Both the position numbers and the translations under genes were made by a program. From Pseudomonas sp. VD-NE ins (GTDB lineage Bacteria; Pseudomonadota; Gammaproteobacteria; Pseudomonadales; Pseudomonadaceae), in contig NZ_CP134772.1 in assembly GCF_031882575.1 (NCBI RefSeq), positions 4,830,501 through 4,894,500 on the forward strand: a stretch of DNA of 64,000 nucleotides, in the 5' to 3' direction. The notes below the pieces were generated by a model. That model had not been told where the DNA came from. It saw only the letters and a list, made by a program, of their open reading frames with translations, and searched no databases. Below are positions 1-64,000 of the stretch, piece after piece (the stretch's first letter is position 1; each line of letters starts with the position of its first letter).

Positions 1-808
1 GAGTGATCAGCAGCACCAGCGGAATGCCCGCACCGAACGCGGCAGACGCGACCAGACGTACAGCCTTGACGCTGCGATGCTGATAGCGCGACATGTCGGC
101 GCCAGCGTTGGCCCAACCGATACCGGTGCCGGCGGCCATGGTGCCGATACCGATGATCATTGCGCTCATCGGCGCTGGCGTAGCGTTGAACACGGCGCTC
201 CAGTCGATGGTCGCGCAGAGGAAACCACCGACGAGAATGTTCAGCGCGCCGAACACGTAGGTCGCCCACTTCTGGATCACCAGCAAGGTCGCGTGGCCGA
301 GGCCGGACACCGACAGGGTCAGCAGGACGAAAATCGCGATGAAGATCAGCGTCAGTACCGGTGCGCTTTTCGCCTCAACCGGTGAGCCGAACAGGATCGA
401 GCACAGCGACAGCAGCACGAAAGCGGCGGTTGTGGTGTTGACGGTTTCCCAACCGAGACGCGACATCAGCGAGACCAGTGTCGGGCCGATGTTGCCGCGT
501 ACGCCGAAGATCGCTCGCGACAAGGTCAGGCTCGGTGCACGGCCACGACGGCCGGCAATCGAGATGATCCCGACCACGGCAAACGAACCGGCGGCACCGA
601 TAATCGCGACGATGATCGCCTGCCAGATCGCCAGCCCGCGAAACGCCACCAGCGTGGCGCCCAACGGCAGGCCGAGGATGGAGATGTTGGCGGCGAACCA
701 GACCCAGAACAGCTGCAGCGGATGGCCGTTGCACTCGGCTTCCGGAACCGGTTCGATGCCGCGGGTTTCCAGTTGCCCGGCGCTTTGCCCGGTGTTTGAT
801 GAACTCAT
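1..808 (-). CDS. NCS1 family purine/cytosine permease, N-terminal part
   Basis: This is an inner-membrane symporter of the nucleobase:cation symporter-1 family, expected to import cytosine, purines or related compounds. The first 269 codons are visible and the C-terminus lies beyond base 1. After a soluble N-terminus of about 30 residues the protein is a run of hydrophobic segments, among them NISILGLPLGATLVAF, AIIVAIIGAAGSFAVVG and a glycine-rich GIGTMAAGTGIGWANAGAD stretch, all typical of the family. An AGGAG ribosome-binding site sits 7 bases before the ATG. It lies in the same direction as the ADP-ribosylglycohydrolase and GntR genes, separated from them by a REP pair, so a shared nucleoside or nucleobase role is likely but inferred. 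The exact substrate cannot be read from the sequence. Confidence 0.85.
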   Translation of the reverse strand, partial: MSSSNTGQSAGQLETRGIEPVPEAECNGHPLQLFWVWFAANISILGLPLGATLVAFRGLAIWQAIIVAIIGAAGSFAVVGIISIAGRRGRAPSLTLSRAIFGVRGNIGPTLVSLMSRLGWETVNTTTAAFVLLSLCSILFGSPVEAKSAPVLTLIFIAIFVLLTLSVSGLGHATLLVIQKWATYVFGALNILVGGFLCATIDWSAVFNATPAPMSAMIIGIGTMAAGTGIGWANAGADMSRYQHRSVKAVRLVASAAFGAGIPLVLLIT

Positions 809-930
809 GAAGGTGCTCCTGTTTGCCTTTTTTGTGGTTGTGGCAATGATGCAAAACGACAAGACATCGCGGCCGTCCTCGGCCTGTCTGCGCGATCCAT
901 TGCGGGTGAGTATTCGAATATGCGGTGCGC

Positions 931-1016
931 CTATCGCTGGCAAGCCAGCTCCCACAGGTACAGAGTGAACCTCAAGGTGTGCACTTTCCCTGTGGGAGCT
1001 GGCTTGCCAGCGATGG
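931..1016. repeat. REP pair, GCTGGCTTGCCAGCGATGG family
   Basis: Two inverted copies of a unit containing GGGAGCTGGCTTGCCAGCG face each other across about 30 bases. Each unit is itself palindromic (GCTGGC/GCCAGC), as in the extragenic REP elements of Pseudomonas. The pair lies between the permease and the ADP-ribosylglycohydrolase gene. A single related copy is at 55033-55061. Confidence 0.85.
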
Positions 1017-1027
1017 CGCCAGTTCAC

Positions 1028-2026
1028 TCAGCGCAAAGCCAACAGCCCCTGCACTAATGGCTCAAGCTCCAGATGATTAACGGCCTTAACCGTCTCGATC
1101 ATCTCGACAGGCCAACTCTCAAGACCCAGGCAGGCCCCCAGCATCGCGCCAAGAATCGCCGCGATGGTGTCAGTGTCACCGCCAAGACTGGCGGCCATGC
1201 ACAGCGCATCAAACGCGCTCATCTCACCGACGGCCACCTGCTGCGCCAAGGCGAACGAAACCACCACCGATTCCTGCGACGCCACCGAAGTGCCGATCAC
1301 GTCGTAGAGCAGATCCGCGAGCAGTGCCTTGTCGCTATCGACACTGATGGTACGCGCCCAACTGATGCGCGAGGCGATACGCCCACCGGCGACCCAGTGC
1401 CCGTGCGCCTCGGCTTGCTGAGCGATTTGCTGGCCGAGGTTCAACGCCTCACCGAGGTCAATGCCATTGATGCCAGCGGATACCACCGCCGCCACCGCCG
1501 CCGCGCTGGAAATCCCCAGCGTGGTGTTGTGCGTGACCTGACAGGCCTGCACCACCGCCGCAATAAACCGTTGAGGGTCGGCAACATCCGCCGCGATCCC
1601 GACGGGTGTGATGCGCATCGCCGCGCCGTTGGTGGTGCCGTAGCGCCCGGCCTCTTCCGGCGAGTGGCCGGCGAGGATCATCTCGATCGCGCGTTTGGTC
1701 GATGGCCCGAGCAAGTCCTGCGAGCCCTTGGCCTGCATCTCGGCTTCCCACTCGATCAAGCGCTGCGCGAGGATGGCCGGCTCGATGCGGCCCTTGCCTT
1801 CGACCAGCAACTCGCCGACCAGAATCGCCTGCTCGGTGTCGTCGGTGATCGAGCCTTTGGGCATGTTTGCGGCGATCGGTTGCAAGGGGCCGGCGTCCTG
1901 CAGATCGGTGATCTGGCCGAAACGGGTCTTGATGGTTTCGCGGTTCAGCGATTGCGTCGGCATGCCCAGCGCATCACCGAGGGCCAGGCCATAAAAAGCG
2001 CCGAGGGCACGGTTGAGCGCGGTCAT
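1028..2026 (-). CDS. ADP-ribosylglycohydrolase family protein
   Basis: This 332-residue protein belongs to the DraG/ARH fold family, which hydrolyses N- or O-glycosidic bonds of ADP-ribosyl groups or related ribosyl compounds with two magnesium ions. The N-terminal GALYGLALGDALG-like motif is at residues 9-21, the first metal motif TDDT at 61-64, and the second metal motif GGDTDT at 282-287. All expected metal-binding aspartates are present. The ATG overlaps the stop of the upstream GntR gene by four bases (ATGA), and a GGAGA ribosome site lies inside that gene, so the two are translationally coupled. With a permease downstream, small ribosylated metabolites are a more likely substrate than modified protein, but this is inference. 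Confidence 0.85.
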   Translation of the reverse strand: MTALNRALGAFYGLALGDALGMPTQSLNRETIKTRFGQITDLQDAGPLQPIAANMPKGSITDDTEQAILVGELLVEGKGRIEPAILAQRLIEWEAEMQAKGSQDLLGPSTKRAIEMILAGHSPEEAGRYGTTNGAAMRITPVGIAADVADPQRFIAAVVQACQVTHNTTLGISSAAAVAAVVSAGINGIDLGEALNLGQQIAQQAEAHGHWVAGGRIASRISWARTISVDSDKALLADLLYDVIGTSVASQESVVVSFALAQQVAVGEMSAFDALCMAASLGGDTDTIAAILGAMLGACLGLESWPVEMIETVKAVNHLELEPLVQGLLALR

Positions 2027-2736
2027 TTCGATTCTCCAAATTGCAGGTGCAGACGGAAATGCACCGGGTCGAGCAGGCTTTCGACCAGCTCCATGAAACG
2101 GTTCTGGCGGTCGTAGGTGGTGCGCAGGGCTTTGAGGAACACCGTGCCCTCAGGGCGGCCAAGCAGTGCGGCGTCTTCGGCATTCAGCGGTTCGGCGCCG
2201 ATCCATTGATCGCCGCGTTCGCCGATGTAACCGTAGGCAGCCAGGGTGATGGTCAGGGAGTTGTCTATCAGACCGACGCGCGGCAGGCTTTCCAGGCCGC
2301 CGGTGGCCGGCATCAAAGAGCGTTCGAGGGAGACCAGCGTGCCTTCGTTGGAGCGGCGGCGACGGTCGAGGGTGATGAATTGGTCAGTGCCGAACCGCGA
2401 AAGCAGGTCTGGCCGGGTCACGGCTTCCAGACGCAGCACTTCGGTATTGATCATCGCCCCGCTATCGGCCAAGGCCTGCGCCCAGCCGCTGCGCTGATCG
2501 AGGGCGACACCGTCGAAGGTGACGATCGAGCCGACGCCGCTTTGCGTGGCGATGTAATTGCGCCGTTTCAGTTCGGCCAGCGCTTCGCGCAGCGTGCCTC
2601 GGCTGACTTGGAATTCTTGAGCCAACTGATGTTCGCCGGGCAACAGAAAGCCGTCCTCCATGAGGCCGCTTTCGATGCGTCGGACGAGTTCGTCGACCAC
2701 CCGTTGTTTCTTGTCAAATCGTACCTGTCTAATCAT
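2023..2736 (-). CDS. GntR family regulator with UTRA domain
   Basis: This 237-residue HutC-type repressor has an N-terminal winged helix (about residues 8-75, with LPGEHQLAQEF and SRGTLREALAEL) followed by a ligand-binding UTRA domain. It probably controls the co-transcribed ADP-ribosylglycohydrolase and perhaps the permease. I chose the ATG at 2736 because MIRQVRFDK starts the domain cleanly. An alternative ATG at 2763 adds nine residues, and neither has a convincing ribosome site. The segment around the start, 2718-2744, carries separated GTAC blocks flanking TAGACA, which may be an autoregulatory operator overlapping the start codon. Confidence 0.85.
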   Translation of the reverse strand: MIRQVRFDKKQRVVDELVRRIESGLMEDGFLLPGEHQLAQEFQVSRGTLREALAELKRRNYIATQSGVGSIVTFDGVALDQRSGWAQALADSGAMINTEVLRLEAVTRPDLLSRFGTDQFITLDRRRRSNEGTLVSLERSLMPATGGLESLPRVGLIDNSLTITLAAYGYIGERGDQWIGAEPLNAEDAALLGRPEGTVFLKALRTTYDRQNRFMELVESLLDPVHFRLHLQFGESK

Positions 2737-2763
2737 GTACAAATTGATAACCGAAACGGGCAT

Positions 2764-2983
2764 CGGCGAGCAAGGAAAATTTGGGGGGTAGTGACGAAAG
2801 GCGGGAGAATCAAAAGCCCCTCACCCTAGCCCTCTCCCGGAGGGAGAGGGGACTGATCGAGGTGTTTATTCGAATTACATCGACCTGAAATATCCAGTCG
2901 AACTCAGGTTTGAAAAGCTAGGAGATCTGCTCCCTTTCCCCCTCTCCCTCTGGGAGAGGGCTGGGGTGAGGGGCTCTTGATCT
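2764..2983. repeat. Intergenic repeats of the CCCTCTCCC/GGGAGAGGG family
   Basis: Two related elements sit between araH and the GntR gene: one at about 2817-2853 (CCCTCACCCTAGCCCTCTCC followed by GGAGGGAGAGGG) and an inverted, longer copy at about 2936-2980 (CCCTCTCCCTCTGGGAGAGG then GCTGGGGTGAGGGGC). Each can fold into a G/C-rich hairpin. The same element occurs twice after rne (30801-30962). The araH stop lies directly at its edge. No gene is visible in this gap. Confidence 0.75.
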
Positions 2984-3954
2984 TAGCGCTGCTTCAGACG
3001 GTCAATCACGACGGCCAACAGCAGGATCGAACCACGGATAACGTATTGGTAGAAGGTATCAATATTCTTCAGGTTCATCGCATTCTCAATGATCGCCAAA
3101 ATCAACACCCCGGCAATCACATGCCGGATCATGCCGATCCCGCCGCTCAGCGACACCCCGCCCAACACGCAAGCCGAGATCACCGTCAGCTCAAAACCCT
3201 GGCCAATCATCGGCTGCCCCGACGTCATCCGCGACGCCAGAATCACCCCGGCCAACGCACCAATCACGCCATGCACGGCAAAGATAATGATCTTGGTCCG
3301 GTCAACGTTCACGCCCGCCAGCAACGCCGCTTCCTGGTTGCCACCGATGGCCATGGTGTTGCGCCCGTAGGTGGTGTAATTCAGCAGCCAGCCAAAAAAC
3401 AGAAAGCAGACGATGGTGATCAGAATGGGCACCGGCACGCCGAACAACTGGCCATTGCCGAAAACGAAGAACGATTCCTGCGACACGCCCACCGCTTTGC
3501 CATTGGCAAAAATGTACGCCAGACCGCGGACGATCTGCATGGTCGCCAACGTCGTGATCAAGGCATTGACGCGCAACTTGGCAATCACGATGCCGTTGAT
3601 CAACCCGACAATCAGGCCCATCACCAACGCCGCGCTGACACCGAGAAACACGCTATTGGTGTCGCGCATCACCACCGCCGCAACCACCCCGGCGCAGGCA
3701 ATCACCGAGCCCACCGACAAGTCGAAATGCCCCGACGCCAGGCAGTACAACATCGTGCACGCGGCAATCCCGGTGGTGGAAATCGCCAGGCCCAGGCCAC
3801 GCATGTTCAGCGGCGAGAGGAAGTTGTCGATCAGCAGCGTACAAGCGATGAAAATGCCGATCGCCGCCAGCAGCATGACCCAGTCATCGAGGAAGCGGCG
3901 CATGTCCAACGGTTTGCGCGCGGTCGGCAGGGTTTCGTTTTGGGTTGTCATCAT
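2983..3954 (-). CDS. araH: L-arabinose ABC transporter permease AraH
   Basis: This is the membrane subunit of the L-arabinose importer, working with AraF (binding protein) and AraG (ATPase). The 323-residue polytopic protein contains the blocks LASGHFDLSVGS, NALITTLATMQIVRGLAYI and ASRMTSGQP, which match enterobacterial AraH closely, so the arabinose assignment is stronger than a generic sugar-permease call. I chose the ATG at 3954 because it follows AGAGG with correct spacing; an in-frame GTG at 3960 lies too close to it. It starts 9 bases after the araG stop and is the last gene of the araFGH operon. Confidence 0.92.
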   Translation of the reverse strand: MMTTQNETLPTARKPLDMRRFLDDWVMLLAAIGIFIACTLLIDNFLSPLNMRGLGLAISTTGIAACTMLYCLASGHFDLSVGSVIACAGVVAAVVMRDTNSVFLGVSAALVMGLIVGLINGIVIAKLRVNALITTLATMQIVRGLAYIFANGKAVGVSQESFFVFGNGQLFGVPVPILITIVCFLFFGWLLNYTTYGRNTMAIGGNQEAALLAGVNVDRTKIIIFAVHGVIGALAGVILASRMTSGQPMIGQGFELTVISACVLGGVSLSGGIGMIRHVIAGVLILAIIENAMNLKNIDTFYQYVIRGSILLLAVVIDRLKQR

Positions 3955-3963
3955 AGTCACCTC

Positions 3964-5508
3964 TCAGTTCGCCACGCCGTCAGCGCGGTGGCGCGGCAAA
4001 GCCAGTTGCAGCAGGTTGGATTCATTGGCCTGGTCGCGGCTGATTTCGCCGCGCAGGGCGCCTTCGCAGAGCACCAGAATGCGGTCGGAAATGCCCATCA
4101 CTTCCATCAGATCGCTGGACACCACGATCACCGAAATGCCGTCGGCGGCGAGGTTATGGATGATCTGGTAGATCTCCGCTTTCGCACCGATGTCGATGCC
4201 GCGTGTCGGCTCGTCGAGCAGCAGCACCTTCATCGGCATCGACAGCCAGCGGCCGAGAATGGCCTTCTGCTGGTTGCCGCCGGAAAGGAACTTGATCTGC
4301 TGACCGGCGTGCGGGGTTTTCACTTTCAGTGCCTTGATCTGTTTGTCGGCGTTGCCCTTTTCCCACAAGCCGCGAATCAGGCAACCGAGGCCGGAGTTGG
4401 CACCGCGCGCACTGATGTTGATGTTCTCGGCAACGCTGGCGAGCGGGATGATGCCTTCCTTCTTGCGATCCTCCGGACAGAGCAAAATGCCCGCCGCAAT
4501 CGCGTCGCGCGGTGAGCGCAGTTTCAATTCATGACCGCGCAATTCGAGGCGTCCAGCGGTGTTGCGTTCCAGCCCGCTGAGCAGGCGAAACAGCTCGGTG
4601 CGCCCTGCCCCGACCAGTCCGAACAGGCCGAGAATTTCGCCTTTGTGCGCCTCGAAACTGACCGGTTCACGCAGGCCCGGGCCAAGCAGCCCAGATACCT
4701 TCAACGCGACGGCGCCGCGTGGACGATGGCGGTAATCGTAGATGTCCTGAATGTCGCGCCCGACCATGCAGGTCACCAGTTGATCGTGGCTCAACTGACT
4801 CATGTCCTCGAAGGTGCGCACATAACGACCGTCCTTGAACACCGTCACCGCGTCGCAGATGCGGAACACTTCTTCCATGCGATGCGAGACATAGAGCACC
4901 ACTTTGCCCTCGTCACGCAGACGGCCGATGATCGCCATCAAGCGGTCGATCTCGCGCGCCGAGAGGCTGCTGGTCGGTTCGTCGAAAGCGATGACGTGGG
5001 CGCCGCGCGACAGCGCCTTGGCGATTTCCACCAATTGCCGCTGACCGAGGGACAGGCGTCCGACTTTGGTCTGCGGGTCGATTTCATCGGCCAGGCCTTT
5101 GAGGCAGTTCAACGCTTGCTGACGCAGGACACCGCGATTGATCAAACCGAAACTGGCCGGCAGATGGCCGAGGAACAGGTTTTCGGCGACGGTCATTTCC
5201 GGCACCAGATGCAGCTCTTGGTGAATCACTGCGACGCCGCTGCCAATGCTGTCGGCGGTCGATTTGAACGCCATGGTCTGCTCGCCGATCTGCAACTCGC
5301 CGCTGCTCGGGATGTAAGCGCCGCCAAGGATTTTCAGCAGGGTCGATTTGCCGGCACCGTTCTCGCCCATCAAGGCGTGAACCTGGCCGGGATGGGCGAC
5401 GAAGCTGATCGCGTCCAGCGCTTTCACGCCGGGAAAGGTTTTGCCGATCCCGTTGAAGCGCAGGCTGCCGCCGGAGCTGTGTTGTTGTGTCTGTACTTGC
5501 GCGTGCAT
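3964..5508 (-). CDS. araG: L-arabinose ABC transporter ATP-binding protein AraG
   Basis: This 514-residue protein is a double ATPase with two fused nucleotide-binding domains that power L-arabinose import. The first half has Walker A GENGAGKST, signature LSLGQRQ and Walker B VIAFDEPTSS. The second half has a degenerate Walker A (GLVGAGRTE), signature LSGGNQQK and Walker B LLLDEPTRG. The asymmetric second P-loop is normal for sugar importers of the RbsA/AraG type. A GAGG ribosome site precedes the ATG at 5508. A strong hairpin in the 53-base gap from araF probably sets the ratio between binding protein and ATPase. Confidence 0.93.
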   Translation of the reverse strand: MHAQVQTQQHSSGGSLRFNGIGKTFPGVKALDAISFVAHPGQVHALMGENGAGKSTLLKILGGAYIPSSGELQIGEQTMAFKSTADSIGSGVAVIHQELHLVPEMTVAENLFLGHLPASFGLINRGVLRQQALNCLKGLADEIDPQTKVGRLSLGQRQLVEIAKALSRGAHVIAFDEPTSSLSAREIDRLMAIIGRLRDEGKVVLYVSHRMEEVFRICDAVTVFKDGRYVRTFEDMSQLSHDQLVTCMVGRDIQDIYDYRHRPRGAVALKVSGLLGPGLREPVSFEAHKGEILGLFGLVGAGRTELFRLLSGLERNTAGRLELRGHELKLRSPRDAIAAGILLCPEDRKKEGIIPLASVAENINISARGANSGLGCLIRGLWEKGNADKQIKALKVKTPHAGQQIKFLSGGNQQKAILGRWLSMPMKVLLLDEPTRGIDIGAKAEIYQIIHNLAADGISVIVVSSDLMEVMGISDRILVLCEGALRGEISRDQANESNLLQLALPRHRADGVAN

Positions 5509-5532
5509 AAAGCCACCTCTTCACACCGAAAC

Positions 5533-5554
5533 ACGGCCCGGCTGCCCGGGCCGT
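5533..5554 (-). promoter_or_regulatory. Intercistronic hairpin between araF and araG
   Basis: A perfect 9-bp inverted repeat, ACGGCCCGG and CCGGGCCGT, is separated by a 4-base loop just after the araF stop. There is no U-run, so it is not a canonical terminator. Such structures behind binding-protein genes commonly stabilise the upstream message and lower downstream expression, which would fit the excess of periplasmic AraF needed over AraGH. Confidence 0.7.
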
Positions 5555-5561
5555 CGCGGCA

Positions 5562-6566
5562 TCAGTTCCACAGGCCGATTTTTTCCAGCTCTTGCTTGAA
5601 GTTCTCGCGCGTGATCAGGGTGACATCGTCCATCGCGGTGTACTTCGGCGGTTCTTTGCCGGTGGTGACCCACTCGTACATCATCTCTGCGGTCTTGTAG
5701 CCTTCGATGTGCGGGCTTGGCAGCATCGAGCCGAAGAAGCCGCTGTTGGGCTTTTTCAGTTCGCCGATGGCGTCAGTGCCGTTGATGCCGATGCCGATCA
5801 CGTTGGCCGCCGCAAAACCGGCGGCTTCGGTAGCGCGTACGCCGCCAAGCACGGTGTTGTCGTTCATACCGCCAATGATCAGGTTTTTTGCGCCGCTCGG
5901 CAGTTTCACCAGTGCCGAGTTGGTCGCGTCCATGCTGCCCGGTACGTCGAGGGTTTTCAGCGCGGCGAACAGAATGTGATCCTTCGGCATGCCGGCGTCT
6001 TCGAGGGACTTCACCGAGCCGTCGGTGCGTTTCTTGCCGGTGTCGAGCTCGTTGTAGGTGTTGACCACCGCGTAGGTGTCTTTCCAGTCCCAGTTGCGTT
6101 TTTTCGCTTCGGCGACCATGGCGTTGCCCTGCTTCTGGCCGACTTCGAACGCGGCCATGCCGAGGTACGGCACGTCTTCCATGAACTTGCCGTTGGCGTC
6201 GACGAAACGGTCATCGACGGCAATCACTTTCAGGTCATTGAGTTTGGCTTTGGCCATGATCGCCGGGCCGAGCGAGACGTCCGGCGGGCAGATCACAAAG
6301 CCCTTGGCGCCGTTGGCGGCAAGGCTGTCGATGGCCGAGAGGGTTTTCTCGCCATCCGGCACGGCGATCTTGATCAGTTCGAAGCCCTTGTCCTTGGCGG
6401 CTTTCTCGGCGAAAGCCCACTCGGTCTGGAACCACGGTTCTTCCGCCTGCTTGACCAGAAAACCGATTTTCACGGTGTCGGCAGCGAGCAGCGCACTGCT
6501 CAGGCTGAACGCGGTAACCGCCAGGGCGGCACTGCACAGGGTACGAATCCCGAAACGACGTTTCAT
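5562..6566 (-). CDS. araF: L-arabinose-binding periplasmic protein AraF
   Basis: This 334-residue substrate-binding protein delivers L-arabinose to AraGH. A Sec signal peptide (MKRRFG, hydrophobic core, ALLA-A cleavage near residue 28) precedes two Rossmann-like lobes starting with TVKIGFLVKQAEEPWFQTEW, which resembles the opening of E. coli AraF. Other family blocks include VDDRFVDANG and IGGMNDNTVLGGVRAT. I chose the ATG at 6566 because AAGGAG lies 7 bases upstream and the signal peptide begins there; an open frame extends 21 codons further. The leader holds a candidate GntR operator at 6651-6664. Confidence 0.93.
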   Translation of the reverse strand: MKRRFGIRTLCSAALAVTAFSLSSALLAADTVKIGFLVKQAEEPWFQTEWAFAEKAAKDKGFELIKIAVPDGEKTLSAIDSLAANGAKGFVICPPDVSLGPAIMAKAKLNDLKVIAVDDRFVDANGKFMEDVPYLGMAAFEVGQKQGNAMVAEAKKRNWDWKDTYAVVNTYNELDTGKKRTDGSVKSLEDAGMPKDHILFAALKTLDVPGSMDATNSALVKLPSGAKNLIIGGMNDNTVLGGVRATEAAGFAAANVIGIGINGTDAIGELKKPNSGFFGSMLPSPHIEGYKTAEMMYEWVTTGKEPPKYTAMDDVTLITRENFKQELEKIGLWN

Positions 6567-6650
6567 AAGCTGACTCCTTGTTATTTTTTTTGAGCAATGT
6601 TTGAAAAGCGTTGAAGCATGTTCCTGCAAAGCCTGTTGAAAATAGTCATA

Positions 6651-6664
6651 TCGTATGATGATTG
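6651..6664. promoter_or_regulatory. Candidate FCD-GntR operator in the araF leader
   Basis: The 14-base sequence ATCGTATGATGATT is identical, in inverted orientation, to a sequence in the promoter of the FCD-type GntR gene (9554-9567). It has the TNGTNNNACNA-like shape expected for FadR-subfamily operators. It lies 85 bases upstream of the araF start, so repression of araFGH by this regulator is the natural inference. Confidence 0.7.
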
Positions 6665-6702
6665 GATTTCACACGGATCTCTCCCTGTGAAAGCCACTGC
6701 AC

Positions 6703-7521
6703 TCAGTCGTGGTACATCACCGAGCGCCCACCATCGATGGTGATGCATGAAGCATTGATGAACGGCGCTTCGTCGCTGGCCAGAAATACCGCTGTCATTG
6801 CCACTTCGAGCGGCTGACCGATGCGTTTCGGCGGGTGCAGATCGAAAGCGCGCTGACGCTCGGCGTGCGGGTCGGCGAATCCGTTCCAGTAGTCGACGTT
6901 CAGTTGCGTTTCAATGTAGCCCGGCGCGATGGCGTTAACGCGAATGCCCTTCGCGGCGTACTCGATGCCGAGCGCGCGGGTCAGGCCGAGCAAACCGTGT
7001 TTGGCCACCGGGTACGGGAAGCAACCGGGAATAATATGGCTGGAATGAGTCGAGGCAATGTTGATAATGCTGCCGACGCGCTGCTCGATCATCTGCGGCA
7101 GCACCGCTTTGCAGCCGAACCAGGCGCCATCGAGGTCAATGGCGAAGCAGCGATGCCAGTCCTCTTCGGTCATTTGCAGCGGATCACGGAACACGTTGAC
7201 CCCGGCGCAGTTGACCAACACATCAATGCGCCCGTGCAGTTCAACGGCACGTTTGGCCATGGCGTGCAGATCGTGCTGACGCGAGACATCGGCCTTGAGC
7301 GCCCGCACGTCATAGCCCTGCTCGCGCCAGTGGGCGGCTACCTTCTCAACCTTTTCGGCCTGAATATCGCTGATCAGCAGTTTCGCTTGCTGCGAGGCAA
7401 ACGCAGCAACGATGGCTTCACCGATGCCTTGGGCGGCGCCGGTCAGCAAGACCACTTTGTCTTTCAGACGCTCGCCCTTCGGCGGTGCAGGCACCGGCGG
7501 CAGGGAAAGGGGTTCAGCCAT
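6703..7521 (-). CDS. SDR sugar dehydrogenase, probably L-arabinose 1-dehydrogenase
   Basis: This 272-residue short-chain dehydrogenase has the NAD(P)-binding TGAAQGIG at residues 27-34, the NCAG motif near 104-107, and the catalytic Ser plus Y170 and K174 (YPVAK). A proline-rich 20-residue N-terminal extension precedes the Rossmann fold. Placed between the araFGH importer and an SMP-30-type lactonase, it most likely oxidises L-arabinose (and perhaps D-galactose) to the lactone in the non-phosphorylative pathway; this rests on context and on SDR-type arabinose dehydrogenases known in other proteobacteria. AGGAG precedes the ATG at 7521, although the frame stays open 43 codons upstream. Confidence 0.82.
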   Translation of the reverse strand: MAEPLSLPPVPAPPKGERLKDKVVLLTGAAQGIGEAIVAAFASQQAKLLISDIQAEKVEKVAAHWREQGYDVRALKADVSRQHDLHAMAKRAVELHGRIDVLVNCAGVNVFRDPLQMTEEDWHRCFAIDLDGAWFGCKAVLPQMIEQRVGSIINIASTHSSHIIPGCFPYPVAKHGLLGLTRALGIEYAAKGIRVNAIAPGYIETQLNVDYWNGFADPHAERQRAFDLHPPKRIGQPLEVAMTAVFLASDEAPFINASCITIDGGRSVMYHD

Positions 7522-7792
7522 GGATCTCGACTCCTGTTTCGCAAGCGCAAAAAAACCGGGCATCTGCCGATGTCCGGTCTGGAAGGCGGTTGGAACGAAA
7601 CAGGCAGGCGCGGCCGACAGCTTGGGGCCGTTGCGAGACGCGGACTCCACACGGGAGTGCGATAGACATTCGCTGCATCACTTCACCTGTTTTGTTCTTT
7701 TTAAGTGTGAGTGCGTGTTACTGCTGGAGCCGACTATAAACCCGACCGCCAAATAATCTCAATATATAATTTTGCATCCCATATTCTGGGAT
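7522..7792. other. Intergenic region upstream of the SDR gene
   Basis: These 271 bases separate the SDR start from the lactonase stop. They contain an A/T-rich segment (7753-7775) with a possible leftward -10 element, and a palindrome (7776-7792) described separately. No other gene is visible, so the SDR gene probably has its own promoter here. Confidence 0.5.
7776..7792. promoter_or_regulatory. Palindromic operator candidate upstream of the SDR gene
   Basis: ATCCCATATTCTGGGAT is a 6-bp perfect inverted repeat (ATCCCA/TGGGAT) around a 5-base centre, next to an A/T-rich promoter-like stretch. It is different from the GntR site upstream of araF. The shape resembles operators of IclR-type sugar regulators, but no IclR gene is in the window, so the binding protein is unknown. 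Confidence 0.5.
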
Positions 7793-8668
7793 TTAATCTG
7801 CAAAGCGCGTACAGAGTTTTCCTGCGACATCCACACGCATCGACAGCACTGCGCCATCCAATGGATGCTTGTGCGGGCTCTGGGCGCTGGTGATGAACAG
7901 GGTTTTCAGGTCTTCACCACCGAACACACAACTGGTCGGGCGGCTGACGGGCAGATCGATCCTGCGGTCGACCTTGCCGTCAGGCGTCAGCCGCAGCAGG
8001 CAGCTGCCGTCCCAGCGCGCATTCCACACATAGCCTTCGGCATCCATTGCTGAACCGTCCGGACCGCCCTGCTGATCGGGGCCGTACCAGACTTGCGCAG
8101 CACCGAGATTGCCATCGGTGTGAATGAAATAGCGGTGCAGCGTGCTGTCGAGGCTGTCACCGAACAGCAGTGTGGTGCCGTCGTCACTCCACAGCAGCGT
8201 GTTGGGTATGCCCAGGCCACGCAGCAAAGGCGTGACGCGGTTATCCGGATCGACGCGGAACAGGCCACCGGAGCGACGGGTGATCGGTAGATCTTCGCCC
8301 TGCTCGCCGATGTTGTTTTGCATGGTGCCGAGCCATAGACGACCCTGAGCATCGCAACGCGCTTCGTTGGGGCGATTGCCCGGTTGCGGGTCGGCGACGC
8401 AGAACAGCGTCAGACGTGGTTCGAGGCCCGGAGAGTCGAGATCGAGACGGTAGACGCCGCTGCTCAGGGTCACCAGCGCATCGCCGCTGGCGCAGGGGAT
8501 GAACGCGGAAACGTGCTCGGGCATCTGCCAGATCTGTACGTTCTGGCCGATCAGGCGCAGGGCCTGTTTGCCGGCAATGTCGACCCAGTACAACGCCTGG
8601 GTTGGCGCGTCCCAGAACGGGCCTTCGCCGAGTTGGGCGCGGTGTTGGGTCAGGGCGGTCCACGTCAT
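7793..8668 (-). CDS. SMP-30/gluconolactonase family lactonase, probably L-arabinolactonase
   Basis: This 291-residue six-bladed beta-propeller hydrolase opens sugar lactones with a bound divalent cation. The first metal ligand is the Glu in LGEGPFWD (residue 15), and the later blocks IPNTLLWSDDG and FGDSLDSTLHRY carry the Asn and Asp ligands expected in SMP-30 lactonases. It follows the sugar dehydrogenase in the pathway, so L-arabino-lactone is the likely substrate (inference from context). I chose the ATG at 8668 because AAGGAG lies 6 bases upstream; the longer frame reads into a REP repeat and its extra 25 residues are repeat-derived. Confidence 0.83.
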   Translation of the reverse strand: MTWTALTQHRAQLGEGPFWDAPTQALYWVDIAGKQALRLIGQNVQIWQMPEHVSAFIPCASGDALVTLSSGVYRLDLDSPGLEPRLTLFCVADPQPGNRPNEARCDAQGRLWLGTMQNNIGEQGEDLPITRRSGGLFRVDPDNRVTPLLRGLGIPNTLLWSDDGTTLLFGDSLDSTLHRYFIHTDGNLGAAQVWYGPDQQGGPDGSAMDAEGYVWNARWDGSCLLRLTPDGKVDRRIDLPVSRPTSCVFGGEDLKTLFITSAQSPHKHPLDGAVLSMRVDVAGKLCTRFAD

Positions 8669-8698
8669 GACAACTCCTTGGATCTTGTTGTTTTTAAT

Positions 8699-8787
8699 GT
8701 GGGAGCGAGCCTGCTCGCGAAAGCGTCGTGTCAGTCGATGCATGAGTTGCCTGATACACCGCCTTCGCGAGCAGGCTCGCTCCCACA
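8699..8787. repeat. REP pair, GGGAGCGAGCCTGCTCGCGA family
   Basis: Two inverted units face each other across about 40 bases between the lactonase gene and the GntR gene. Each unit holds the internal palindrome GCGAGCCTGCTCGC. Other members of this family are at 10931-10993, 43217-43292, 54963-54987 (single) and 61236-61325. Confidence 0.9.
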
Positions 8788-8799
8788 GGGAAATTTGTG

Positions 8800-9516
8800 T
8801 TAGCTGGCTTTTCTGTCGGCCATGACTTTCGGGTAAAAGCGTTTGATCGCCAGATCCGCGTTATCGATCAGGGTCATGCACGCCCACACCCCGCGCGCAG
8901 AATCTCGCGCCGCGATCGCATCGGCCATGTCCTTGTGGATCGGCAAAGTGCGACGCAGTTCATCCGGGTCGGCAGCGGAGACTTCAAACGACACCGCAAG
9001 CAACGCGCCGAGGGCCGGGACCATTTGTTCAATGAATTGATTGTGGCTGGCGGCGAGGATGCATTCGTGAAAGGACTGGTCGGCGCGGTTGTAATCGATG
9101 CCGCTGTCGACCGCGCGCTCAAGGGCGTTGTAAGCCAGTTGCACCGCTTCTATCTGCTCCAGGGTCGCCCGCTCGCAAGCCCAGCGCACGGCCATCGGTT
9201 CAATGGTGCGGCGCAGGTCGAGCAAGTCATCGACGAAGTTTTCCGGCAAGCCGTTGCGCGACAGCCAACCGACCACTTGCGGATCGAACAGATTCCAGCG
9301 CCGCACCGGCAGCACGCGTGTGCCGACTTTCGGCCCGACTTCGAGCAGGCCTTTGGCGACGAGGGTCTTGATTGCTTCGCGGATGACTGTGCGACTGACG
9401 CCGAGCTGTTCACCGAGCTCGGCCTCGACCTTGATGGTCTGCCCCGGTTTGACCTGGCCAGCGGCAATCCAGCTGCCCAGCCAGTCGACCGTGGATGCGT
9501 GAAAGCTGCTGGACAT
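8800..9516 (-). CDS. GntR family regulator with FCD domain
   Basis: This 238-residue FadR-subfamily regulator has an N-terminal winged helix (about residues 10-75, GEQLGVSRTVIREAIKTL) and an all-helical C-terminal FCD ligand domain with the metal-type Asp and His residues in ADQSFHECI and ASHNQFIEQ. It is the first gene of the leftward arabinose locus and likely represses it until a pathway intermediate binds. A perfect 7-bp inverted repeat sits just upstream (9551-9571), consistent with autoregulation. The ATG at 9516 is preferred to the one at 9522, but the two are hard to separate because no strong ribosome site is present. Confidence 0.88.
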   Translation of the reverse strand: MSSSFHASTVDWLGSWIAAGQVKPGQTIKVEAELGEQLGVSRTVIREAIKTLVAKGLLEVGPKVGTRVLPVRRWNLFDPQVVGWLSRNGLPENFVDDLLDLRRTIEPMAVRWACERATLEQIEAVQLAYNALERAVDSGIDYNRADQSFHECILAASHNQFIEQMVPALGALLAVSFEVSAADPDELRRTLPIHKDMADAIAARDSARGVWACMTLIDNADLAIKRFYPKVMADRKAS

Positions 9517-9550
9517 GAACACCTCAAAGCGGATCGCGATGGGTGATCAA

Positions 9551-9571
9551 GCTAATCATCATACGATTAGC
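9551..9571. promoter_or_regulatory. Operator candidate of the FCD-GntR gene
   Basis: GCTAATC and GATTAGC form perfect 7-bp inverted arms around ATCATAC, 35 bases upstream of the regulator start. The inner 14 bases recur in the araF leader at 6651-6664. This is the sequence basis for proposing one regulon made of the regulator and araFGH. Confidence 0.72.
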
Positions 9572-9586
9572 TGTCAACGACAAAAA

Positions 9587-9653
9587 AGATCGCAGCCTCC
9601 GGCAGCTCCTACAGGTGTACGCCATGTAGGAGCTGCCGAAGGCTGCGATCTTT
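9587..9653. repeat. REP pair, AGGAGCTGCCGAAGGCTGCG family
   Basis: Inverted copies of a unit reading TGTAGGAGCTGCCGAAGGCT, followed by GCGATCT, face each other between the GntR gene and the DUF1285 gene. The right arm touches the stop codon of the DUF1285 gene. Same family as 13123-13206, 24065-24141 and 49672-49752. Confidence 0.9.
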
Positions 9654-10213
9654 CAGGGTTCCAGGCCGATGCGGAAGAACTCGCCGCCGCTCCACACCCC
9701 CAGCCAGCGCTGACCATCGATTTCACGGCTCACCGCCAGCTCCACCAGTTGATAGAACACGTTGCGATGAATCAGCGCTTCAAGGTTGGTGCGCACATGC
9801 ACGTAAGGCGCAGGCTCCTGCGTCGCCGGATCGATCTCGACGCGGATCGGATGCTCAGGCCCGGCCTCGGCGGTTTCATCAACGTTAGTAGTGAAGCGCA
9901 ACAGTTGCGCCTCCCCCTCGCCTTCCACCTCGACCGCAATCGCCACAAACGGCGCATCGTCGACCTTGATCCCGACCTTCTCGACCGGGGTGATCAGGAA
10001 ATAATCATCGCCATCGCGGCGCATGATCGTGGAGAACAACTTGACCATCGGCTTGCGCCCGATCGGCGTGCCCAGGTAATACCAGGTGCCGTCGCGGGCG
10101 ATGCGCATGTCGATGTCGCCGCAGAAGTCCGGGTTCCACAAGTGCACCGGCGGCAGGCCTTTGGTTTTCGGGATCTGTCCCAACAGGTCATTGGCTTTTT
10201 GCGGGCCACTCAT
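9653..10213 (-). CDS. DUF1285 family protein
   Basis: This 186-residue soluble protein is a member of the conserved DUF1285 family, whose function is not established. Characteristic segments are [37 protein letters not shown] and [12 protein letters not shown]. No signal peptide or membrane segment is present. It is followed by a lipoprotein gene 15 bases upstream in the same direction. A GGAGAA ribosome site precedes the ATG. Confidence 0.85.
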
Positions 10214-10228
10214 GGCGTTCTCCTTGAA

Positions 10229-10834
10229 TTATTGGTCGCCGACTCCCAACAGGCTGCGCGCGTACTGGGCCAGCGGCGGGCCGATCAGGTCTTCGGGTTT
10301 GCTGTCGTGGAACGTCAGTAAACCGCCACGACTCTTGATTCGTGCAGTATCAATCAAATACTGGGTGCTGGTCTCGATCAACATGATCTGAATCACGCCA
10401 CCGTCGATGCCGAGGCGATCAACCGCCTCTTCATCAAGCCATTCATCGGAGTTGCCGATGCGGTCGTCAGCCTTGGCGAAACGCGTGTACAGCAGATAAT
10501 GAGCACCGGCGTCGCGGGCTTCACCCATTGCCTGATCAAGGCCTTCCGGCGCGCGGGCACGGCGGACCATCGGGAAGTATTCGACGAAACCTTTGAAGGC
10601 TTCTTCGGCCACCACGTTCGGGCGCGGATAAGAACCACCCGGCGGTGCGAACGCGCCTTGAGCGATGTAGATGAACGAGTCCGGCTGAATGCGGAAGTTG
10701 TTCACGCGACGGCTGTCGCTGTGATCCAGCAAGCCCGCGTCGCTCATCTGATAGCGAGTGCCTTCGGCCATATCGCTGACAGTCATACAGCCGCCAAGCG
10801 CCAAAACGGCCAGCAGCAAAACCAGGCTACGCAT
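10229..10834 (-). CDS. DUF4823-type lipoprotein
   Basis: This 201-residue protein starts with a lipoprotein signal peptide, MRSLVLLLAVLALGGC, with the lipidated cysteine at residue 16. The mature domain (about residues 30-200) contains FIYIAQGAF and ARDAGAHYLLYTRFAKADDR and looks like the DUF4823 family of Pseudomonas lipoproteins. The residue after the cysteine is Met, not Asp, so outer-membrane sorting is expected. Function unknown. It is close to and co-directional with the DUF1285 gene. Confidence 0.8.
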   Translation of the reverse strand: MRSLVLLLAVLALGGCMTVSDMAEGTRYQMSDAGLLDHSDSRRVNNFRIQPDSFIYIAQGAFAPPGGSYPRPNVVAEEAFKGFVEYFPMVRRARAPEGLDQAMGEARDAGAHYLLYTRFAKADDRIGNSDEWLDEEAVDRLGIDGGVIQIMLIETSTQYLIDTARIKSRGGLLTFHDSKPEDLIGPPLAQYARSLLGVGDQ

Positions 10835-10930
10835 CCTATTCCTCCAGAGGCCGGTGACGGAAAACCGGCGAATGGCCGTTGGATGCAGCTTTTGCGCCAG
10901 CTCAAGAAATTTGTTGAGGGTTAAATCGTA

Positions 10931-10993
10931 TTCGCGAGCAGGCTCGCTCCCACAGGATTGCGAAAACCCTGTGGGAGCGAGCCTGCTCGCGAA
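10931..10993. repeat. REP pair, GCGAGCAGGCTCGCTCCCAC family
   Basis: Two inverted units face each other between moaA and the lipoprotein gene with only about 15 bases between them, so they could form one long hairpin in a leftward transcript. The moaA stop lies ten bases to the right. Confidence 0.9.
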
Positions 10994-11002
10994 AAAGAGG
11001 TA

Positions 11003-11971
11003 TCAGCCGCCGATAATCTTCATGACTGTTGCGCCGCCAGAGAACGCCACTTCCTGCTTGTCGCCCAACGCCTTGACCAGCAAACGCTGGAGCGCCGGCA
11101 ATGCCTGATGGCGCGGCTTGTCGAGCAGATCGCCGACATAGTGGCGGTTGCTCGACGACAGACAGCCATGCAGCCAACCGGTCGACGACAGGCGCAAGCG
11201 CGAACACGTCCGGCAGAACGGTACGCTCTCGTTGGCGATCACACCAAAGTTGCCGAGACCGGGAATTGCGTAACGCACGGCGGTGGCGTCTACGGGGGCA
11301 TCGGTTTGCGCGTACTCGTAGCGTTCGCCAATCAGCTCCAGCAATTGCTGCAGGCTGACGAACTGTTGCAGGAACGCATTGTTGTCCTTGGCCAGGTGGC
11401 CCATGCGCATCAGCTCGATGAAGCGCAGTTCGTATCCGCGTTCCAGGCAGTAATCGAGCAGCGGCATGACTTGATCAAGGTTCTGTCCGCGCAACGGCAC
11501 CATGTTGACCTTGATCTTCATCCCCGCCGCTTTCGCCTGATCCATGCCATCCAGCACGGTGGCCAGATCTCCGCCACGAGCGATGCTGCGGAAGGCGCCG
11601 GCGTCGAGGGTATCGAGAGACACGTTGATCCGGCGCAGACCGGCATCCACCAGCAGTGGCAGTTTTTTCGCGAGGAGTTGACCGTTGGTGGTCAGGCTGA
11701 TGTCGTCCAGGCCCATTTTGCCGACGGCGGTCATGAACGATTCGAGTTTGGGGCTGACCAGCGGCTCACCGCCAGTAATGCGCAAGCGCTCAATGCCGGC
11801 GGCTTCGATCAGATACGCCACGCCACGGGCCATGGCTTCAGCCGACAGTTCATCCTGCGCAGCCACCAACCGCTTGCCGTTGGGCACGCAGTAGGTACAC
11901 GCGTAATTGCAGGCTGAAGTCAGACTGATCCGCAAATTGCGAAAACGCCTGCCTTGACGGTCAACGATCAT
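11003..11971 (-). CDS. moaA: GTP 3',8-cyclase MoaA
   Basis: This 322-residue radical-SAM enzyme converts GTP to 3',8-cyclo-GTP, the first step of molybdenum cofactor synthesis. The SAM cluster motif is C21-x3-C25-x2-C28 (CNYACTYC). The second 4Fe-4S cluster uses FCRTCSRLRLS and the later HGC, and the protein ends in the Gly-Gly dipeptide that MoaA needs for catalysis. I chose the ATG at 11971 because GGAG lies 5 bases upstream; the open frame extends 15 codons further. It stands alone, away from other moa genes, which fits the second moaA copy seen in pseudomonads. The molybdenum hydroxylase at 32.6-35.3 kb is a potential consumer. Confidence 0.92.
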   Translation of the reverse strand: MIVDRQGRRFRNLRISLTSACNYACTYCVPNGKRLVAAQDELSAEAMARGVAYLIEAAGIERLRITGGEPLVSPKLESFMTAVGKMGLDDISLTTNGQLLAKKLPLLVDAGLRRINVSLDTLDAGAFRSIARGGDLATVLDGMDQAKAAGMKIKVNMVPLRGQNLDQVMPLLDYCLERGYELRFIELMRMGHLAKDNNAFLQQFVSLQQLLELIGERYEYAQTDAPVDATAVRYAIPGLGNFGVIANESVPFCRTCSRLRLSSTGWLHGCLSSSNRHYVGDLLDKPRHQALPALQRLLVKALGDKQEVAFSGGATVMKIIGG

Positions 11972-12108
11972 GATCACTCCGGCGAAAGGATTTCGAGCCG
12001 CTAAAACTTGACTCACAAATCAAGTTTTAGCAAGCCCTATGCCTGAGTATATTCCTGCGGTACTGCGTCATGTAGCGAAATCATGGCGCAATAAGGCAGC
12101 TGAATGGC

Positions 12109-12747
12109 TCAGCTGCTCGGAGTTTCCGGATCGCGCTTGCGCTTGTTGCCCATGCGCACGCCAATGTCCATGAGGAACTGGAAGAAACCTTCCTGATCTT
12201 CCAGCACATTGCTCCAGAACGGCGAGTGATACAGCGCAACAGCGCCATGCACCAGCGCCCAGGACGCGCAGTAGTGGAAGTACGGCGGCACGTCTTCAAG
12301 CTTGCCTTCGCTGATGCGGCCCTTGATCAGCAGGGTCAGGCGTTCGAAGTTCGAGGCACGGATCTTGTGCAGCTCCTCGACCATTTCCGGCACCTGATTG
12401 CCTTTTACGACCTTCTCTTCGAGGCGGTCGAACAGGCGATAGCGCTGCGGGTCGCGCATGCGGAATTCGAAGTAGGCGCGGGACAGCGCTTCCTTGTCCT
12501 TGTCGACATCAGCCGAATGCAGCAGCTCGTTCAAATCGCGCTCGTAGTCGAGCATCAGGCGCAGATAGATCTCGGCCTTGGATTTGAAGTGCTTGTAGAT
12601 CGTGCCTTTGCCGATACCCACGGCATCAGCAATCATCTCGACGGTGACACTGTCTTCACCTTGGTCGAGGAACAGCTTGAGCGCGGTATCGAGAATTTCT
12701 TGCTCGCGGCGACGAAACTCACGGACCTTACGAGGTTCTTTGTGCAT
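12109..12747 (-). CDS. TetR/AcrR family regulator
   Basis: This 212-residue regulator has a standard TetR helix-turn-helix at about residues 14-60 (REQEILDTALKLF, VEMIADAVGIGKGTIYKHF) and a helical C-terminal ligand domain. A charged KRKRDP segment lies near the C-terminus. By gene order it is the counterpart of PA2957, next to rgsA and tatD. Its target is not evident from the sequence; no matching operator was recognised. Confidence 0.87.
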   Translation of the reverse strand: MHKEPRKVREFRRREQEILDTALKLFLDQGEDSVTVEMIADAVGIGKGTIYKHFKSKAEIYLRLMLDYERDLNELLHSADVDKDKEALSRAYFEFRMRDPQRYRLFDRLEEKVVKGNQVPEMVEELHKIRASNFERLTLLIKGRISEGKLEDVPPYFHYCASWALVHGAVALYHSPFWSNVLEDQEGFFQFLMDIGVRMGNKRKRDPETPSS

Positions 12748-12948
12748 AAGAAAAAGGTCTGAAGGGTCAAAATTCGAAGCCGCGTATTATGCCTAACTTG
12801 CACAGAATTGCACGGATCATCCGACCATATCTGTGTTTCTTGTTCGTTTTGAGAACGTTTTGGGCGCAATGAGAACTCAACTGAAGCGAACGTATTCCAA
12901 ATTTGTTTAAAAACCCCGACCGGCTAACTGGACTGCACGCCAGACTGA

Positions 12949-12959
12949 TCAATACTTGA
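12949..12959 (+). promoter_or_regulatory. RpoS-type -10 element of rgsA
   Basis: TCAATACTTGA matches the sigma-S extended -10 consensus KCTAYRCTTAA at 9 of 11 positions and lies at the right distance to start the rgsA transcript at about 12963-12966. No good -35 hexamer is visible upstream, which is common for RpoS promoters. RgsA is known to depend on RpoS in other pseudomonads. Confidence 0.65.
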
Positions 12960-12962
12960 ACT

Positions 12963-13079
12963 GTCGGGCGACATCTCCCCCAAGTGTCGCGCCGATAAAG
13001 GTACCAAGGGACCGCGTGCCTTTGTTTTACTCCTAATGGTCTTAACCCGGATTCACCCCCCAGAACCCGGGTTTTTTTT
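12963..13079 (+). ncRNA. rgsA: Small regulatory RNA RgsA (P16)
   Basis: A rightward small transcript of about 117 nt is predicted between the leftward TetR and tatD genes. The evidence is an RpoS-like -10 at 12949-12959, a strong Rho-independent terminator at 13044-13079 that serves no annotated rightward gene, and the position between the counterparts of PA2957 and PA2959, where P. aeruginosa has rgsA (PA2958.1), an RNA of about 120 nt. RgsA is a stationary-phase, stress-related Hfq-binding RNA under RpoS and indirect Gac control. No open reading frame with a ribosome site is present inside it. The exact 5' end is an estimate. Confidence 0.75.
13044..13079 (+). terminator. Rho-independent terminator of rgsA
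   Basis: AACCCGG (13044-13050) pairs with CCGGGTT (13067-13073), followed by a run of T to 13079. It is oriented rightward. Confidence 0.9.
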
Positions 13080-13122
13080 GCCTGCGATTTAACGCTTGGC
13101 CCAGCTACCTGGACATCACAAC

Positions 13123-13206
13123 TGTAGGAGCTGCCGCAGGCTGCGATCTTTTGCCTTTGCCTGTCAAAATCAAGATCAAAAGATCGCAGCCTTCGGCAGC
13201 TCCTAC
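13123..13206. repeat. REP pair overlapping the end of tatD
   Basis: Inverted units TGTAGGAGCTGCCGCAGGCT and their facing copy lie about 30 bases apart. The right unit provides the tatD stop codon and its last one or two codons, so the repeat runs into coding sequence. Confidence 0.88.
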
Positions 13207-13994
13207 ACGGCAGATTTAACGGAGGCCAGCGGGAACAGGCGCTTGAAGTTCTCGGTGGTCTGCTCGGCAAAGCGCTCGTAGTTTTCCCCGCGCAACATCG
13301 CCAGGAACTCCGCTACTTCGCGTACGTACTGCGGCAGGTTCGGCTTGCCGCGATAAGGAATCGGCGCCAGATACGGTGAATCGGTTTCCACCAGCAAGCG
13401 ATCCGCCGGCACCTTGCTCGCGACGTCGCGCAGCGCATCGGCATTGCGGAACGTGACAATGCCCGACAGGGAAATGTAATAGCCCATGTCCAGCGCAGCC
13501 TTGGCCATGTCCCAGTCTTCGGTGAAACAATGCAGCACACCGGCCTGAGGCAACGCCGCTTCGCGCAACAATTCGAGGGTATCGGCCCGCGCGCCACGGG
13601 TGTGGATGATCACCGGTTTACCGGTCTGCTGCGCCGCTTGCAGGTGCAGACGAAACGACTCCTGCTGCAGCTCGGCGGCTTCCGGTTCGTAGTGATAGTC
13701 GAGGCCGGTCTCACCGATCGCCACCACTTTCGGGTGATTGAGTTCGTGCAACAGCCAATCCAGCGCCGGAGCCGCGCCGGGTTGTACATCCAGCGGATGC
13801 ACACCGACCGAACAGTCGACATCGTCATAACGCTCAGCCAAGGCTTTGACGTCGGCGGCGTTGTCAGCACTCACGCCGATGCACAGGAAGTGCCCTACTC
13901 CGCGCCCACGGGCCGCATCCAGTGCAGCATCCAGCGAGCCGTCATGGGCGGCGAGGTCGAGGCGATCAAGGTGACAATGGGAATCTACAAGCAT
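13203..13994 (-). CDS. tatD: TatD family metal-dependent DNase
   Basis: This 263-residue TIM-barrel hydrolase has the metal ligands H6 and H8 in DSHCHLD, the Glu in GETGLDYHYE, and later histidines in IHTRG and LHCFTED, with the terminal Asp in ETDSPYLAP. TatD enzymes are 3'-5' exonucleases or amidohydrolases acting on damaged nucleic acid. It is the last gene of the long fab-pilZ block. Its final codons fall in a REP element, so the C-terminus (after about RLFPLAS) probably differs between related strains. Confidence 0.92.
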   Translation of the reverse strand: MLVDSHCHLDRLDLAAHDGSLDAALDAARGRGVGHFLCIGVSADNAADVKALAERYDDVDCSVGVHPLDVQPGAAPALDWLLHELNHPKVVAIGETGLDYHYEPEAAELQQESFRLHLQAAQQTGKPVIIHTRGARADTLELLREAALPQAGVLHCFTEDWDMAKAALDMGYYISLSGIVTFRNADALRDVASKVPADRLLVETDSPYLAPIPYRGKPNLPQYVREVAEFLAMLRGENYERFAEQTTENFKRLFPLASVKSAV

Positions 13995-14008
13995 AAAAAG
14001 ACGGCTAC

Positions 14009-14365
14009 TTACATCGTATGAGTGGGACGGTCGGATTTAAGCGCTCCGGCCAGATGGGTTTCGATGCGACTGCGCGCCGTGTTGTCGCCATCGTTGAACT
14101 GTACGCCGACACCGGCAGCGCGATTGCCTTGCGCCCCTTTGGGGGTGATCCAGGCAACCTTGCCGGCCACCGGAATCTTCTCGGCCTCATCCATCAGGTT
14201 GAGCAGCATGAACACCTCGTCGCCCAACCTGTAACTTTTGTTGGTCGGGATGAACAGGCCACCGTTCTTGATGAACGGCATGTAGGCGGCGTAGAGCACC
14301 GACTTGTCCTTGATGGTCAGGGACAAAATGCCGTTGCGCGGCCCCGGGCTGACAGGTTCATTCAT
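14009..14365 (-). CDS. pilZ: Type IV pilus assembly protein PilZ
   Basis: This 118-residue single PilZ-domain protein corresponds to P. aeruginosa PilZ, with NGILSLTIKDKSVLYAAYMP near the N-terminus and PTHTM at the C-terminus. The RxxxR and D/NxSxxG motifs needed for cyclic-di-GMP binding are absent, as in the founding PilZ, which acts with FimX and PilB in pilus assembly. I chose the ATG at 14365 because GAGGT precedes it; an in-frame ATG four codons upstream overlaps that site. It sits between holB and tatD, the conserved Pseudomonas order. Confidence 0.93.
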   Translation of the reverse strand: MNEPVSPGPRNGILSLTIKDKSVLYAAYMPFIKNGGLFIPTNKSYRLGDEVFMLLNLMDEAEKIPVAGKVAWITPKGAQGNRAAGVGVQFNDGDNTARSRIETHLAGALKSDRPTHTM

Positions 14366-14407
14366 GTTGACCTCCACTGCTGATGTTCAGAGTCTAGGTA
14401 CACATTC

Positions 14408-16025
<1,618 letters not shown>

Positions 16026-16035
16026 TTAATCAAAG

Positions 16036-17211
16036 TCATTGCGTGTTTTGTGGGGCGGCGGCTTCCGGAGCCGGCGCAGGTTCCTGAGGCGCAACTTGTG
16101 GCAACGATTCCGGCGCTGTATCAGGAGAGGCCGCGGGAATCGCCTCTTCGGCAGCGGGAGCGGTTTCAGGCGTTGTCGCCGGCGCAGGGCTGGAGCGGTA
16201 ATCGGCACGGCGCTTGAGCTGGTACTCACGCACCGCATTATTGTGCGCATCCAGGTCGTCGGAGAACACATGGCTGCCATCGCCACGTGCGACGAAGTAC
16301 AGGCTGGTGCCATCCACGGGATTCAGTGCCGCGTGAATCGCTTCACGCCCGACCATCGCAATCGGCGTCGGCGGCAGGCCGGGAATTACGTAGGTGTTGT
16401 AAGGCGTCGGTTCTTTCAAATGGGCACGGGTCAACTTGCCGGTGTAGCGATCACCGAGGCCATAGATGACGGTAGGATCAGTCTGCAACTGCATGCCCAA
16501 CGCCATTCGACGCACGAAGACGCCGGCAATCTGCCCACGCTCCTGCGGCACACCGGTTTCCTTCTCGACCAGCGACGCCATGATCAGCGCTTGATAGGGT
16601 TCGGTATACGGCACATCGGCAGAACGACTTTCCCACTCTTTCGCCAGCACTTCATCGAGGCGATCAAAGGCCTTTTTCAGCAACTCGGCATCAGACATGC
16701 CACGCACGAAGCGGTAGGTATCGGGGAAGAAACGGCCTTCCGGGAACAACCCTTTATGACCTATCTTCGCCATGACGTCGCTGTCGCTCAAACCGTTCAG
16801 GGTCTGCTCGACCTTGTCATCCTTGGCCAACGCCGCGCGCACTTGATGGAAATTCCAGCCCTCGACCAGCGTCAGGCTGTACTGCACCACTTCACCACGC
16901 TTCCACAAATCGATCAGGCCGTTGACGGTCATGCCCGGCTGCATGCGGTATTCACCGCTGTGGATCGGCGTACCGGCGAGATTGAAGCGCCAATAGACTC
17001 GCAGCCAGAACGCGTCCTTGATGACGCCATCGGTTTCGAGGGAAAGGAACGTACGGGTCGGAGTGGAGCCTTTCGGCACATCCAGCAGTTCTTCCTGCGT
17101 GATGTTCAGAGGCTGTTCCAGTGCGCTGTGAATCTTCCAGGCGCTGGCGCCCATCAACAGCCCTGCCAGAACCAGTCCGGTTTCCAGCAGCAGCAAAAGT
17201 TTACGTCTCAC
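16036..17211 (-). CDS. mltG: Endolytic murein transglycosylase MltG
   Basis: This 391-residue inner-membrane lytic transglycosylase trims nascent peptidoglycan strands. One N-terminal membrane segment (about residues 5-25) is followed by the LysM-like and YceG domains, with the catalytic Glu in ASLVEKETGVPQER and the conserved YNTYVIPGLPPTPI. The last 50 residues are rich in Pro, Ala and Glu and look disordered. It starts 3 bases after the pabC stop. Confidence 0.93.
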   Translation of the reverse strand: MRRKLLLLLETGLVLAGLLMGASAWKIHSALEQPLNITQEELLDVPKGSTPTRTFLSLETDGVIKDAFWLRVYWRFNLAGTPIHSGEYRMQPGMTVNGLIDLWKRGEVVQYSLTLVEGWNFHQVRAALAKDDKVEQTLNGLSDSDVMAKIGHKGLFPEGRFFPDTYRFVRGMSDAELLKKAFDRLDEVLAKEWESRSADVPYTEPYQALIMASLVEKETGVPQERGQIAGVFVRRMALGMQLQTDPTVIYGLGDRYTGKLTRAHLKEPTPYNTYVIPGLPPTPIAMVGREAIHAALNPVDGTSLYFVARGDGSHVFSDDLDAHNNAVREYQLKRRADYRSSPAPATTPETAPAAEEAIPAASPDTAPESLPQVAPQEPAPAPEAAAPQNTQ

Positions 17212-17214
17212 AAA

Positions 17215-18030
17215 TCAGGCATCCAGTAGGGCGCGGGCAATGGTTTGCAGTTTACGGGTGAGCGGGCCAACCGGCCAGCTTAGTGCAGCGTAGGCGCGTA
17301 CCGGCCAGACGCCATATACGCTGTTGCAGACAAACACTTCATCGGCCCATTGCAGCTGTTCGAGGCTGATGTCGGCGATTTGCGTGGGAATGGCCAAAGA
17401 CTCGGCCTGAAACAATATTTCGGCGCGCATCACACCGGCGACACCACAACGCTTCAGATCCGGCGTGATCAACACACCGTCGCGCACCAGAAACAGATTA
17501 CTGAACACAGCCTCGATCACTCGACCGGCCTGATCGAGCATCAAGCCTTCGGCGTGTTCGCTGTCCTGCCATTCGGCACGGGCGAGAACCTGCTCCAGGC
17601 GATTGAGGTGTTTGAGTCCGGCGAGAAACGGCTGTTTGGACAGTCGCGTGTTGCATGGAAACAGGCGAACGCCTTGTTCAGCATGCACAGCGGGATAAGC
17701 CGCTGGAGGATTGCCTTGCAGAATACGGCGGCCCGGCGCCGTCGGGTCGGGCGCATAACCGCGCAAACCGTCGCCACGGGTGAGGATGAACTTGAGCACG
17801 CCCTCGCCCATCGCGGCGGCGTAGCTCAGCAGCTCGTGGCGAATCAGCTCGATATCGGCGGCGATGGCCAGACGCGAGCAGCCATCGGCCAGACGTGTCA
17901 GGTGCCGATCCAGCAGGATCGGCTGGCCGCTACGCACAGCGATGGTCTCGAACAGACCGTCGCCGTATGCCAGGCCGCGATCTTTCAGCGACAGAGTGTC
18001 AGCCGGTTGACCGTCGACCCAGCTGTCCAT
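17215..18030 (-). CDS. pabC: Aminodeoxychorismate lyase PabC
   Basis: This 271-residue fold-type IV PLP enzyme converts 4-amino-4-deoxychorismate to p-aminobenzoate and pyruvate for folate synthesis. Conserved blocks are DRGLAYGDGLFETI, GLKHLNRLEQVLARAEW and the C-terminal ADEVFVCNSVYGVWPV. Its ATG shares one base with the fabF stop. It could in principle be another branched-chain-aminotransferase-like enzyme, but context and length favour PabC. Confidence 0.92.
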   Translation of the reverse strand: MDSWVDGQPADTLSLKDRGLAYGDGLFETIAVRSGQPILLDRHLTRLADGCSRLAIAADIELIRHELLSYAAAMGEGVLKFILTRGDGLRGYAPDPTAPGRRILQGNPPAAYPAVHAEQGVRLFPCNTRLSKQPFLAGLKHLNRLEQVLARAEWQDSEHAEGLMLDQAGRVIEAVFSNLFLVRDGVLITPDLKRCGVAGVMRAEILFQAESLAIPTQIADISLEQLQWADEVFVCNSVYGVWPVRAYAALSWPVGPLTRKLQTIARALLDA

Positions 18031-19274
18031 CAGCCTGCGAACCGGCGGAACGCCAAGGTGCCGTTGGTGCCGCCAAAACCGAAGGAGTTGGACAGCACGA
18101 CATCGATGTCCATGTTGCGCGCGGTGTGCGCGACGAAATCAAGGTCGCAGCCTTCGTCCGGCTCATCGAGGTTGATGGTCGGCGGGGCTACCTGGCTGTT
18201 GATCGCCAGCACGCTGAAGATCGCTTCAACCGCGCCCGCCGCACCCAACAGGTGACCGGTCATCGATTTGGTCGAGCTCACTGCCAGTTTGTAGGCGTGA
18301 TCACCGAACACGGTCTTGATCGCATTGGCTTCGGCGAGGTCGCCGGCCGAAGTCGAAGTACCGTGAGCGTTGATGTATTGCACTTGATCGGCGTTGATCT
18401 TCGCATCGCGCAGCGCGTTGGTGATGCAGCGTGCTGCACCGGCGCCGTCGGCAGGTGGCGAGGTCATGTGGAACGCGTCGCCACTGGTGCCAAAGCCGAT
18501 GAGTTCGGCATAGATGGTCGCGCCGCGCGCCTTGGCGTGCTCCAGTTCTTCGAGAACCAGTGCACCGGCACCGTCGGACAGGACGAAGCCATCACGGCCC
18601 TTGTCCCATGGACGACTGGCGCGGGTCGGTTCGTCATTGCGGGTCGACAGCGCACGGGACGCGCCGAAGCCACCCATGCCCAGGCCGCACGCGGCCATTT
18701 CGGCACCGCCGGCAATCATCACGTCGGCTTCGTCGTACATGATGTTGCGCGCCGCCATGCCGATGCAGTGCGTACCGGTGGTACATGCAGTGGCGATGGC
18801 GTAGTTAGGTCCCTGTGCCCCCAGGTGGATGGACAGGAAACCGGAAATCATATTGATGATCGAGCCTGGCACGAAGAATGGCGAGATTCGACGCGGGCCC
18901 GTCTCATGCAGGGTACGGCTGGTTTCTTCGATGTTGGTCAGACCGCCGATTCCTGAACCCATGGCTACGCCAATGCGTTCACGGTTGGCGTCAGTGACTT
19001 CCAGCCCGGCGTTGCGCACGGCTTGAAAGCCTGCGGCGAGGCCGTACTGAATGAACAGGTCGAGCTTGCGCGCTTCCTTGACCGACAGGTATTCCTCGAC
19101 ATTGAAGCCCTTTACCGAGCCGCCAAAGCGGGTGGAGTAGGCAGAAAGGTCGGTGTGTTCGATCAGACCAATGCCACTGCGGCCAGCCAGAATGCCCTGC
19201 CAACTGCTCGGCACATCCGTGCCCAGTGGCGACAACATACCCATACCGGTGACTACGACGCGTCTACGCGACAC
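18030..19274 (-). CDS. fabF: 3-oxoacyl-ACP synthase II FabF
   Basis: This 414-residue condensing enzyme elongates acyl-ACP with malonyl-ACP. The catalytic Cys is in [12 protein letters not shown] and the two His residues in [11 protein letters not shown] and [16 protein letters not shown] chose the GTG start at 19274 ([12 protein letters not shown]) because AAGGAGAG sits 5 bases upstream and it gives the usual length; the open frame continues 11 codons further. It follows acpP, separated by a hairpin terminator at 19319-19353. Confidence 0.95.
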
Positions 19275-19318
19275 AGCACTCTCCTTTTTCAAATGACGAT
19301 TTTGCATCAGGCCTAAAG

Positions 19319-19353
19319 AAAAAACCGCACGCCATGATGGCAGTGCGGTTTTT
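19319..19353. terminator. Bidirectional hairpin terminator between acpP and fabF
   Basis: CCGCAC (19325-19330) and GTGCGG (19343-19348) pair, flanked by A-run and T-run, so a leftward acpP transcript would end in a U-run. Partial termination here explains how acpP can be expressed far above fabF. Confidence 0.85.
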
Positions 19354-19382
19354 CCATGACAGCAAACAACGATTACAAACTA

Positions 19383-19619
19383 TTACGCCTGGTGGCTAGT
19401 AACGTAGTCGATTGCAGCTTGTACAGTAGTGATCTTCTCAGCTTCTTCGTCAGGGATTTCGGTCTCGAATTCCTCTTCCAGAGCCATCACCAGCTCAACG
19501 GTGTCAAGGGAGTCGGCACCCAGGTCTTCTACGAAGGAAGCGGTGTTGACCACTTCTTCTTCTTTAACACCCAGTTGCTCGGCAACGATTTTCTTGACGC
19601 GCTCTTCGATGGTGCTCAT
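19383..19619 (-). CDS. acpP: Acyl carrier protein AcpP
   Basis: This 78-residue acidic protein carries fatty-acyl chains on the 4'-phosphopantetheine attached to S37 in the [10 protein letters not shown] motif. Sequence and size match other Pseudomonas ACPs. A good ribosome site (AGGAGT) precedes the ATG. The 196-base gap from fabG probably holds its own strong promoter, and a terminator follows it. Confidence 0.97.
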
Positions 19620-19815
19620 ACCTTGTTTTCACTCCTAATGGACAAATTCAGGCAGCTGGCCAGTGGGTAAGTGTATAGAAAGACTTTTCAGTTTTTCAAC
19701 TGAAAGCTTCACTCCTCAAACCCTGCAGCCCTCTGCCTATAAATAGATTGCAGCTTTATAACGGATTTTAGACAGCTCGTATGACATTTTTTTGAAGCAA
19801 TCCGTCACATTTTAC
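19620..19815. other. Leader and promoter region of acpP
   Basis: This A/T-rich gap holds a perfect 8-bp hairpin TTTCAGTT/AACTGAAA (19686-19705) and several promoter-like hexamers on the leftward strand. I could not single out one promoter. The length and composition are consistent with a separate acpP promoter. Confidence 0.5.
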
Positions 19816-20559
19816 TTACATGTACATCCCACCGTTCACCGGGATTGTAGCCCCAGTGACGTATGCCGCACCGTCGGATGCAAGAAAAGCGACCACAGAC
19901 GCGATCTCTTGAGCTTGTCCCAAACGACCCAGCGGAATCTGCGTCTGCAAGGCTTCACGCTGTGCTTCAGGCAGCTCGCGCGTCATATCGGTGTCGATAA
20001 ACCCTGGGGTTACCGAGTTGACCGTAATCGAACGCGAACCGACTTCACGCGCCATTGCACGGCTGAAACCTTCCAGACCGGCCTTGGCGGCTGCATAGTT
20101 TACTTGGCCTGCGTTGCCCATGGCACCCACCACCGAGCCAATACTGATAATTCGCCCCCAACGCGCCTTGGTCATGCCGCGCAGAACGCCCTTGGACAGG
20201 CGATACAGACTGTTCAGATTGGTATCGATCACGTCGTACCACTCGTCGTCTTTCATGCGCATCATTAGGTTATCGCGGGTGATGCCGGCATTATTGACCA
20301 GGATCGCCACCGGCGCACCAAACTGCTCCTGAATGCCCGCCAGCACAGCACTGACCGATTCATCGCTGGTAACGTTGAGCTCAAAACCTGCGCCCTGAAT
20401 ACCGTTTTCCTTCAGGGTTGCGGCGATACGCTCAGCGCCCGAAGCGGAAGTCGCGGTGCCAATGACGATGGCGCCCTGACGACCCAGCTCCAGTGCGATA
20501 GCCTGGCCGATACCGCGGCTTGCACCGGTGACCAGTGCAACTTTACCTTGCAGACTCAT
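19816..20559 (-). CDS. fabG: 3-oxoacyl-ACP reductase FabG
   Basis: This 247-residue NADPH-dependent SDR reduces 3-oxoacyl-ACP in fatty acid elongation. It has TGASRGIG at residues 11-18, the NNAG motif, catalytic Ser and Tyr/Lys (YAAAKAG), and the C-terminal GATIPVNGGMYM. It lies 16 bases downstream of fabD, in the canonical fabD-fabG-acpP order. Confidence 0.95.
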   Translation of the reverse strand: MSLQGKVALVTGASRGIGQAIALELGRQGAIVIGTATSASGAERIAATLKENGIQGAGFELNVTSDESVSAVLAGIQEQFGAPVAILVNNAGITRDNLMMRMKDDEWYDVIDTNLNSLYRLSKGVLRGMTKARWGRIISIGSVVGAMGNAGQVNYAAAKAGLEGFSRAMAREVGSRSITVNSVTPGFIDTDMTRELPEAQREALQTQIPLGRLGQAQEIASVVAFLASDGAAYVTGATIPVNGGMYM

Positions 20560-20575
20560 GCAAGTTTCTCCTGAT

Positions 20576-21514
20576 TCAGGCTTGCGCTGCGCGAGCGGCA
20601 GCGAAAGCGTCTGGGGTATTGAGGTTGGAAGTCGCCACGCCTTCGGCGCAACGCTTGTTCAGACCGGCCAGGACCTTGCCCGGGCCGCATTCGACCAGAT
20701 TGGTCGCGCCTTTGGCGGCGAGAGTCTGTACCGACTCGACCCAGCGCACCGGCTTGTACAGTTGTTCGAGCAGATCACGCTTGAGGGTTTCCAGATCGGC
20801 CGGCACTTGCGCGCTGACGTTCTGTACCACCGGGATCTGCGGCGCCTGCCAGTCGATGGCGGCAATGGATTCGGCAAAGCGCTCGGCGGCCGGACGCATC
20901 AGCTCGCAGTGCGACGGCACGCTCACCGGCAGCGGCATGGCACGCTTGGCGCCACGCGCCTTGCAGCCTTCGATGGCACGCTCGACAGCAGCCTTGGCAC
21001 CAGCAATCACCACTTGGCCCGGCGAGTTGAAATTGACCGCGCTGACCACTTCACCTTGCGCCGCTTCGGCGCAGGCAGCCAGTACATCGGCATCTTCCAG
21101 ACCGAGGATGGCAGCCATGCCGCCCTGCCCGGCCGGAACCGCTTCCTGCATCAGTTGACCACGGCGCTCAACGAGCTTTACCGCGTCAGCCAGTGTCAGG
21201 CTGCCAGCAGCGACTAGCGCGCTGTATTCACCCAGGCTGTGCCCGGCAACAAAGGCCGGACGCGCACCGCCTTCAGCCAGCCACAGACGCCACAGGGCGA
21301 TCGAAGCGGTCAAAATGGCCGGTTGGGTTTTATCGGTTTGATTGAGCAACTCTTCGGGGCCCTGCTGGGTCAGCGCCCACAGGTCATAGCCCAGAGCCTC
21401 AGAGGCTTCTTTGAATGTTTCGAGGATCAACGGATATTCCGCGCCCAGCTCGGCCAGCATGCCGAGGGACTGCGAACCCTGTCCTGGAAAGACGAATGCG
21501 AGGGAAGCAGACAT
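20576..21514 (-). CDS. fabD: Malonyl-CoA:ACP transacylase FabD
   Basis: This 312-residue acyltransferase moves malonyl from CoA to ACP. The catalytic Ser is in VAGHSLGEYSALVAAG, with FPGQGSQ near the N-terminus and the active-site His in SVPSHCELM. I chose the ATG at 21514 because it yields the family length and MSASLAFVFPGQ; the open frame extends 19 codons further without family similarity. Confidence 0.95.
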   Translation of the reverse strand: MSASLAFVFPGQGSQSLGMLAELGAEYPLILETFKEASEALGYDLWALTQQGPEELLNQTDKTQPAILTASIALWRLWLAEGGARPAFVAGHSLGEYSALVAAGSLTLADAVKLVERRGQLMQEAVPAGQGGMAAILGLEDADVLAACAEAAQGEVVSAVNFNSPGQVVIAGAKAAVERAIEGCKARGAKRAMPLPVSVPSHCELMRPAAERFAESIAAIDWQAPQIPVVQNVSAQVPADLETLKRDLLEQLYKPVRWVESVQTLAAKGATNLVECGPGKVLAGLNKRCAEGVATSNLNTPDAFAAARAAQA

Positions 21515-21637
21515 GTAACAAGCCCCTAATGATCTTGTCGTCGGAAAATGACGCCCCGCTGGGGGACGCAAGAAACTGACAGTTGGATGGCCCTTTGAAC
21601 CGGGCGGTCACATTTAAGCATTGTCCGACGAAAACGC

Positions 21638-22648
21638 CTAAGACAACAAATCCTCCAGACGACCGTGGAGGCGCTCGGGAAGATTTTCCTGGATCTCGAT
21701 CAGCGCACGCGAAATAGCACTCTGAAAGCCCTGAACCCCGGCTGAGCCGTGGCTTTTCACCACGATACCCTGCAAGCCGAGAAAGCTTGCACCGTTATGT
21801 CGCGCCGGTGCCAGATCGGCCTGCAAGCGCTTCATCAACGGTAACGCCAAAGCCCCAACGGCACGGGAGGCGAGATTTCTTTTGAACAGCGCCTCGATGC
21901 GCGCCGCGATCATCGTTGCCAGACCTTCGCTGGACTTGAGCAGGATGTTGCCGACAAAACCATCACACACCACAACATCGGCCTCGCCACGATACAAGCC
22001 GTCGCCTTCGATAAAGCCGATGTAGTTGATGCCACGAGCAGCCTGCAACAGTGTTGCGGCCAGTTTGACCTGCTGATTGCCCTTGATGTCTTCAGTGCCG
22101 ATATTCAGCAGCGCCACGCGCGGGCGATTGATCCCCAGCGTCTGCGCCGCCACCGAACCCATCACCGCAAACTGCAGCAGATGTTCGGCACTGCAGTCGA
22201 CATTGGCGCCCAGATCGAGCAACTGGCAATAGCCCTTCTGCGTTGGAATCGCCGCCACCATCGCCGGCCGATCAATACCCGGCAGCGTCTTCAGCACAAA
22301 CCGCGACAACGCCATCAATGCACCGGTATTGCCAGCACTGACACAGGCCTGAGCCTTGCCATCACGCACCAGCTCAAGGGCGACACGCATCGACGAATCC
22401 GGCTTGCCACGCAAGGCCTGGGTCGGCTTTTCGTCCATGGTGATGACTTCGCTGGCCGGGACAATCGTCAGGCGCGCGCGATCAGCAGCCGATTGGCCGT
22501 GGATCAATTCTTCAAGAAGGGAGGGTTGACCGACGAGGGTCAGGTGCAGCGAGGGCGTAGCAGACAGACAAGCAAGGCTGGCCTGAACAATGCTGCGGGG
22601 ACCGAAGTCCCCGCCCATTGCGTCAATCGCGATGACTTGAGCGGACAA
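21638..22648 (-). CDS. plsX: Phosphate acyltransferase PlsX
   Basis: This 336-residue peripheral membrane enzyme makes acyl-phosphate from acyl-ACP for glycerolipid synthesis. Conserved blocks are [12 protein letters not shown] near the N-terminus, [12 protein letters not shown] and [16 protein letters not shown]. It starts 4 bases after rpmF, the usual rpmF-plsX-fab order. Confidence 0.95.
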
Positions 22649-22652
22649 GTGA

Positions 22653-22835
22653 TTACTCGTCAGCGCCCTTGTCGATCACTTTACGGCCACGGTATACGCC
22701 TTCTGGCGATACGTGGTGACGCAGGTGAACTTCACCAGTGGTTTTTTCTACAGACAGGGTGCTAGCCTCGAGAGCGTCGTGCGAACGGCGCATGTCACGG
22801 GCAGAGCGGGATTTTTTGTTCTGCTGAACAGCCAT
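22653..22835 (-). CDS. rpmF: Ribosomal protein bL32
   Basis: This basic 60-residue protein of the large ribosomal subunit begins [20 protein letters not shown], as in other proteobacteria. It lies between the DUF177 gene and plsX, the conserved yceD-rpmF-plsX arrangement. Confidence 0.97.
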
Positions 22836-22848
22836 AATTGATTAACTC

Positions 22849-23376
22849 CTAAACGTTTGGGTCACGCTTTAACTGCGCCAATACACTGAACGGGTTGGAC
22901 CGCGTTGACTCGTCCTCGCTCGGTTCGGGCTCATCGAGACCCGCCGGCTGCTGGCATTCTTCCGGATGATGAGCAGGCACAATGGGCAAGGCGAGCAGAA
23001 GCTCCTCCTCGATCAGTGACTGCAGATCCAATGGATCTTCGCCCAGTTCCAGCACGTCATAACCTTTCGGCAACGACTGGGTATTCGCACCCTCTTTCAC
23101 CACAGCATAACTGCATTCGCTGTGGATCGGCAGGGTGACCAGCTCAAGACAACGCTGGCAAACCATTTTGACCTCGGTGTCGATAAAGCTGTGGATCACC
23201 ACAGATTTACGTTCATCTCGTTCAAAAACGAATTTCGCCTGCACCGTACCGACATCGTCGGAAAGCGGGTCGCAGAGTCTCTTCAAATCGGCCAGCAGCA
23301 GTTCACCTTGAAGGGTGGTGCCACGATCAGCCAATTTGCGCGGGTCAACGTGAGGTGGAATCGGGTCATTCAACAT
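22849..23376 (-). CDS. yceD: YceD/DUF177 family protein
   Basis: This 175-residue protein belongs to the DUF177 family, linked to 23S rRNA accumulation in bacteria and plants and always found next to rpmF. The conserved VCQRCLELV motif lies in the middle, and the C-terminus is acidic. I chose the ATG at 23376 (MLNDPIPPHVDP); an in-frame ATG eight codons upstream lacks a ribosome site. It is the first gene of the leftward fab block and is divergent from maf. Confidence 0.9.
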   Translation of the reverse strand: MLNDPIPPHVDPRKLADRGTTLQGELLLADLKRLCDPLSDDVGTVQAKFVFERDERKSVVIHSFIDTEVKMVCQRCLELVTLPIHSECSYAVVKEGANTQSLPKGYDVLELGEDPLDLQSLIEEELLLALPIVPAHHPEECQQPAGLDEPEPSEDESTRSNPFSVLAQLKRDPNV

Positions 23377-23481
23377 AGGCGCAGCATTATAGGGATGCAC
23401 CCACCCATGTCAAAGGAAATTGTGCCCTGTCCGTCACTTGCGTGCCTCCGCTAGAATTCGCACCTGCCCCAGGAGACGCAA

Positions 23482-24060
23482 ATGCCGCCTTTATTACTTG
23501 CTTCAAGCTCGACCTATCGTCGGGAATTGCTCGCCCGCCTGCACCTGCCGTTCGTCTGCAGCTCGCCGGATATCGATGAAAGTCACCGCCCAGGTGAGTC
23601 AGCCATCGAACTGGTCAAGCGCCTCGCCGAACAAAAGGCCCGGGCATTGGCTGATAGCCATCCCGCCCATCTGATTATCGGCTCGGATCAGGTCGCCGTG
23701 CTCGGCGAGCAGATCATCGGCAAGCCGCACACCTTCGAGAAGGCCCGTGAACAGTTAATGGCCGCCAGCGGCGCCAGCGTGACCTTCCTGACCGGCCTGG
23801 CCCTGCTTAACAGCCAGACCGGCCGATGCCAGGTCGACTGCGTGCCGTTTACCGTACACATGCGCCAGCTCGATCAGGCGCGCGTCGAGCGCTATCTGCG
23901 TATCGAGCAGCCGTATGACTGCGCTGGCAGCTTCAAGGCGGAAGGGTTGGGGGTGAGCCTGTTTCAGTCCACTGAAGGGCCTGACGCCACCAGCCTGATC
24001 GGTTTGCCGCTGATTCGGCTGATCGACATGTTGCTGGTTGAGGGCGTGCAGATTCCTTAA
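23482..24060 (+). CDS. maf: Maf/YceF family nucleotide pyrophosphatase
   Basis: This 192-residue house-cleaning pyrophosphatase removes non-canonical nucleotides; the YceF branch hydrolyses m7GTP. It begins PPLLLASSSTYRRELL and has SPDIDESH, GSDQVAVL and GKPHTFEKA, all family motifs. Location beside yceD and rpmF is the YceF position in E. coli. An AGGAG ribosome site precedes the ATG. It is one of the few rightward genes in this block. Confidence 0.92.
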   Translation: MPPLLLASSSTYRRELLARLHLPFVCSSPDIDESHRPGESAIELVKRLAEQKARALADSHPAHLIIGSDQVAVLGEQIIGKPHTFEKAREQLMAASGASVTFLTGLALLNSQTGRCQVDCVPFTVHMRQLDQARVERYLRIEQPYDCAGSFKAEGLGVSLFQSTEGPDATSLIGLPLIRLIDMLLVEGVQIP

Positions 24061-24064
24061 AAGC

Positions 24065-24141
24065 AAAAGATCGCAGCCTTCGGCAGCTCCTACATGGGAA
24101 TGTAAAACCCTGTAGGAGCTGCCGAAGGCTGCGATCTTTTG
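24065..24141. repeat. REP pair after maf
   Basis: Inverted units AGATCGCAGCCTTCGGCAGC and facing copy, with about 20 bases between them, lie between the converging maf and S49 peptidase genes. The long hairpin could end transcription from both sides. Confidence 0.9.
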
Positions 24142-24155
24142 ATCGTTACAACGAA

Positions 24156-25145
24156 TCAGCGCAACGAAGGCCCGTGGAAACCCATCCACATCGCCAACTG
24201 CTCAGCCACACTGGCACCGAGCTTCTTCGAGAAGCGATCGAACGGTGACTCCTGCACAGTGAAGTCGACCAGCTCTTTCTCGCCAATCACATCACGTGCC
24301 ACCGAACTGGCATTGCCCAGGCCATCAATCAAACCCAGCGGCAGCGCCTGCTCACCCGACCAGACCAACCCGGAGAACAACTCTGGATGATCCTTGTCTT
24401 TCAAGCGATCGCCACGCCCCTGCTTGACGCTGTTGATGAACTGCTTGTGCGTCGTATCGAGCACGCTCTGCCAGAATGCCGTCTCTTCAGGCTTCTGCGG
24501 CTGGAACGGATCGAGGAACGATTTGTGTTCACCCGAGGTGTACGTACGACGCTCGACACCCAGTTTTTCCATGGTGCCGACAAAACCGTAACCGGCCGCC
24601 GTCACGCCAATCGAACCGACCAGACTGGCCTTGTCGGCGTAGATCTGATCCGCCGCACTGGCGATGTAATAAGCGCCGGACGCACCGAGATCGGAAATCA
24701 CCGCATACACTTTGATCTCCGGATGCAGACCGCGCAGACGCTTGATCTCGTCATACACATAACCTGACTGCACCGGACTGCCGCCAGGACTGTTGATCCG
24801 CAGGATCACACCCTTGACCTTCTTGTCCTCGAACGCCGCCCGCAGGCTGCCGACGATGTTATCGGCACTGGCCGGTTCCTTGTCGGCGATCATGCCGGTG
24901 ACGTCGATCAACGCGGTGTAGTTCGAGCCGCGTGTGGCGCTCTTTTCCATGTCCATCAACGGCGTGAACAGGATCAGTGCCACAAACAGATAAACAAAGG
25001 TCAGCAGCTTGAAAAAAATCCCCCAACGCCGCGAACGACGCTGTTCCTGCACGCCGGCGAGCAGCGTCTTCTCCAACAGCTTCCAGCTTTTCTGGTCACC
25101 GTCGTCGGCACTTGCCTTGGCCGGTGCTTTCCATTCGTCGGTCAT
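24156..25145 (-). CDS. S49 family signal peptide peptidase (SppA-like)
   Basis: This 329-residue membrane-anchored serine peptidase degrades cleaved signal peptides. A single N-terminal membrane segment (about residues 42-65, FKLLTFVYLFVALILFTPL) leads to the periplasmic protease domain. The nucleophile Ser is in DLGASGAYYIASAAD and the general-base Lys in ADKASLVGSIG. The short 36-kDa form without domain duplication is the usual one in pseudomonads. I preferred the ATG at 25145 to one three codons upstream. Confidence 0.9.
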   Translation of the reverse strand: MTDEWKAPAKASADDGDQKSWKLLEKTLLAGVQEQRRSRRWGIFFKLLTFVYLFVALILFTPLMDMEKSATRGSNYTALIDVTGMIADKEPASADNIVGSLRAAFEDKKVKGVILRINSPGGSPVQSGYVYDEIKRLRGLHPEIKVYAVISDLGASGAYYIASAADQIYADKASLVGSIGVTAAGYGFVGTMEKLGVERRTYTSGEHKSFLDPFQPQKPEETAFWQSVLDTTHKQFINSVKQGRGDRLKDKDHPELFSGLVWSGEQALPLGLIDGLGNASSVARDVIGEKELVDFTVQESPFDRFSKKLGASVAEQLAMWMGFHGPSLR

Positions 25146-25169
25146 GCCATCCACCCCAGCAAAAACGTA

Positions 25170-25832
25170 TTAAGCCTGCTGCCCCAGCCAGGCATGCAAT
25201 TCACAAAAACGGTCAATCGACAGGCGCGGCTCGAACTGCTGCAGCGATTCGATCGATTGCGCGCCATAGCTGACCGCTACAGAATCCATCCCGGCATTAC
25301 GCGCCATCAGCAGATCGAAGGACGAGTCGCCGACCATCAATGCCTGCTCCGGGCGCACACCACAATGCGCAAGGATCTGTTCCAGCATCAGAGGGTGCGG
25401 CTTGCTCGCAGTTTCATCGGCAGCGCGGGTGATATCGAAATAATCTTCCCAGCCATTGGCCTTGAGCACTCGGTCCAGTCCGCGACGATTTTTGCCGGTC
25501 GCGACGGCGAGGTGATAACCCTGCCCGCGAAAGGACGCCATCGACTCGACGACACCGTCGAACAGTGGCGAAGGCACCGCTTCTGCGGCAATGTAGTGGT
25601 CAGCGTAATACTCGCGAAACAAGGTCATTTCGGCATCGCTGATTTCCGGGTACAGCGTGCGAATCGCCTCGGGCAAGCCCAGACCGATGATGCCTTTGAC
25701 GGCAAAATCATCACGCAACTCGAAACCGGAGCGCCCGGACGCCGAGTGCATGGCCTCGACGATCCGGTGAATGGAATCGGCCAGCGTGCCGTCCCAATCG
25801 AAAATCAGCAGCTTGTAATCAGATGGGCGCAC
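25170..25832 (-). CDS. HAD-IA family hydrolase, phosphoglycolate phosphatase-like
   Basis: This 220-residue phosphatase has the nucleophile motif [10 protein letters not shown] at residues 10-19, motif II ([11 protein letters not shown]), the Lys in ETASKPHP and the terminal Asp pair in [16 protein letters not shown]. The cap is of the C1 helical type. The substrate is not known. Its start overlaps the rluC stop by 14 bases, so the two are translationally linked. Confidence 0.88.
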
Positions 25833-26778
25833 TCAATCGCTCCACGGTCTTGGCCCACATTTCATCGACCGGCGCCTGCAAGGTCAGCTTGCCGCCATCG
25901 GGCAGCGGCACGGTCAGCATGTAGGCGTGCAGGAACAGCCGCTTGCCGCCCAGATCGCGGATCTCCTTGGTGAAATCCTCATCGCCGTACTTGCTGTCGC
26001 CAGCAATGCAATGGCCAGCATGCAGGGTGTGCACGCGAATCTGGTGGGTACGACCGGTAACCGGTTTAGCCTCGACCATGGTGGCAAAGTCACCGAAGCG
26101 GCGCAGCACCTTGAACATGGTCAGCGCTTCTTTGCCCTCGTCATTGACTTCGACCATGCGCTCGCCGGAACGCAGATTGCTCTTGAGCAATGGCGCGCTG
26201 ACTTTCTTGATCGAGGTCGCCCAGTTACCACGCACCAGCGCCATATAGCGCTTGTCGACGCCGTCACCACGCAATTGCTCATGCAAGTGGCGCAACATGC
26301 TGCGCTTTTTGGCGATCATCAGCAGGCCGGAGGTGTCGCGGTCGAGACGGTGAACCAGTTCCAGCTCTTTGGCATCGGGACGCAACTGACGAAAGGCTTC
26401 GATTACGCCGAAGTTCAAGCCGCTGCCGCCGTGAACCGCAATGCCGGCAGGCTTGTTGATCACGATCAGAGCTTTGTCTTCGAAGACAATCGAGGCTTCC
26501 AGGCGCTGCAACAGGCCTTGGGCCAGTGGCACCGGCTCATCGCGCTCAGGCACGCGAACCGGCGGCACGCGCACGATATCGCCGGCCTGCAGCTTGTATT
26601 CGGGCTTGATCCGACCTTTGTTAACACGCACTTCGCCTTTACGCAAAATGCGGTAAATCAAGGTCTTGGGCACGCCTTTGAGCCGGGCGAGGAGAAAGTT
26701 GTCGATTCGTTGGCCGGCATACTCCGGCGAGACTTCAAGCAATTGAACGCCTGGAGTCGAAGGTGCAGTAGTTGTCAT
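25819..26778 (-). CDS. rluC: 23S rRNA pseudouridine synthase RluC
   Basis: This 319-residue enzyme makes pseudouridines 955, 2504 and 2580 of 23S rRNA in E. coli. An N-terminal S4 RNA-binding domain ([21 protein letters not shown] region) precedes the catalytic domain with the Asp in [12 protein letters not shown] chose the ATG at 26778 because it gives the E. coli length; the open frame continues 85 codons upstream into the rne leader without family similarity. It is divergent from rne, as in enterobacteria. Confidence 0.92.
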
Positions 26779-27477
26779 GCCGGCGATGATAACAATTTTT
26801 ATGGAATTGAAGCACTTAATCATTGCTGCTATAGTCGCGAACGCCGCCAAAAGCGGCCTGGACAGAGGAACCACGGTCAAAAACCGGCCCTGACCAACGC
26901 AATTCACCAGGACGCGAGGCCGTCCTACGGGGCTTTTGCTACGTAACGGTGGAGTTTGCAGTTGTAACAAGCGCAGGTGACATGAGGCCTGAATTACACC
27001 GTCGAGCAGAGTTTTTACTCGCCTGACAGGCACACATTCAAGGCCAGTTCACAAAGTGCAGTCAGCTGCAGATGACCCCGAGCGAATGCTTCGGAAACAA
27101 CGCCTGAATTAGCCATGATGCGTGACCTCCCCTTTCGGAGCTCACGGTAAATGCCAACCCGCTGCGGATTCTGCGCGCGGCAGCACCCGAATTATCAGGG
27201 ATACGTGTAGGGTGGAGATGCACAACCGCTGGACTGTGTAGCAATAGGCTTTATCAAGACGCTTCATCTCGTCCACAGCCGCTGGTTGATTCCTCCTCCT
27301 GACTGAGTGCTTAAGTAGCCACAGCAAGCAGGACGCGTACGTCGCTATATCGGCCCAATTGGCCGCATATCGCTGGACACGGGAATGGCCAACCACTCCC
27401 GACGCACCTGACACCGACCGTGAGAAGTCGTGTGTGCCGAACGCCGTTTCCGGCAGCCCGGAAACCGACGGTACTAC
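26779..27477 (+). promoter_or_regulatory. rne promoter and long 5' leader
   Basis: About 700 bases lie between the divergent rluC and rne starts with no convincing gene. In E. coli rne has a long structured leader through which RNase E autoregulates its own mRNA, and the size here suggests the same. A perfect 8-bp hairpin, GTTTCCGG/CCGGAAAC, lies at 27446-27465 just before the start codon. A Shine-Dalgarno sequence is weak or absent (only GACGG, 7 bases before the ATG). The transcription start could not be placed. Confidence 0.6.
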
Positions 27478-30400
27478 ATGAAAAGAATGCTGATTAACGC
27501 AACTCAACCCGAAGAGTTGCGTGTTGCACTGGTAGATGGCCAACGCCTCTACGACCTGGACATCGAATCCGGTGCACGCGAGCAGAAGAAGGCCAACATC
27601 TATAAAGGCCGTATCACTCGCATCGAACCAAGCCTTGAGGCTGCCTTTGTCGATTTCGGCTCTGAGCGCCACGGCTTCCTGCCCCTCAAAGAAATCTCCC
27701 GCGAATACTTCAAGAAAGCCCCTGAAGGCCGCGTCAACATCAAGGACGTCCTGAGCGAAGGCCAGGAAGTCATCGTTCAGGTCGAAAAAGAAGAACGTGG
27801 CAACAAGGGCGCAGCCCTGACCACCTTCATCAGCCTGGCCGGTCGTTACCTCGTGCTGATGCCGAACAACCCGCGTGCCGGCGGTATTTCCCGTCGCATC
27901 GAAGGCGAAGAGCGCAACGAGCTGCGTGAAGCGCTGAACGGCCTGGTTGCACCGGCCGACATGGGTCTGATCGTGCGCACTGCCGGCCTTGGCCGCAGCA
28001 GCGAAGAAATGCAGTGGGACCTCGACTACCTGCTGCAACTGTGGACTGCTATTAAAGAAGCCTCGCTGGATCGCTCCGCGCCATTCCTGATCTACCAGGA
28101 AAGCAACGTGATCATCCGCGCCATCCGCGATTACCTGCGCCAGGACATCGGCGAAGTGCTGATCGACAGCGTTGAAGCCCAGGACGAAGCCCTGACCTTC
28201 ATCCGTCAGGTGATGCCGCAGTACGCCAGCAAGATCAAGCTTTACGAAGACAGCGTTCCGCTGTTCAACCGTTTCCAGATCGAAAGCCAGATCGAGACCG
28301 CTTTCCAGCGCGTCGTTGAACTGCCTTCCGGCGGCTCCATCGTTATCGATCCGACCGAAGCCCTGGTGTCCATCGACATCAACTCGGCGCGCGCCACCAA
28401 AGGCAGCGACATCGAAGAAACCGCCCTGCAGACCAATCTTGAAGCCGCCGAAGAAATCGCCCGTCAGTTGCGCCTGCGCGACATCGGCGGCCTGATCGTC
28501 ATCGACTTCATCGACATGACCCCAGCCAAGAACCAGCGCGCCGTGGAAGAGAAAGTCCGCGAATGCCTGGAAGCCGACCGCGCTCGCGTGCAGATCGGCC
28601 GCATCTCGCGCTTCGGTCTGCTGGAAATGTCCCGTCAGCGCCTGCGTCCATCGCTGGGCGAAAGCAGCGGCATCGTCTGCCCGCGTTGCAACGGCACCGG
28701 CATCATCCGTGACGTTGAATCGCTGTCGCTGGCGATCCTGCGCCTGATCGAAGAAGAAGCCCTGAAAGACCGCACTGCCGAAGTGCGCGCTCAGGTGCCG
28801 ATTCCGGTCGCTGCGTTCCTGCTCAACGAAAAACGCAACTCGATCACCAAGATCGAACTGCGCACCCGTGCTCGCATCGTCATTCTGCCGAACGATCACC
28901 TTGAAACGCCGCACTTCGAAGTTCAGCGTCTGCGTGACGACAGCCCGGAAGCCGCGACCAACCAGTCCAGCTACGAAATCGCTGCTGCCGCTGCCGAAGT
29001 CGAAGAAGTCCAGCCAGCCGCTGCGACCCGCACCCTGGTTCGCCAGGAAGCAGCCGTTAAAACTGCACCGGCCCGTGCCAACGCTCCGGTTCCGACCGAA
29101 GCCGCCGCACCTGTCGCCGCTGCACCAGCTCCGGTTGCCGCGCCAGAGCCAAGCCTGTTCAAAGGCCTGGTGAAATCGCTGGTCAGCCTGTTCGCCACCA
29201 AAGAAGAGCCAGCCGCTCCGGCTGTGGTTGAAAAACCTGCCAGCGAACGTCCGGCCCGTAACGAAGAACGTCGCAACGGTCGCCAGCAGAGCCGCAACCG
29301 TAACGGTCGTCGCGATGAAGAGCGCAAGCCGCGCGAAGAACGTGCTCCACGTGAAGAACGTGCCCCACGCGAGCCGCGTGAAGAGCGCGCGCCACGCGAA
29401 GCCCGTGAAGTCCGCGAACCGCGTGAAGCCCGCACCGAAACGCCGGTAGCCCGCGAAGAGCGCGCACCTCGTGCTCCGCGTGAAGAGCGTGCACCACGTG
29501 CTCCGCGCGAAGATCGCAAGCCACGTGGCGAACGTGAAGAGCGCGTGCGTGAACTGCGTGAGCCGCTGGACGCCGTTCCGGCAGTTGCTGCAGCCGCAGC
29601 CGTAACCGCTGAAGAGCGTCCAGCCCGTCAGCCACGTGAAGAGCGCGCACCGCGTCCACCGCGTGAAGAGCGTCAACCGCGTGCCGAACAGGCTGCTGCT
29701 GCCGTCGCTGAAGAAGAAGTGAACAGCAACGAAGAGCAACTGCCGGAAGACGGTTCGGAGAATGCCGAAGGCGATCGTCCACGTCGTCGTTCGCGCGGTC
29801 AGCGTCGTCGCAGCAACCGTCGTGAGCGTCAGCGTGATGCCAACGGCAACGTGATCGAAGGTTCGGAAGAGTCCGAGTCCGGCGAAAACGCTGAAGAGCC
29901 AAGCACTGCCGATCTGGCTGCTGGTCTGGCTGTCACCGCCGCCGTTGCCAGCACCGTGATCAGCGCTCCGGCCGAAGCCCAAGCTCACGAGCAAGCCGAA
30001 CGCGCCACCGCTGCTGTTCAGGAAACCGCTGCAGTGGAAGCGCCGGCTGTTGAAGCGACCACTCCGGTAGAAGTGGTTGCTGCTCCGGAAGTCGAAGTGG
30101 CTCCGGTTCAGGAAACCCTGCCGCAGGTCGAGCCAGCGCCATTTGTGGCTGCCGAGCCGGCGGTTGAAACCGTCGCTGAAACCGTGACCGAAACCGTGCG
30201 TGAAGTTCGTGAAGAGCAGACCGCTTTCAACTGGATCGCCGAGCCGGCTGTTGTTGAAACACCAGCGCCAGTGGTTGAAGCACCGGTTGTTGAAAAGCCA
30301 GTGTTCGAAGCGCCTGTGGTTGAAGCTCCCGTGGTTGAAGAGACCAAAGTAGCCGAGCCAGTGGTCGTTGCTCAACCAGCCCCGGCTGTCGAAGCACCTG

Positions 30401-30714
30401 TCGTTGCCGAAGCGCCAGCCCCGGTGGTTGAAGCGCCAGCTCCAGTCAGCGCCCTGACGCCAAGCGGCCGCGCGCCAAACGACCCACGTGAAGTGCGTCG
30501 TCGCAAGCGTGAAGAAGAGCGTCTGCAGAAGGAAGCCGAACTGGCTGCCGCTGCTGCTCCGGTAGCTGAAGTGGTTGAGGCAACTCCTGCCCCGGTCGCT
30601 GAAGAAGCGGTTGTCGAAGCGGTGATTGCTGAAGCACCACGCTCCGTTCAGGACGCGGTCGAGCAGCACCAAGAGGCTGAGGAAAAAGAACACGAGCCTA
30701 AACCACTCGTGTAA
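27478..30714 (+). CDS. rne: Ribonuclease E
   Basis: This 1078-residue endonuclease is the core of the RNA degradosome. The N-terminal half (about residues 1-520) holds the S1 domain, 5' sensor, DNase I-like catalytic domain and zinc link C401-x2-C404 (CPRCNGTG). From about residue 520 the sequence is low-complexity: an Arg/Glu/Pro-rich block of REERAP-type repeats (about 615-690 and 715-745) that probably binds RNA, then an acidic Ala/Val/Pro/Glu block and a short conserved C-terminus. A membrane-anchoring segment, [14 protein letters not shown], is at about 560-573. I chose the ATG at 27478 ([10 protein letters not shown]). Confidence 0.95.
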
Positions 30715-30730
30715 TTCCCAAAGCCGTTAA

Positions 30731-30767
30731 AAAGCCCCGCCCGGTGAAAACCTGGCGGGGCTTTTTT
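30731..30767 (+). terminator. Rho-independent terminator of rne
   Basis: AAGCCCCGCC and GGCGGGGCTT form a strong stem with a loop of about 12 bases, followed by TTTTTT, 17 bases after the rne stop. Confidence 0.93.
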
Positions 30768-30800
30768 ATGCCTCGATTTTTTGTGGTGGACTCTAGATCC

Positions 30801-30962
30801 CCCCCTCACCCCAGCCCTCTCCCCACGGGGCGAGGGGGAAAGGGAGCCGATCTCCGTGTGCGTCAAAGCCGGAGTTCGACTCGAAGTTTCAGGTTGGTGT
30901 ACCTCGAAAGAACACCTCGGTCAGTCCCCTCTCCCGCTGGGAGAGGGCTAGGGTGAGGGCTC
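30801..30962. repeat. Pair of CCCTCACCCCAGCCCTCTCC family repeats
   Basis: Inverted copies at about 30801-30848 and 30927-30962 flank roughly 80 unrelated bases between rne and mocA. They match the elements at 2817-2980. The right copy ends 20 bases before the mocA stop. Confidence 0.75.
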
Positions 30963-30981
30963 TAAGGAATTCACACAAACC

Positions 30982-31578
30982 TCAAGACGAAGTAAAAACC
31001 AAAGCCTCAGGCACATCGATATCCCACAGAACGCCTGGATCATCGACGGCGATCTCCACCACCCTGCCCTGCTTGAACAAAGGCCTGGCCCCACGATCAC
31101 CACTCAACGCCTGCAACCCCAAACCAAACGACCGCCCAAACCCCACCGGATGACCAAACTCGCCACCCTGCACCGGCACGCTCACCGCATCGTCAGCAAT
31201 CGCCGCAACCACCCGCTCAATACTCGACGGCAAGATAAACGGCATATCCCCCAGCACAATCAACCAGCCATCGGCATCCGGACAAGCCGCAACGCCGGCG
31301 GCAATGCTGTCACCCATTCCGGTCGAATCGATCGACACAACCTCACAGCCATAAGCCTGCGCCATGCGCATTGCCTGCGGCCGCGCCTCAGTCGTCACCA
31401 TGACGCGCTTATCAAGACCGGCCGGCAGATTCACCAACACCTGCTCGATCACCGAACGCACCGCGCCATCACGCCCGGTGCAGTCCGCCAGCAACTTGTC
31501 CTTGTCCGCACCCGCCACTTGGCGAAAGCGATTGCCCTCGCCCGCTGCCAGCACAATCACTGCAATGGATCGACTCAT
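30982..31578 (-). CDS. mocA: Molybdenum cofactor nucleotidyltransferase MocA-like
   Basis: This 198-residue nucleotidyltransferase probably adds CMP to molybdopterin to form the cytosine dinucleotide cofactor used by aldehyde-type hydroxylases. The glycosyltransferase-A-like fold has the NTP motif VLAAGEGNRFRQ at the N-terminus and the metal Asp in VLGDMPFI. Its ATG overlaps the xdhC stop by four bases. It is the last gene of the iorA-iorB-xdhC-mocA operon, so cofactor supply to IorB is the direct inference. Confidence 0.87.
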   Translation of the reverse strand: MSRSIAVIVLAAGEGNRFRQVAGADKDKLLADCTGRDGAVRSVIEQVLVNLPAGLDKRVMVTTEARPQAMRMAQAYGCEVVSIDSTGMGDSIAAGVAACPDADGWLIVLGDMPFILPSSIERVVAAIADDAVSVPVQGGEFGHPVGFGRSFGLGLQALSGDRGARPLFKQGRVVEIAVDDPGVLWDIDVPEALVFTSS

Positions 31579-32555
31579 GCGTCCTCCAGTGTTTTCTTCT
31601 GCTTCAACTCGACACCGTTCTTGATCGCGACGATCTCTGCCAGCAAGGACAAGGCAATTTCCGCCGGTGAATGACTGCCGATGTGCAGACCGATCGGCCC
31701 GTGCAGTCGATCGATCGCCTGTACCGACAAGCCTAGCTGAGCCAGATTCTCCCGACGTTTCTGACTGTTGACCCGAGAGCCGAGCGCACCAACATAGAAG
31801 GCTGGCGAATCCAGCGCCGTCAGCAACGCCATATCATCCAGACGCGGGTCGTGAGTCAGCGCGACAATCGCCGTGCGCTCATCGGTCTGGATACTCAGCA
31901 CCGCGTCATCCGGCATACCCGGGACGAAACGCCCGTGGTGCTCTTCCCAACCGTAGACAAACTCGGTACGCGGATCGCAGATCAGCACTTCGAAATCCAG
32001 CAGCCGTGCCATGTCCGCGACGTAGCGCGACAACTGGCCGGCACCGATCAACAGCAGCCGCCAACGCGGACCGTAGATCGCACGCAGGGTTTTACCGTCG
32101 AATTCCAGCGCATCGCTTTTGCTCGCCGGTGACAGAAGCACTTCGCCGGTTTCGATGTTCAATTCGCGAGCAACGATCTCGTGAGCCTCACAACGAGCCA
32201 GTAATTCGGCAACCCACGCAGGGTCGCCGACGCGCTCTTCAGTCAGGCGCAACGTACCGCCACAAGGCAAGCCAAACCGCGCCGCCTCCTCTCGCGTGAC
32301 GCCATAAGTGATCAACTGCACCGGCGGCCCATCGGTGGCGATGCGTCCGTCGTGCAGGCGGGCGATCAAGTCATCCTCGACGCACCCGCCCGACACCGAA
32401 CCGATCACCACGCCATCCTCACGCAACGCCAACATGGCGCCTGGAGCGCGGGGCGCGGTGCCCCAGGTCTGCACCACGCTGAACAGCACCACCCGCTGTC
32501 CGCCGCGGCGCCATTCAAGGACGCTGCGCAAGACGTTGAGGTCAACGCTGTCCAT
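31575..32555 (-). CDS. xdhC: XdhC family molybdenum enzyme maturation factor
   Basis: This 326-residue protein belongs to the XdhC/CoxI family, which binds the molybdenum cofactor, aids its sulfuration and inserts it into hydroxylases. The N-terminal part has VVQTWGTAPRAPGAMLAL and SGGCVEDDL; the C-terminal Rossmann-like domain has LLIGAGQLSRYVA and IGLHIGSHSPAEIA, as expected. Its ATG shares one base with the iorB stop, so it is coupled to the enzyme it serves. Confidence 0.92.
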   Translation of the reverse strand: MDSVDLNVLRSVLEWRRGGQRVVLFSVVQTWGTAPRAPGAMLALREDGVVIGSVSGGCVEDDLIARLHDGRIATDGPPVQLITYGVTREEAARFGLPCGGTLRLTEERVGDPAWVAELLARCEAHEIVARELNIETGEVLLSPASKSDALEFDGKTLRAIYGPRWRLLLIGAGQLSRYVADMARLLDFEVLICDPRTEFVYGWEEHHGRFVPGMPDDAVLSIQTDERTAIVALTHDPRLDDMALLTALDSPAFYVGALGSRVNSQKRRENLAQLGLSVQAIDRLHGPIGLHIGSHSPAEIALSLLAEIVAIKNGVELKQKKTLEDA

Positions 32556-34876
32556 TACGCCTCTGCCTTCTGCCAGCCCTGCAACTGATAACGCACCGGC
32601 AGATTGCGAATGCGCTTGCCGGTGGCGGCGAAGATCGCGTTACACAAGGCCGGAGCAATCGGTGGCACGCCCGGTTCGCCGACACCGCCCAACGGCACAT
32701 CGCCCGGCGGTGTAACCAAATGCACCGCGACTTCCTTCGGTGCCAGCGACATGCGCGCTACTTCATACATATGGAAGTTGTCCTGCTGAACCATGCCGTC
32801 CTTGAAGCTGATTTCCCCCAGCACGGCATTACCGAGGCCCATCACACAAGCGCCTTCGAACTGCGAGCGAATGCGCTCAGGGTTGATCTGCGGCCCGCAA
32901 TCCACGGCGATATCGGCCTTATGCACGATCAGCGTGCCGTCGTCTTTGACCTCGACTTCGATCACCGCCGCCACATAAGTGACGAAGCTGTAATGCACCG
33001 CCAACCCCAGACCACGGCCCTTGGGCAATTTTCGCCCCCAACCGGCGGCCTTCGCGGCAGTTTCCAGCACGGTGCGCATGCGCCCGGTATCGATCGGGTA
33101 ACGCTCGGGCGATTCGCCGTAGTTCCACTCTTCGCTCAGCGTGCGCGGGTCGATCTGCCGGTCAGGGCCGAGCAGTTTGACTTGGTACTTGAGCGGATCC
33201 TCGCCAGCCTTGTGCGCCAGTTCATCGACAAAGCTCTGAATCGCGAAACCATGGGGAATGTTCGACACCGAGCGATACCAGCCGACCCGCGTGTGCACGG
33301 TCGCTTCGGGGTTTTCCAGGCGCACGTTGGGAATCGCATAGGCCATGTTGGTGAAACCCATGCCCAGCTCGAATGCCGCTTCATGGTTCATGCCCGGCGC
33401 GAACAACGCAGTGATGCTCGGCGCCACGGTGCGATGCAACCAGCCGGAGGGCATGCCGTCCTTGCCCACGCCCGCCTTGAGGTATTCGGCGGACACAGTA
33501 TGGAAATACGAGTTGTGGATGTCATCTTCACGCGTCCACTGCACCCGCACGGCTTTGCCGGGGAATTCTTTGGCGAGGATCGCCGCTTCGACGACGAAAT
33601 CCGGCTTGGATTTGCGCCCAAAACCACCGCCGAGCAGCGTGACATTAAAGGTGACGTTGTCGAACGGCAAACCAAGGCGCTCGCCGATTCGTTCGCGGGT
33701 GACTTGTGGTGCCTGACTCGGTGCCCAGGCTTCGCAAACGCCGTCCTTGTAACGGGCGATGGCGACCATTGGCTCCATGGGGGCCTGGGCGAGATGCGGT
33801 AAATAGTAGGAAGCTTCGAGCGTACTCGCGGCGCCGTTCAGGGCCTTGTCGATATCGCCGGTGTTGCGCACCACTTTGCCGGGCTTGAGCGAGGCGGCTT
33901 CCAGCTCCTTGCGATAGGCGATCGAGTCGTAACTGGCGTTAGGGCCGTCATCCCATTCGATTTTCAACGCCTCGCGACCCTTGATCGCTGCCCAGGTATT
34001 GCTGGCGACGACTGCCACGCCACCCAACGGCTGAAACTCCGAAGGCAGCGGACGACTTTCGATCTGCAGCACTTTGAGCACGCCGGGGACTTTCAGCGCG
34101 GCGCTGTCATCCACCGATTTGACCTTGCCGCCGTACACCGCCGGACGGGCAATGGTGGCGTACAGCATGCCGTCGAAATGCACGTCCGCGCCGTATACCG
34201 CGCGACCGTTGACGATGTCGTCGCCATCGATGGCTTTGGTACCTTCCTTGCCGATGTAGCGGAATTCCGACGGCTGCTTGAGGCGCAGGCTGTCCCGTGC
34301 CGGCACCGCCAACGCACTCGCGGCAGCGGCCAGTTCGCCATAACCCAGCTCACGGCCGGACGATTTATGGATGACTTTGTGCAACTGCGCCTGGCATTCG
34401 CCGACCGGCACTTTCCACTGCGCAGCGGCGGCTTGTTCAAGCATGGTCCGCGCCGCCGCACCGCAACGCCGCATCGGCTCATACCAATGGCGCATGCTGC
34501 GCGAACCGTCGGTGTCCTGGTTACCGAAACGCACTTCATCGCCCGGCGCCTGTTGCACTTTGACGTGGGCCCAATCGGCCTCCAGCTCATCGGCGACGAC
34601 CATGGTCAGACTGGTGCGCACGCCCTGGCCCATCTCGGAGCGGTTGCACACCACGGTCACCGTGCCATCAGCGGCGATGCTGACGTAGACCTTCGGATCA
34701 TCGATCCAGCCGTTAGGCATGCCATCGGCGCCGAATTGCTTAGGTTTGTCTTCAGCCAACGCATCCTGCCAACCCCAACTGGCGGCCAGTACCAGCGCAC
34801 CGGTGGCGCCGACGCCTTTGAGGAAACCGCGACGGCTGAGATTGCTCAGGGCGAAATCATTCGGAAGGCGACTCAT
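32555..34876 (-). CDS. iorB: Molybdenum hydroxylase large subunit, isoquinoline 1-oxidoreductase type
   Basis: This 773-residue catalytic subunit of an IorAB-type hydroxylase binds the Mo-pterin cofactor and oxidises aldehydes or N-heterocycles. A twin-arginine signal (SRRGFLKG, residues 14-21, then a hydrophobic core) indicates export folded and with cofactor. The catalytic Glu is in the C-terminal [10 protein letters not shown]. Length and the internal repeat of the MoCoBD domain match IorB rather than xanthine dehydrogenase. AAGGAGG precedes the ATG at 34876; the open frame continues about 100 codons across iorA without similarity. The substrate is unknown. Confidence 0.9.
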
Positions 34877-35343
34877 GCCTTGGCCTCCTTCAAGTGAGTG
34901 GAAGCCTGACGAATAGCGATTTTGATTCGGTTGTAGGTGCCGCAGCGACAAATGTTGCCGACCATGGCTTCTTCGATTTGCTCGTCGCTCGGATTCGGGT
35001 TGGTCTTGAGCAACGCGGTGGCCGACATGATCTGCCCGCCCTGACAGAACCCGCATTGCGCTACAGCACTGTCCAGCCAGGCTTGCTGGACCACCTGACC
35101 CACCGGGTCGGCGTGCAGGTTGTCGATGGTGGTGACGTTCTGGCCAACCACCGAACCGATCGGCGTGATGCAACTGCGCGCCGGCAAACCGTCAATGTGA
35201 ATGGTGCAGGCGCCGCACAGGCCCATGCCGCAACCGAATTTAGTGCCGTTGTAACCGGCGACATCACGAATCGCCCACAACAGCGGCATGTCTTCAGTGA
35301 CATCGAGGGGATGGTCTTGACCGTTGAGTTTCAGGGTAATCAT
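34873..35343 (-). CDS. iorA: Molybdenum hydroxylase 2Fe-2S subunit, IorA type
   Basis: This 156-residue small subunit passes electrons from the molybdenum site. The plant-type cluster cysteines are in GCGMGLCGACTIHIDG plus the Cys in ARSCITP; the second cluster uses CGFCQGG and CRCGTY. No signal peptide is present, so it is probably exported with IorB through the Tat system. It overlaps iorB by four bases. I preferred the ATG at 35343 to an in-frame GTG two codons upstream; the ribosome site is weak. Confidence 0.92.
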   Translation of the reverse strand: MITLKLNGQDHPLDVTEDMPLLWAIRDVAGYNGTKFGCGMGLCGACTIHIDGLPARSCITPIGSVVGQNVTTIDNLHADPVGQVVQQAWLDSAVAQCGFCQGGQIMSATALLKTNPNPSDEQIEEAMVGNICRCGTYNRIKIAIRQASTHLKEAKA

Positions 35344-35499
35344 GGGCACGCCCGCATATTTTTAGTGGTTATGGGGTCGAGCAATCTGCCGCCGTTGAAT
35401 CGGCGGTGGTTCACGCAGATCGACTCAGGCTAATCAGGCTCTCTTGTGCCGACGCGAAGGTCTGCACCGGGCCTTTGGTGGAGCAAATGACGGTTATCG

Positions 35500-35511
35500 T
35501 TAGCTCGCTAA
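35500..35511. promoter_or_regulatory. Palindromic operator candidate upstream of iorA
   Basis: TTAGCTCGCTAA is a perfect 12-base palindrome, 157 bases upstream of iorA. It is flanked by GTTA/TAAC words that extend the symmetry imperfectly. It could be the operator of a TetR- or LysR-type regulator of the hydroxylase operon, but no regulator gene is adjacent. Confidence 0.4.
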
Positions 35512-35530
35512 GTTAACCCAACATTAACGA

Positions 35531-35556
35531 AAAAGCCCTGCTGAGACAGGGCTTTT
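35531..35556. terminator. Bidirectional terminator upstream of iorA
   Basis: AAAAGCCCTG and CAGGGCTTTT pair perfectly around a 6-base loop with A/T flanks on both sides. It would end leftward transcription from murB before iorA. Confidence 0.85.
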
Positions 35557-35655
35557 CAATTACGAGCTTTTAGCTACAAGCTGCAAGTAAAAGCAGTAGC
35601 TGGCTCACGCTCAAGATTGTAGCTTGCCGCTAGAAGTTTGAAGCTCGCCGCTGCT

Positions 35656-36675
35656 TCAATACCGATTGGGCTCCATTTCCAGCTCGACATTGAAACGTTC
35701 GGCAATGTCTTTCTGGATGCGTTGCGCCAGATCGAGCAGTTGCAGCCCGGTTGCCGCGCCGTAGTTGACCAGCACCAGCGCCTGCAATTTATGTACGCCG
35801 GCATCGGCCTCGCGGAAGCCTTTCCAGCCGGCACGCTCGATCAGCCAACCCGCCGCCAGTTTCATCTGCCCGTCCGGTTGCGCATAGGCCACCACATCCG
35901 GGTGCTGTTCTTTGATCTGCGCGACGATGGCCGCCGACACCAGCGGATTTTTGAAGAAGCTGCCGGCATTGCCAAGCACCGCAGGGTCCGGCAGTTTTTC
36001 ACTGCGGATGCTGCAAATCGCGCGACTGACATCGGTCGGCGTCGGCTGCTCGATGCCCTGCTCGGTCAGGCGCTGACGCACCGGGCCGTATTCCAGATGC
36101 AGATGCGCGACGCGGTCGAGGGTAAAACGCACGCGCAGAATCAACCAACGCCCAGGCTGCTGCTTGAACAGGCTGTCGCGGTAGGCGAAGTTGCATTCAT
36201 CGAGTGTGAAGTCGCGCAGCTCACCAGTCTGGCAATCCAGCGCGGTGAGCCCGGCAAATACATCCTTGATCTCGACACCGTAGGCACCGATGTTCTGCAT
36301 TGGCGCAGCGCCTACGGTGCCGGGAATCAGGCTGAGGTTTTCCAGTCCGGAAAAACCCAGCGCCAGCGTGTGCTGAACAAACGGATGCCAAGGCTCGCCG
36401 GCTTCAGCTTCGATCACCACACGGTCGCCGTCATCGCTGATCACGCGGATGCCACGGGTGGCCATGCGCAGCACCAACGCCGCAATGTCGGCAGTCAACA
36501 GCAAATTGCTGCCACCACCGATCACCAGCAACGGCACGTCGTGCGCGGAGGCATACGCCAGCGCTTCACGGACATCGGCATCGCTGTGGGCTTCGGCGAA
36601 CAGTTGCGCGCGCACATCTACGCCAAAACTGTTGAACGGTTTCAGGGAAACCTGCGGTTGCACCTGCAAACTCAT
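35656..36675 (-). CDS. murB: UDP-N-acetylenolpyruvoylglucosamine reductase MurB
   Basis: This 339-residue FAD enzyme reduces the enolpyruvyl group to form UDP-N-acetylmuramic acid. FAD-binding blocks LLVIGGGSNLLLT and GTVGAAPMQNIGAYG are clear, as are the YRDSLFK region and the catalytic Ser in AGSFFKNP. It is the long type I form, as in E. coli. It overlaps the phosphatase gene by four bases. Confidence 0.95.
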   Translation of the reverse strand: MSLQVQPQVSLKPFNSFGVDVRAQLFAEAHSDADVREALAYASAHDVPLLVIGGGSNLLLTADIAALVLRMATRGIRVISDDGDRVVIEAEAGEPWHPFVQHTLALGFSGLENLSLIPGTVGAAPMQNIGAYGVEIKDVFAGLTALDCQTGELRDFTLDECNFAYRDSLFKQQPGRWLILRVRFTLDRVAHLHLEYGPVRQRLTEQGIEQPTPTDVSRAICSIRSEKLPDPAVLGNAGSFFKNPLVSAAIVAQIKEQHPDVVAYAQPDGQMKLAAGWLIERAGWKGFREADAGVHKLQALVLVNYGAATGLQLLDLAQRIQKDIAERFNVELEMEPNRY

Positions 36676-37136
36676 AACCGGCCCTTCACTTCGATCAACA
36701 ATTTTTCACAAGCGGCTTCGATCAGATCCAGCACCTGCTCGAAACCCTGATCGCCGTCGTAATACGGATCCGGCACTTCATCAACCACCCCGGCATAACG
36801 ACGCAGAAACAGATCCAGCTCGGCTTTGCCGGTGGACGGCTGCAATGCCTTGAGATTGCGCAGGTTGCTGTTGTCCATGGCCAGAATCAGGTCATAACTG
36901 GCGAAGTCGGCGCGGCTGACCTGCTGCGCGCGTTGCGCCGACAGGTCATAACCGCGCACCTTGGCGGCGGCCTGACTGCGCTTGTCCGGCGGATTGCCGA
37001 CGTGCCAGTCACCGGTGCCGGCGGAAGCCACTTCGACCTGATCCGCCAGCCCCGCTTCACGCAGTTTGTGGCGCAATACGCCTTCGGCCGTGGGCGAACG
37101 GCAAATGTTGCCCAAGCACACAAACAAAACGCGCAT
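36672..37136 (-). CDS. Low-molecular-weight protein tyrosine phosphatase
   Basis: This 154-residue phosphatase has the CX5R(S/T) loop at C7 (CLGNICRS) and the general-acid Asp in VPDPYYDG. Such proteins dephosphorylate tyrosine residues of bacterial kinases or other proteins. Its position in the murB-ptp-kdsB-ycaR-lpxK order is conserved in Pseudomonas. It overlaps murB by four bases and kdsB by one. Confidence 0.93.
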   Translation of the reverse strand: MRVLFVCLGNICRSPTAEGVLRHKLREAGLADQVEVASAGTGDWHVGNPPDKRSQAAAKVRGYDLSAQRAQQVSRADFASYDLILAMDNSNLRNLKALQPSTGKAELDLFLRRYAGVVDEVPDPYYDGDQGFEQVLDLIEAACEKLLIEVKGRL

Positions 37137-37900
37137 CAGGCCCCCAGCAGGCGACGAACGCGCTCAAGGTCTTCGGCAGTGTCGACGCCCGTTGGCGGTG
37201 CGATCAGCGCATCGGCGACATGAATCCGCACGCCGTGCCACAGGGCACGCAGTTGCTCGAGGGATTCAGTGTTTTCCAGCCAGCACGGGCCCCAGCTCAC
37301 GAAGTCATGGAGGAAACCGGCGCGGTAGGCATAAATGCCGATGTGACGACGGTACGGCACGCCTTCGGGCAATTGCTCGCGGCTTTTGGCAAAGGCATCA
37401 CGCGCCCAAGGCAAAGTGGCACGGCTGAAGGTCAGCGCCAGACCGTTGAGGTCGCTGACGACCTTGACCACGTTCGGATTGAACAGGGTATCTACGTCTT
37501 CGATCGGCTCCGCCAGAGTGGCCATGCGCGCTTCGGTGTGGGCAGCCAGATTGGCGGCGACCTGATCGATCACGCTCGGCGGAATCAGCGGCTCGTCGCC
37601 CTGCACGTTGACCACGATCGCGTCGGGCTCAAGGCCCAGTTTTGCTGCGACTTCAGCCAGACGGTCAGTACCGGAATTGTGGTCTTCACGGGTCAGCACG
37701 ACTTCGGCGCCAAAGGCCTGGCAGGCCTCGACGATGCGCGCATCGTCCGTCGCGACGACCACACGGCTGGCGCTGCTTTTGCTCGCCTGTTCCCAGACGT
37801 GCTGGATCATCGGCTTGCCGGCGATATCCAGCAGCGGTTTGCCCGGCAAACGGGTCGAGGCGAAACGCGACGGGATGACAACGGTGAAGGCGGTGGTCAT
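37136..37900 (-). CDS. kdsB: 3-deoxy-manno-octulosonate cytidylyltransferase KdsB
   Basis: This 254-residue enzyme activates Kdo as CMP-Kdo for LPS core synthesis. The N-terminal [17 protein letters not shown] and the [12 protein letters not shown] motif with the metal Asp are typical. The ATG overlaps the ycaR stop by four bases. Confidence 0.95.
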
Positions 37901-38082
37901 TTATCCAGACGCTCGTCAGTGGTCAAGGTACGGGCTTCGCTTTCGAGCATCACCGGGATGCCGTCGCGGATCGGGTACGCCAGACCGGCGCCCTTGCTGA
38001 TCAACTCGGTCTTGTCGGCGCTGAGCTTGAGCGGGCCTTTGCAGATCGGGCACGCGAGGATGTCGAGCAATTTGGTGTCCAT
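37897..38082 (-). CDS. ycaR: Trm112 family protein YcaR
   Basis: This 61-residue zinc-ribbon-like protein has one CxxC ([12 protein letters not shown]) and the conserved [11 protein letters not shown]. Its function is unknown; it is nearly always found between lpxK and kdsB. I chose the ATG at 38082 because AGGGA lies 6 bases upstream; another ATG two codons earlier sits directly on that site. Confidence 0.92.
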
Positions 38083-38103
38083 GAACATTCCCTGAGTAAA
38101 GAG

Positions 38104-39114
38104 TTAAGGCAAAAGACGATCCGGCAACAGGCGCATCAACTGCGTGTCGAACCAGGCCACAAAGGCCGGCGACGGCAGCGCATCAACAGCCAGATACCAC
38201 CAGTCGGCAGCTGCGAAGGCACGGCACTTCACCGCGTCCTTTTCGGTCATCACCAATGGCAATGACGGTGTGAAATTCAAGGCCTGCACGCTGTATTCGG
38301 CGTGGTCGGCAAACGCGTGCGGCACTGCTCGCCAGTCTAGCGCTTCGAGGGTATTGAAGAAACGTTGCGGATTGCCGATCCCGGCGACGGCGTGCACGGC
38401 CTGGCCAGCGGGAAAGTGATCAAGGGGTTTACGCTCGCCGCTGCGCAGATTGACCAGTGCCGTCGGTTGCAGACGGAAAGCGAAACCGTCATCACGGTCT
38501 TCAGTCGCGCCATTGAACAGGATGCCGTCGACACTTTGCAGACGTTCGATCGGCTCACGCAACGGCCCCGCCGGCAAGCAGCGTTTGTTACCGAGACCGC
38601 GAGCGGCGTCGATCAGCACCAGCTCCAGATCCCGCGCCAGACGGTAATGCTGCATACCGTCATCGGAGAGGATCAGATCCAGCGGTTCGCTGGCGAGCAA
38701 GGCTTTGACGGCGGCGCTGCGATCCGGATCGATCATCAGCGGCACACCGGTGCGCTGGACGATCAGCAACGGTTCGTCACCGGCAATGTCAGCGGTTTGC
38801 TCGGCCTCAACACGCCATGGCAGTTGCGGCGGTTTGGCACCGTAACCACGACTGACCACGCCGACGCGCAAGCCGCTGCGCCGGCAATGTTCGATCAGCC
38901 AGAGAATCATCGGCGTCTTGCCGGTGCCCCCCACGGTGATGTTGCCGACCACGATCAACGGCACCGACGGCTGATAGATATCGCCTTCACCGTCGAGAAA
39001 ACGTTGGCGTTTGTTGATCACCACGCGGCGGTACAACAACTCCAGCGGCCGCAGCAGCGTCAGGGCCGGATGCCCCTGATACCACGCGGTGAGCAAGCGA
39101 TCGGACAGGCTCAT
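38104..39114 (-). CDS. lpxK: Tetraacyldisaccharide 4'-kinase LpxK
   Basis: This 336-residue inner-membrane enzyme phosphorylates the 4' position of the lipid A disaccharide. An N-terminal membrane-associated helix is followed by the P-loop [12 protein letters not shown] and the [11 protein letters not shown] motif with catalytic Asp. Its ATG overlaps the exbD stop by one base. Confidence 0.94.
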
Positions 39115-39542
39115 CAGGATTTGGGCGCCGCCTCGACCGTGGTCATTCGCAGATGGCTGAAACCGAGCTTGCCGGCCGCGTCCATGGCGGTGATCACGGA
39201 TTGATGCTGCGTCTTGCCGTCAGCACTGATCGACAACGGCATGTTGGTATCACCGTTGGACTCTTTCTGCATGGCTTCCATCAGGGTCGCCAGGTCGTTC
39301 TTCGGCAGAATCTTGTTGTTCACCGAAAATACGCCTTCAGCGCTGATGGCCACGTCGATCTGCTTGAGCTGCTGGTCTTCGGCGGGTGAGCCACTGACCG
39401 CTTCCGGCAAATCGACGCGCAGCTGGGTTTCGCGAGTGAACGTGGTGGTCACGACGAAAAACAGCAGCAGAATAAACACCACGTCGATCAGCGACGCGAG
39501 GTTGATGTCGATGGTTTCCCGAGGCTTGCGACGGAATTTCAC
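39114..39542 (-). CDS. exbD: ExbD/TolR family protein
   Basis: This 142-residue protein has one N-terminal membrane helix (about residues 15-35, [14 protein letters not shown]) carrying the proton-path Asp in SLIDVVFIL, and a periplasmic domain. It overlaps exbB by four bases and lpxK by one. This ExbBD pair belongs to the lipid A/DNA-uptake block, not to a tonB locus, so its partner is uncertain. Confidence 0.92.
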
Positions 39543-40174
39543 GCGCGGCCCTCGGCCAGGTCGACGTCACGATCGCCCTGCACCACTTCAACCAGTTTGA
39601 TCGCTTCCTGCTCCATGCCCACCACCAATTCATCGATGCGGCGTTGCAGGAAGCGGTGGAAGAACACCGCCGGAATACCGACCATCAGGCCCGCAGCGGT
39701 GGTGATCAGCGCTTTGGAAATACCACCGGCCAATACCGAGGCGTTGGTGGTCATGCCTGAGCCAGTGAAGGCGCTGAAAATGTCGATCATGCCTAACACG
39801 GTGCCCAGCAGACCGAGCAACGGCGACATGGCGGCAATCGTGCCTAGCGCGTTAACGTAGCGCTCGAGTTCGTGAATGACCCGGGCGGCGGCCTCTTCGA
39901 TGCACTCTTTCATGATCTCGCGACCATGCTTGGAGTTGGCCAGACCGGCGGCGAGGATTTCCCCCAGCGGCGAATTGGCGCGCAACTCCTTGAGTTTTTC
40001 TTTATTGAGCTGCTTGTCCTTGATCCAGACCCAGACCTGGCCCAGCAGATGCTCGGGGGTGACGCGACTGGCGCGCAGGGTCCACAGGCGTTCGGCGACA
40101 ATCGCCATGGCCGCGATGGAGCTCAGAATGATCGGCAACATCATCCAGCCGCCGGATTTGACCAATTCCCACAC
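39539..40174 (-). CDS. exbB: MotA/TolQ/ExbB proton channel family protein
   Basis: This 211-residue protein has three membrane helices: WMMLPIILSSIAAMAIVAE near the N-terminus and the pair TIAAMSPLLGLLGTVLGM and LITTAAGLMVGIPAVF. It forms the proton-conducting channel with the ExbD-like neighbour. I chose the GTG start at 40174 (VWELVKSGG) because GAGGGGA lies 8 bases upstream; an ATG ten codons further upstream overlaps that site. Confidence 0.9.
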   Translation of the reverse strand: MWELVKSGGWMMLPIILSSIAAMAIVAERLWTLRASRVTPEHLLGQVWVWIKDKQLNKEKLKELRANSPLGEILAAGLANSKHGREIMKECIEEAAARVIHELERYVNALGTIAAMSPLLGLLGTVLGMIDIFSAFTGSGMTTNASVLAGGISKALITTAAGLMVGIPAVFFHRFLQRRIDELVVGMEQEAIKLVEVVQGDRDVDLAEGRA

Positions 40175-40275
40175 AGTGACAGTCCCCTCGAAAAAGTGCG
40201 CCACTTTACCATACCGATTGATGATTAAGACCCGCCGCCCCGACGACCGTGACGCCCCATTGCCCCACGTCCCGA

Positions 40276-42510
40276 TCAGCGGGCCAGTGCGGGCGGATCA
40301 CGCCAGAAACGCCGCTGATGACGCATCGTCCACGGCGCTTGGAAGCGACCCAGTTGTAGCTGAATGGCGCCCTGCTCGGCGCTGTCATAGATGCGCAGGC
40401 CTTGTTTGCGATAACGCGCCAGCACGGTCGGGTGTGGATGGCCGAAGGAATTGCCGTGGCCTCGGGAGATCAGCACGGACTCAGGCTTTAGCGCCTTGAG
40501 CAGCGCCATGGATGACGAACTGCGGCTGCCATGATGGGGCGCTTGCAGCCATTGCGTCGGCACGGCCAAAGGACTGTCGAGCAGAACGCGCTCGGCATGG
40601 ACATCGATATCGCCGGTCAGCAGCAGTCGCTCGCCATTGGCCTCGATCTGCAACACGCAGGAGCGCTGGTTACTGTCCTGGGCGTCCGCCCACATCCACA
40701 GTTGAAAACGCACGCCGTCCCATTGCCATTGCTGGCCGCTCTCGCAGGCTTCAGCATTCAATTCAGCAGGTAGCCCCGGCGGATCGCCGCTGAGTACCCG
40801 CGCGACCGGCATACCCCGCGCAATCGCCAGCGCACCGCCGGCATGATCGGCGTCGGCGTGACTGAGCAGCATCAGATCGAGATTGTCCACGCTGAGTTTG
40901 CGCAAGGCCGGTAGCACCACGCGTTCACCGAGATCGAAATCGCCAAAACGCGGGCCGGCGTCGTAGAGCAGCGTGTGATGCCGGGTTCGGATCAGGATTG
41001 CCAGGCCCTGCCCGACATCGATCTGCCAAACATCGGCCAATCCCTCGTCCAATCGCTCGCGCGGCGGTACCACTAGAATCAGCAGCAACGGCCAGCCCAG
41101 TGGGCGCAGCGGCACGCCGCGGGGCAATAGCAACAGCAAGGCACCGAGACTGCCGAGAATCCACACCCAGCTCGATATCGACGGCGCTGTCCATGCAGGC
41201 CATTGCCCGGCAATCAGCGCCAGTGTGCGAAACAGCCAATCGATCAAGCCGCCGGCCAGCCACAGCAGTCCTTCGCCGACATACGGCACTGGCAGCAATA
41301 AAGTCCCGAGGAGTGCCGGCGGCAGCGCCACCAGACTGATCCAAGGCACCGCGAGCAAATTTGCCAGTGGCCCGCTCAAACTGATCGGCAGGTTCAGCGC
41401 AATCAGTACCGGGCATAAACCGATGGCAATCAACCACTGCGCCCGCGTCCAGGTTTGCCACCAACGCCACGCGCCCAGTCGACCGCCAAATGTGAAGATC
41501 AACACTGCAACAGCCGTAAAGGACAACCAGAAACCGGGGCGCAGACTGGCCAGCGGATCGAGCAAGAGCACCGCATTGAACGCCAGCAACAACGGCCACC
41601 ACGCACCGAGATGAAGAAAGCGCAGGCGCCACAACAGCACCAGACCGACCATCACGCAGGCGCGCTGTACCGGCACGTCGAATCCGGCGAGCAGGCCATA
41701 ACCGAGCGCCGCCGCAAATGCCAGACCACAGGCCCACGGCAGCCAGGGCCAGCGCAGCGGCCACAGGCCAAAACGGGCCAATCCGGCGACCAGCATGTAC
41801 ATCACCGCCGCCAGCAACCCGATGTGCTGACCGGAAATCACCAGCAAGTGCACGGTGCCGGTGTCCTGCAGAATCTGCCAATCCTCACGACTGAGTCCCG
41901 AACCGTCGCCCAGCACCAGCGCCGCCAGTGCGCCGCTTCGCCCCTGCGCATCCACGCTCAGCAAACGCTGACGAATACTGTCGCGCCAGGCCCAGCGCGC
42001 TTCGCTCAGACGTTGGCCGTCCTTGATCGTGCCGGTGGCGCCGATGCGTTGCGCCAGCAGCCACGCCTCATAATCGAAAGCGTCCGGATTGCGTAAACCA
42101 GCCGCACGCTTGAGTTTGACCGCCAATCGCCAACGCTCGCCGCTGTTGACCGGTGGCCCGCCGTACCAGGCAAGCCGCACCAGCGATGGCAGTTCTTCGT
42201 GACGCGAGCGCGCATCAGCCAGTTCGAAACGCACCACGCCGTCGCTGTTCTGCGGCAAACCGACGACCCGTCCTTCGAGCCAGCGGGTTTCGCCATCCAG
42301 TTCAGTCGGCAAACAATCATTCAACGCCCATTGCGCACCGACGCTGGCCCAAGTGAAACCCAACAGCAAAAACGCCAACGGATAGCTGCGAAACGGCAGC
42401 AACATCAAAGCCGCCACCGGCAGCAACAGCATCAACCAGACCGGCGGTAATGCCGGCATAAAAACCGGGGCCAGCAGACCGACTGCCAGCGCCATCATCC
42501 CTGTGCGCAT
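40276..42510 (-). CDS. comEC: DNA internalization protein ComEC/Rec2
   Basis: This protein of about 744 residues is the inner-membrane channel for single-stranded DNA uptake. It has N-terminal membrane helices and the DUF4131 domain, the competence domain with many helices (about residues 210-480, including VISGQHIGLLAA), and a C-terminal metallo-beta-lactamase-like domain with LLSHADADHAGG and HHGSRSSSS. I chose the ATG at 42510 because AAGGA lies upstream; an ATG 11 codons earlier is possible. Confidence 0.92.
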   Translation of the reverse strand: MRTGMMALAVGLLAPVFMPALPPVWLMLLLPVAALMLLPFRSYPLAFLLLGFTWASVGAQWALNDCLPTELDGETRWLEGRVVGLPQNSDGVVRFELADARSRHEELPSLVRLAWYGGPPVNSGERWRLAVKLKRAAGLRNPDAFDYEAWLLAQRIGATGTIKDGQRLSEARWAWRDSIRQRLLSVDAQGRSGALAALVLGDGSGLSREDWQILQDTGTVHLLVISGQHIGLLAAVMYMLVAGLARFGLWPLRWPWLPWACGLAFAAALGYGLLAGFDVPVQRACVMVGLVLLWRLRFLHLGAWWPLLLAFNAVLLLDPLASLRPGFWLSFTAVAVLIFTFGGRLGAWRWWQTWTRAQWLIAIGLCPVLIALNLPISLSGPLANLLAVPWISLVALPPALLGTLLLPVPYVGEGLLWLAGGLIDWLFRTLALIAGQWPAWTAPSISSWVWILGSLGALLLLLPRGVPLRPLGWPLLLILVVPPRERLDEGLADVWQIDVGQGLAILIRTRHHTLLYDAGPRFGDFDLGERVVLPALRKLSVDNLDLMLLSHADADHAGGALAIARGMPVARVLSGDPPGLPAELNAEACESGQQWQWDGVRFQLWMWADAQDSNQRSCVLQIEANGERLLLTGDIDVHAERVLLDSPLAVPTQWLQAPHHGSRSSSSMALLKALKPESVLISRGHGNSFGHPHPTVLARYRKQGLRIYDSAEQGAIQLQLGRFQAPWTMRHQRRFWRDPPALAR

Positions 42511-42646
42511 AAGCCCGTCCTTGAGAGTCCCGTACTTAGGCATAGCGGGTGTCGGGCACGGACGTCGTCAACAATTGTCACAAAGTCTGAATGGGCGCTT
42601 CGTAGAATCCAGACATACTTGCCGCCTTAACCGACCGAGAAGCCTT

Positions 42647-43165
42647 ATGCCCCGGCGCTTATTCAAACGTTACATGCCCGACCCGACGAGCATCAGGGAA
42701 CACAAATCCTTACGCTTTCTCGGCAAGTTGCTGCATGACCCGAACCTCTGGCATCTCAATCGTCACTCGGTCGCCCGGGCGATGGCGGTCGGCCTGTTCG
42801 CCGCGTTCCTGCCGATTCCGGCGCAGATGCTGGTGGCCGCCGCTCTCGCCGTCACGGTGCGGGGGAACATGCCGATTGCGGTCAGTCTGGTGTGGCTGAC
42901 CAACCCGATCACCATGCCGGCGGTGTTCTTCTGCACGTATCAGGCCGGCGCGTTTTTGATGGATGTGCCTGCCCGGCATCTGCCGGACGAGTTGACCTGG
43001 GAGTGGATCAGCGGCGAGTTGTCGACGTTGTGGCAGCCGTTTCTGCTCGGCTCGGTGGTGGTGGGACTGGTACTCGGCGCCCTCGCCTACTGCATTGTGA
43101 TGATGTATTGGCGCTGGTGGGTGGCGCGGCAATGGGCGCGGCGCAAGAAAAACCGCATGCGCTGA
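42647..43165 (+). CDS. DUF2062 family membrane protein
   Basis: This 172-residue protein has an N-terminal basic region and about three hydrophobic segments, with SVARAMAVGLFAAFLPIPAQ and SLVWLTNPITMPAVFF typical of DUF2062. Its function is not established; the divergent pairing with comEC is conserved in pseudomonads. The ATG at 42647 is preceded by GAGA; the open frame extends 48 codons further upstream into the promoter region and comEC. Confidence 0.88.
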   Translation: MPRRLFKRYMPDPTSIREHKSLRFLGKLLHDPNLWHLNRHSVARAMAVGLFAAFLPIPAQMLVAAALAVTVRGNMPIAVSLVWLTNPITMPAVFFCTYQAGAFLMDVPARHLPDELTWEWISGELSTLWQPFLLGSVVVGLVLGALAYCIVMMYWRWWVARQWARRKKNRMR

Positions 43166-43216
43166 ATGCAAAACGGCCTCCGCAATGGGAGGCCGTTTTG
43201 ATTTGTGGCGTCTGCA

Positions 43217-43292
43217 TTCGCGAGCAAGCTCGCTCCCACACTGGATCTTTGTTGTGCCGAAGATCCCCTGTGGGAGCGAGCTTGCTCGCGAA
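43217..43292. repeat. REP pair, GGGAGCGAGCTTGCTCGCGA variant
   Basis: Inverted units with GAGCTTGCTC cores, about 25 bases apart, lie between the converging DUF2062 and ABC permease genes. Confidence 0.9.
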
Positions 43293-43312
43293 GCAGTCGA
43301 CTCGGTCTGGAA

Positions 43313-44092
43313 TCAGGTCCGCATCCCGCGCCCACTCACCAGCAACCGCGCGCAACCGAGGTAGAGCACAACGGTCGCCACCAGCATAAAGGTGATCGCG
43401 ATGCCGATCTTGATATCCGACACACCCAGAATGCCGTAACGGAAGGCGTTGACCATGTGCAGCACCGGGTTGGCCAGCGACACGGTCTGCCAGAACGGCG
43501 GCAGCAAGGTGATCGAATAAAACACCCCACCCAGGTACGTCAGCGGCGTCAGCACAAAGGTCGGGATGATCGAAATATCATCGAAGTTGCGCGCAAACAC
43601 CGCGTTGATGAAGCCCAGCAGCGAGAAAATCGTCGCCGTCAGCACCACCACCAGAATGGTCACCCCGAGGTGATGCACCTGCAAATGGGTGAAGAACAGC
43701 GACAGAATCGTCACGATCACGCCGACCATCAGCCCACGCAACACGCCGCCAATGGTGAAGCCGATCAGAATCGTGTGCGGCGACACCGGCGACACCATCA
43801 GCTCTTCGATGGAGCGCTGGAACTTGCTGCCGAAGAAACTCGAGACCACGTTGCCGTAGGAGTTGGTGATCACCGACATCATGATCAGCCCCGGCACGAT
43901 GTACTCCATGTAAGTGAAGCCACCCATGTCGCCGATTTGCCGACCGATCAGGTTACCGAAGATCACGAAGTACAGAACCATGGTGATCGCAGGCGGCAGC
44001 AGCGTCTGCGGCCAGATCCGCGTGAAGCGTTTGACCTCGCGGTAAACAATGGTTTGCAGGGCGACGAGGTTGGGACGGAATTCGGAACTCAT
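43313..44092 (-). CDS. ABC-2 type transporter permease
   Basis: This 259-residue six-helix membrane protein exports an unknown substrate together with the ATPase encoded upstream. It matches the YadH type, with FVIFGNLIGRQIGDMGGFTYMEYIVPGL and TYLGGVFYS. It overlaps the ATPase gene by four bases. Confidence 0.9.
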   Translation of the reverse strand: MSSEFRPNLVALQTIVYREVKRFTRIWPQTLLPPAITMVLYFVIFGNLIGRQIGDMGGFTYMEYIVPGLIMMSVITNSYGNVVSSFFGSKFQRSIEELMVSPVSPHTILIGFTIGGVLRGLMVGVIVTILSLFFTHLQVHHLGVTILVVVLTATIFSLLGFINAVFARNFDDISIIPTFVLTPLTYLGGVFYSITLLPPFWQTVSLANPVLHMVNAFRYGILGVSDIKIGIAITFMLVATVVLYLGCARLLVSGRGMRT

Positions 44093-45021
44093 ACCGCCAC
44101 CTTCGACAGATTTTTCTCCACCAGGGACACGAACAGCTCCTCGAGGCGATTGGTTTTGTTACGCAGGCTCAGCACTTCGATGTTCTGCTGTGCCAACTGG
44201 GTGAACAACGCCGTGATGCCCATGGATTTGTCGACCTGGACTTCCAGGGTGTGACCGTCGATCAACCGGGCGGGGTAGCCGAGCAATTGCGGCGCGGCGT
44301 GCAAGTCGTTTTTCAGGTCCAGCAAGAAGGTTTCCACGTGCAACTGGCCCAGCAGTTGTTTCATGCTGGTGTTCTCGACGATGGTGCCGTGGTCGATGAT
44401 GCCGATGTTGCGGCACAACTGCTCAGCCTCCTCCAGATAATGCGTGGTGAGGATGATGGTGATGCCTTTCTGGTTCAGCTCGGTGAGGAACGTCCACATC
44501 GAGCGACGCAGTTCGATGTCGACGCCTGCGGTCGGTTCATCGAGGATCAAAAGACGCGGTTCATGCACCAGCGCACGGGCAATCATCAGACGCCGCTTCA
44601 TACCACCGGACAACGAACGCGACGGCACATCGCGCTTGTCCCACAGGCCCAGTTGAGTGAGGTACTGCTCGGCGCGTTCCTTGGCGATCTTCGCCGGAAT
44701 GCCGTAGTAACCGGCCTGAGTGACGACGATGTCGAAGGTCTTTTCAAACTGGTTGAAGTTGAATTCCTGCGGCACCACGCCGATCGAGCGCTTGAGCTGC
44801 GCAGGATTCTTGTCCAGGTCATGACCGAAGATATTCACCGTGCCGCTAGTCTTGTTGACCAGGGTCGAGAGAATGCCGATGGTCGTGGATTTGCCGGCAC
44901 CGTTCGGGCCGAGCAAGGCGAAAAAGTCACCTTCGGCGACGTCCAGATCGATACCACTCAAGGCCTGGAACCCGTTGCCGTAGGTTTTGGTTAGCTGCCG
45001 GATGGACAGAGCGGAACTCAT
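44089..45021 (-). CDS. ABC transporter ATP-binding protein
   Basis: This 310-residue ATPase has Walker A GPNGAGKST, the Q-loop in GVVPQEFNFN, signature LSGGMKRRL, Walker B LLILDEPTAGVD and the switch His in TTHYLEEAE. It is of the YadG drug- or polysaccharide-exporter type and pairs with the ABC-2 permease. The ATG at 45021 starts MSSALSIRQLTKTYG; the longer frame upstream shows no family similarity. Confidence 0.92.
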   Translation of the reverse strand: MSSALSIRQLTKTYGNGFQALSGIDLDVAEGDFFALLGPNGAGKSTTIGILSTLVNKTSGTVNIFGHDLDKNPAQLKRSIGVVPQEFNFNQFEKTFDIVVTQAGYYGIPAKIAKERAEQYLTQLGLWDKRDVPSRSLSGGMKRRLMIARALVHEPRLLILDEPTAGVDIELRRSMWTFLTELNQKGITIILTTHYLEEAEQLCRNIGIIDHGTIVENTSMKQLLGQLHVETFLLDLKNDLHAAPQLLGYPARLIDGHTLEVQVDKSMGITALFTQLAQQNIEVLSLRNKTNRLEELFVSLVEKNLSKVAV

Positions 45022-45144
45022 ATCTGATTTACGCACCATTGAAGGAAAAAAGGAGACGGCGGCGAAGGGTCGAACCGCAGCGCAAGTGCGCAATGGTGCT
45101 TGCCGCCGCCGTACAAGTACAGTCAAGTGTGTCGATAGTAGGTA

Positions 45145-45768
45145 TTAAGTCAACGCGGTCATGACGGCTTTCTGGTAGGCCGGACGCTGCTTCAGGCGCT
45201 CGTACCAGGCTTGGAGATGAGGTTGCGGGGCGCGTTCGATGGGCATCTCGAACCAGGCATAAATGAAACTGCCGAGCGGAATATCGCCCATGCCGATGTC
45301 TTGTCCGGAGAGATATGGCTGACTGGCCAAGGCCTGGTCGGCCATGCTCAGCAACTCATTGCATTCCTTGATCGCGGCGTTGATCGCGGCCCAGTCCTGT
45401 TTGTCCGCCGGTGTGCGCAACACGCCCCAGAACACCGTCCGGAAGGGACCGGCAAAACTCGACGTGGTCCAGTCCATCCACTTGTCAGCGATGGCGCGTG
45501 CTTGCGGATCCGCCGAATACCAATGGCTGTCGAGGGCATGTCTGGCCAGCAGATAGCGAACGATGGCGTTGGATTCCCAGAGTACAAAACCGTCGTCCTC
45601 AATCACCGGCACCCGCCCGTTCGGGTTCATCGCCCGGTACTCGGGTGTGTCGACCACGCCGAATGCGCCACCGGCATCGATCGCCTCGTAGGCCAGGCCG
45701 AGCTCTTCAGCAGCCCACAACGGCTTCCTGACATTCGATGAGTTTTTCCGTCCCCAAATCTTCAGCAT
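45145..45768 (-). CDS. Glutathione S-transferase family protein
   Basis: This 207-residue protein has an N-terminal thioredoxin-like domain (LKIWGRKNSSNVRKPLWA, then NPNGRVPVIEDDGFVLWESNAIVRYL with the glutathione-binding cis-Pro and Glu-Ser) and an all-helical C-terminal domain. The serine-rich N-terminal motif (GRKNSSN) suggests a Ser-type enzyme. Substrate unknown. Confidence 0.92.
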   Translation of the reverse strand: MLKIWGRKNSSNVRKPLWAAEELGLAYEAIDAGGAFGVVDTPEYRAMNPNGRVPVIEDDGFVLWESNAIVRYLLARHALDSHWYSADPQARAIADKWMDWTTSSFAGPFRTVFWGVLRTPADKQDWAAINAAIKECNELLSMADQALASQPYLSGQDIGMGDIPLGSFIYAWFEMPIERAPQPHLQAWYERLKQRPAYQKAVMTALT

Positions 45769-45811
45769 GACCGCCTCTTTTCAAATGAGTGGGCAGGCAG
45801 CATACGCCGGA

Positions 45812-46471
45812 TCAGGTACGGCTCAAATCACTCTGCATATCGCCCAGCAGTTGCGGCTGCAGATCAGTGAACAGATGCGGATAGCACTTTTGCAGATGTT
45901 CGAAGAAGAAGGTTTCCGGCACATCGGCGAATTGGCCGTGGTCGACCAAATACTCCATCAGTTGCGCGCCGTCACGGTTGAACGGGTGAAAAACGCTGTC
46001 GTTGATGCCGTCGAACTCCAGCGGCGCGACGTTGAACAACTCGCAAAGCTTCTGATTGAACGCCGGCGTGGCTTTGACCCAGCGTCCATTGAGGAACAGC
46101 TCGGTGTAACCGTGCATGGCGAACATGTCGCTCTTCAGCAATTCAAGCAGGCGCGGGGTCGACAGGTGATTGCGCACATCGGCCAGACCGATACGCGCCG
46201 GGATCCCGCAATGCCGCGCGCAACCGGCGAGCAGCGTGGCTTTGGGCACGCAATAACTCTCCCCCGTCGCCAATGCATAACTGCCACACAAGGTCTGCGG
46301 GTCTCGGCTGAAGGTGTAGGGGTTGTAGCGCACCGCCTCACGCACCGCGTAATAAAGATGGATCGCCTGCTCGAGCGGATCGCGGCTGGCGCCCCGATGT
46401 TGTTCGGCGAACTCCACCACCGCCGGGTGGTCACTATCGATGAAGCGGCCGGACCTCAGATACTCGTGCAT
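45812..46471 (-). CDS. Transglutaminase-like domain protein
   Basis: This 219-residue soluble protein has a transglutaminase-like cysteine-protease fold. The candidate nucleophile is the Cys in GESYCVPKATLLAGCARHCGIP, and the His is in DMFAMHGYTELFLNGRW. The third-residue position, usually Asp in a WVxxDPT-like stretch, reads WVKATPAFN, so a Thr stands there. Whether the protein is an active peptidase is therefore open. AAGGAGA precedes the ATG. Confidence 0.85.
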   Translation of the reverse strand: MHEYLRSGRFIDSDHPAVVEFAEQHRGASRDPLEQAIHLYYAVREAVRYNPYTFSRDPQTLCGSYALATGESYCVPKATLLAGCARHCGIPARIGLADVRNHLSTPRLLELLKSDMFAMHGYTELFLNGRWVKATPAFNQKLCELFNVAPLEFDGINDSVFHPFNRDGAQLMEYLVDHGQFADVPETFFFEHLQKCYPHLFTDLQPQLLGDMQSDLSRT

Positions 46472-46720
46472 GACGACAATCTCCTTGGGTAAGCCCCGAG
46501 TCTAGCGACAGCGTCAGCACAGAGATAACGACGTTTCGGCCAAACTTGGACGCAAAGACGCGGGATCAGCGAACGATTTCCCACACGTGTTGCCCACCGA
46601 ACCTACGAAAACCATCCGGGGTTTCCCACGATTTCAATCACCTTGGTCTGACCACCCGGTTTTACAGATGCCGTCTAAGCTCTGGAGGGTCGATTTGCCT
46701 TGGTTCACGGAGGACTGAAT
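46472..46720. other. Divergent intergenic region upstream of fadE
   Basis: These 249 bases separate the transglutaminase-like gene from fadE. They should carry promoters in both directions, but I could not identify a convincing one. GTTTCGGCCAAAC at 46533-46545 has a short dyad. A GGAGG ribosome site for fadE is at its right end. Confidence 0.4.
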
Positions 46721-49168
46721 ATGCTGTTGTTGTGGATACTGGTTTTGATCGTTGGTGTGGCGTATCTCGCCCACCGGCGTACTGCCCCGCTGCCCGCGTT
46801 GGGCATCGTGGCCGTCTACCTGCTGGCGATGGGTATTTTCAGTCACGCGCCGGGCTGGTTGTTGCTGGTGTTCTGGGTGCTGCTGGCGGTGGTCGCTGCA
46901 CCGTTGCTGCTGCCCGACCTGCGCCGCAAACATTTCACGGCGCCGCTGTTCAGCTGGTTCCAGAAAACCCTGCCGCCGATGTCGCAGACCGAACGCGACG
47001 CGATCGATGCCGGTACCGTCTGGTGGGATGGCGAGCTGTTCAGCGGTCGTCCGGACTGGGACAAACTGCTGGCCTATCCCAAGGCGCAACTGAGCGAAGA
47101 AGAACAGGCGTTCATTGACGGCCCGACCGAGGAACTCTGTGCCATGGTCACCGACTGGCAGATCGGCCAGTCGATGGACCTGCCGGCCGAAGCCTGGGCA
47201 CATATCAAGGAACACGGTTTCTTCGCCCTGATCATCCCGAAAGAATTTGGCGGCAAAGGCTTTTCGGCTTACGCCCACTCACAGGTGGCGATGAAACTCG
47301 CTACCCGTAGCGGTGACCTCGCCTCCACCGTCATGGTGCCCAACTCCCTCGGCCCGGCCGAACTGCTGCTGCATTACGGCACCGACGAACAACGCAATCA
47401 CTACCTGCCACGGCTGGCCCGTGGCGATGACATCCCGTGCTTCGCCCTCACCGGTCCGCTCGCCGGTTCCGATGCCGGAGCGATGCCCGACACCGGGATC
47501 ATCTGCAAAGGCCAATGGGAAGGTCAGGAAGTCATCGGTCTGCGCCTGAACTGGGAAAAACGCTACATCACCCTCGGCCCGGTCGCTACCCTCCTCGGCC
47601 TGGCTTTCAAGGCCTACGACCCGGAACATCTGCTCGGTGACAAGGAAGACCTTGGCATCAGCCTCGCGCTGATTCCGACCGACACCGCAGGCGTGGAAAT
47701 CGGCCGTCGTCACTTGCCACTGGGTGCAGCATTCATGAACGGCCCGAACTCGGGCAAAGACGTGTTTATCCCGCTGGACTTCCTCATTGGTGGTCAGGAA
47801 ATGCTCGGCAAGGGCTGGATGATGCTGATGAACTGCCTGTCGGTCGGCCGTTCGATCTCGTTGCCGGCGGTCGGCACTGGCGCCGCCAAGTTCACCAGTC
47901 TGGTCACCGGTCAGTACGCGCAGATTCGTGAGCAGTTCAACGTGCCGCTATCGGCGTTCGAAGGTATTCAGGAGGCCATGGCGCGCATCGGCGGCAACGC
48001 GTGGATGATGGACGCGGCGCGGATGCTCACCGCCAACGCAGTGGACCTCGGCGAGAAACCGTCGGTGCTGTCGGCGATCCTCAAGTACCACCTCACCGAG
48101 CGCGGCCGCGAGTGCATCAGCCACGCCATGGATGTGCATGGCGGCAAGGCGATCATCATGGGCCCGAACAACTACCTCGGGCGCAGCTGGAACGGTGCAC
48201 CGATCTTCATCACCGTGGAAGGTGCGAACATCCTGTCGCGCAACCTGATGATCTTCGGTCAGGGCGCGATTCGTTGCCATCCATTCGTGCTGAAGGAAAT
48301 GGCTCTGGCCGGTCGCGAAGACAAGGATCAGGCCCTGAAAGAGTTCGATGGCCTGCTGCTCAAGCACATTGGTTTCGCCGTGAGCAATGCCGCCAGCACG
48401 CTGGTGTTGAACCTCGGTTTCGGCCACTTCGAACATGCGCCGGGCGACAAGATCAGCCAGGGTTATTTCCGCGCGCTCAACCGTCAGGCAGCGGCGTTCG
48501 CCATGCTCGCCGACTTCAGCATGATGCTGCTCGGCGGCGAGTTGAAACGTCGCGAACGCCTATCGGCACGCTTGGGTGATGTGCTGAGCAATCTGTATCT
48601 GGCCTCTGCCGCACTCAAGCGTTACCACGACCTGGATTCGCCGGCGTACATGGAACCGCTGTTCCGTTGGGCGATGGAAGAAAGCCTCGGCCAATCGGAA
48701 CGGGCGCTGGATGAATTGCTGCGCAACTTCCCGAACAAAGTGTTTGGCTGTCTGTTGCGCGCCATCGTCTTCCCGTTTGGTCGTCGTCACAAAGGCCCGT
48801 CGGACAAACTCGGTGCCGAAGTGGCCGGCGTCATTGGTCGCGCCAAGGGCGATCCGGCGCTGGAAGAGCTGCTTGCCGGTTGCTATCGCCCGCAATCGGC
48901 AGATGATGCGGTCGGGGCATTGCAACACGCCAGCGATCTGCTGAATGCCGCGCAGCCGTTACACAAAAAACTGCACACCTCGCTGAAAAGCGGTCAGGTC
49001 AAACCGGTCGCGGGTGAACACGCCATCGATGCGGCGCTGGAGGCCGGGGTGTTGCAACCGGTGGAAGCGCAAAGCCTGCGCGATGCCGAAGCAGCGCGAC
49101 GCAAGGTGATCGATGTCGATGATTTCGACAAAGAGGAGCTGGCGCTCGCAGAGGGCAAAGTGCGCTGA
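46721..49168 (+). CDS. fadE: Acyl-CoA dehydrogenase FadE
   Basis: This 815-residue FAD enzyme catalyses the first step of fatty-acid beta-oxidation. Two N-terminal membrane helices (about residues 1-22 and 27-60) anchor it, followed by the acyl-CoA dehydrogenase domain (CFALTGPLAGSDAGAMPDTG) and a FadE-specific C-terminal extension. Length equals that of E. coli FadE (814). A GGAGG site precedes the ATG. The downstream small gene is close and co-directional. Confidence 0.94.
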   Translation: MLLLWILVLIVGVAYLAHRRTAPLPALGIVAVYLLAMGIFSHAPGWLLLVFWVLLAVVAAPLLLPDLRRKHFTAPLFSWFQKTLPPMSQTERDAIDAGTVWWDGELFSGRPDWDKLLAYPKAQLSEEEQAFIDGPTEELCAMVTDWQIGQSMDLPAEAWAHIKEHGFFALIIPKEFGGKGFSAYAHSQVAMKLATRSGDLASTVMVPNSLGPAELLLHYGTDEQRNHYLPRLARGDDIPCFALTGPLAGSDAGAMPDTGIICKGQWEGQEVIGLRLNWEKRYITLGPVATLLGLAFKAYDPEHLLGDKEDLGISLALIPTDTAGVEIGRRHLPLGAAFMNGPNSGKDVFIPLDFLIGGQEMLGKGWMMLMNCLSVGRSISLPAVGTGAAKFTSLVTGQYAQIREQFNVPLSAFEGIQEAMARIGGNAWMMDAARMLTANAVDLGEKPSVLSAILKYHLTERGRECISHAMDVHGGKAIIMGPNNYLGRSWNGAPIFITVEGANILSRNLMIFGQGAIRCHPFVLKEMALAGREDKDQALKEFDGLLLKHIGFAVSNAASTLVLNLGFGHFEHAPGDKISQGYFRALNRQAAAFAMLADFSMMLLGGELKRRERLSARLGDVLSNLYLASAALKRYHDLDSPAYMEPLFRWAMEESLGQSERALDELLRNFPNKVFGCLLRAIVFPFGRRHKGPSDKLGAEVAGVIGRAKGDPALEELLAGCYRPQSADDAVGALQHASDLLNAAQPLHKKLHTSLKSGQVKPVAGEHAIDAALEAGVLQPVEAQSLRDAEAARRKVIDVDDFDKEELALAEGKVR

Positions 49169-49242
49169 TCCTGACAACCATGTCCAAGAGGGCGCAGGAG
49201 CTTTATACTCCCGCGCCCGTTTTGCTCTTGAGGACTTATCTC

Positions 49243-49650
49243 GTGTCCAACGTCGTTGCCGATCATCTTGTGTTGCTCGACCACCTGCGCAGTATCCTGG
49301 TCGCCGTAGGTGAGGCCGAACAGGTTCCCGAAGAAAGCCATGCCCTGTTCCTGGAGCGCTTCGACGAACTGTTGGCATCGCTGCCGATCGATCCGATCGA
49401 AAGCCAGTACCTGGGCCAGGACATCCTGACTCAAGTGATTACTCGTTATCCGCAAATCGCCCACCTGATCCCGCGCGATCTGCTGTGGTTCTTCGCCGGT
49501 GACTGCCTGCATTACTTGTCCGATGAAGAGATCGACCTTTATCAGGCACTGGAAGAGCGTCGCTACGAAGCCGAACAGAACGATGAACCGTTCGACTGGA
49601 ACCAGGAAAAACAGCTGCTGGCGATGTCCGCTCAGGACAGCAAGCACTGA
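49243..49650 (+). CDS. Small conserved protein downstream of fadE
   Basis: This soluble, acidic protein of about 135 residues begins VSNVVADHLVLLDHLRSIL and contains LIPRDLLWFFAGDCLHYL. It looks like the small Pseudomonas family (PA2817-like) found beside fadE; function unknown. I chose the GTG at 49243 because GAGG lies 9 bases upstream and the conserved-looking part starts there; an in-frame ATG at 49180 would add 21 residues. Confidence 0.75.
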   Translation: MSNVVADHLVLLDHLRSILVAVGEAEQVPEESHALFLERFDELLASLPIDPIESQYLGQDILTQVITRYPQIAHLIPRDLLWFFAGDCLHYLSDEEIDLYQALEERRYEAEQNDEPFDWNQEKQLLAMSAQDSKH

Positions 49651-49671
49651 TACAACTGGTTGGGTGAAGGT

Positions 49672-49752
49672 CAAAAGATCGCAGCCTTCGGCAGCTCCTA
49701 CAGTGGACTCACGCAATCCTCTGTAGGAGCTGCCGCAGGCTGCGATCTTTTG
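49672..49752. repeat. REP pair between converging genes
   Basis: Inverted units AGATCGCAGCCTTCGGCAGC and facing copy lie between the fadE-linked gene and the LysR gene. It may act as a two-way terminator. Confidence 0.9.
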
Positions 49753-49760
49753 TTTTTGCG

Positions 49761-50759
49761 CTACAACAACCCTTCACTTTCGGGCAATTCATACGCCATC
49801 GCCGCGTTGCTTTCCCCCACTGATTTGCCGGGCTTGCTCAAGGTCGGCTCTTTTTCCAGACACTCCACCAGATAGTCGATAAACACCCGCAACTTCGGTG
49901 GCAGATAGCGTGTGGGCGAGTGCAGCAACCACAATCCGCCGTGATAGGACGCGAGGAACGTCCAGTCCGGCAACACCTGCACCACCAACTTTTGCTCAAG
50001 CGCGTAACGGGCGGTGAAATACGGCAGGCTGCCGATGCCGATGTGCTGCAACACCGCGCCCAGCCGCACGCCGGTGTGATTGGCGGCATAGCGACCACGC
50101 ACCCCTACCGTCACCGCCTTACTGCCCTTCTTGAATTTCCAGCGCGCATCGCTCGGGGTTTCCCCCAGATAAATACAACTGTGATTGAGCAAATCATGCG
50201 GGTGAGTCGGTGTGCCGTGCTCGGCCAGGTACTGCGGCGTGGCACAGAGCAAGTGGTCGATGGTCAGCAATTGCCGCCCGACCAGCCCGGCCGGTGGTCG
50301 ATCCGTAATACGAATGGCCAGATCGACATGGTCGTCGATCAAATCGACCTGACGATCCTCCAGCAACAACTCGACATCGACCTTGGGATAACGCCGCAAA
50401 AACTCGGGCATGTGCGGATGAATCACGAAGCGCCCCACTGCTTTCGGCACGCTGACGCGCACCAGCCCCTCCGCTTCGTGAGTGAACTGGCCACTGATTT
50501 CCATCACCGACTTGGCTGCGCTGACCATTTCCTGGCAGCGCTTGAACACCTCCTCGCCGCCGTCACTCAAGCGCAGTTTGCGCGTGGTGCGCTGCAAGAG
50601 CCGCGTGGCCAAGGCTTTTTCCAGCCGCGAAATACTGCGGCTCACCGCTGAGGGCGATGAACCCAATTGCCGAGCCGCTTCAGAGAAGCTGCCGGTCTCC
50701 ACGACCTTGACGAAAATCGCCATTTCACCGAGCAACGGTAGCGGCAGATTGATGCTCAC
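49761..50759 (-). CDS. LysR family transcriptional regulator
   Basis: This 332-residue regulator has an N-terminal helix-turn-helix (about residues 8-65, SFSEAARQLGSSPSAVSRSISRLE) and a periplasmic-binding-like effector domain. It is divergent from the alaX-like gene with only 90 bases between, the classic layout for a LysR protein that controls the neighbouring unit, here an editing protein, an oxygenase and a LysE exporter. I chose the GTG at 50759 (VSINLPLP) because AAGGA lies 10 bases upstream. Confidence 0.87.
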   Translation of the reverse strand: MSINLPLPLLGEMAIFVKVVETGSFSEAARQLGSSPSAVSRSISRLEKALATRLLQRTTRKLRLSDGGEEVFKRCQEMVSAAKSVMEISGQFTHEAEGLVRVSVPKAVGRFVIHPHMPEFLRRYPKVDVELLLEDRQVDLIDDHVDLAIRITDRPPAGLVGRQLLTIDHLLCATPQYLAEHGTPTHPHDLLNHSCIYLGETPSDARWKFKKGSKAVTVGVRGRYAANHTGVRLGAVLQHIGIGSLPYFTARYALEQKLVVQVLPDWTFLASYHGGLWLLHSPTRYLPPKLRVFIDYLVECLEKEPTLSKPGKSVGESNAAMAYELPESEGLL

Positions 50760-50849
50760 AGCGCACAAGTCCTTTGATGTTTGAACGGATTATCACGTTA
50801 TTGCACGATTCATATAATAAAAACAGAAACTTTAATAAGGGCATGGAAT
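50760..50849. promoter_or_regulatory. Divergent promoter region, LysR gene and alaX-like gene
   Basis: The 90-base A/T-rich spacer holds TATAAT at 50813-50818, a good rightward -10 placed 32 bases before the alaX-like start. The -35 region is poor, as expected for an activator-dependent promoter. Direct repeats TCACG and GCACG (50793-50807) lie where a LysR protein would bind. Confidence 0.55.
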
Positions 50850-51476
50850 ATGACGCTTCGCCTCTTTTTCCATAGTGATGACCTCAAGGCTAATGTGGAA
50901 GTCCTCGACTGCACGCCCCAAGAGAACGAATTCGCCGTGGTCTTGCGCGCCACGCTGTTTCACCCGCAGGGCGGTGGTCAGCCGTGCGATACCGGCTGGA
51001 TCGGCGAAAGCCAGGTACTGCGTGTGGTGCAGGAACCAGACCGGATCATTCATTTTGTTGACCGGCCGGTGGCGCTCGGCATGACCTGTATCCGCATCGA
51101 CGAACAGCGCCGAAACTTCAATACGCGGATGCATTCAGCCGGCCACTTGATCGGACATTTCGTGCAGGCGCTGGGCTGGATACCGATCAAGGCACATCAC
51201 TGGCCGGATGAAGGTCGAGTGCAATTCAAACCCGGCGATGCCGCGCAGGAAGTCGACGTCGAGACCGTTCAAACCGGTATCGAGCAGTGGATCGAGTCCG
51301 ACCTGCCGCGCCTGACCTCGCTGCGCGAAGGTGCGCGGGAAATCGGTTTTGGTGAACTGCCCGCCTACGGCTGCGGTGGCACCCATGTACGCAGCCTGAA
51401 GGATCTGGGCACAGTCACGATCGCGTCCCTTTCGCAGAAGAAGGGCACGCTGTCCGTCCACTACAACGTGGATTGA
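50850..51476 (+). CDS. alaX: AlaX-type aminoacyl-tRNA editing protein
   Basis: This 208-residue free-standing editing domain is homologous to the editing domain of alanyl-tRNA synthetase and hydrolyses mischarged tRNA. The zinc and catalytic residues H95 and H99 (HSAGH) and C175 and H179 (CGGTH) are all present, and the glycine-rich GGGQ at 41-44 marks the AlaX-M form, which lacks the tRNA-synthetase body. Family members clear Ser (or Gly) from tRNA-Ala. Its place before an amino-acid-type oxygenase and LysE exporter suggests it may instead protect against the oxygenase product; this is inference. I chose the ATG at 50850; the frame stays open 23 codons further. Confidence 0.88.
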   Translation: MTLRLFFHSDDLKANVEVLDCTPQENEFAVVLRATLFHPQGGGQPCDTGWIGESQVLRVVQEPDRIIHFVDRPVALGMTCIRIDEQRRNFNTRMHSAGHLIGHFVQALGWIPIKAHHWPDEGRVQFKPGDAAQEVDVETVQTGIEQWIESDLPRLTSLREGAREIGFGELPAYGCGGTHVRSLKDLGTVTIASLSQKKGTLSVHYNVD

Positions 51477-51550
51477 GCATTTCGGACGCTGCCTCGCGCA
51501 ACGTCCGACGCCGGGGAACCGCATTCGCAGGTTCCGTTGACTATCGATAG

Positions 51551-52336
51551 ATGGACCTAAAAAAAATGATGCTAGACGTCGAGCGTCTCGATGAGACGTG
51601 CATAAAAAAACTGGCCAACGAAGAAGTCCTCGCCATCCGCGTCAAAGGCTTTTTGCCTGAGCCGCTGGCCGTTCAGATTGGCGACAAGATTCTCGCTCCA
51701 GGCTTTGAGGGCTACATCAACGCACCGAGTATCGGTCGCATCGGCATGGCTTTCTACGAGGCGGAAAACCAGCCGCTGCTGATCGAGGACTACTTCGAAC
51801 GCGCCACCAGCAACATCGCTGAACTGCGTAATCGCTGCGCGCCCTACTCTTCACCGATCGACACCTTGCGCTGCATGCTCGACGAGTCCTGGCCGGCGGG
51901 CGCACACCTGGAAAACCTCTACGGCCGGAAAATGTATGTCGGCCTTTCGCGCGTGGTGAAACCCGGCGTGTGCTTCCTCGCCCATCACGACATCTTCGCC
52001 AAGGACGCCCCGGACAGCTTCCAGGCCCGCAGTCTGGAGGCGCAGTTCGCCTGCAACGTCTATCTGAACATGCCGACCGAGGGCGGTGCCCTGCAGATGT
52101 GGGACGACGACATCAGCCCGGATCAATTCGATGAAATGCGTGGCGACAGTTATGGCATCGAACCGGCGCTGCTCGGCCCTCCAGCACTCGAAGTGAGACC
52201 GCAACCCGGCGATTTCATCATGTTCAATTCGCGTCGTATGCACTCGGTGACCCCGGGTGTGGCCGATCCGCGTTTGAGCCTTTCCTTTTTTGTCGGCTAT
52301 CGCGGCAATGCTTCACCCCTGACCTACTGGAGCTGA
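51551..52336 (+). CDS. 2-oxoglutarate/Fe(II)-dependent oxygenase, possible free amino-acid hydroxylase
   Basis: This 261-residue protein has a complete facial triad: H145 and D147 in LAHHDIF, H231 in RRMHSV, and the 2-oxoglutarate-binding R241 ten residues later (DPRLSLSFF). A metal-binding Asp argues for hydroxylation rather than halogenation, where this residue is Gly or Ala. Size and pattern recall the BesD-like amino-acid halogenase/hydroxylase family, but this was not tested. The neighbours are an aminoacyl-tRNA editing protein and a LysE exporter whose start codon follows its stop by one base. The substrate is unknown. Confidence 0.8.
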   Translation: MDLKKMMLDVERLDETCIKKLANEEVLAIRVKGFLPEPLAVQIGDKILAPGFEGYINAPSIGRIGMAFYEAENQPLLIEDYFERATSNIAELRNRCAPYSSPIDTLRCMLDESWPAGAHLENLYGRKMYVGLSRVVKPGVCFLAHHDIFAKDAPDSFQARSLEAQFACNVYLNMPTEGGALQMWDDDISPDQFDEMRGDSYGIEPALLGPPALEVRPQPGDFIMFNSRRMHSVTPGVADPRLSLSFFVGYRGNASPLTYWS

Positions 52337-52337
52337 G

Positions 52338-52976
52338 ATGTATTCGAATTATCTGGGCGAGTTTCTGGCGCTGGCAACCATTCACTTTCTGGCCGTGGTG
52401 GCTCCCGGCCCGGACTTCGCGGTCACTATTCGCCAAAGCGTACGATTCGGCCGACTGGTGGGGATCTGCACGGCGCTGGGGATCGGCGCGGGGATTTCCG
52501 TGCACGTGCTCTACACACTGCTGGGGGTCGGGGCGTTGATGCACACCACCCCGTGGTTGCTGACCGTGGCCAAAGTGGTTGGCGGTGCTTACATCCTGTA
52601 TTTGGGTGTCAGCCTGTTGCGCAGCAAACCCAAATCGGCCATTGAAGGTGAGAAAACCAGCGAGGAACCGGTGGTTGAACAAACGCTGTTCAAAGCATTC
52701 AGTACCGGTTTTCTGACCAATGCGACCAACCCCAAGGCCACGCTGTTTTTCCTGGCCATTTTCACAACGATCATCAGCGCCGAAACACCTCTGCAAATCC
52801 AGGCGTTCTATGGTTTGTGGATGTGTTTTGTAAACGCGCTTTGGTTCGTGATCGTGGCGCTGTTTTTCTCAAGCAACAAAGTACGCCTGCTGTTCATGCG
52901 CATGGGGCATTGGTTCGAGCGCACCATGGGTGTGGTGCTGATCCTGTTTGCCGGTCGCTTGATGCTGTCGTGGTAA
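52338..52976 (+). CDS. LysE family amino-acid exporter
   Basis: This 212-residue protein has about five to six membrane helices and the family motif FLAVVAPGPDFAVTIRQS near the N-terminus, and GFLTNATNPKATLFFLAIF in the second half. LysE/RhtB proteins export basic or other amino acids. It starts one base after the oxygenase stop, so the two are co-translated, and it is the last gene before a terminator at 52994-53027. Confidence 0.93.
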   Translation: MYSNYLGEFLALATIHFLAVVAPGPDFAVTIRQSVRFGRLVGICTALGIGAGISVHVLYTLLGVGALMHTTPWLLTVAKVVGGAYILYLGVSLLRSKPKSAIEGEKTSEEPVVEQTLFKAFSTGFLTNATNPKATLFFLAIFTTIISAETPLQIQAFYGLWMCFVNALWFVIVALFFSSNKVRLLFMRMGHWFERTMGVVLILFAGRLMLSW

Positions 52977-52993
52977 GCAGTCGCAAAAACGCA

Positions 52994-53027
52994 AAAAAGG
53001 CCCGCCGAATCACTTCGGCGGGCCTTT
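52994..53027 (+). terminator. Terminator after the LysE gene
   Basis: AAAAGGCCCGCCGAA and TTCGGCGGGCCTTTT form a 15-bp stem around a TCAC loop, 20 bases after the exporter stop. The symmetric A/T flanks allow use in both directions. Confidence 0.93.
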
Positions 53028-53066
53028 TCTTTTATGCCCGATGACACGACCACAAATCGCGCATAC

Positions 53067-53095
53067 AAAAACGCCGCTCTGTTGAGCGGCGTTTT
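53067..53095 (-). terminator. Terminator of the tRNA operon
   Basis: ACGCCGCTC and GAGCGGCGT pair around a short loop with A-run and T-run flanks, 9 bases past the 3' end of the last tRNA. A near-copy lies at 53281-53308 between the second and third pair. Confidence 0.88.
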
Positions 53096-53103
53096 TGTGA
53101 ATA

Positions 53104-53179
<76 letters not shown>

Positions 53180-53181
53180 AA

Positions 53182-53257
53182 TGGCGTCCCCTAGGGGACT
53201 CGAACCCCTGTTACCGCCGTGAAAGGGCGGTGTCCTAGGCCACTAGACGAAGGGGAC
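53182..53257 (-). tRNA. tRNA-Glu(TTC), copy 3
   Basis: A 76-nt cloverleaf with GTCCCCT/AGGGGAC acceptor stem, anticodon TTC in CTTTCACG and encoded CCA. It lies 2 bases upstream of tRNA-Gly copy 3. Confidence 0.97.
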
Positions 53258-53280
53258 ACAGGCTACAACTTTCACTAATA

Positions 53281-53308
53281 AAAACGCCGCTCACTGAGCG
53301 GCGTTTTT
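53281..53308 (-). terminator. Hairpin inside the tRNA array
   Basis: ACGCCGCTCA pairs with TGAGCGGCGT, with A-run and T-run flanks, between the second and third tRNA pair. It nearly copies the operon terminator, so the third pair plus hairpin looks like a duplication of the second. Confidence 0.8.
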
Positions 53309-53314
53309 AGAATT

Positions 53315-53390
<76 letters not shown>

Positions 53391-53393
53391 AAA

Positions 53394-53469
53394 TGGCGTC
53401 CCCTAGGGGACTCGAACCCCTGTTACCGCCGTGAAAGGGCGGTGTCCTAGGCCACTAGACGAAGGGGAC
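53394..53469 (-). tRNA. tRNA-Glu(TTC), copy 2
   Basis: Same 76-nt sequence as the other Glu copies, anticodon TTC, 3 bases upstream of tRNA-Gly copy 2. Confidence 0.97.
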
Positions 53470-53573
53470 ACGCTACCCGGAACACATGGTGTGTGTTTCG
53501 GTGTCCAGATCCTTGCCCGAAGACTTGGTTCTGGTTTCACTCAGCACCGCCCGAAAGCGCTACTGTTTAAAAT

Positions 53574-53649
<76 letters not shown>

Positions 53650-53651
53650 AT

Positions 53652-53727
53652 TGGCGTCCCCTAGGGGACTCGAACCCCTGTTACCGCCGTGAAAGGGCGG
53701 TGTCCTAGGCCACTAGACGAAGGGGAC
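53652..53727 (-). tRNA. tRNA-Glu(TTC), copy 1
   Basis: Same 76-nt sequence, anticodon TTC. It is the promoter-proximal tRNA, about 60 bases from the -10 element. Confidence 0.97.
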
Positions 53728-54098
53728 ACACTACAACATTCACTCCCTGCCGCGCTTCGCTGTGTGCTTTACGCTGCAAGTGGCGCGCATTCTATGGATG
53801 GATTGAGAGGTCGTCAACCCCTTGATATAAATTTATTTAAATCAATGACTTCGACCTGCTTTACGGCAGCAATCAGGCTTTTCCGTCGCCCGACGATTGA
53901 CGCCTATATTCCGCCACTCGCCAAGACGCTATAGTCCACCCACAGTGATGGCAATCTGCACCCGCAGAGCCAGCATTCATATAAGCAGCGTGCGGCCGAT
54001 ACAGATTGAACCTGCCGATCCAACTCGTCGAGCGGCGCTAGGCGGCTAAATGCCCAGCCACTACACTCGCATGCGAACCCTATAAAGAGGTCTTACCG
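53728..54098. other. Spacer between tRNA array and the membrane-anchored protein gene
   Basis: About 370 bases hold the tRNA promoter (53789-53817), an A/T-rich upstream element (53820-53845) that may boost it, and the leader of the rightward gene at 54099 with AAGAGG at 54085-54090. No other gene is visible. Confidence 0.6.
53789..53817 (-). promoter_or_regulatory. Sigma-70 promoter of the tRNA array
   Basis: Read leftward, TTGACG (-35) and TAGAAT (-10) are 17 bases apart, followed by a G/C-rich discriminator (GCGCGCC) typical of stringently controlled stable-RNA promoters. An A/T-rich segment lies just upstream of the -35. Confidence 0.87.
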
Positions 54099-54869
54099 GT
54101 GACACCACTCATGATCACCCTGCTAGTCATAGCCGGGATCGCAATTCTGATCGCCATTGGCTACATGAACCATGTGGTGGAAAACAACAAACTGGAGAAG
54201 GCCCGCACCAAGGTCGAACTCAACGACCGCCTGCGTCGCTGCGGCGAACTGACCGAAACCTTCCCGGGCCAGTTCATGACCCCGGCACTCAAGCTGCTGC
54301 TGACCCGTCTGGAGCTGAACGTCTGCCAGCGCCTGCTGAACCTGGAAAAAACCAGCGTCACTACCAAAGCGCGCATCACCGAACTCAGCGCCCTGGTCGC
54401 CCAAGGTGAATCGATCCCGGTCAACAACCCACCGGCGCCGATCCTGACCGAAGCCAAAGCCAAAGACGTGCGCTTCCTGCTCGAAGCCCTCCACGGCCAA
54501 ATCACCCGCGCCGCCCACGATGGTTTCCTGCCACCAAACGAAGCCAAGCACTGGATCCGCGAAGTCCGCCACATTCTGGTGCTGCTGCACATCGAATTCT
54601 TCAACAACCTCGGCCAACAGTCCCTGCAACAAAACCAGCCCGGCCAGGCCCGCCTCGCCTTCGAACGCGGCGTGCAATACCTGCGCAAACAGCAGGATCC
54701 GCAGATCTACGCAGAACAACTGCAATACCTGGAAAAACTCCTGGCTCGCGCCAACGCCCAGGTCATGGACAAGATTGCACCGGTTGAAGGTGAAGAGAAC
54801 CAACTGACCGCCGGCCTGAAAGATGTAGAGGCCGATGCCGACTGGAAGAAGAAAGTGATTTACGACTGA
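54099..54869 (+). CDS. Membrane-anchored conserved hypothetical protein
   Basis: This 256-residue protein has one N-terminal membrane helix (about residues 4-22, LMITLLVIAGIAILIAIGY) and a cytoplasmic, charged, largely helical domain with coiled-coil-like character. Conserved-looking blocks are KVELNDRLRRCGELTETFPG and WIREVRHILVLLHIEFFNN, and a repeat-like segment near ARLAFERGVQYLRK recalls TPR helices. I do not recognise a known family. The GTG at 54099 follows AAGAGG by 8 bases; a hairpin terminator follows the gene. Confidence 0.8.
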   Translation: MTPLMITLLVIAGIAILIAIGYMNHVVENNKLEKARTKVELNDRLRRCGELTETFPGQFMTPALKLLLTRLELNVCQRLLNLEKTSVTTKARITELSALVAQGESIPVNNPPAPILTEAKAKDVRFLLEALHGQITRAAHDGFLPPNEAKHWIREVRHILVLLHIEFFNNLGQQSLQQNQPGQARLAFERGVQYLRKQQDPQIYAEQLQYLEKLLARANAQVMDKIAPVEGEENQLTAGLKDVEADADWKKKVIYD

Positions 54870-54888
54870 TTGCAGTTGTTGCGAGAGA

Positions 54889-54911
54889 AGCCACCGAAAG
54901 GTGGCTTTTTT
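54889..54911 (+). terminator. Terminator after the membrane-anchored protein gene
   Basis: AGCCACC and GGTGGCT pair around GAAA and are followed by TTTTT, 20 bases after the stop codon. Confidence 0.92.
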
Positions 54912-55190
54912 GTGGGCTCGCAGGAGTGAATCCGATACAAAACCGGTGAATGTGAGGAGGCCTTCGCGAGCAAGCTCGCTCCCACAGTTTTGAATGAGTG
55001 TATTCAGATAGAGATTGGCCGGCTGTCAGGTCGCCATCGCTGGCAAGCCAGCTCCCACAGGGTTTAAGTACATCCGGCAGAGATGAGCTGGCTGCAAGAC
55101 CGCGATCGCGAGCAGGCTCACTCCTACAGAAAAGCAAAAGCAACGCCCACCTCACAACCGCATCTGCTTCTCACCACTCAACAGGATGAG
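54912..55190. repeat. Cluster of single REP units
   Basis: Three single units of different families lie in 280 bases: TTCGCGAGCAAGCTCGCTCC at 54963, CCATCGCTGGCAAGCCAGCT at 55034, and a diverged TCGCGAGCAGGCTCACTCC at about 55107. None has a facing partner. No gene is visible. Confidence 0.75.
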
Positions 55191-55540
55191 CGTTAGCTCG
55201 GCTGCAGCTCTTGATCTTGATCCACGGGCGACGTCGGAAGGCTGAGTGGAGGGATTGATCCGGGTGTGGGAGCGCAGCGACCGTTTGGCGCAGCCAAACA
55301 CAGCGAGAGGAGGTGCAGCGAAGCAAACCGTAGGCGCTGCGCCCGGATCGATCCCGGAGCGAAGGAACCCCGAGCCCCAGCGAGCGGGCCGTACGTCGGA
55401 GCAAGCGTTTTTGGTTACTTTTGAGGCGTTTGTCAAAAGTGACCCGCCGTAAGGGCGGAACCGCCAGCCGCAACACCCGAAGCAACGGATATTCCCCCAA
55501 ACCACCCACAACATGGTCGGCCCAAAGGCCGCCAAGCCCA
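55190..55540. repeat. Long Pseudomonas interspersed repeat
   Basis: This roughly 350-base region has no credible gene, although several frames stay open. It contains segments I recognise as recurring in intergenic regions of fluorescent pseudomonads, for example GTTTTTGGTTACTTTTGAGG and CAAAAGTGACCCGCCGTAAG, and the leftward frame with LRCTSSRCVWLRQTVAALP, often mis-annotated as small hypothetical proteins. Its role is unknown. Confidence 0.6.
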
Positions 55541-55545
55541 AAGCG

Positions 55546-57513
55546 TCAAAGCCGAAAATGCCCAACCATCCCACGCAACTCCCCCCCCAACTGCGCCAGC
55601 TCAACACTCGAAGCCGCATTCCCGCGCATCGCGATCGACGACTGATCCGCACTCGCGCGAATACTCGTCACACTGCGATTGATCTCCTCCGCCACCGAAC
55701 TCTGCTCCTCGGCCGCCGCCGCAATCTGCTGATTCATCTGCTGAATCAACGACACCGCCGCCGCAATACTCCCCAGCGCACTCTCGGTCTGCAACGCATC
55801 ACTGACCGCCAGCTTCACCAACTCCCCGCTGCTCTGAATCTGCTGCACCGAGGAATGCGCCGCCGAGCGCAGAGCACTGACCAGCCGTTCAATTTCCTCA
55901 GTCGATTGCTGCGTGCGCCGCGCCAGTGCGCGCACCTCATCGGCCACCACCGCAAAGCCCCTGCCCTGCTCACCGGCCCGGGCCGCCTCGATCGCGGCAT
56001 TCAGCGCCAGTAAATTGGTTTGCTCAGCGACGCTTTTGATCACCCCCAGCACCGTGCCGATATTCTGGATTTCCGCACTGAGGCTTTCGATGCTCGAACT
56101 GGCCGACGTCGCCGAATCAGCTAATTGCTCGATCCGCGCCATGCTCTGGCGCACCACCTGCTGACCACTCTCGACCTTGTCATCCGCCGTCTGCGCGGCC
56201 AGCGCCGCCTCTTCAGCATTGCGCGCCACGTCATGCACAGTAGCGGTCATCTGGTTCATCGCCGTGGCAACCTGCTCGGTTTCTTCCTTCTGGCTGTTGA
56301 CCTCAAGGTTGGTCTGTTCAGTGACCGCCGACAACGATTGCGCTGAACTGGCCAGTTGCTCGATCCCCGCCTGCAAACCACTGACGATCGTGCTCAGACC
56401 CGCGCCCATCTGTTGCATCGCCAGCATCAACTGACCGATCTCGTCGCGACGGGTCACCTCCACAGTCGCACTCAAGTCGCCGGCGGCAATCTGTTGCGCG
56501 ACCTGAATCACGCTGCGCAATGGCGCGACGATAAGTCGGGTGATCAGCCACGCGGCAAGCAATCCCACCAACAAAGCCAGTGCCGATGAACCAACGATCA
56601 ACAGCGAGTTTTTCTTCAGTTCCACCTGCATCGCGCCATCTTCAGCGACATAAGCCTGATTCACGCGCTCGACCACTTCATTCGCGCGCTGGTGCAATTG
56701 CTCGTAGACGGTTTTTTCCTGCGCGAGCAATCCGGTGTACTCGGCCAATTTGTCGTTGAAACCGGCGATGTGCCCCGACACCTCATTGAGCACGGTCAGA
56801 TACCCCTCGTCCTTGACCGTGGTTTTCAGTTCTTCGGCCTGCGCCTGGGCCTGTGCGGCCTGTTCGATATTGCCCTTGCCAGCACTGTCGGCATCGCCCT
56901 TGCGGCTTTGATCGAGGCGAATCCGAGCTTCGTTCATCGCTTGCAGCATCAAGCGCGAAACCTGACTGACCTGACTGGCCTGCTCGATGAACTGCGCGCC
57001 GTCCTTGCCCTCAGTGTCCTTCAAGGTATACGCGCCGTCATCGGCGAGCCCGGCCTGCAATACGTCAAGATTGTTGGCCACACTGGACACCGACCAACTG
57101 GCCATTTCCAGCGCGAGGTCCTTGGTCTGAGTCAACGACACAAACTCGTCGAACGCCTTGCGATAAGCGCCGAGCGACTGCTGCACATCATTCATGACCG
57201 GCACATTGGCCGCCGACTGCGCTTTGAGCTGATCAGCCAGAGCAACCAGTTCGTCGACGCCCTTACGCAGGGCATCGGCCGTCTTCGGATCGCCCCGCAA
57301 CGCATATTCCTGCTCGAGCAGGCGCACTTTGAGCAGGCCACTGTTAAGCGAGGACATCTGTTTCAGACCATCGAAACGCTGACTGATGGTTTGCAGGGAC
57401 CACACGCCGATGGCCGCCACCAGCGCGGTCAGCAGCAAAACCAGCACAAACCCGATACCCAGTTTTTTCGCCATACCGAGGTTGGCAAAACGTCCTTGCA
57501 TGGCCGAAATCAT
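55546..57513 (-). CDS. Methyl-accepting chemotaxis protein with HBM-type sensor
   Basis: This chemoreceptor of about 655 residues has two membrane helices (about residues 15-38 and near 300) enclosing a large, all-helical periplasmic sensor of about 260 residues. Size and composition match the helical bimodular (HBM) sensor of P. putida McpS, which binds TCA-cycle acids; the ligand here is not known. A HAMP domain and signalling domain follow, with the conserved hairpin tip [21 protein letters not shown] chose the ATG at 57513 because AGGGG lies 10 bases upstream. Confidence 0.88.
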
Positions 57514-57622
57514 TGCGCGTAGTCCCCTGCCATTGTCAGTAGAGCGAAGAGTCGCAACGGCCATCCACCGGCACAAGTCTCTGGCGTCGGAATAATGGCA
57601 AAAAGCTACGCCCGCGTCGTTT

Positions 57623-59023
57623 TCAGAACGCTTGAGGTCGATCCGAACCGGTGTGGCGAAAAAACTGCCGGGCGCGTGGATCACACGCGTAGGCAACGTT
57701 GATGCGCAGCCAATCACCCGGCTCGCCATTGGGGCTGAATGCATCAGGCGCTGACAGCAACACGCCGCAGCGTTGAGCCTGCCGACGCACCCGAATCTGA
57801 TCAGTCATGCGCGAGCGCGCCCAGATGAACAAGCCACCCGCAGGCTTGCCGAAAACCTCCCAATCGGCGTCCTCCAACGCCTGCAACGCGGCCGCGCGAT
57901 CGGCATTCAGGCGTTGACGCTGGCGCTGCACCAGTTTGCGGTAAGCGCCGCTGACCATCAGGCTGGCCAGCACGGCCTCGGTAAACCTCGAAGCGCCCAG
58001 GCCGCTGATCATTTTGACCTGCGCCAGCCGCCTGACAATTTCGCTGTCGGCGAAGACGAACCCGACCCGCAAGGCACTGCTCAGCGTCTTGGAAAAACTG
58101 CCCACGTAAATGACTCGCCCCTCATCATCCAGAGCCGCCAGGCGCGTGCCGTTGCCGGTGTGCAAATCTGCGTAGACATCGTCTTCGATCACGCGCAAAT
58201 CGTAGGTCTTGCTCAGTTGCAGGATGCGTTGCGCTACGCTCGGCGACAGGCAACTGCCGGTGGGGTTGTGATGATGGCTGTTGATGAACAATGCGCCGGG
58301 GCGAAACTGTTGCAGCAACGCCTCCAGCGCTTCGATATCCGGCCCGTTCGGGGTTCGGCGCACCTCGAGCATGTGCACGCCATGCAGGCGCAGGAGATCG
58401 AACAGCGGCGCGTACCCCGGCGTTTCGACCACCACGCAGTCTCCGGCCTTGAGCAAGGTGCGCACGATCAGATCAAGCGCATGGCTGGCACCGCAGGTAC
58501 TCAGCAGTTGAGAACTGCGGGCCTCGATACTGAACAGCTTCAGGCGTTTGACGATCTGCTCGCGCAACGCCGGAAGCCCCAAGGGCGTGCTGTAGTTGAA
58601 CAGGCTGGCCATGTCGGTACGCGCTACCTCGCGCAGGGCATAACTGAGGTCGTCAGGCTCGCGCCAGCTTTGCGGCAGTCCGCCCGCGCCAAGCTTCAAG
58701 CCACCCGCGGCCTCGCAGACGGCATCGCACCAGGCAAACCGGCCTTCGAATGGCGCCAGTTCATCCTCTGCGCCGAGTGTCGACGGCGAGGCGGCGACAC
58801 TGAACCCGGTGCCTTGGCATGAGCTCAGAACGCCCTGCGATACCAGCCGTTCACACGCTTCGACCACACTCGACTGACTGAGCAGATTGCCCCGGGCGAT
58901 TTGCCGCACGGACGGCAAACGGGTGGCCGGCGGTACGCCACTTTGCAGGATCCACTCGGTCAGTCCGTCAACAATCTGCTGCACGACCGGCACCATTGCC
59001 TGTCGATCAATTCTCAATTCCAT
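57623..59023 (-). CDS. MocR/PdxR-type GntR regulator with aminotransferase domain
   Basis: This 466-residue regulator joins an N-terminal GntR winged helix (about residues 10-75, [26 protein letters not shown]) to a fold-type I aminotransferase-like domain. The PLP-binding Lys is in [16 protein letters not shown] and the substrate-side motifs HHHNPTGS and [11 protein letters not shown] are present. MocR proteins use PLP or amino acids as effectors. I chose the ATG at 59023 because AGGAG lies upstream. The target genes are not clear from context. Confidence 0.9.
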
Positions 59024-59174
59024 GAGCAAGCAAACTCCTGTCCGTTTTGCTGGCGGCAGTAAATCACAGCCGCGCCGGACAGGCTGTGCGACAACGCCGC
59101 CAAAAGCGACCGTTCTAACCGTTTGATACACATTGTTTAAGGGACTTCACGGAACTGACCGTGCCCTACAAAAA

Positions 59175-59201
59175 AGCCCGCAACGAATGCGGGCTGTTTT
59201 T
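59175..59201 (-). terminator. Terminator after the SDR gene
   Basis: AGCCCGC and GCGGGCT pair around AACGAAT with an A-run to the left, giving a U-run in the leftward transcript, 13 bases after the SDR stop. Confidence 0.88.
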
Positions 59202-59213
59202 AATGCGCTTTTT

Positions 59214-59975
59214 TCAGAATGCGGTGACGCCGCCGTCGACTGCCAGCGAGTGGCCGGTGGTGAATGCTGCACCGTCGCTGCACAGGTACAACACGGCACT
59301 GGCGATTTCTTCGACTTTGCCGATGCGCCCCACCGGGTGCATGGCGTTGGCAAACTCGCCTTTCTTCGGATCGGCCTCATAAGCGCGGCGGAACATGTCG
59401 GTATCGATCACCGCCGGACACACAGCGTTGACGCGGATTTTCTTCTTCGCGTATTCGATGGCTGCCGATTTGGTCAGACCGATCACCGCGTGCTTCGACG
59501 CCGCGTAGATGCTCATCTTCGGTGCCGCGCCGAGTCCCGCCACCGAGGCGGTATTGACGATCGCCCCGCCACCCTGCGCCAGCAACAGTGGCAGTTGATA
59601 CTTCATGCATAGCCAGACGCCTTTGACGTTGACGCCCATGATTGCGTCGAACTCATCCATCGAGCCTTCGGCCAGTTTGCCTTTTTCAATTTCGATGCCG
59701 GCATTGTTGAAGGCATAGTCCAGACGGCCGTAGGTATTGATGACCTCGTCCATCAGATTTTTCACTTCGCTTTCGACGGTCACGTTGCAGCGCACGAAGG
59801 TCGCTTCGCCGCCGGCTGTACGAATCAGCGCCACCGTGCCCTCGCCCCCTGCCACGTCCAGGTCGGCGACCACCACTTTCAGGCCTTCGGCGGCGAACGC
59901 CTGAGCGGTCGCACGGCCGATGCCGTTGGCCGCGCCAGTGACTACAGCAACCTGACCGGAAAACGTCATGCTCAT
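59214..59975 (-). CDS. Short-chain dehydrogenase/reductase
   Basis: This 253-residue classical SDR has TGAANGIG at residues 13-20, NNAG near 91, catalytic Ser/Tyr/Lys (the YAASKHA motif) and GGVTAF at the C-terminus. The alcohol or ketone substrate is unknown; the sequence resembles glucose/ribitol-dehydrogenase-like SDRs. A GAGGACA site precedes the ATG. Confidence 0.9.
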   Translation of the reverse strand: MSMTFSGQVAVVTGAANGIGRATAQAFAAEGLKVVVADLDVAGGEGTVALIRTAGGEATFVRCNVTVESEVKNLMDEVINTYGRLDYAFNNAGIEIEKGKLAEGSMDEFDAIMGVNVKGVWLCMKYQLPLLLAQGGGAIVNTASVAGLGAAPKMSIYAASKHAVIGLTKSAAIEYAKKKIRVNAVCPAVIDTDMFRRAYEADPKKGEFANAMHPVGRIGKVEEIASAVLYLCSDGAAFTTGHSLAVDGGVTAF

Positions 59976-60212
59976 TGTTATGTCCTCAAAGGGCTAGATG
60001 CAGGGGATTTGTAGAACGGCAGCATAGCCACTGAGGTCTGCCGAGCGTCAGCACTATCCAATGGCTGTTTATGTACCCATGCGTCGCAGTGATAAAACCG
60101 GCCGGGTGATCATCACTGCACTGGATCGGCGTGCATTCGCCGCGTCAGCCAACCTTGCGCCAATGCTGTCGAGGGTCTATCAACAAGGCTTCATTCCGTT
60201 CGAGTGCCTGCC

Positions 60213-61217
60213 ATGACCAACCAGACCAATCGCCAGTTCCTGCTCGCCAAACGCCCGGTGGGTGCGGCTACCCGCGAGACCTTCACCTATCAGGAAGTAC
60301 CGGTCGGCGAACCGGCGGCGGGCCAGATTCTGGTCAAGAACGAATACCTGTCCCTCGACCCGGCCATGCGTGGCTGGATGAACGAAGGCAAATCCTACAT
60401 CCCGCCCGTCGGTATCGGTGAGGTCATGCGCGCACTGGGCGTAGGCAAAGTCATCGCCTCGAACAATCCAGGGTTTGCCGTCGGGGACTACGTCAACGGT
60501 GCCATTGGCGTGCAGGATTATTTCCTCGGCGAGCCAAGAGGTTTTTACAAAGTCGATCCGAAGCTCGCGCCGTTGCCGGTGTATTTGTCAGCGCTGGGCA
60601 TGACCGGCATGACCGCCTACTTCGCCCTGCTCGATGTCGGCGCACCGAAGGCTGGTGACACCGTGGTGTTGTCCGGCGCAGCGGGCGCGGTGGGCAGCAT
60701 TGCCGGGCAGATTGCCAAGATCAAAGGCTGCCGCGTGGTCGGCATTGCCGGCGGCGCCGACAAGTGCAAATTCCTCATCGATGAACTGGGCTTTGACGGT
60801 GCCATCGACTACAAATCCGAAGATGTCGTGGCCGGACTTAAACGCGAATGCCCGAAAGGCGTGGACGTGTATTTCGATAACGTTGGCGGCGACATCCTCG
60901 ATGCCGTGCTCAGCCGTTTGAACATGAAGGCGCGCGTGGTGATCTGCGGCGCGATCAGCCAGTACAACAACAAAGAAGCGGTCAAAGGCCCGGCCAACTA
61001 CCTGTCGCTACTGGTCAATCGTGCACGGATGGAAGGTTTTGTGGTGATGGACTACGCCGCGCAATACGCCAGTGCGGCGCAGGAAATGGCCGGCTGGATG
61101 GCCAAGGGGCAACTCAAGAGCAAAGAAGACATCGTCGAAGGTCTGGAGACCTTTCCGGAGACGCTGATGAAATTGTTCAGCGGCGAGAACTTTGGCAAGT
61201 TGGTGTTGAAGGTTTAA
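60213..61217 (+). CDS. Zinc-free MDR family NADP-dependent oxidoreductase
   Basis: This 334-residue medium-chain reductase belongs to the group of leukotriene B4 dehydrogenases, CurA and similar 2-alkenal or quinone reductases. It has SLDPAMRGWM, GMTGMTAYFALLDVG and the NADP-binding GAAGAVGSIAGQIAK. No zinc-ligand cysteines are present. The ATG at 60213 follows a weak GAGTG site; a GTG three codons upstream is possible. It is divergent from the SDR. Confidence 0.9.
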   Translation: MTNQTNRQFLLAKRPVGAATRETFTYQEVPVGEPAAGQILVKNEYLSLDPAMRGWMNEGKSYIPPVGIGEVMRALGVGKVIASNNPGFAVGDYVNGAIGVQDYFLGEPRGFYKVDPKLAPLPVYLSALGMTGMTAYFALLDVGAPKAGDTVVLSGAAGAVGSIAGQIAKIKGCRVVGIAGGADKCKFLIDELGFDGAIDYKSEDVVAGLKRECPKGVDVYFDNVGGDILDAVLSRLNMKARVVICGAISQYNNKEAVKGPANYLSLLVNRARMEGFVVMDYAAQYASAAQEMAGWMAKGQLKSKEDIVEGLETFPETLMKLFSGENFGKLVLKV

Positions 61218-61235
61218 GGCCAGCACAAAAACCAA

Positions 61236-61325
61236 TGTGGGAGCGAGCCTGCTCGCGAAAGCGGTGGGTCAGTTGGCAATGATGTCGACTGACACTCCCT
61301 CTTCGCGAGCAGGCTCGCTCCCACA
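61236..61325. repeat. REP pair between oxidoreductase and pyrF
   Basis: Inverted units GTGGGAGCGAGCCTGCTCGC and facing copy, about 45 bases apart, lie between two converging genes, 18 bases after the oxidoreductase stop. Confidence 0.92.
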
Positions 61326-61344
61326 TTTGGATCTCAAGTGATGC

Positions 61345-62043
61345 TTAGGCGATTTCAGCGACAACCGAAGCCAACGCCTTGGCCGGATCCGCCGCCTGGC
61401 TGATCGGACGGCCGATCACCAGATAATCGGAACCGGCATCCAGCGCCTGACGCGGGGTCAGAATGCGGCGCTGATCGTCCTGCGCGCTGCCCGCCGGACG
61501 AATCCCCGGGGTCACCAGTTGCAGCGACGGGTGTGCGGTTTTCAGTGCCGAGGCTTCCAGCGCCGAGCACACCAGACCATCCATGCCAGCCTTCTCGGCC
61601 AATGCAGCCAGACGCAGAACCTGCTCTTGCGGCTCGATATCCAGACCGATACCGGCCAGATCTTCACGCTCCATCGAGGTCAGCACGGTCACGCCGATCA
61701 GCAACGGCTGCGGGCCGCTGCGCTTGTCCAGCTCTTCACGGCAAGCGGCCATCATGCGCAGACCACCGGAGCAATGCACGTTGACCATCCACACGCCCAT
61801 CTCGGCAGCGGCTTTCACGGCCATCGCGGTGGTGTTGGGAATGTCATGGAATTTCAGGTCGAGGAATACTTCAAAACCCTTGTCACGCAGGGTGCCGACA
61901 ATTTCTGCGGCGCAACTGGTGAACAGTTCCTTGCCCACTTTGACCCGGCACAGTTTCGGGTCCAACTGGTCGGCCAGCTTCAGTGCGGCGTCACGGGTGG
62001 GGAAATCCAGGGCGACGATGATAGGAGTCTGGCAGGCGGACAT
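61345..62043 (-). CDS. pyrF: Orotidine 5'-phosphate decarboxylase
   Basis: This 232-residue TIM-barrel enzyme makes UMP from OMP. The catalytic [10 protein letters not shown] (Asp-x-Lys-x-x-Asp) is at about residues 62-71, VALDFPTRD near the N-terminus, and the phosphate-binding [13 protein letters not shown] near the C-terminus. I chose the ATG at 62043 ([13 protein letters not shown]), which gives the usual length; the frame stays open 63 codons upstream without family similarity. Confidence 0.95.
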
Positions 62044-62339
62044 GAATGGGCTCTCAGGCAGGTCGAAATCGGCGCGCATTGTAGCGGAACCGGCGGCGGC
62101 GCGGCACCCGATGATCGGTAAATCATCGCGTCGACCGTGATCAGCATAGCGCTCGCTGCTATTGTGTCGACTCCGATACACAACCGACACGCCAGCAACA
62201 AGCACCCGCGCTAGCCTCGCCAGCCGCAACACGTCCTTACATCAGCACTTCCCGCCTAACGGCCGGACGCCTATGCTGAAACCACCACCTCGCAGCCCAT
62301 CTTTTGTGGTTGGCGGCCTACTGGCAGATGAACAGCCCC

Positions 62340-63089
62340 ATGCACAACACCCAAACGACCGTGACGGATGAGCAAAAAGACGACAAGCGCTGGAGCATTC
62401 GTGCGCTGATCGTCGACGATGATGTGCCGATCCGCGAGCTGATGATCGATTACCTCGCCCGCTTCAATATCCACGCCAGCGGCGTCACCGACGGTGCGGC
62501 GATGCGTCAGGCGATGCAGGCCGAGCATTTCGATGTCGTCGTGCTGGACCTGATGCTGCCCGGCGAAGACGGCTTGTCGCTGTGCCGCTGGCTGCGCGCC
62601 GAATCGGACATCCCGATCCTGATGCTCACCGCCCGTTGCGAACCGACCGACCGCATCATCGGCCTGGAACTGGGCGCCGATGACTACATGGCCAAACCGT
62701 TCGAGCCACGCGAACTGGTCGCACGAATTCAGACCATCCTGCGCCGGGTGCGTGATGATCGTACCGAACAACGGGCCAACATCCGTTTCGACAACTGGCG
62801 CTTGAACAGCGTGCTGCGTCAGTTGATCGCCGACGATGGTCTCGTAGTGCCGCTGTCCAACGCCGAATTCCGCTTGCTGTGGGTGTTTATCGAACGTCCG
62901 CGCCGGGTACTCAGCCGCGAGCAACTGCTCGATGCTGCCCGTGGCCGCTCGATCGAAGCCTTCGACCGCAGCATCGATTTGCTGGTGTCGCGTCTGCGGC
63001 AAAAACTCGGTGACGACCCGAAAGCCCCGCAGTTGATCAAAACCGTGCGCGGTGAGGGTTATCTGTTCGACGCGCGAGACATCGGTTGA
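62340..63089 (+). CDS. OmpR family response regulator
   Basis: This 249-residue regulator has a receiver domain (acidic pocket IVDDD, phospho-Asp in VVVLDLMLPGEDG, Lys in MAKPFEPREL) and a C-terminal winged-helix DNA-binding domain ending in KTVRGEGYLF. It is followed by its histidine kinase, whose ATG shares one base with the stop (TGATG). The start may also be the ATG at 62328. The regulon is unknown. Confidence 0.92.
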   Translation: MHNTQTTVTDEQKDDKRWSIRALIVDDDVPIRELMIDYLARFNIHASGVTDGAAMRQAMQAEHFDVVVLDLMLPGEDGLSLCRWLRAESDIPILMLTARCEPTDRIIGLELGADDYMAKPFEPRELVARIQTILRRVRDDRTEQRANIRFDNWRLNSVLRQLIADDGLVVPLSNAEFRLLWVFIERPRRVLSREQLLDAARGRSIEAFDRSIDLLVSRLRQKLGDDPKAPQLIKTVRGEGYLFDARDIG

Positions 63090-64000
63090 TGCGGGCGCGC
63101 TTCGACACGCTGTTCGGCCGCCTGTTTGGCGTGCTGTTCGTGGCGATCGTCCTCGCGCACCTGCTGGCTTTCACCTGGTTCCATCTCTACGGCCCTCCGC
63201 CACCGCCGCCGGAGTTTTCCCAAGGCGCCGAGCGACAACCCTCACAGGACCCGCGTTATCCGCCACGGCCACCGCGTCCGTGGTTCGGTGGCCCGGTGGT
63301 GCCGCTGACCTTTCAGTTCATCACGCTGATGATCGCGGCGTGGTACGGCGCCAAGCTGCTGAGTCGCCCGATCCAGCGCCTGAGCGACGCCGCCGAACGC
63401 CTCAGCGAAGACCTCGACAGCCCGCCGCTCGACGAGTCCGGCCCGCGCGAAGCACGACAAGCCGCGTATACCTTCAACCTGATGCAACAGCGCATTCGCG
63501 AACAGGTGCAGCAGCGCGCGCGGATGCTGGGCGCGGTTTCCCATGATCTGCGCACACCGTTGTCACGTCTGAAACTGCGCCTGGAAAACATCAGCGATGA
63601 AAAGCTGCAAGGCCAGATGCGCCAGGATCTGGACGACATGATCGGCATGCTCGACGCCACGCTCACCTACCTGCACGAACAGCGCACCAGCGAAGCGTTG
63701 CAGTTGATGGATGTGCAGGCATTGGTCGAGTCGCTGTGTGAAAACGCTCAGGACCAAGGCGCCGACGTGCAAGTCAGCGGCCATTGCGCACCGCTGCCGG
63801 TACAACCCATGGCACTGCGTTCGTGCATCAACAACCTCATGGACAATGCCCTGCGTTACGCCGGCCAGGCACGCATCGAATTGCAGGATCAGCGCGAGCA
63901 ACTGCTGATCCGCGTGATCGACCACGGCCCGGGGATTGCCGAGGACAAGCGTGAAGCGGTATTTGAGCCGTTTTATCGGCTGGAAGGCTCGCGCAATCGC
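63089..64000 (+). CDS. Sensor histidine kinase, 5' part
   Basis: The 304 visible codons encode a membrane histidine kinase partnered with the upstream OmpR-type regulator. Two membrane helices (about residues 8-30 and 72-92) enclose a short, proline-rich periplasmic loop with PPPPPP. A HAMP domain, the H-box AVSHDLRTPLSRLK, the N-box NNLMDNALRYA and the G1 box DHGPGI follow. The C-terminus lies beyond the window. The small periplasmic segment suggests sensing within or near the membrane. Confidence 0.92.
   Translation, partial: MRARFDTLFGRLFGVLFVAIVLAHLLAFTWFHLYGPPPPPPEFSQGAERQPSQDPRYPPRPPRPWFGGPVVPLTFQFITLMIAAWYGAKLLSRPIQRLSDAAERLSEDLDSPPLDESGPREARQAAYTFNLMQQRIREQVQQRARMLGAVSHDLRTPLSRLKLRLENISDEKLQGQMRQDLDDMIGMLDATLTYLHEQRTSEALQLMDVQALVESLCENAQDQGADVQVSGHCAPLPVQPMALRSCINNLMDNALRYAGQARIELQDQREQLLIRVIDHGPGIAEDKREAVFEPFYRLEGSRNR

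Follow-up and report, generated by a model that had tools for sequence, protein, structure and literature searches.

The window, i.e. the whole 64-kb stretch of DNA that was analysed, contains a divergently transcribed gene for a LysR-type regulator and three rightward genes for an AlaX-type editing protein, a 2OG/Fe(II) oxygenase and a LysE/RhtB-family exporter. These four open reading frames, already proposed in a sequence-only reading of the DNA, were confirmed (Table 1). The AlaX gene starts with the ATG at 50850. As most of the listed relatives have 256 residues, the start typical of the oxygenase family probably lies at M6 (51566), and the LysR gene probably starts with the GTG at 50759, as indicated by comparison with the Acidihalobacter frame. 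AlaX and oxygenase genes are separated by 74 bp, and oxygenase and LysE genes by 1 bp.

Table 1. Genes and candidate signals of the locus (positions in the window)
Feature	Position	Strand	Basis
LysR-type regulator, divergent	49761..50768	-	PF03466 131.5 bits, PF00126 73 bits, both above cut-off
Promoter-like site TTATCA-17-TATAAT, LysR-AlaX spacer	50790..50818	+	TTATCA conserved to Acidihalobacter
AlaX-type standalone aminoacyl-tRNA editing protein (predicted), 208 aa	50850..51476	+	zinc ligands and GGGQ intact
2OG/Fe(II) oxygenase	51551..52336	+	H145xD147, H231, R241; WelO5-like fold
LysE/RhtB-family amino-acid exporter (predicted), 212 aa	52338..52976	+	PF01810 126.5 bits
Terminator-like hairpin, 15 pairs, 3' of LysE	52995..53028	+	position

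The candidate promoter and terminator are proposed on the basis of their position, because the counts of such sites in the 64-kb stretch are close to chance (2 promoter-like sites versus 1.2 expected, and 3 terminator-like hairpins versus 3.3 expected in shuffled sequences) and their scores are no argument. The TTATCA hexamer is identical in all 18 aligned spacers, including that of Acidihalobacter (20 were requested, and two dropped out). An Rfam search of positions 48000–55000 identified only tRNAs and no other known RNA element. A functional tie to the downstream tRNA genes is not favoured, as these are Gly and Glu genes that lie farther off, or were not seen, in other loci.

The zinc ligands of the AlaX protein, described earlier as complete, are indeed invariant (H95, H99, C175 and H179), as is the GGGQ motif, in alignments of 16 and 11 sequences that have some members in common. 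The protein scores 68 bits with the AlaXM equivalog model (NF040865, cut-off 300) and 20.8 bits with tRNA_SAD (below the cut-off of 24), and it matches solved AlaX-M proteins over most of its length (9iuw, E = 8e-11, residues 14–190; 2e1b, E = 3e-10, residues 17–190). By sequence comparison it is placed in the AlaX superfamily, outside the AlaXM equivalog. A role as replacement for a lost AlaRS editing domain is not favoured, because the same genome carries an 897-residue frame that matches the AlaX model and is taken to be alaS. The assignment of the last gene as a putative amino-acid exporter stands at the level of family (LysE, PF01810, 126.5 bits, cut-off 25.6); its score with the homoserine/threonine efflux model TIGR00949 is 153.3 bits, below the cut-off of 183.95.

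The oxygenase belongs to PF13640 (38 bits, cut-off 27), and its H145, D147, H231 and R241 are invariant in an alignment of 35 sequences, in agreement with the intact HxD...H...R site noted before. Its nearest NCBIfam family is HilA (NF041274, E = 6.5e-5), but membership was rejected, as the score is only 22.4 bits versus a cut-off of 500. At E = 1e-5 the HilA model matches 9 of 134 Pseudomonas genomes, none of them reaching its cut-off, and these matches are 35%-identical paralogues and not the oxygenase gene of the window. Several distant relatives of the oxygenase adjoin amino-acid genes. Among the best 50 structural matches, WelO5 is the nearest solved fold, followed by an N-substituted L-amino-acid dioxygenase (3w20/3w21) that we take to be SadA; the window enzyme is 16–18% identical to both. 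WelO5 is an alkaloid halogenase in which Gly replaces the metal-binding Asp (title of 5iqu), whereas the window enzyme keeps this Asp. The sequence-only reading had held that clustering with enzymes for substrates other than amino acids would speak against it, and on this point the evidence is divided: WelO5 points to such a substrate, whereas the N-substituted amino-acid dioxygenase and HilA, the latter far under its cut-off, point to amino acids.

The suggested likeness to BesD-type halogenases had to be abandoned, since D147 is present where the BesD type has Gly or Ala and BesD is not the sequence relative found. In Streptomyces cattleya, BesD (L194, 6498–7340, matching 6nie) reads HWG at the metal site. 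The tblastn match in this species is the neighbouring HxD gene, presumably BesE, which is 30% identical to the window oxygenase over residues 102–261; no AlaX was detected near it at E = 1e-5. BesD is not among the best 50 structural matches of the oxygenase, which proves nothing by itself.

Both AlaX and the oxygenase were found in 62 of 298 Pseudomonas genomes, AlaX alone in 76 and neither in 160; AlaX is thus present in 138 genomes and the oxygenase in 62, none of which has the modifying enzyme without its putative protector. The co-occurrence proposed earlier as a check holds throughout: all four genes are present in 110 of 110 Pseudomonas loci searched by tblastn (taken from two possibly overlapping genome collections, with a partial AlaX match in L099), and AlaX and LysE adjoin the oxygenase in 18 of the 18 orthologue loci fetched outside the genus. 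Because of these counts, the four-gene set is a real unit, beyond what chance would give.

Gene context was read at the level of the locus for 39 of the 76 genomes with AlaX alone and for 32 of the 62 with the oxygenase (L001, L082–L110, L138, L233). LysR also adjoins AlaX in the absence of the oxygenase: the pair occupies the same site as in the window in 36 of the 39 oxygenase-free loci, together with LysE in seven of these 36, and in 30 of the 39 no LysE gene was found near AlaX. No oxygenase relic was detected in the 39 loci by tblastn (best E = 0.79), a search that did recover the control, L233. Depending on the genome, a single chromosomal site holds the full operon, AlaX with LysE, or AlaX with neither partner. 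The core of the set is AlaX, which is widespread; the oxygenase is frequently missing.

The identities of the operon genes covary between pairs of loci (Spearman 0.88–0.93, 20 loci). On a tree of 73 loci based on the flanking acyl-CoA dehydrogenase, the oxygenase switches between present and absent at least nine times, and on the LysR tree (62 loci) nine times, many forks being unsettled in both trees; absence presumably represents loss. AlaX is under purifying selection where the oxygenase is missing, with a median dN/dS of 0.123, 0.154 and 0.125 in three oxygenase-free groups and of 0.118 in full loci; in the latter, the medians for the oxygenase and LysE are 0.054 and 0.074.

The oxygenase was found in 21 of 148 genomes of the window's own family (16 of them close), and in the other samples searched it is seldom found outside the Pseudomonadaceae, with matches in 4 of 369 genomes of the class at E = 1e-20 (its own, one close and two distant), in 4 of 398 of the phylum and, for the G938 family, in 7 of 343, of which G938 alone is close. 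The gene order is conserved across lineages at about 55–70% oxygenase identity. One of the 18 loci outside the genus is a mobilizable Acinetobacter plasmid of 6362 bp, which carries AlaX, oxygenase and LysE next to mobilization frames and part of a transposase-like gene. Both Photobacterium oxygenases are interrupted. Plasmids of Acinetobacter and Priestia carry AlaX-LysE pairs without the oxygenase, and several plasmid AlaX genes have neither an exporter nor an oxygenase listed alongside. None of 30 pattern matches in viral contigs encodes an oxygenase relative, and the oxygenase DNA had no match in E. coli genomes. Besides the relatives whose gene context was read, others are listed in e.g. 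Chromobacterium, Halomonas and Pectobacterium. For AlaX-linked oxygenases including the distant ones of Caballeronia, Undibacterium and G593, the AU test rejects a single clade (p = 4e-6), on a tree of 27 sequences with long branches and without Embleya, Photobacterium and Cupriavidus. The link to AlaX therefore either arose repeatedly or is old and often absent.

We propose that the locus is, on balance probably, a minimal operon for an amino-acid antimetabolite, i.e. a one-enzyme pathway with self-immunity at the level of translation and with export, surrounded by immune non-producers. The substrate hydroxylated by the oxygenase would be a free amino acid or a simple derivative of one, and the product is probably serine- or threonine-like, with a beta-hydroxy group; some synthetase would charge this product onto tRNA, AlaX would hydrolyse the mischarged tRNA, the LysE/RhtB protein would export the product, and LysR would control the operon. 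We infer hydroxylation, editing and export to form one pathway, and substrate, product, toxicity, tRNA target, editing activity, transport and regulation are likewise predictions. In genomes that lack the oxygenase, AlaX would have been kept for immunity, either together with LysE or on its own. Co-inheritance, the strict pairing of oxygenase to AlaX and the selection on AlaX without the oxygenase argue for this proposal, and immunity to an amino-acid poison would also explain why the putative protection genes are often retained in relatives without the oxygenase. Against it stand the alkaloid substrate of WelO5, the many oxygenase-free loci where no LysE was found near AlaX, and the plasmid AlaX genes without such listed neighbours; moreover, since 76 of the 138 AlaX genomes lack the oxygenase, AlaX may have a wider role. 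If correct, the proposal implies that a hydroxylated amino acid awaits discovery in common Pseudomonas of soil and plants, and it would connect standalone AlaX editors, for which the usual annotation is housekeeping proofreading, with amino-acid analogues used in chemical warfare or defence.

Further support comes from Salmonella plasmid pSA20021456.1, on which an A-domain, a carrier protein, a chlorinating enzyme (TIGR01762, 446 bits, cut-off 226), an AlaX homologue, an EamA exporter and a thioesterase are encoded in what, by gene content, is clearly a halogenated-amino-acid operon; it had no match in E. coli genomes. As in the window, AlaX and an exporter are part of an amino-acid-modifying operon, but the pathway is carrier-protein based, the halogenase is of the PhyH type, the exporter is of another family and the AlaX proteins are only 28% identical. 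The fluorothreonine system of S. cattleya, with FthC presumably as its exporter, resembles the proposed operon in that the cell makes an amino-acid analogue, removes it by trans-editing and exports it. As a precedent, cited in the sequence-only reading, it holds for the role and not for the family, because the editor FthB is ProXp-ST1-related, as described in the accessible part of PMC11295145, and not an AlaX protein. The hil operon of Pantoea and Pseudomonas likewise has a LysR gene, a PF13640 dioxygenase acting on free isoleucine and, in some cases, exporter genes, and its HilA is the best NCBIfam match of the window oxygenase; however, it carries HilB, HilC and HilP, and the operon legend in the accessible part of PMC3684760 names no editing protein. 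No description of the AlaX-oxygenase-LysE combination was found in open-licence literature among the matches listed.

It is conceivable, although we hold it with some doubt, that such AlaX proteins constitute a general class of immunity against secreted amino-acid poisons, acting on charged tRNA. This would imply a one-enzyme weapon that an exporter delivers and to which an editor is the antidote, on chromosomes as well as on a 6.4-kb plasmid, and immune non-producers that arise repeatedly in Pseudomonas, like the producer and immune strains of bacteriocins.

Alternatively, the locus could serve detoxification: a non-proteinogenic amino acid from outside (plant, insect or microbial) would be charged onto tRNA, cleared by AlaX, pumped out by LysE, inactivated by the oxygenase and sensed by LysR, with oxygenase-free genomes having a lighter form of the same defence. 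This would suit AlaX as the most widespread member, kept under purifying selection without the oxygenase, and has a precedent in CtdA, a standalone editor encoded directly upstream of the canavanine degradation operon in P. canavaninivorans and R. leguminosarum; like the window AlaX it adjoins a small-molecule pathway, but it has a B3/4 editing domain and the pathway is degradative (accessible part of PMC10018355). We consider detoxification rather unlikely, as an enzyme that destroys a toxin would be expected to remain now and then in a genome without AlaX, which none of the 62 oxygenase genomes shows, and the clearest independent context of AlaX, on the Salmonella plasmid, is a biosynthetic operon. 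Still less probable is that independent neighbours merely share one regulator, AlaX being an ordinary proofreader of Ser-tRNA(Ala), the oxygenase having an unrelated substrate and LysE serving general overflow; many genomes do have AlaX with LysR alone, but the order is kept at the oxygenase divergence given above and on a plasmid that carries few other genes, and the genome already has the alaS-like frame.

In some Pseudomonas a paralogue of the oxygenase adjoins a cyclodipeptide synthase gene (L120; PF16715, 28.4 bits, cut-off 27). Synthesis on tRNA, in which the oxygenase would act on a tRNA-esterified amino acid, AlaX would be the release enzyme and LysE would export the product, could draw on this neighbour of an aminoacyl-tRNA-using class and on the strict pairing with AlaX, but is highly improbable, as AlaX is retained without the oxygenase, the nearest folds of the oxygenase act on small molecules, and the neighbour is equally explained by later oxidation of a diketopiperazine.

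The four open frames described in the sequence-only reading, encoding a LysR regulator, a standalone aminoacyl-tRNA editing protein (AlaX), a 2OG/Fe(II) oxygenase and a LysE-type exporter, are present as stated and form a real, conserved gene unit. LysR is divergent from the other three genes, which are separated by 74 bp (AlaX-oxygenase) and 1 bp (oxygenase-LysE). Counts of promoter-like sites and hairpins are about those of shuffled sequence, so that the argument for the two candidates in the table is their position, not their score. The motif TTATCA in the LysR-AlaX spacer is identical in 18 aligned spacers, Acidihalobacter included. The genome (single contig, 6.70 Mb; Pseudomonas, judged by the nearest loci) contains one oxygenase copy, and the AlaXM model matches the operon AlaX and two larger frames of 897 and 652 residues, taken to be alaS and thrS. 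The tandem tRNA pairs downstream differ among strains in copy number and distance, and the site may therefore be prone to rearrangement.

Coordinates of features in the window and in other loci read (L-numbers)
Feature	Position	Remarks
Promoter-like site	window 50790-50818	5' of AlaX; single site there
Hairpin with T-rich tail	window 52995-53028	3' of LysE
Three tandem tRNA-Gly(GCC)/tRNA-Glu(TTC) pairs	window 53104-53727, minus strand	downstream
Oxygenase copy with one in-frame TAG	L233 4930-5700	genome G072; rest of locus complete
Second-oxygenase region, Pseudomonas	L120 5858-7387	
Second-oxygenase region, Pseudomonas	L124 6491-8025	
AlaX and RidA-family gene	L248 4001-5168	Cupriavidus oxalaticus; RidA-family frame comes after AlaX
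Apparent chlorinated free amino-acid operon	L256 5251-12381 = NZ_CP030220.1 103250-110380	conjugative Salmonella plasmid

The proposed co-occurrence of the genes was borne out. All four were found by tblastn in 110 of 110 loci (80, L002-L081, and 30, L001 and L082-L110, from two possibly overlapping genome collections; AlaX of L099 is a partial match). Outside the genus, AlaX and LysE adjoin the oxygenase in all 18 orthologue loci retrieved. Twelve of these belong to a different genus within the family (g274), two to Acidihalobacter and one to a genome of a different gammaproteobacterial family (G938); one is an Acinetobacter plasmid, and the remaining two are replicons of a single Photobacterium strain, both with interrupted oxygenases. 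LysR is next to these genes in Acidihalobacter and g274; no adjoining LysR was found in G938, Photobacterium or Acinetobacter NZ_CP068209. The 6362-bp A. johnsonii plasmid, also filed under Achromobacter and counted once, is annotated with a mobilization gene, AlaX, oxygenase and LysE; relaxase-like frames and a transposase-like fragment were seen by eye. Pairwise identities of the three proteins correlate at 0.88-0.93 (20 loci), to which shared descent contributes.

Among 298 Pseudomonas genomes, 138 carry this AlaX (E up to 1e-25) and 62 the oxygenase (identity 88-100%), always with AlaX and never alone; the Fisher value for this pairing ignores relatedness. At locus level, 39 of the 76 genomes with AlaX only were read. 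In 36, AlaX occupies the window's site, by LysR, a PA2817-family gene and an acyl-CoA dehydrogenase. An orthologous LysE follows in seven (L196, L197, L205, L206, L207, L219, L226), two carry AlaX elsewhere with a distant LysE (L228, L229), and no LysE was found near AlaX in the other 30; AlaX is interrupted in L231 and L232. A tblastn search of these 39 loci revealed no remnant of the oxygenase (best E 0.79) but did detect the control, L233. When mapped onto a DNA tree built from the flanking dehydrogenase gene of 73 loci, in which 24 of the 69 internal forks are open, oxygenase presence requires at least nine changes and LysE presence eight; L198 among L049/L051/L053/L054 and L204 with L078 are examples of well-supported nesting. 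A LysR tree of 62 loci, with 26 of its 59 forks open, likewise gives nine for the oxygenase. Medians of dN/dS in full loci are as follows: oxygenase 0.054, LysE 0.074, AlaX 0.118. For the dehydrogenase they are 0.027-0.077. AlaX medians are 0.123, 0.154 and 0.125 in three oxygenase-free groups: selection on AlaX continues in genomes lacking the oxygenase, and AlaX is the core of the system.

An oxygenase never without AlaX, and AlaX often without it, matches a poison-antidote pairing. Mainly because of this asymmetry, we somewhat favor biosynthesis of an antimetabolite with self-immunity over detoxification of an outside amino acid, which seems rather unlikely, but is kept alive by the CtdA precedent (PMC10018355). 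A beta-hydroxy product would suit an AlaX-type editor, a threonine/homoserine-like exporter and the oxygenase, whose fold group includes an amino-acid hydroxylase; AlaX proteins clear Ser-tRNA(Ala) and Gly-tRNA(Ala) (PMC11295145). For such biosynthesis, FthB is a precedent for the putative editing-based self-protection. That idea is known, and this gene combination is new; our literature search found no paper describing it. In Pseudomonas, predicted producers and strains that may be immune form a natural series.

AlaX adjoins four of 27 distant oxygenases read at locus level (about 25-37% identity; L117-L125, L129-L133, L167-L172, L178-L180, L182, L194, L195, L245; several near-duplicates from one clade), in G593, Caballeronia, Undibacterium and Embleya, the last chosen because the two matches lay side by side; no AlaX was found in the other 23 loci. 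A single clade of AlaX-bearing oxygenases was rejected (AU p 4e-6). Neighbors are often amino-acid genes: LysE (L168), an aromatic amino-acid lyase (L118), a PLP decarboxylase (L172), EamA with a very long NRPS-looking frame (L123), and, together with an MFS gene, a cyclodipeptide synthase (above the PF16715 cut-off in L120, similar by eye in L121, L124 and L178; no PF16715 match in L167). The second oxygenase of some Pseudomonas (L120, L124, L178, L179), about 35% identical, lies directly by cyclodipeptide synthase-like and MFS genes, with a TonB-receptor-like gene (by eye) nearby.

AlaX matches 29 plasmid records, 11 of which were read for context. Salmonella pSA20021456.1 encodes an A-domain, carrier protein, chlorinating enzyme, AlaX homologue (28% identity; AlaXM 52 of 300 bits; no Pfam match), EamA exporter and thioesterase, with a phosphopantetheinyl transferase further on; by megablast this was the only plasmid record found, and E. 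coli genomes gave no match. Other arrangements are LysR, AlaX and LysE (A. johnsonii NZ_CP065663), LysE-AlaX (Priestia), LysR-AlaX (Klebsiella, Chimaeribacter), a distant LysE some 1.7 kb ahead of an AlaX that is likewise distant (S. cattleya), other neighbors (Pantoea, A. venetianus, Cupriavidus) and an interrupted AlaX (P. silvicola). An adjoining exporter is thus frequent, not fixed.
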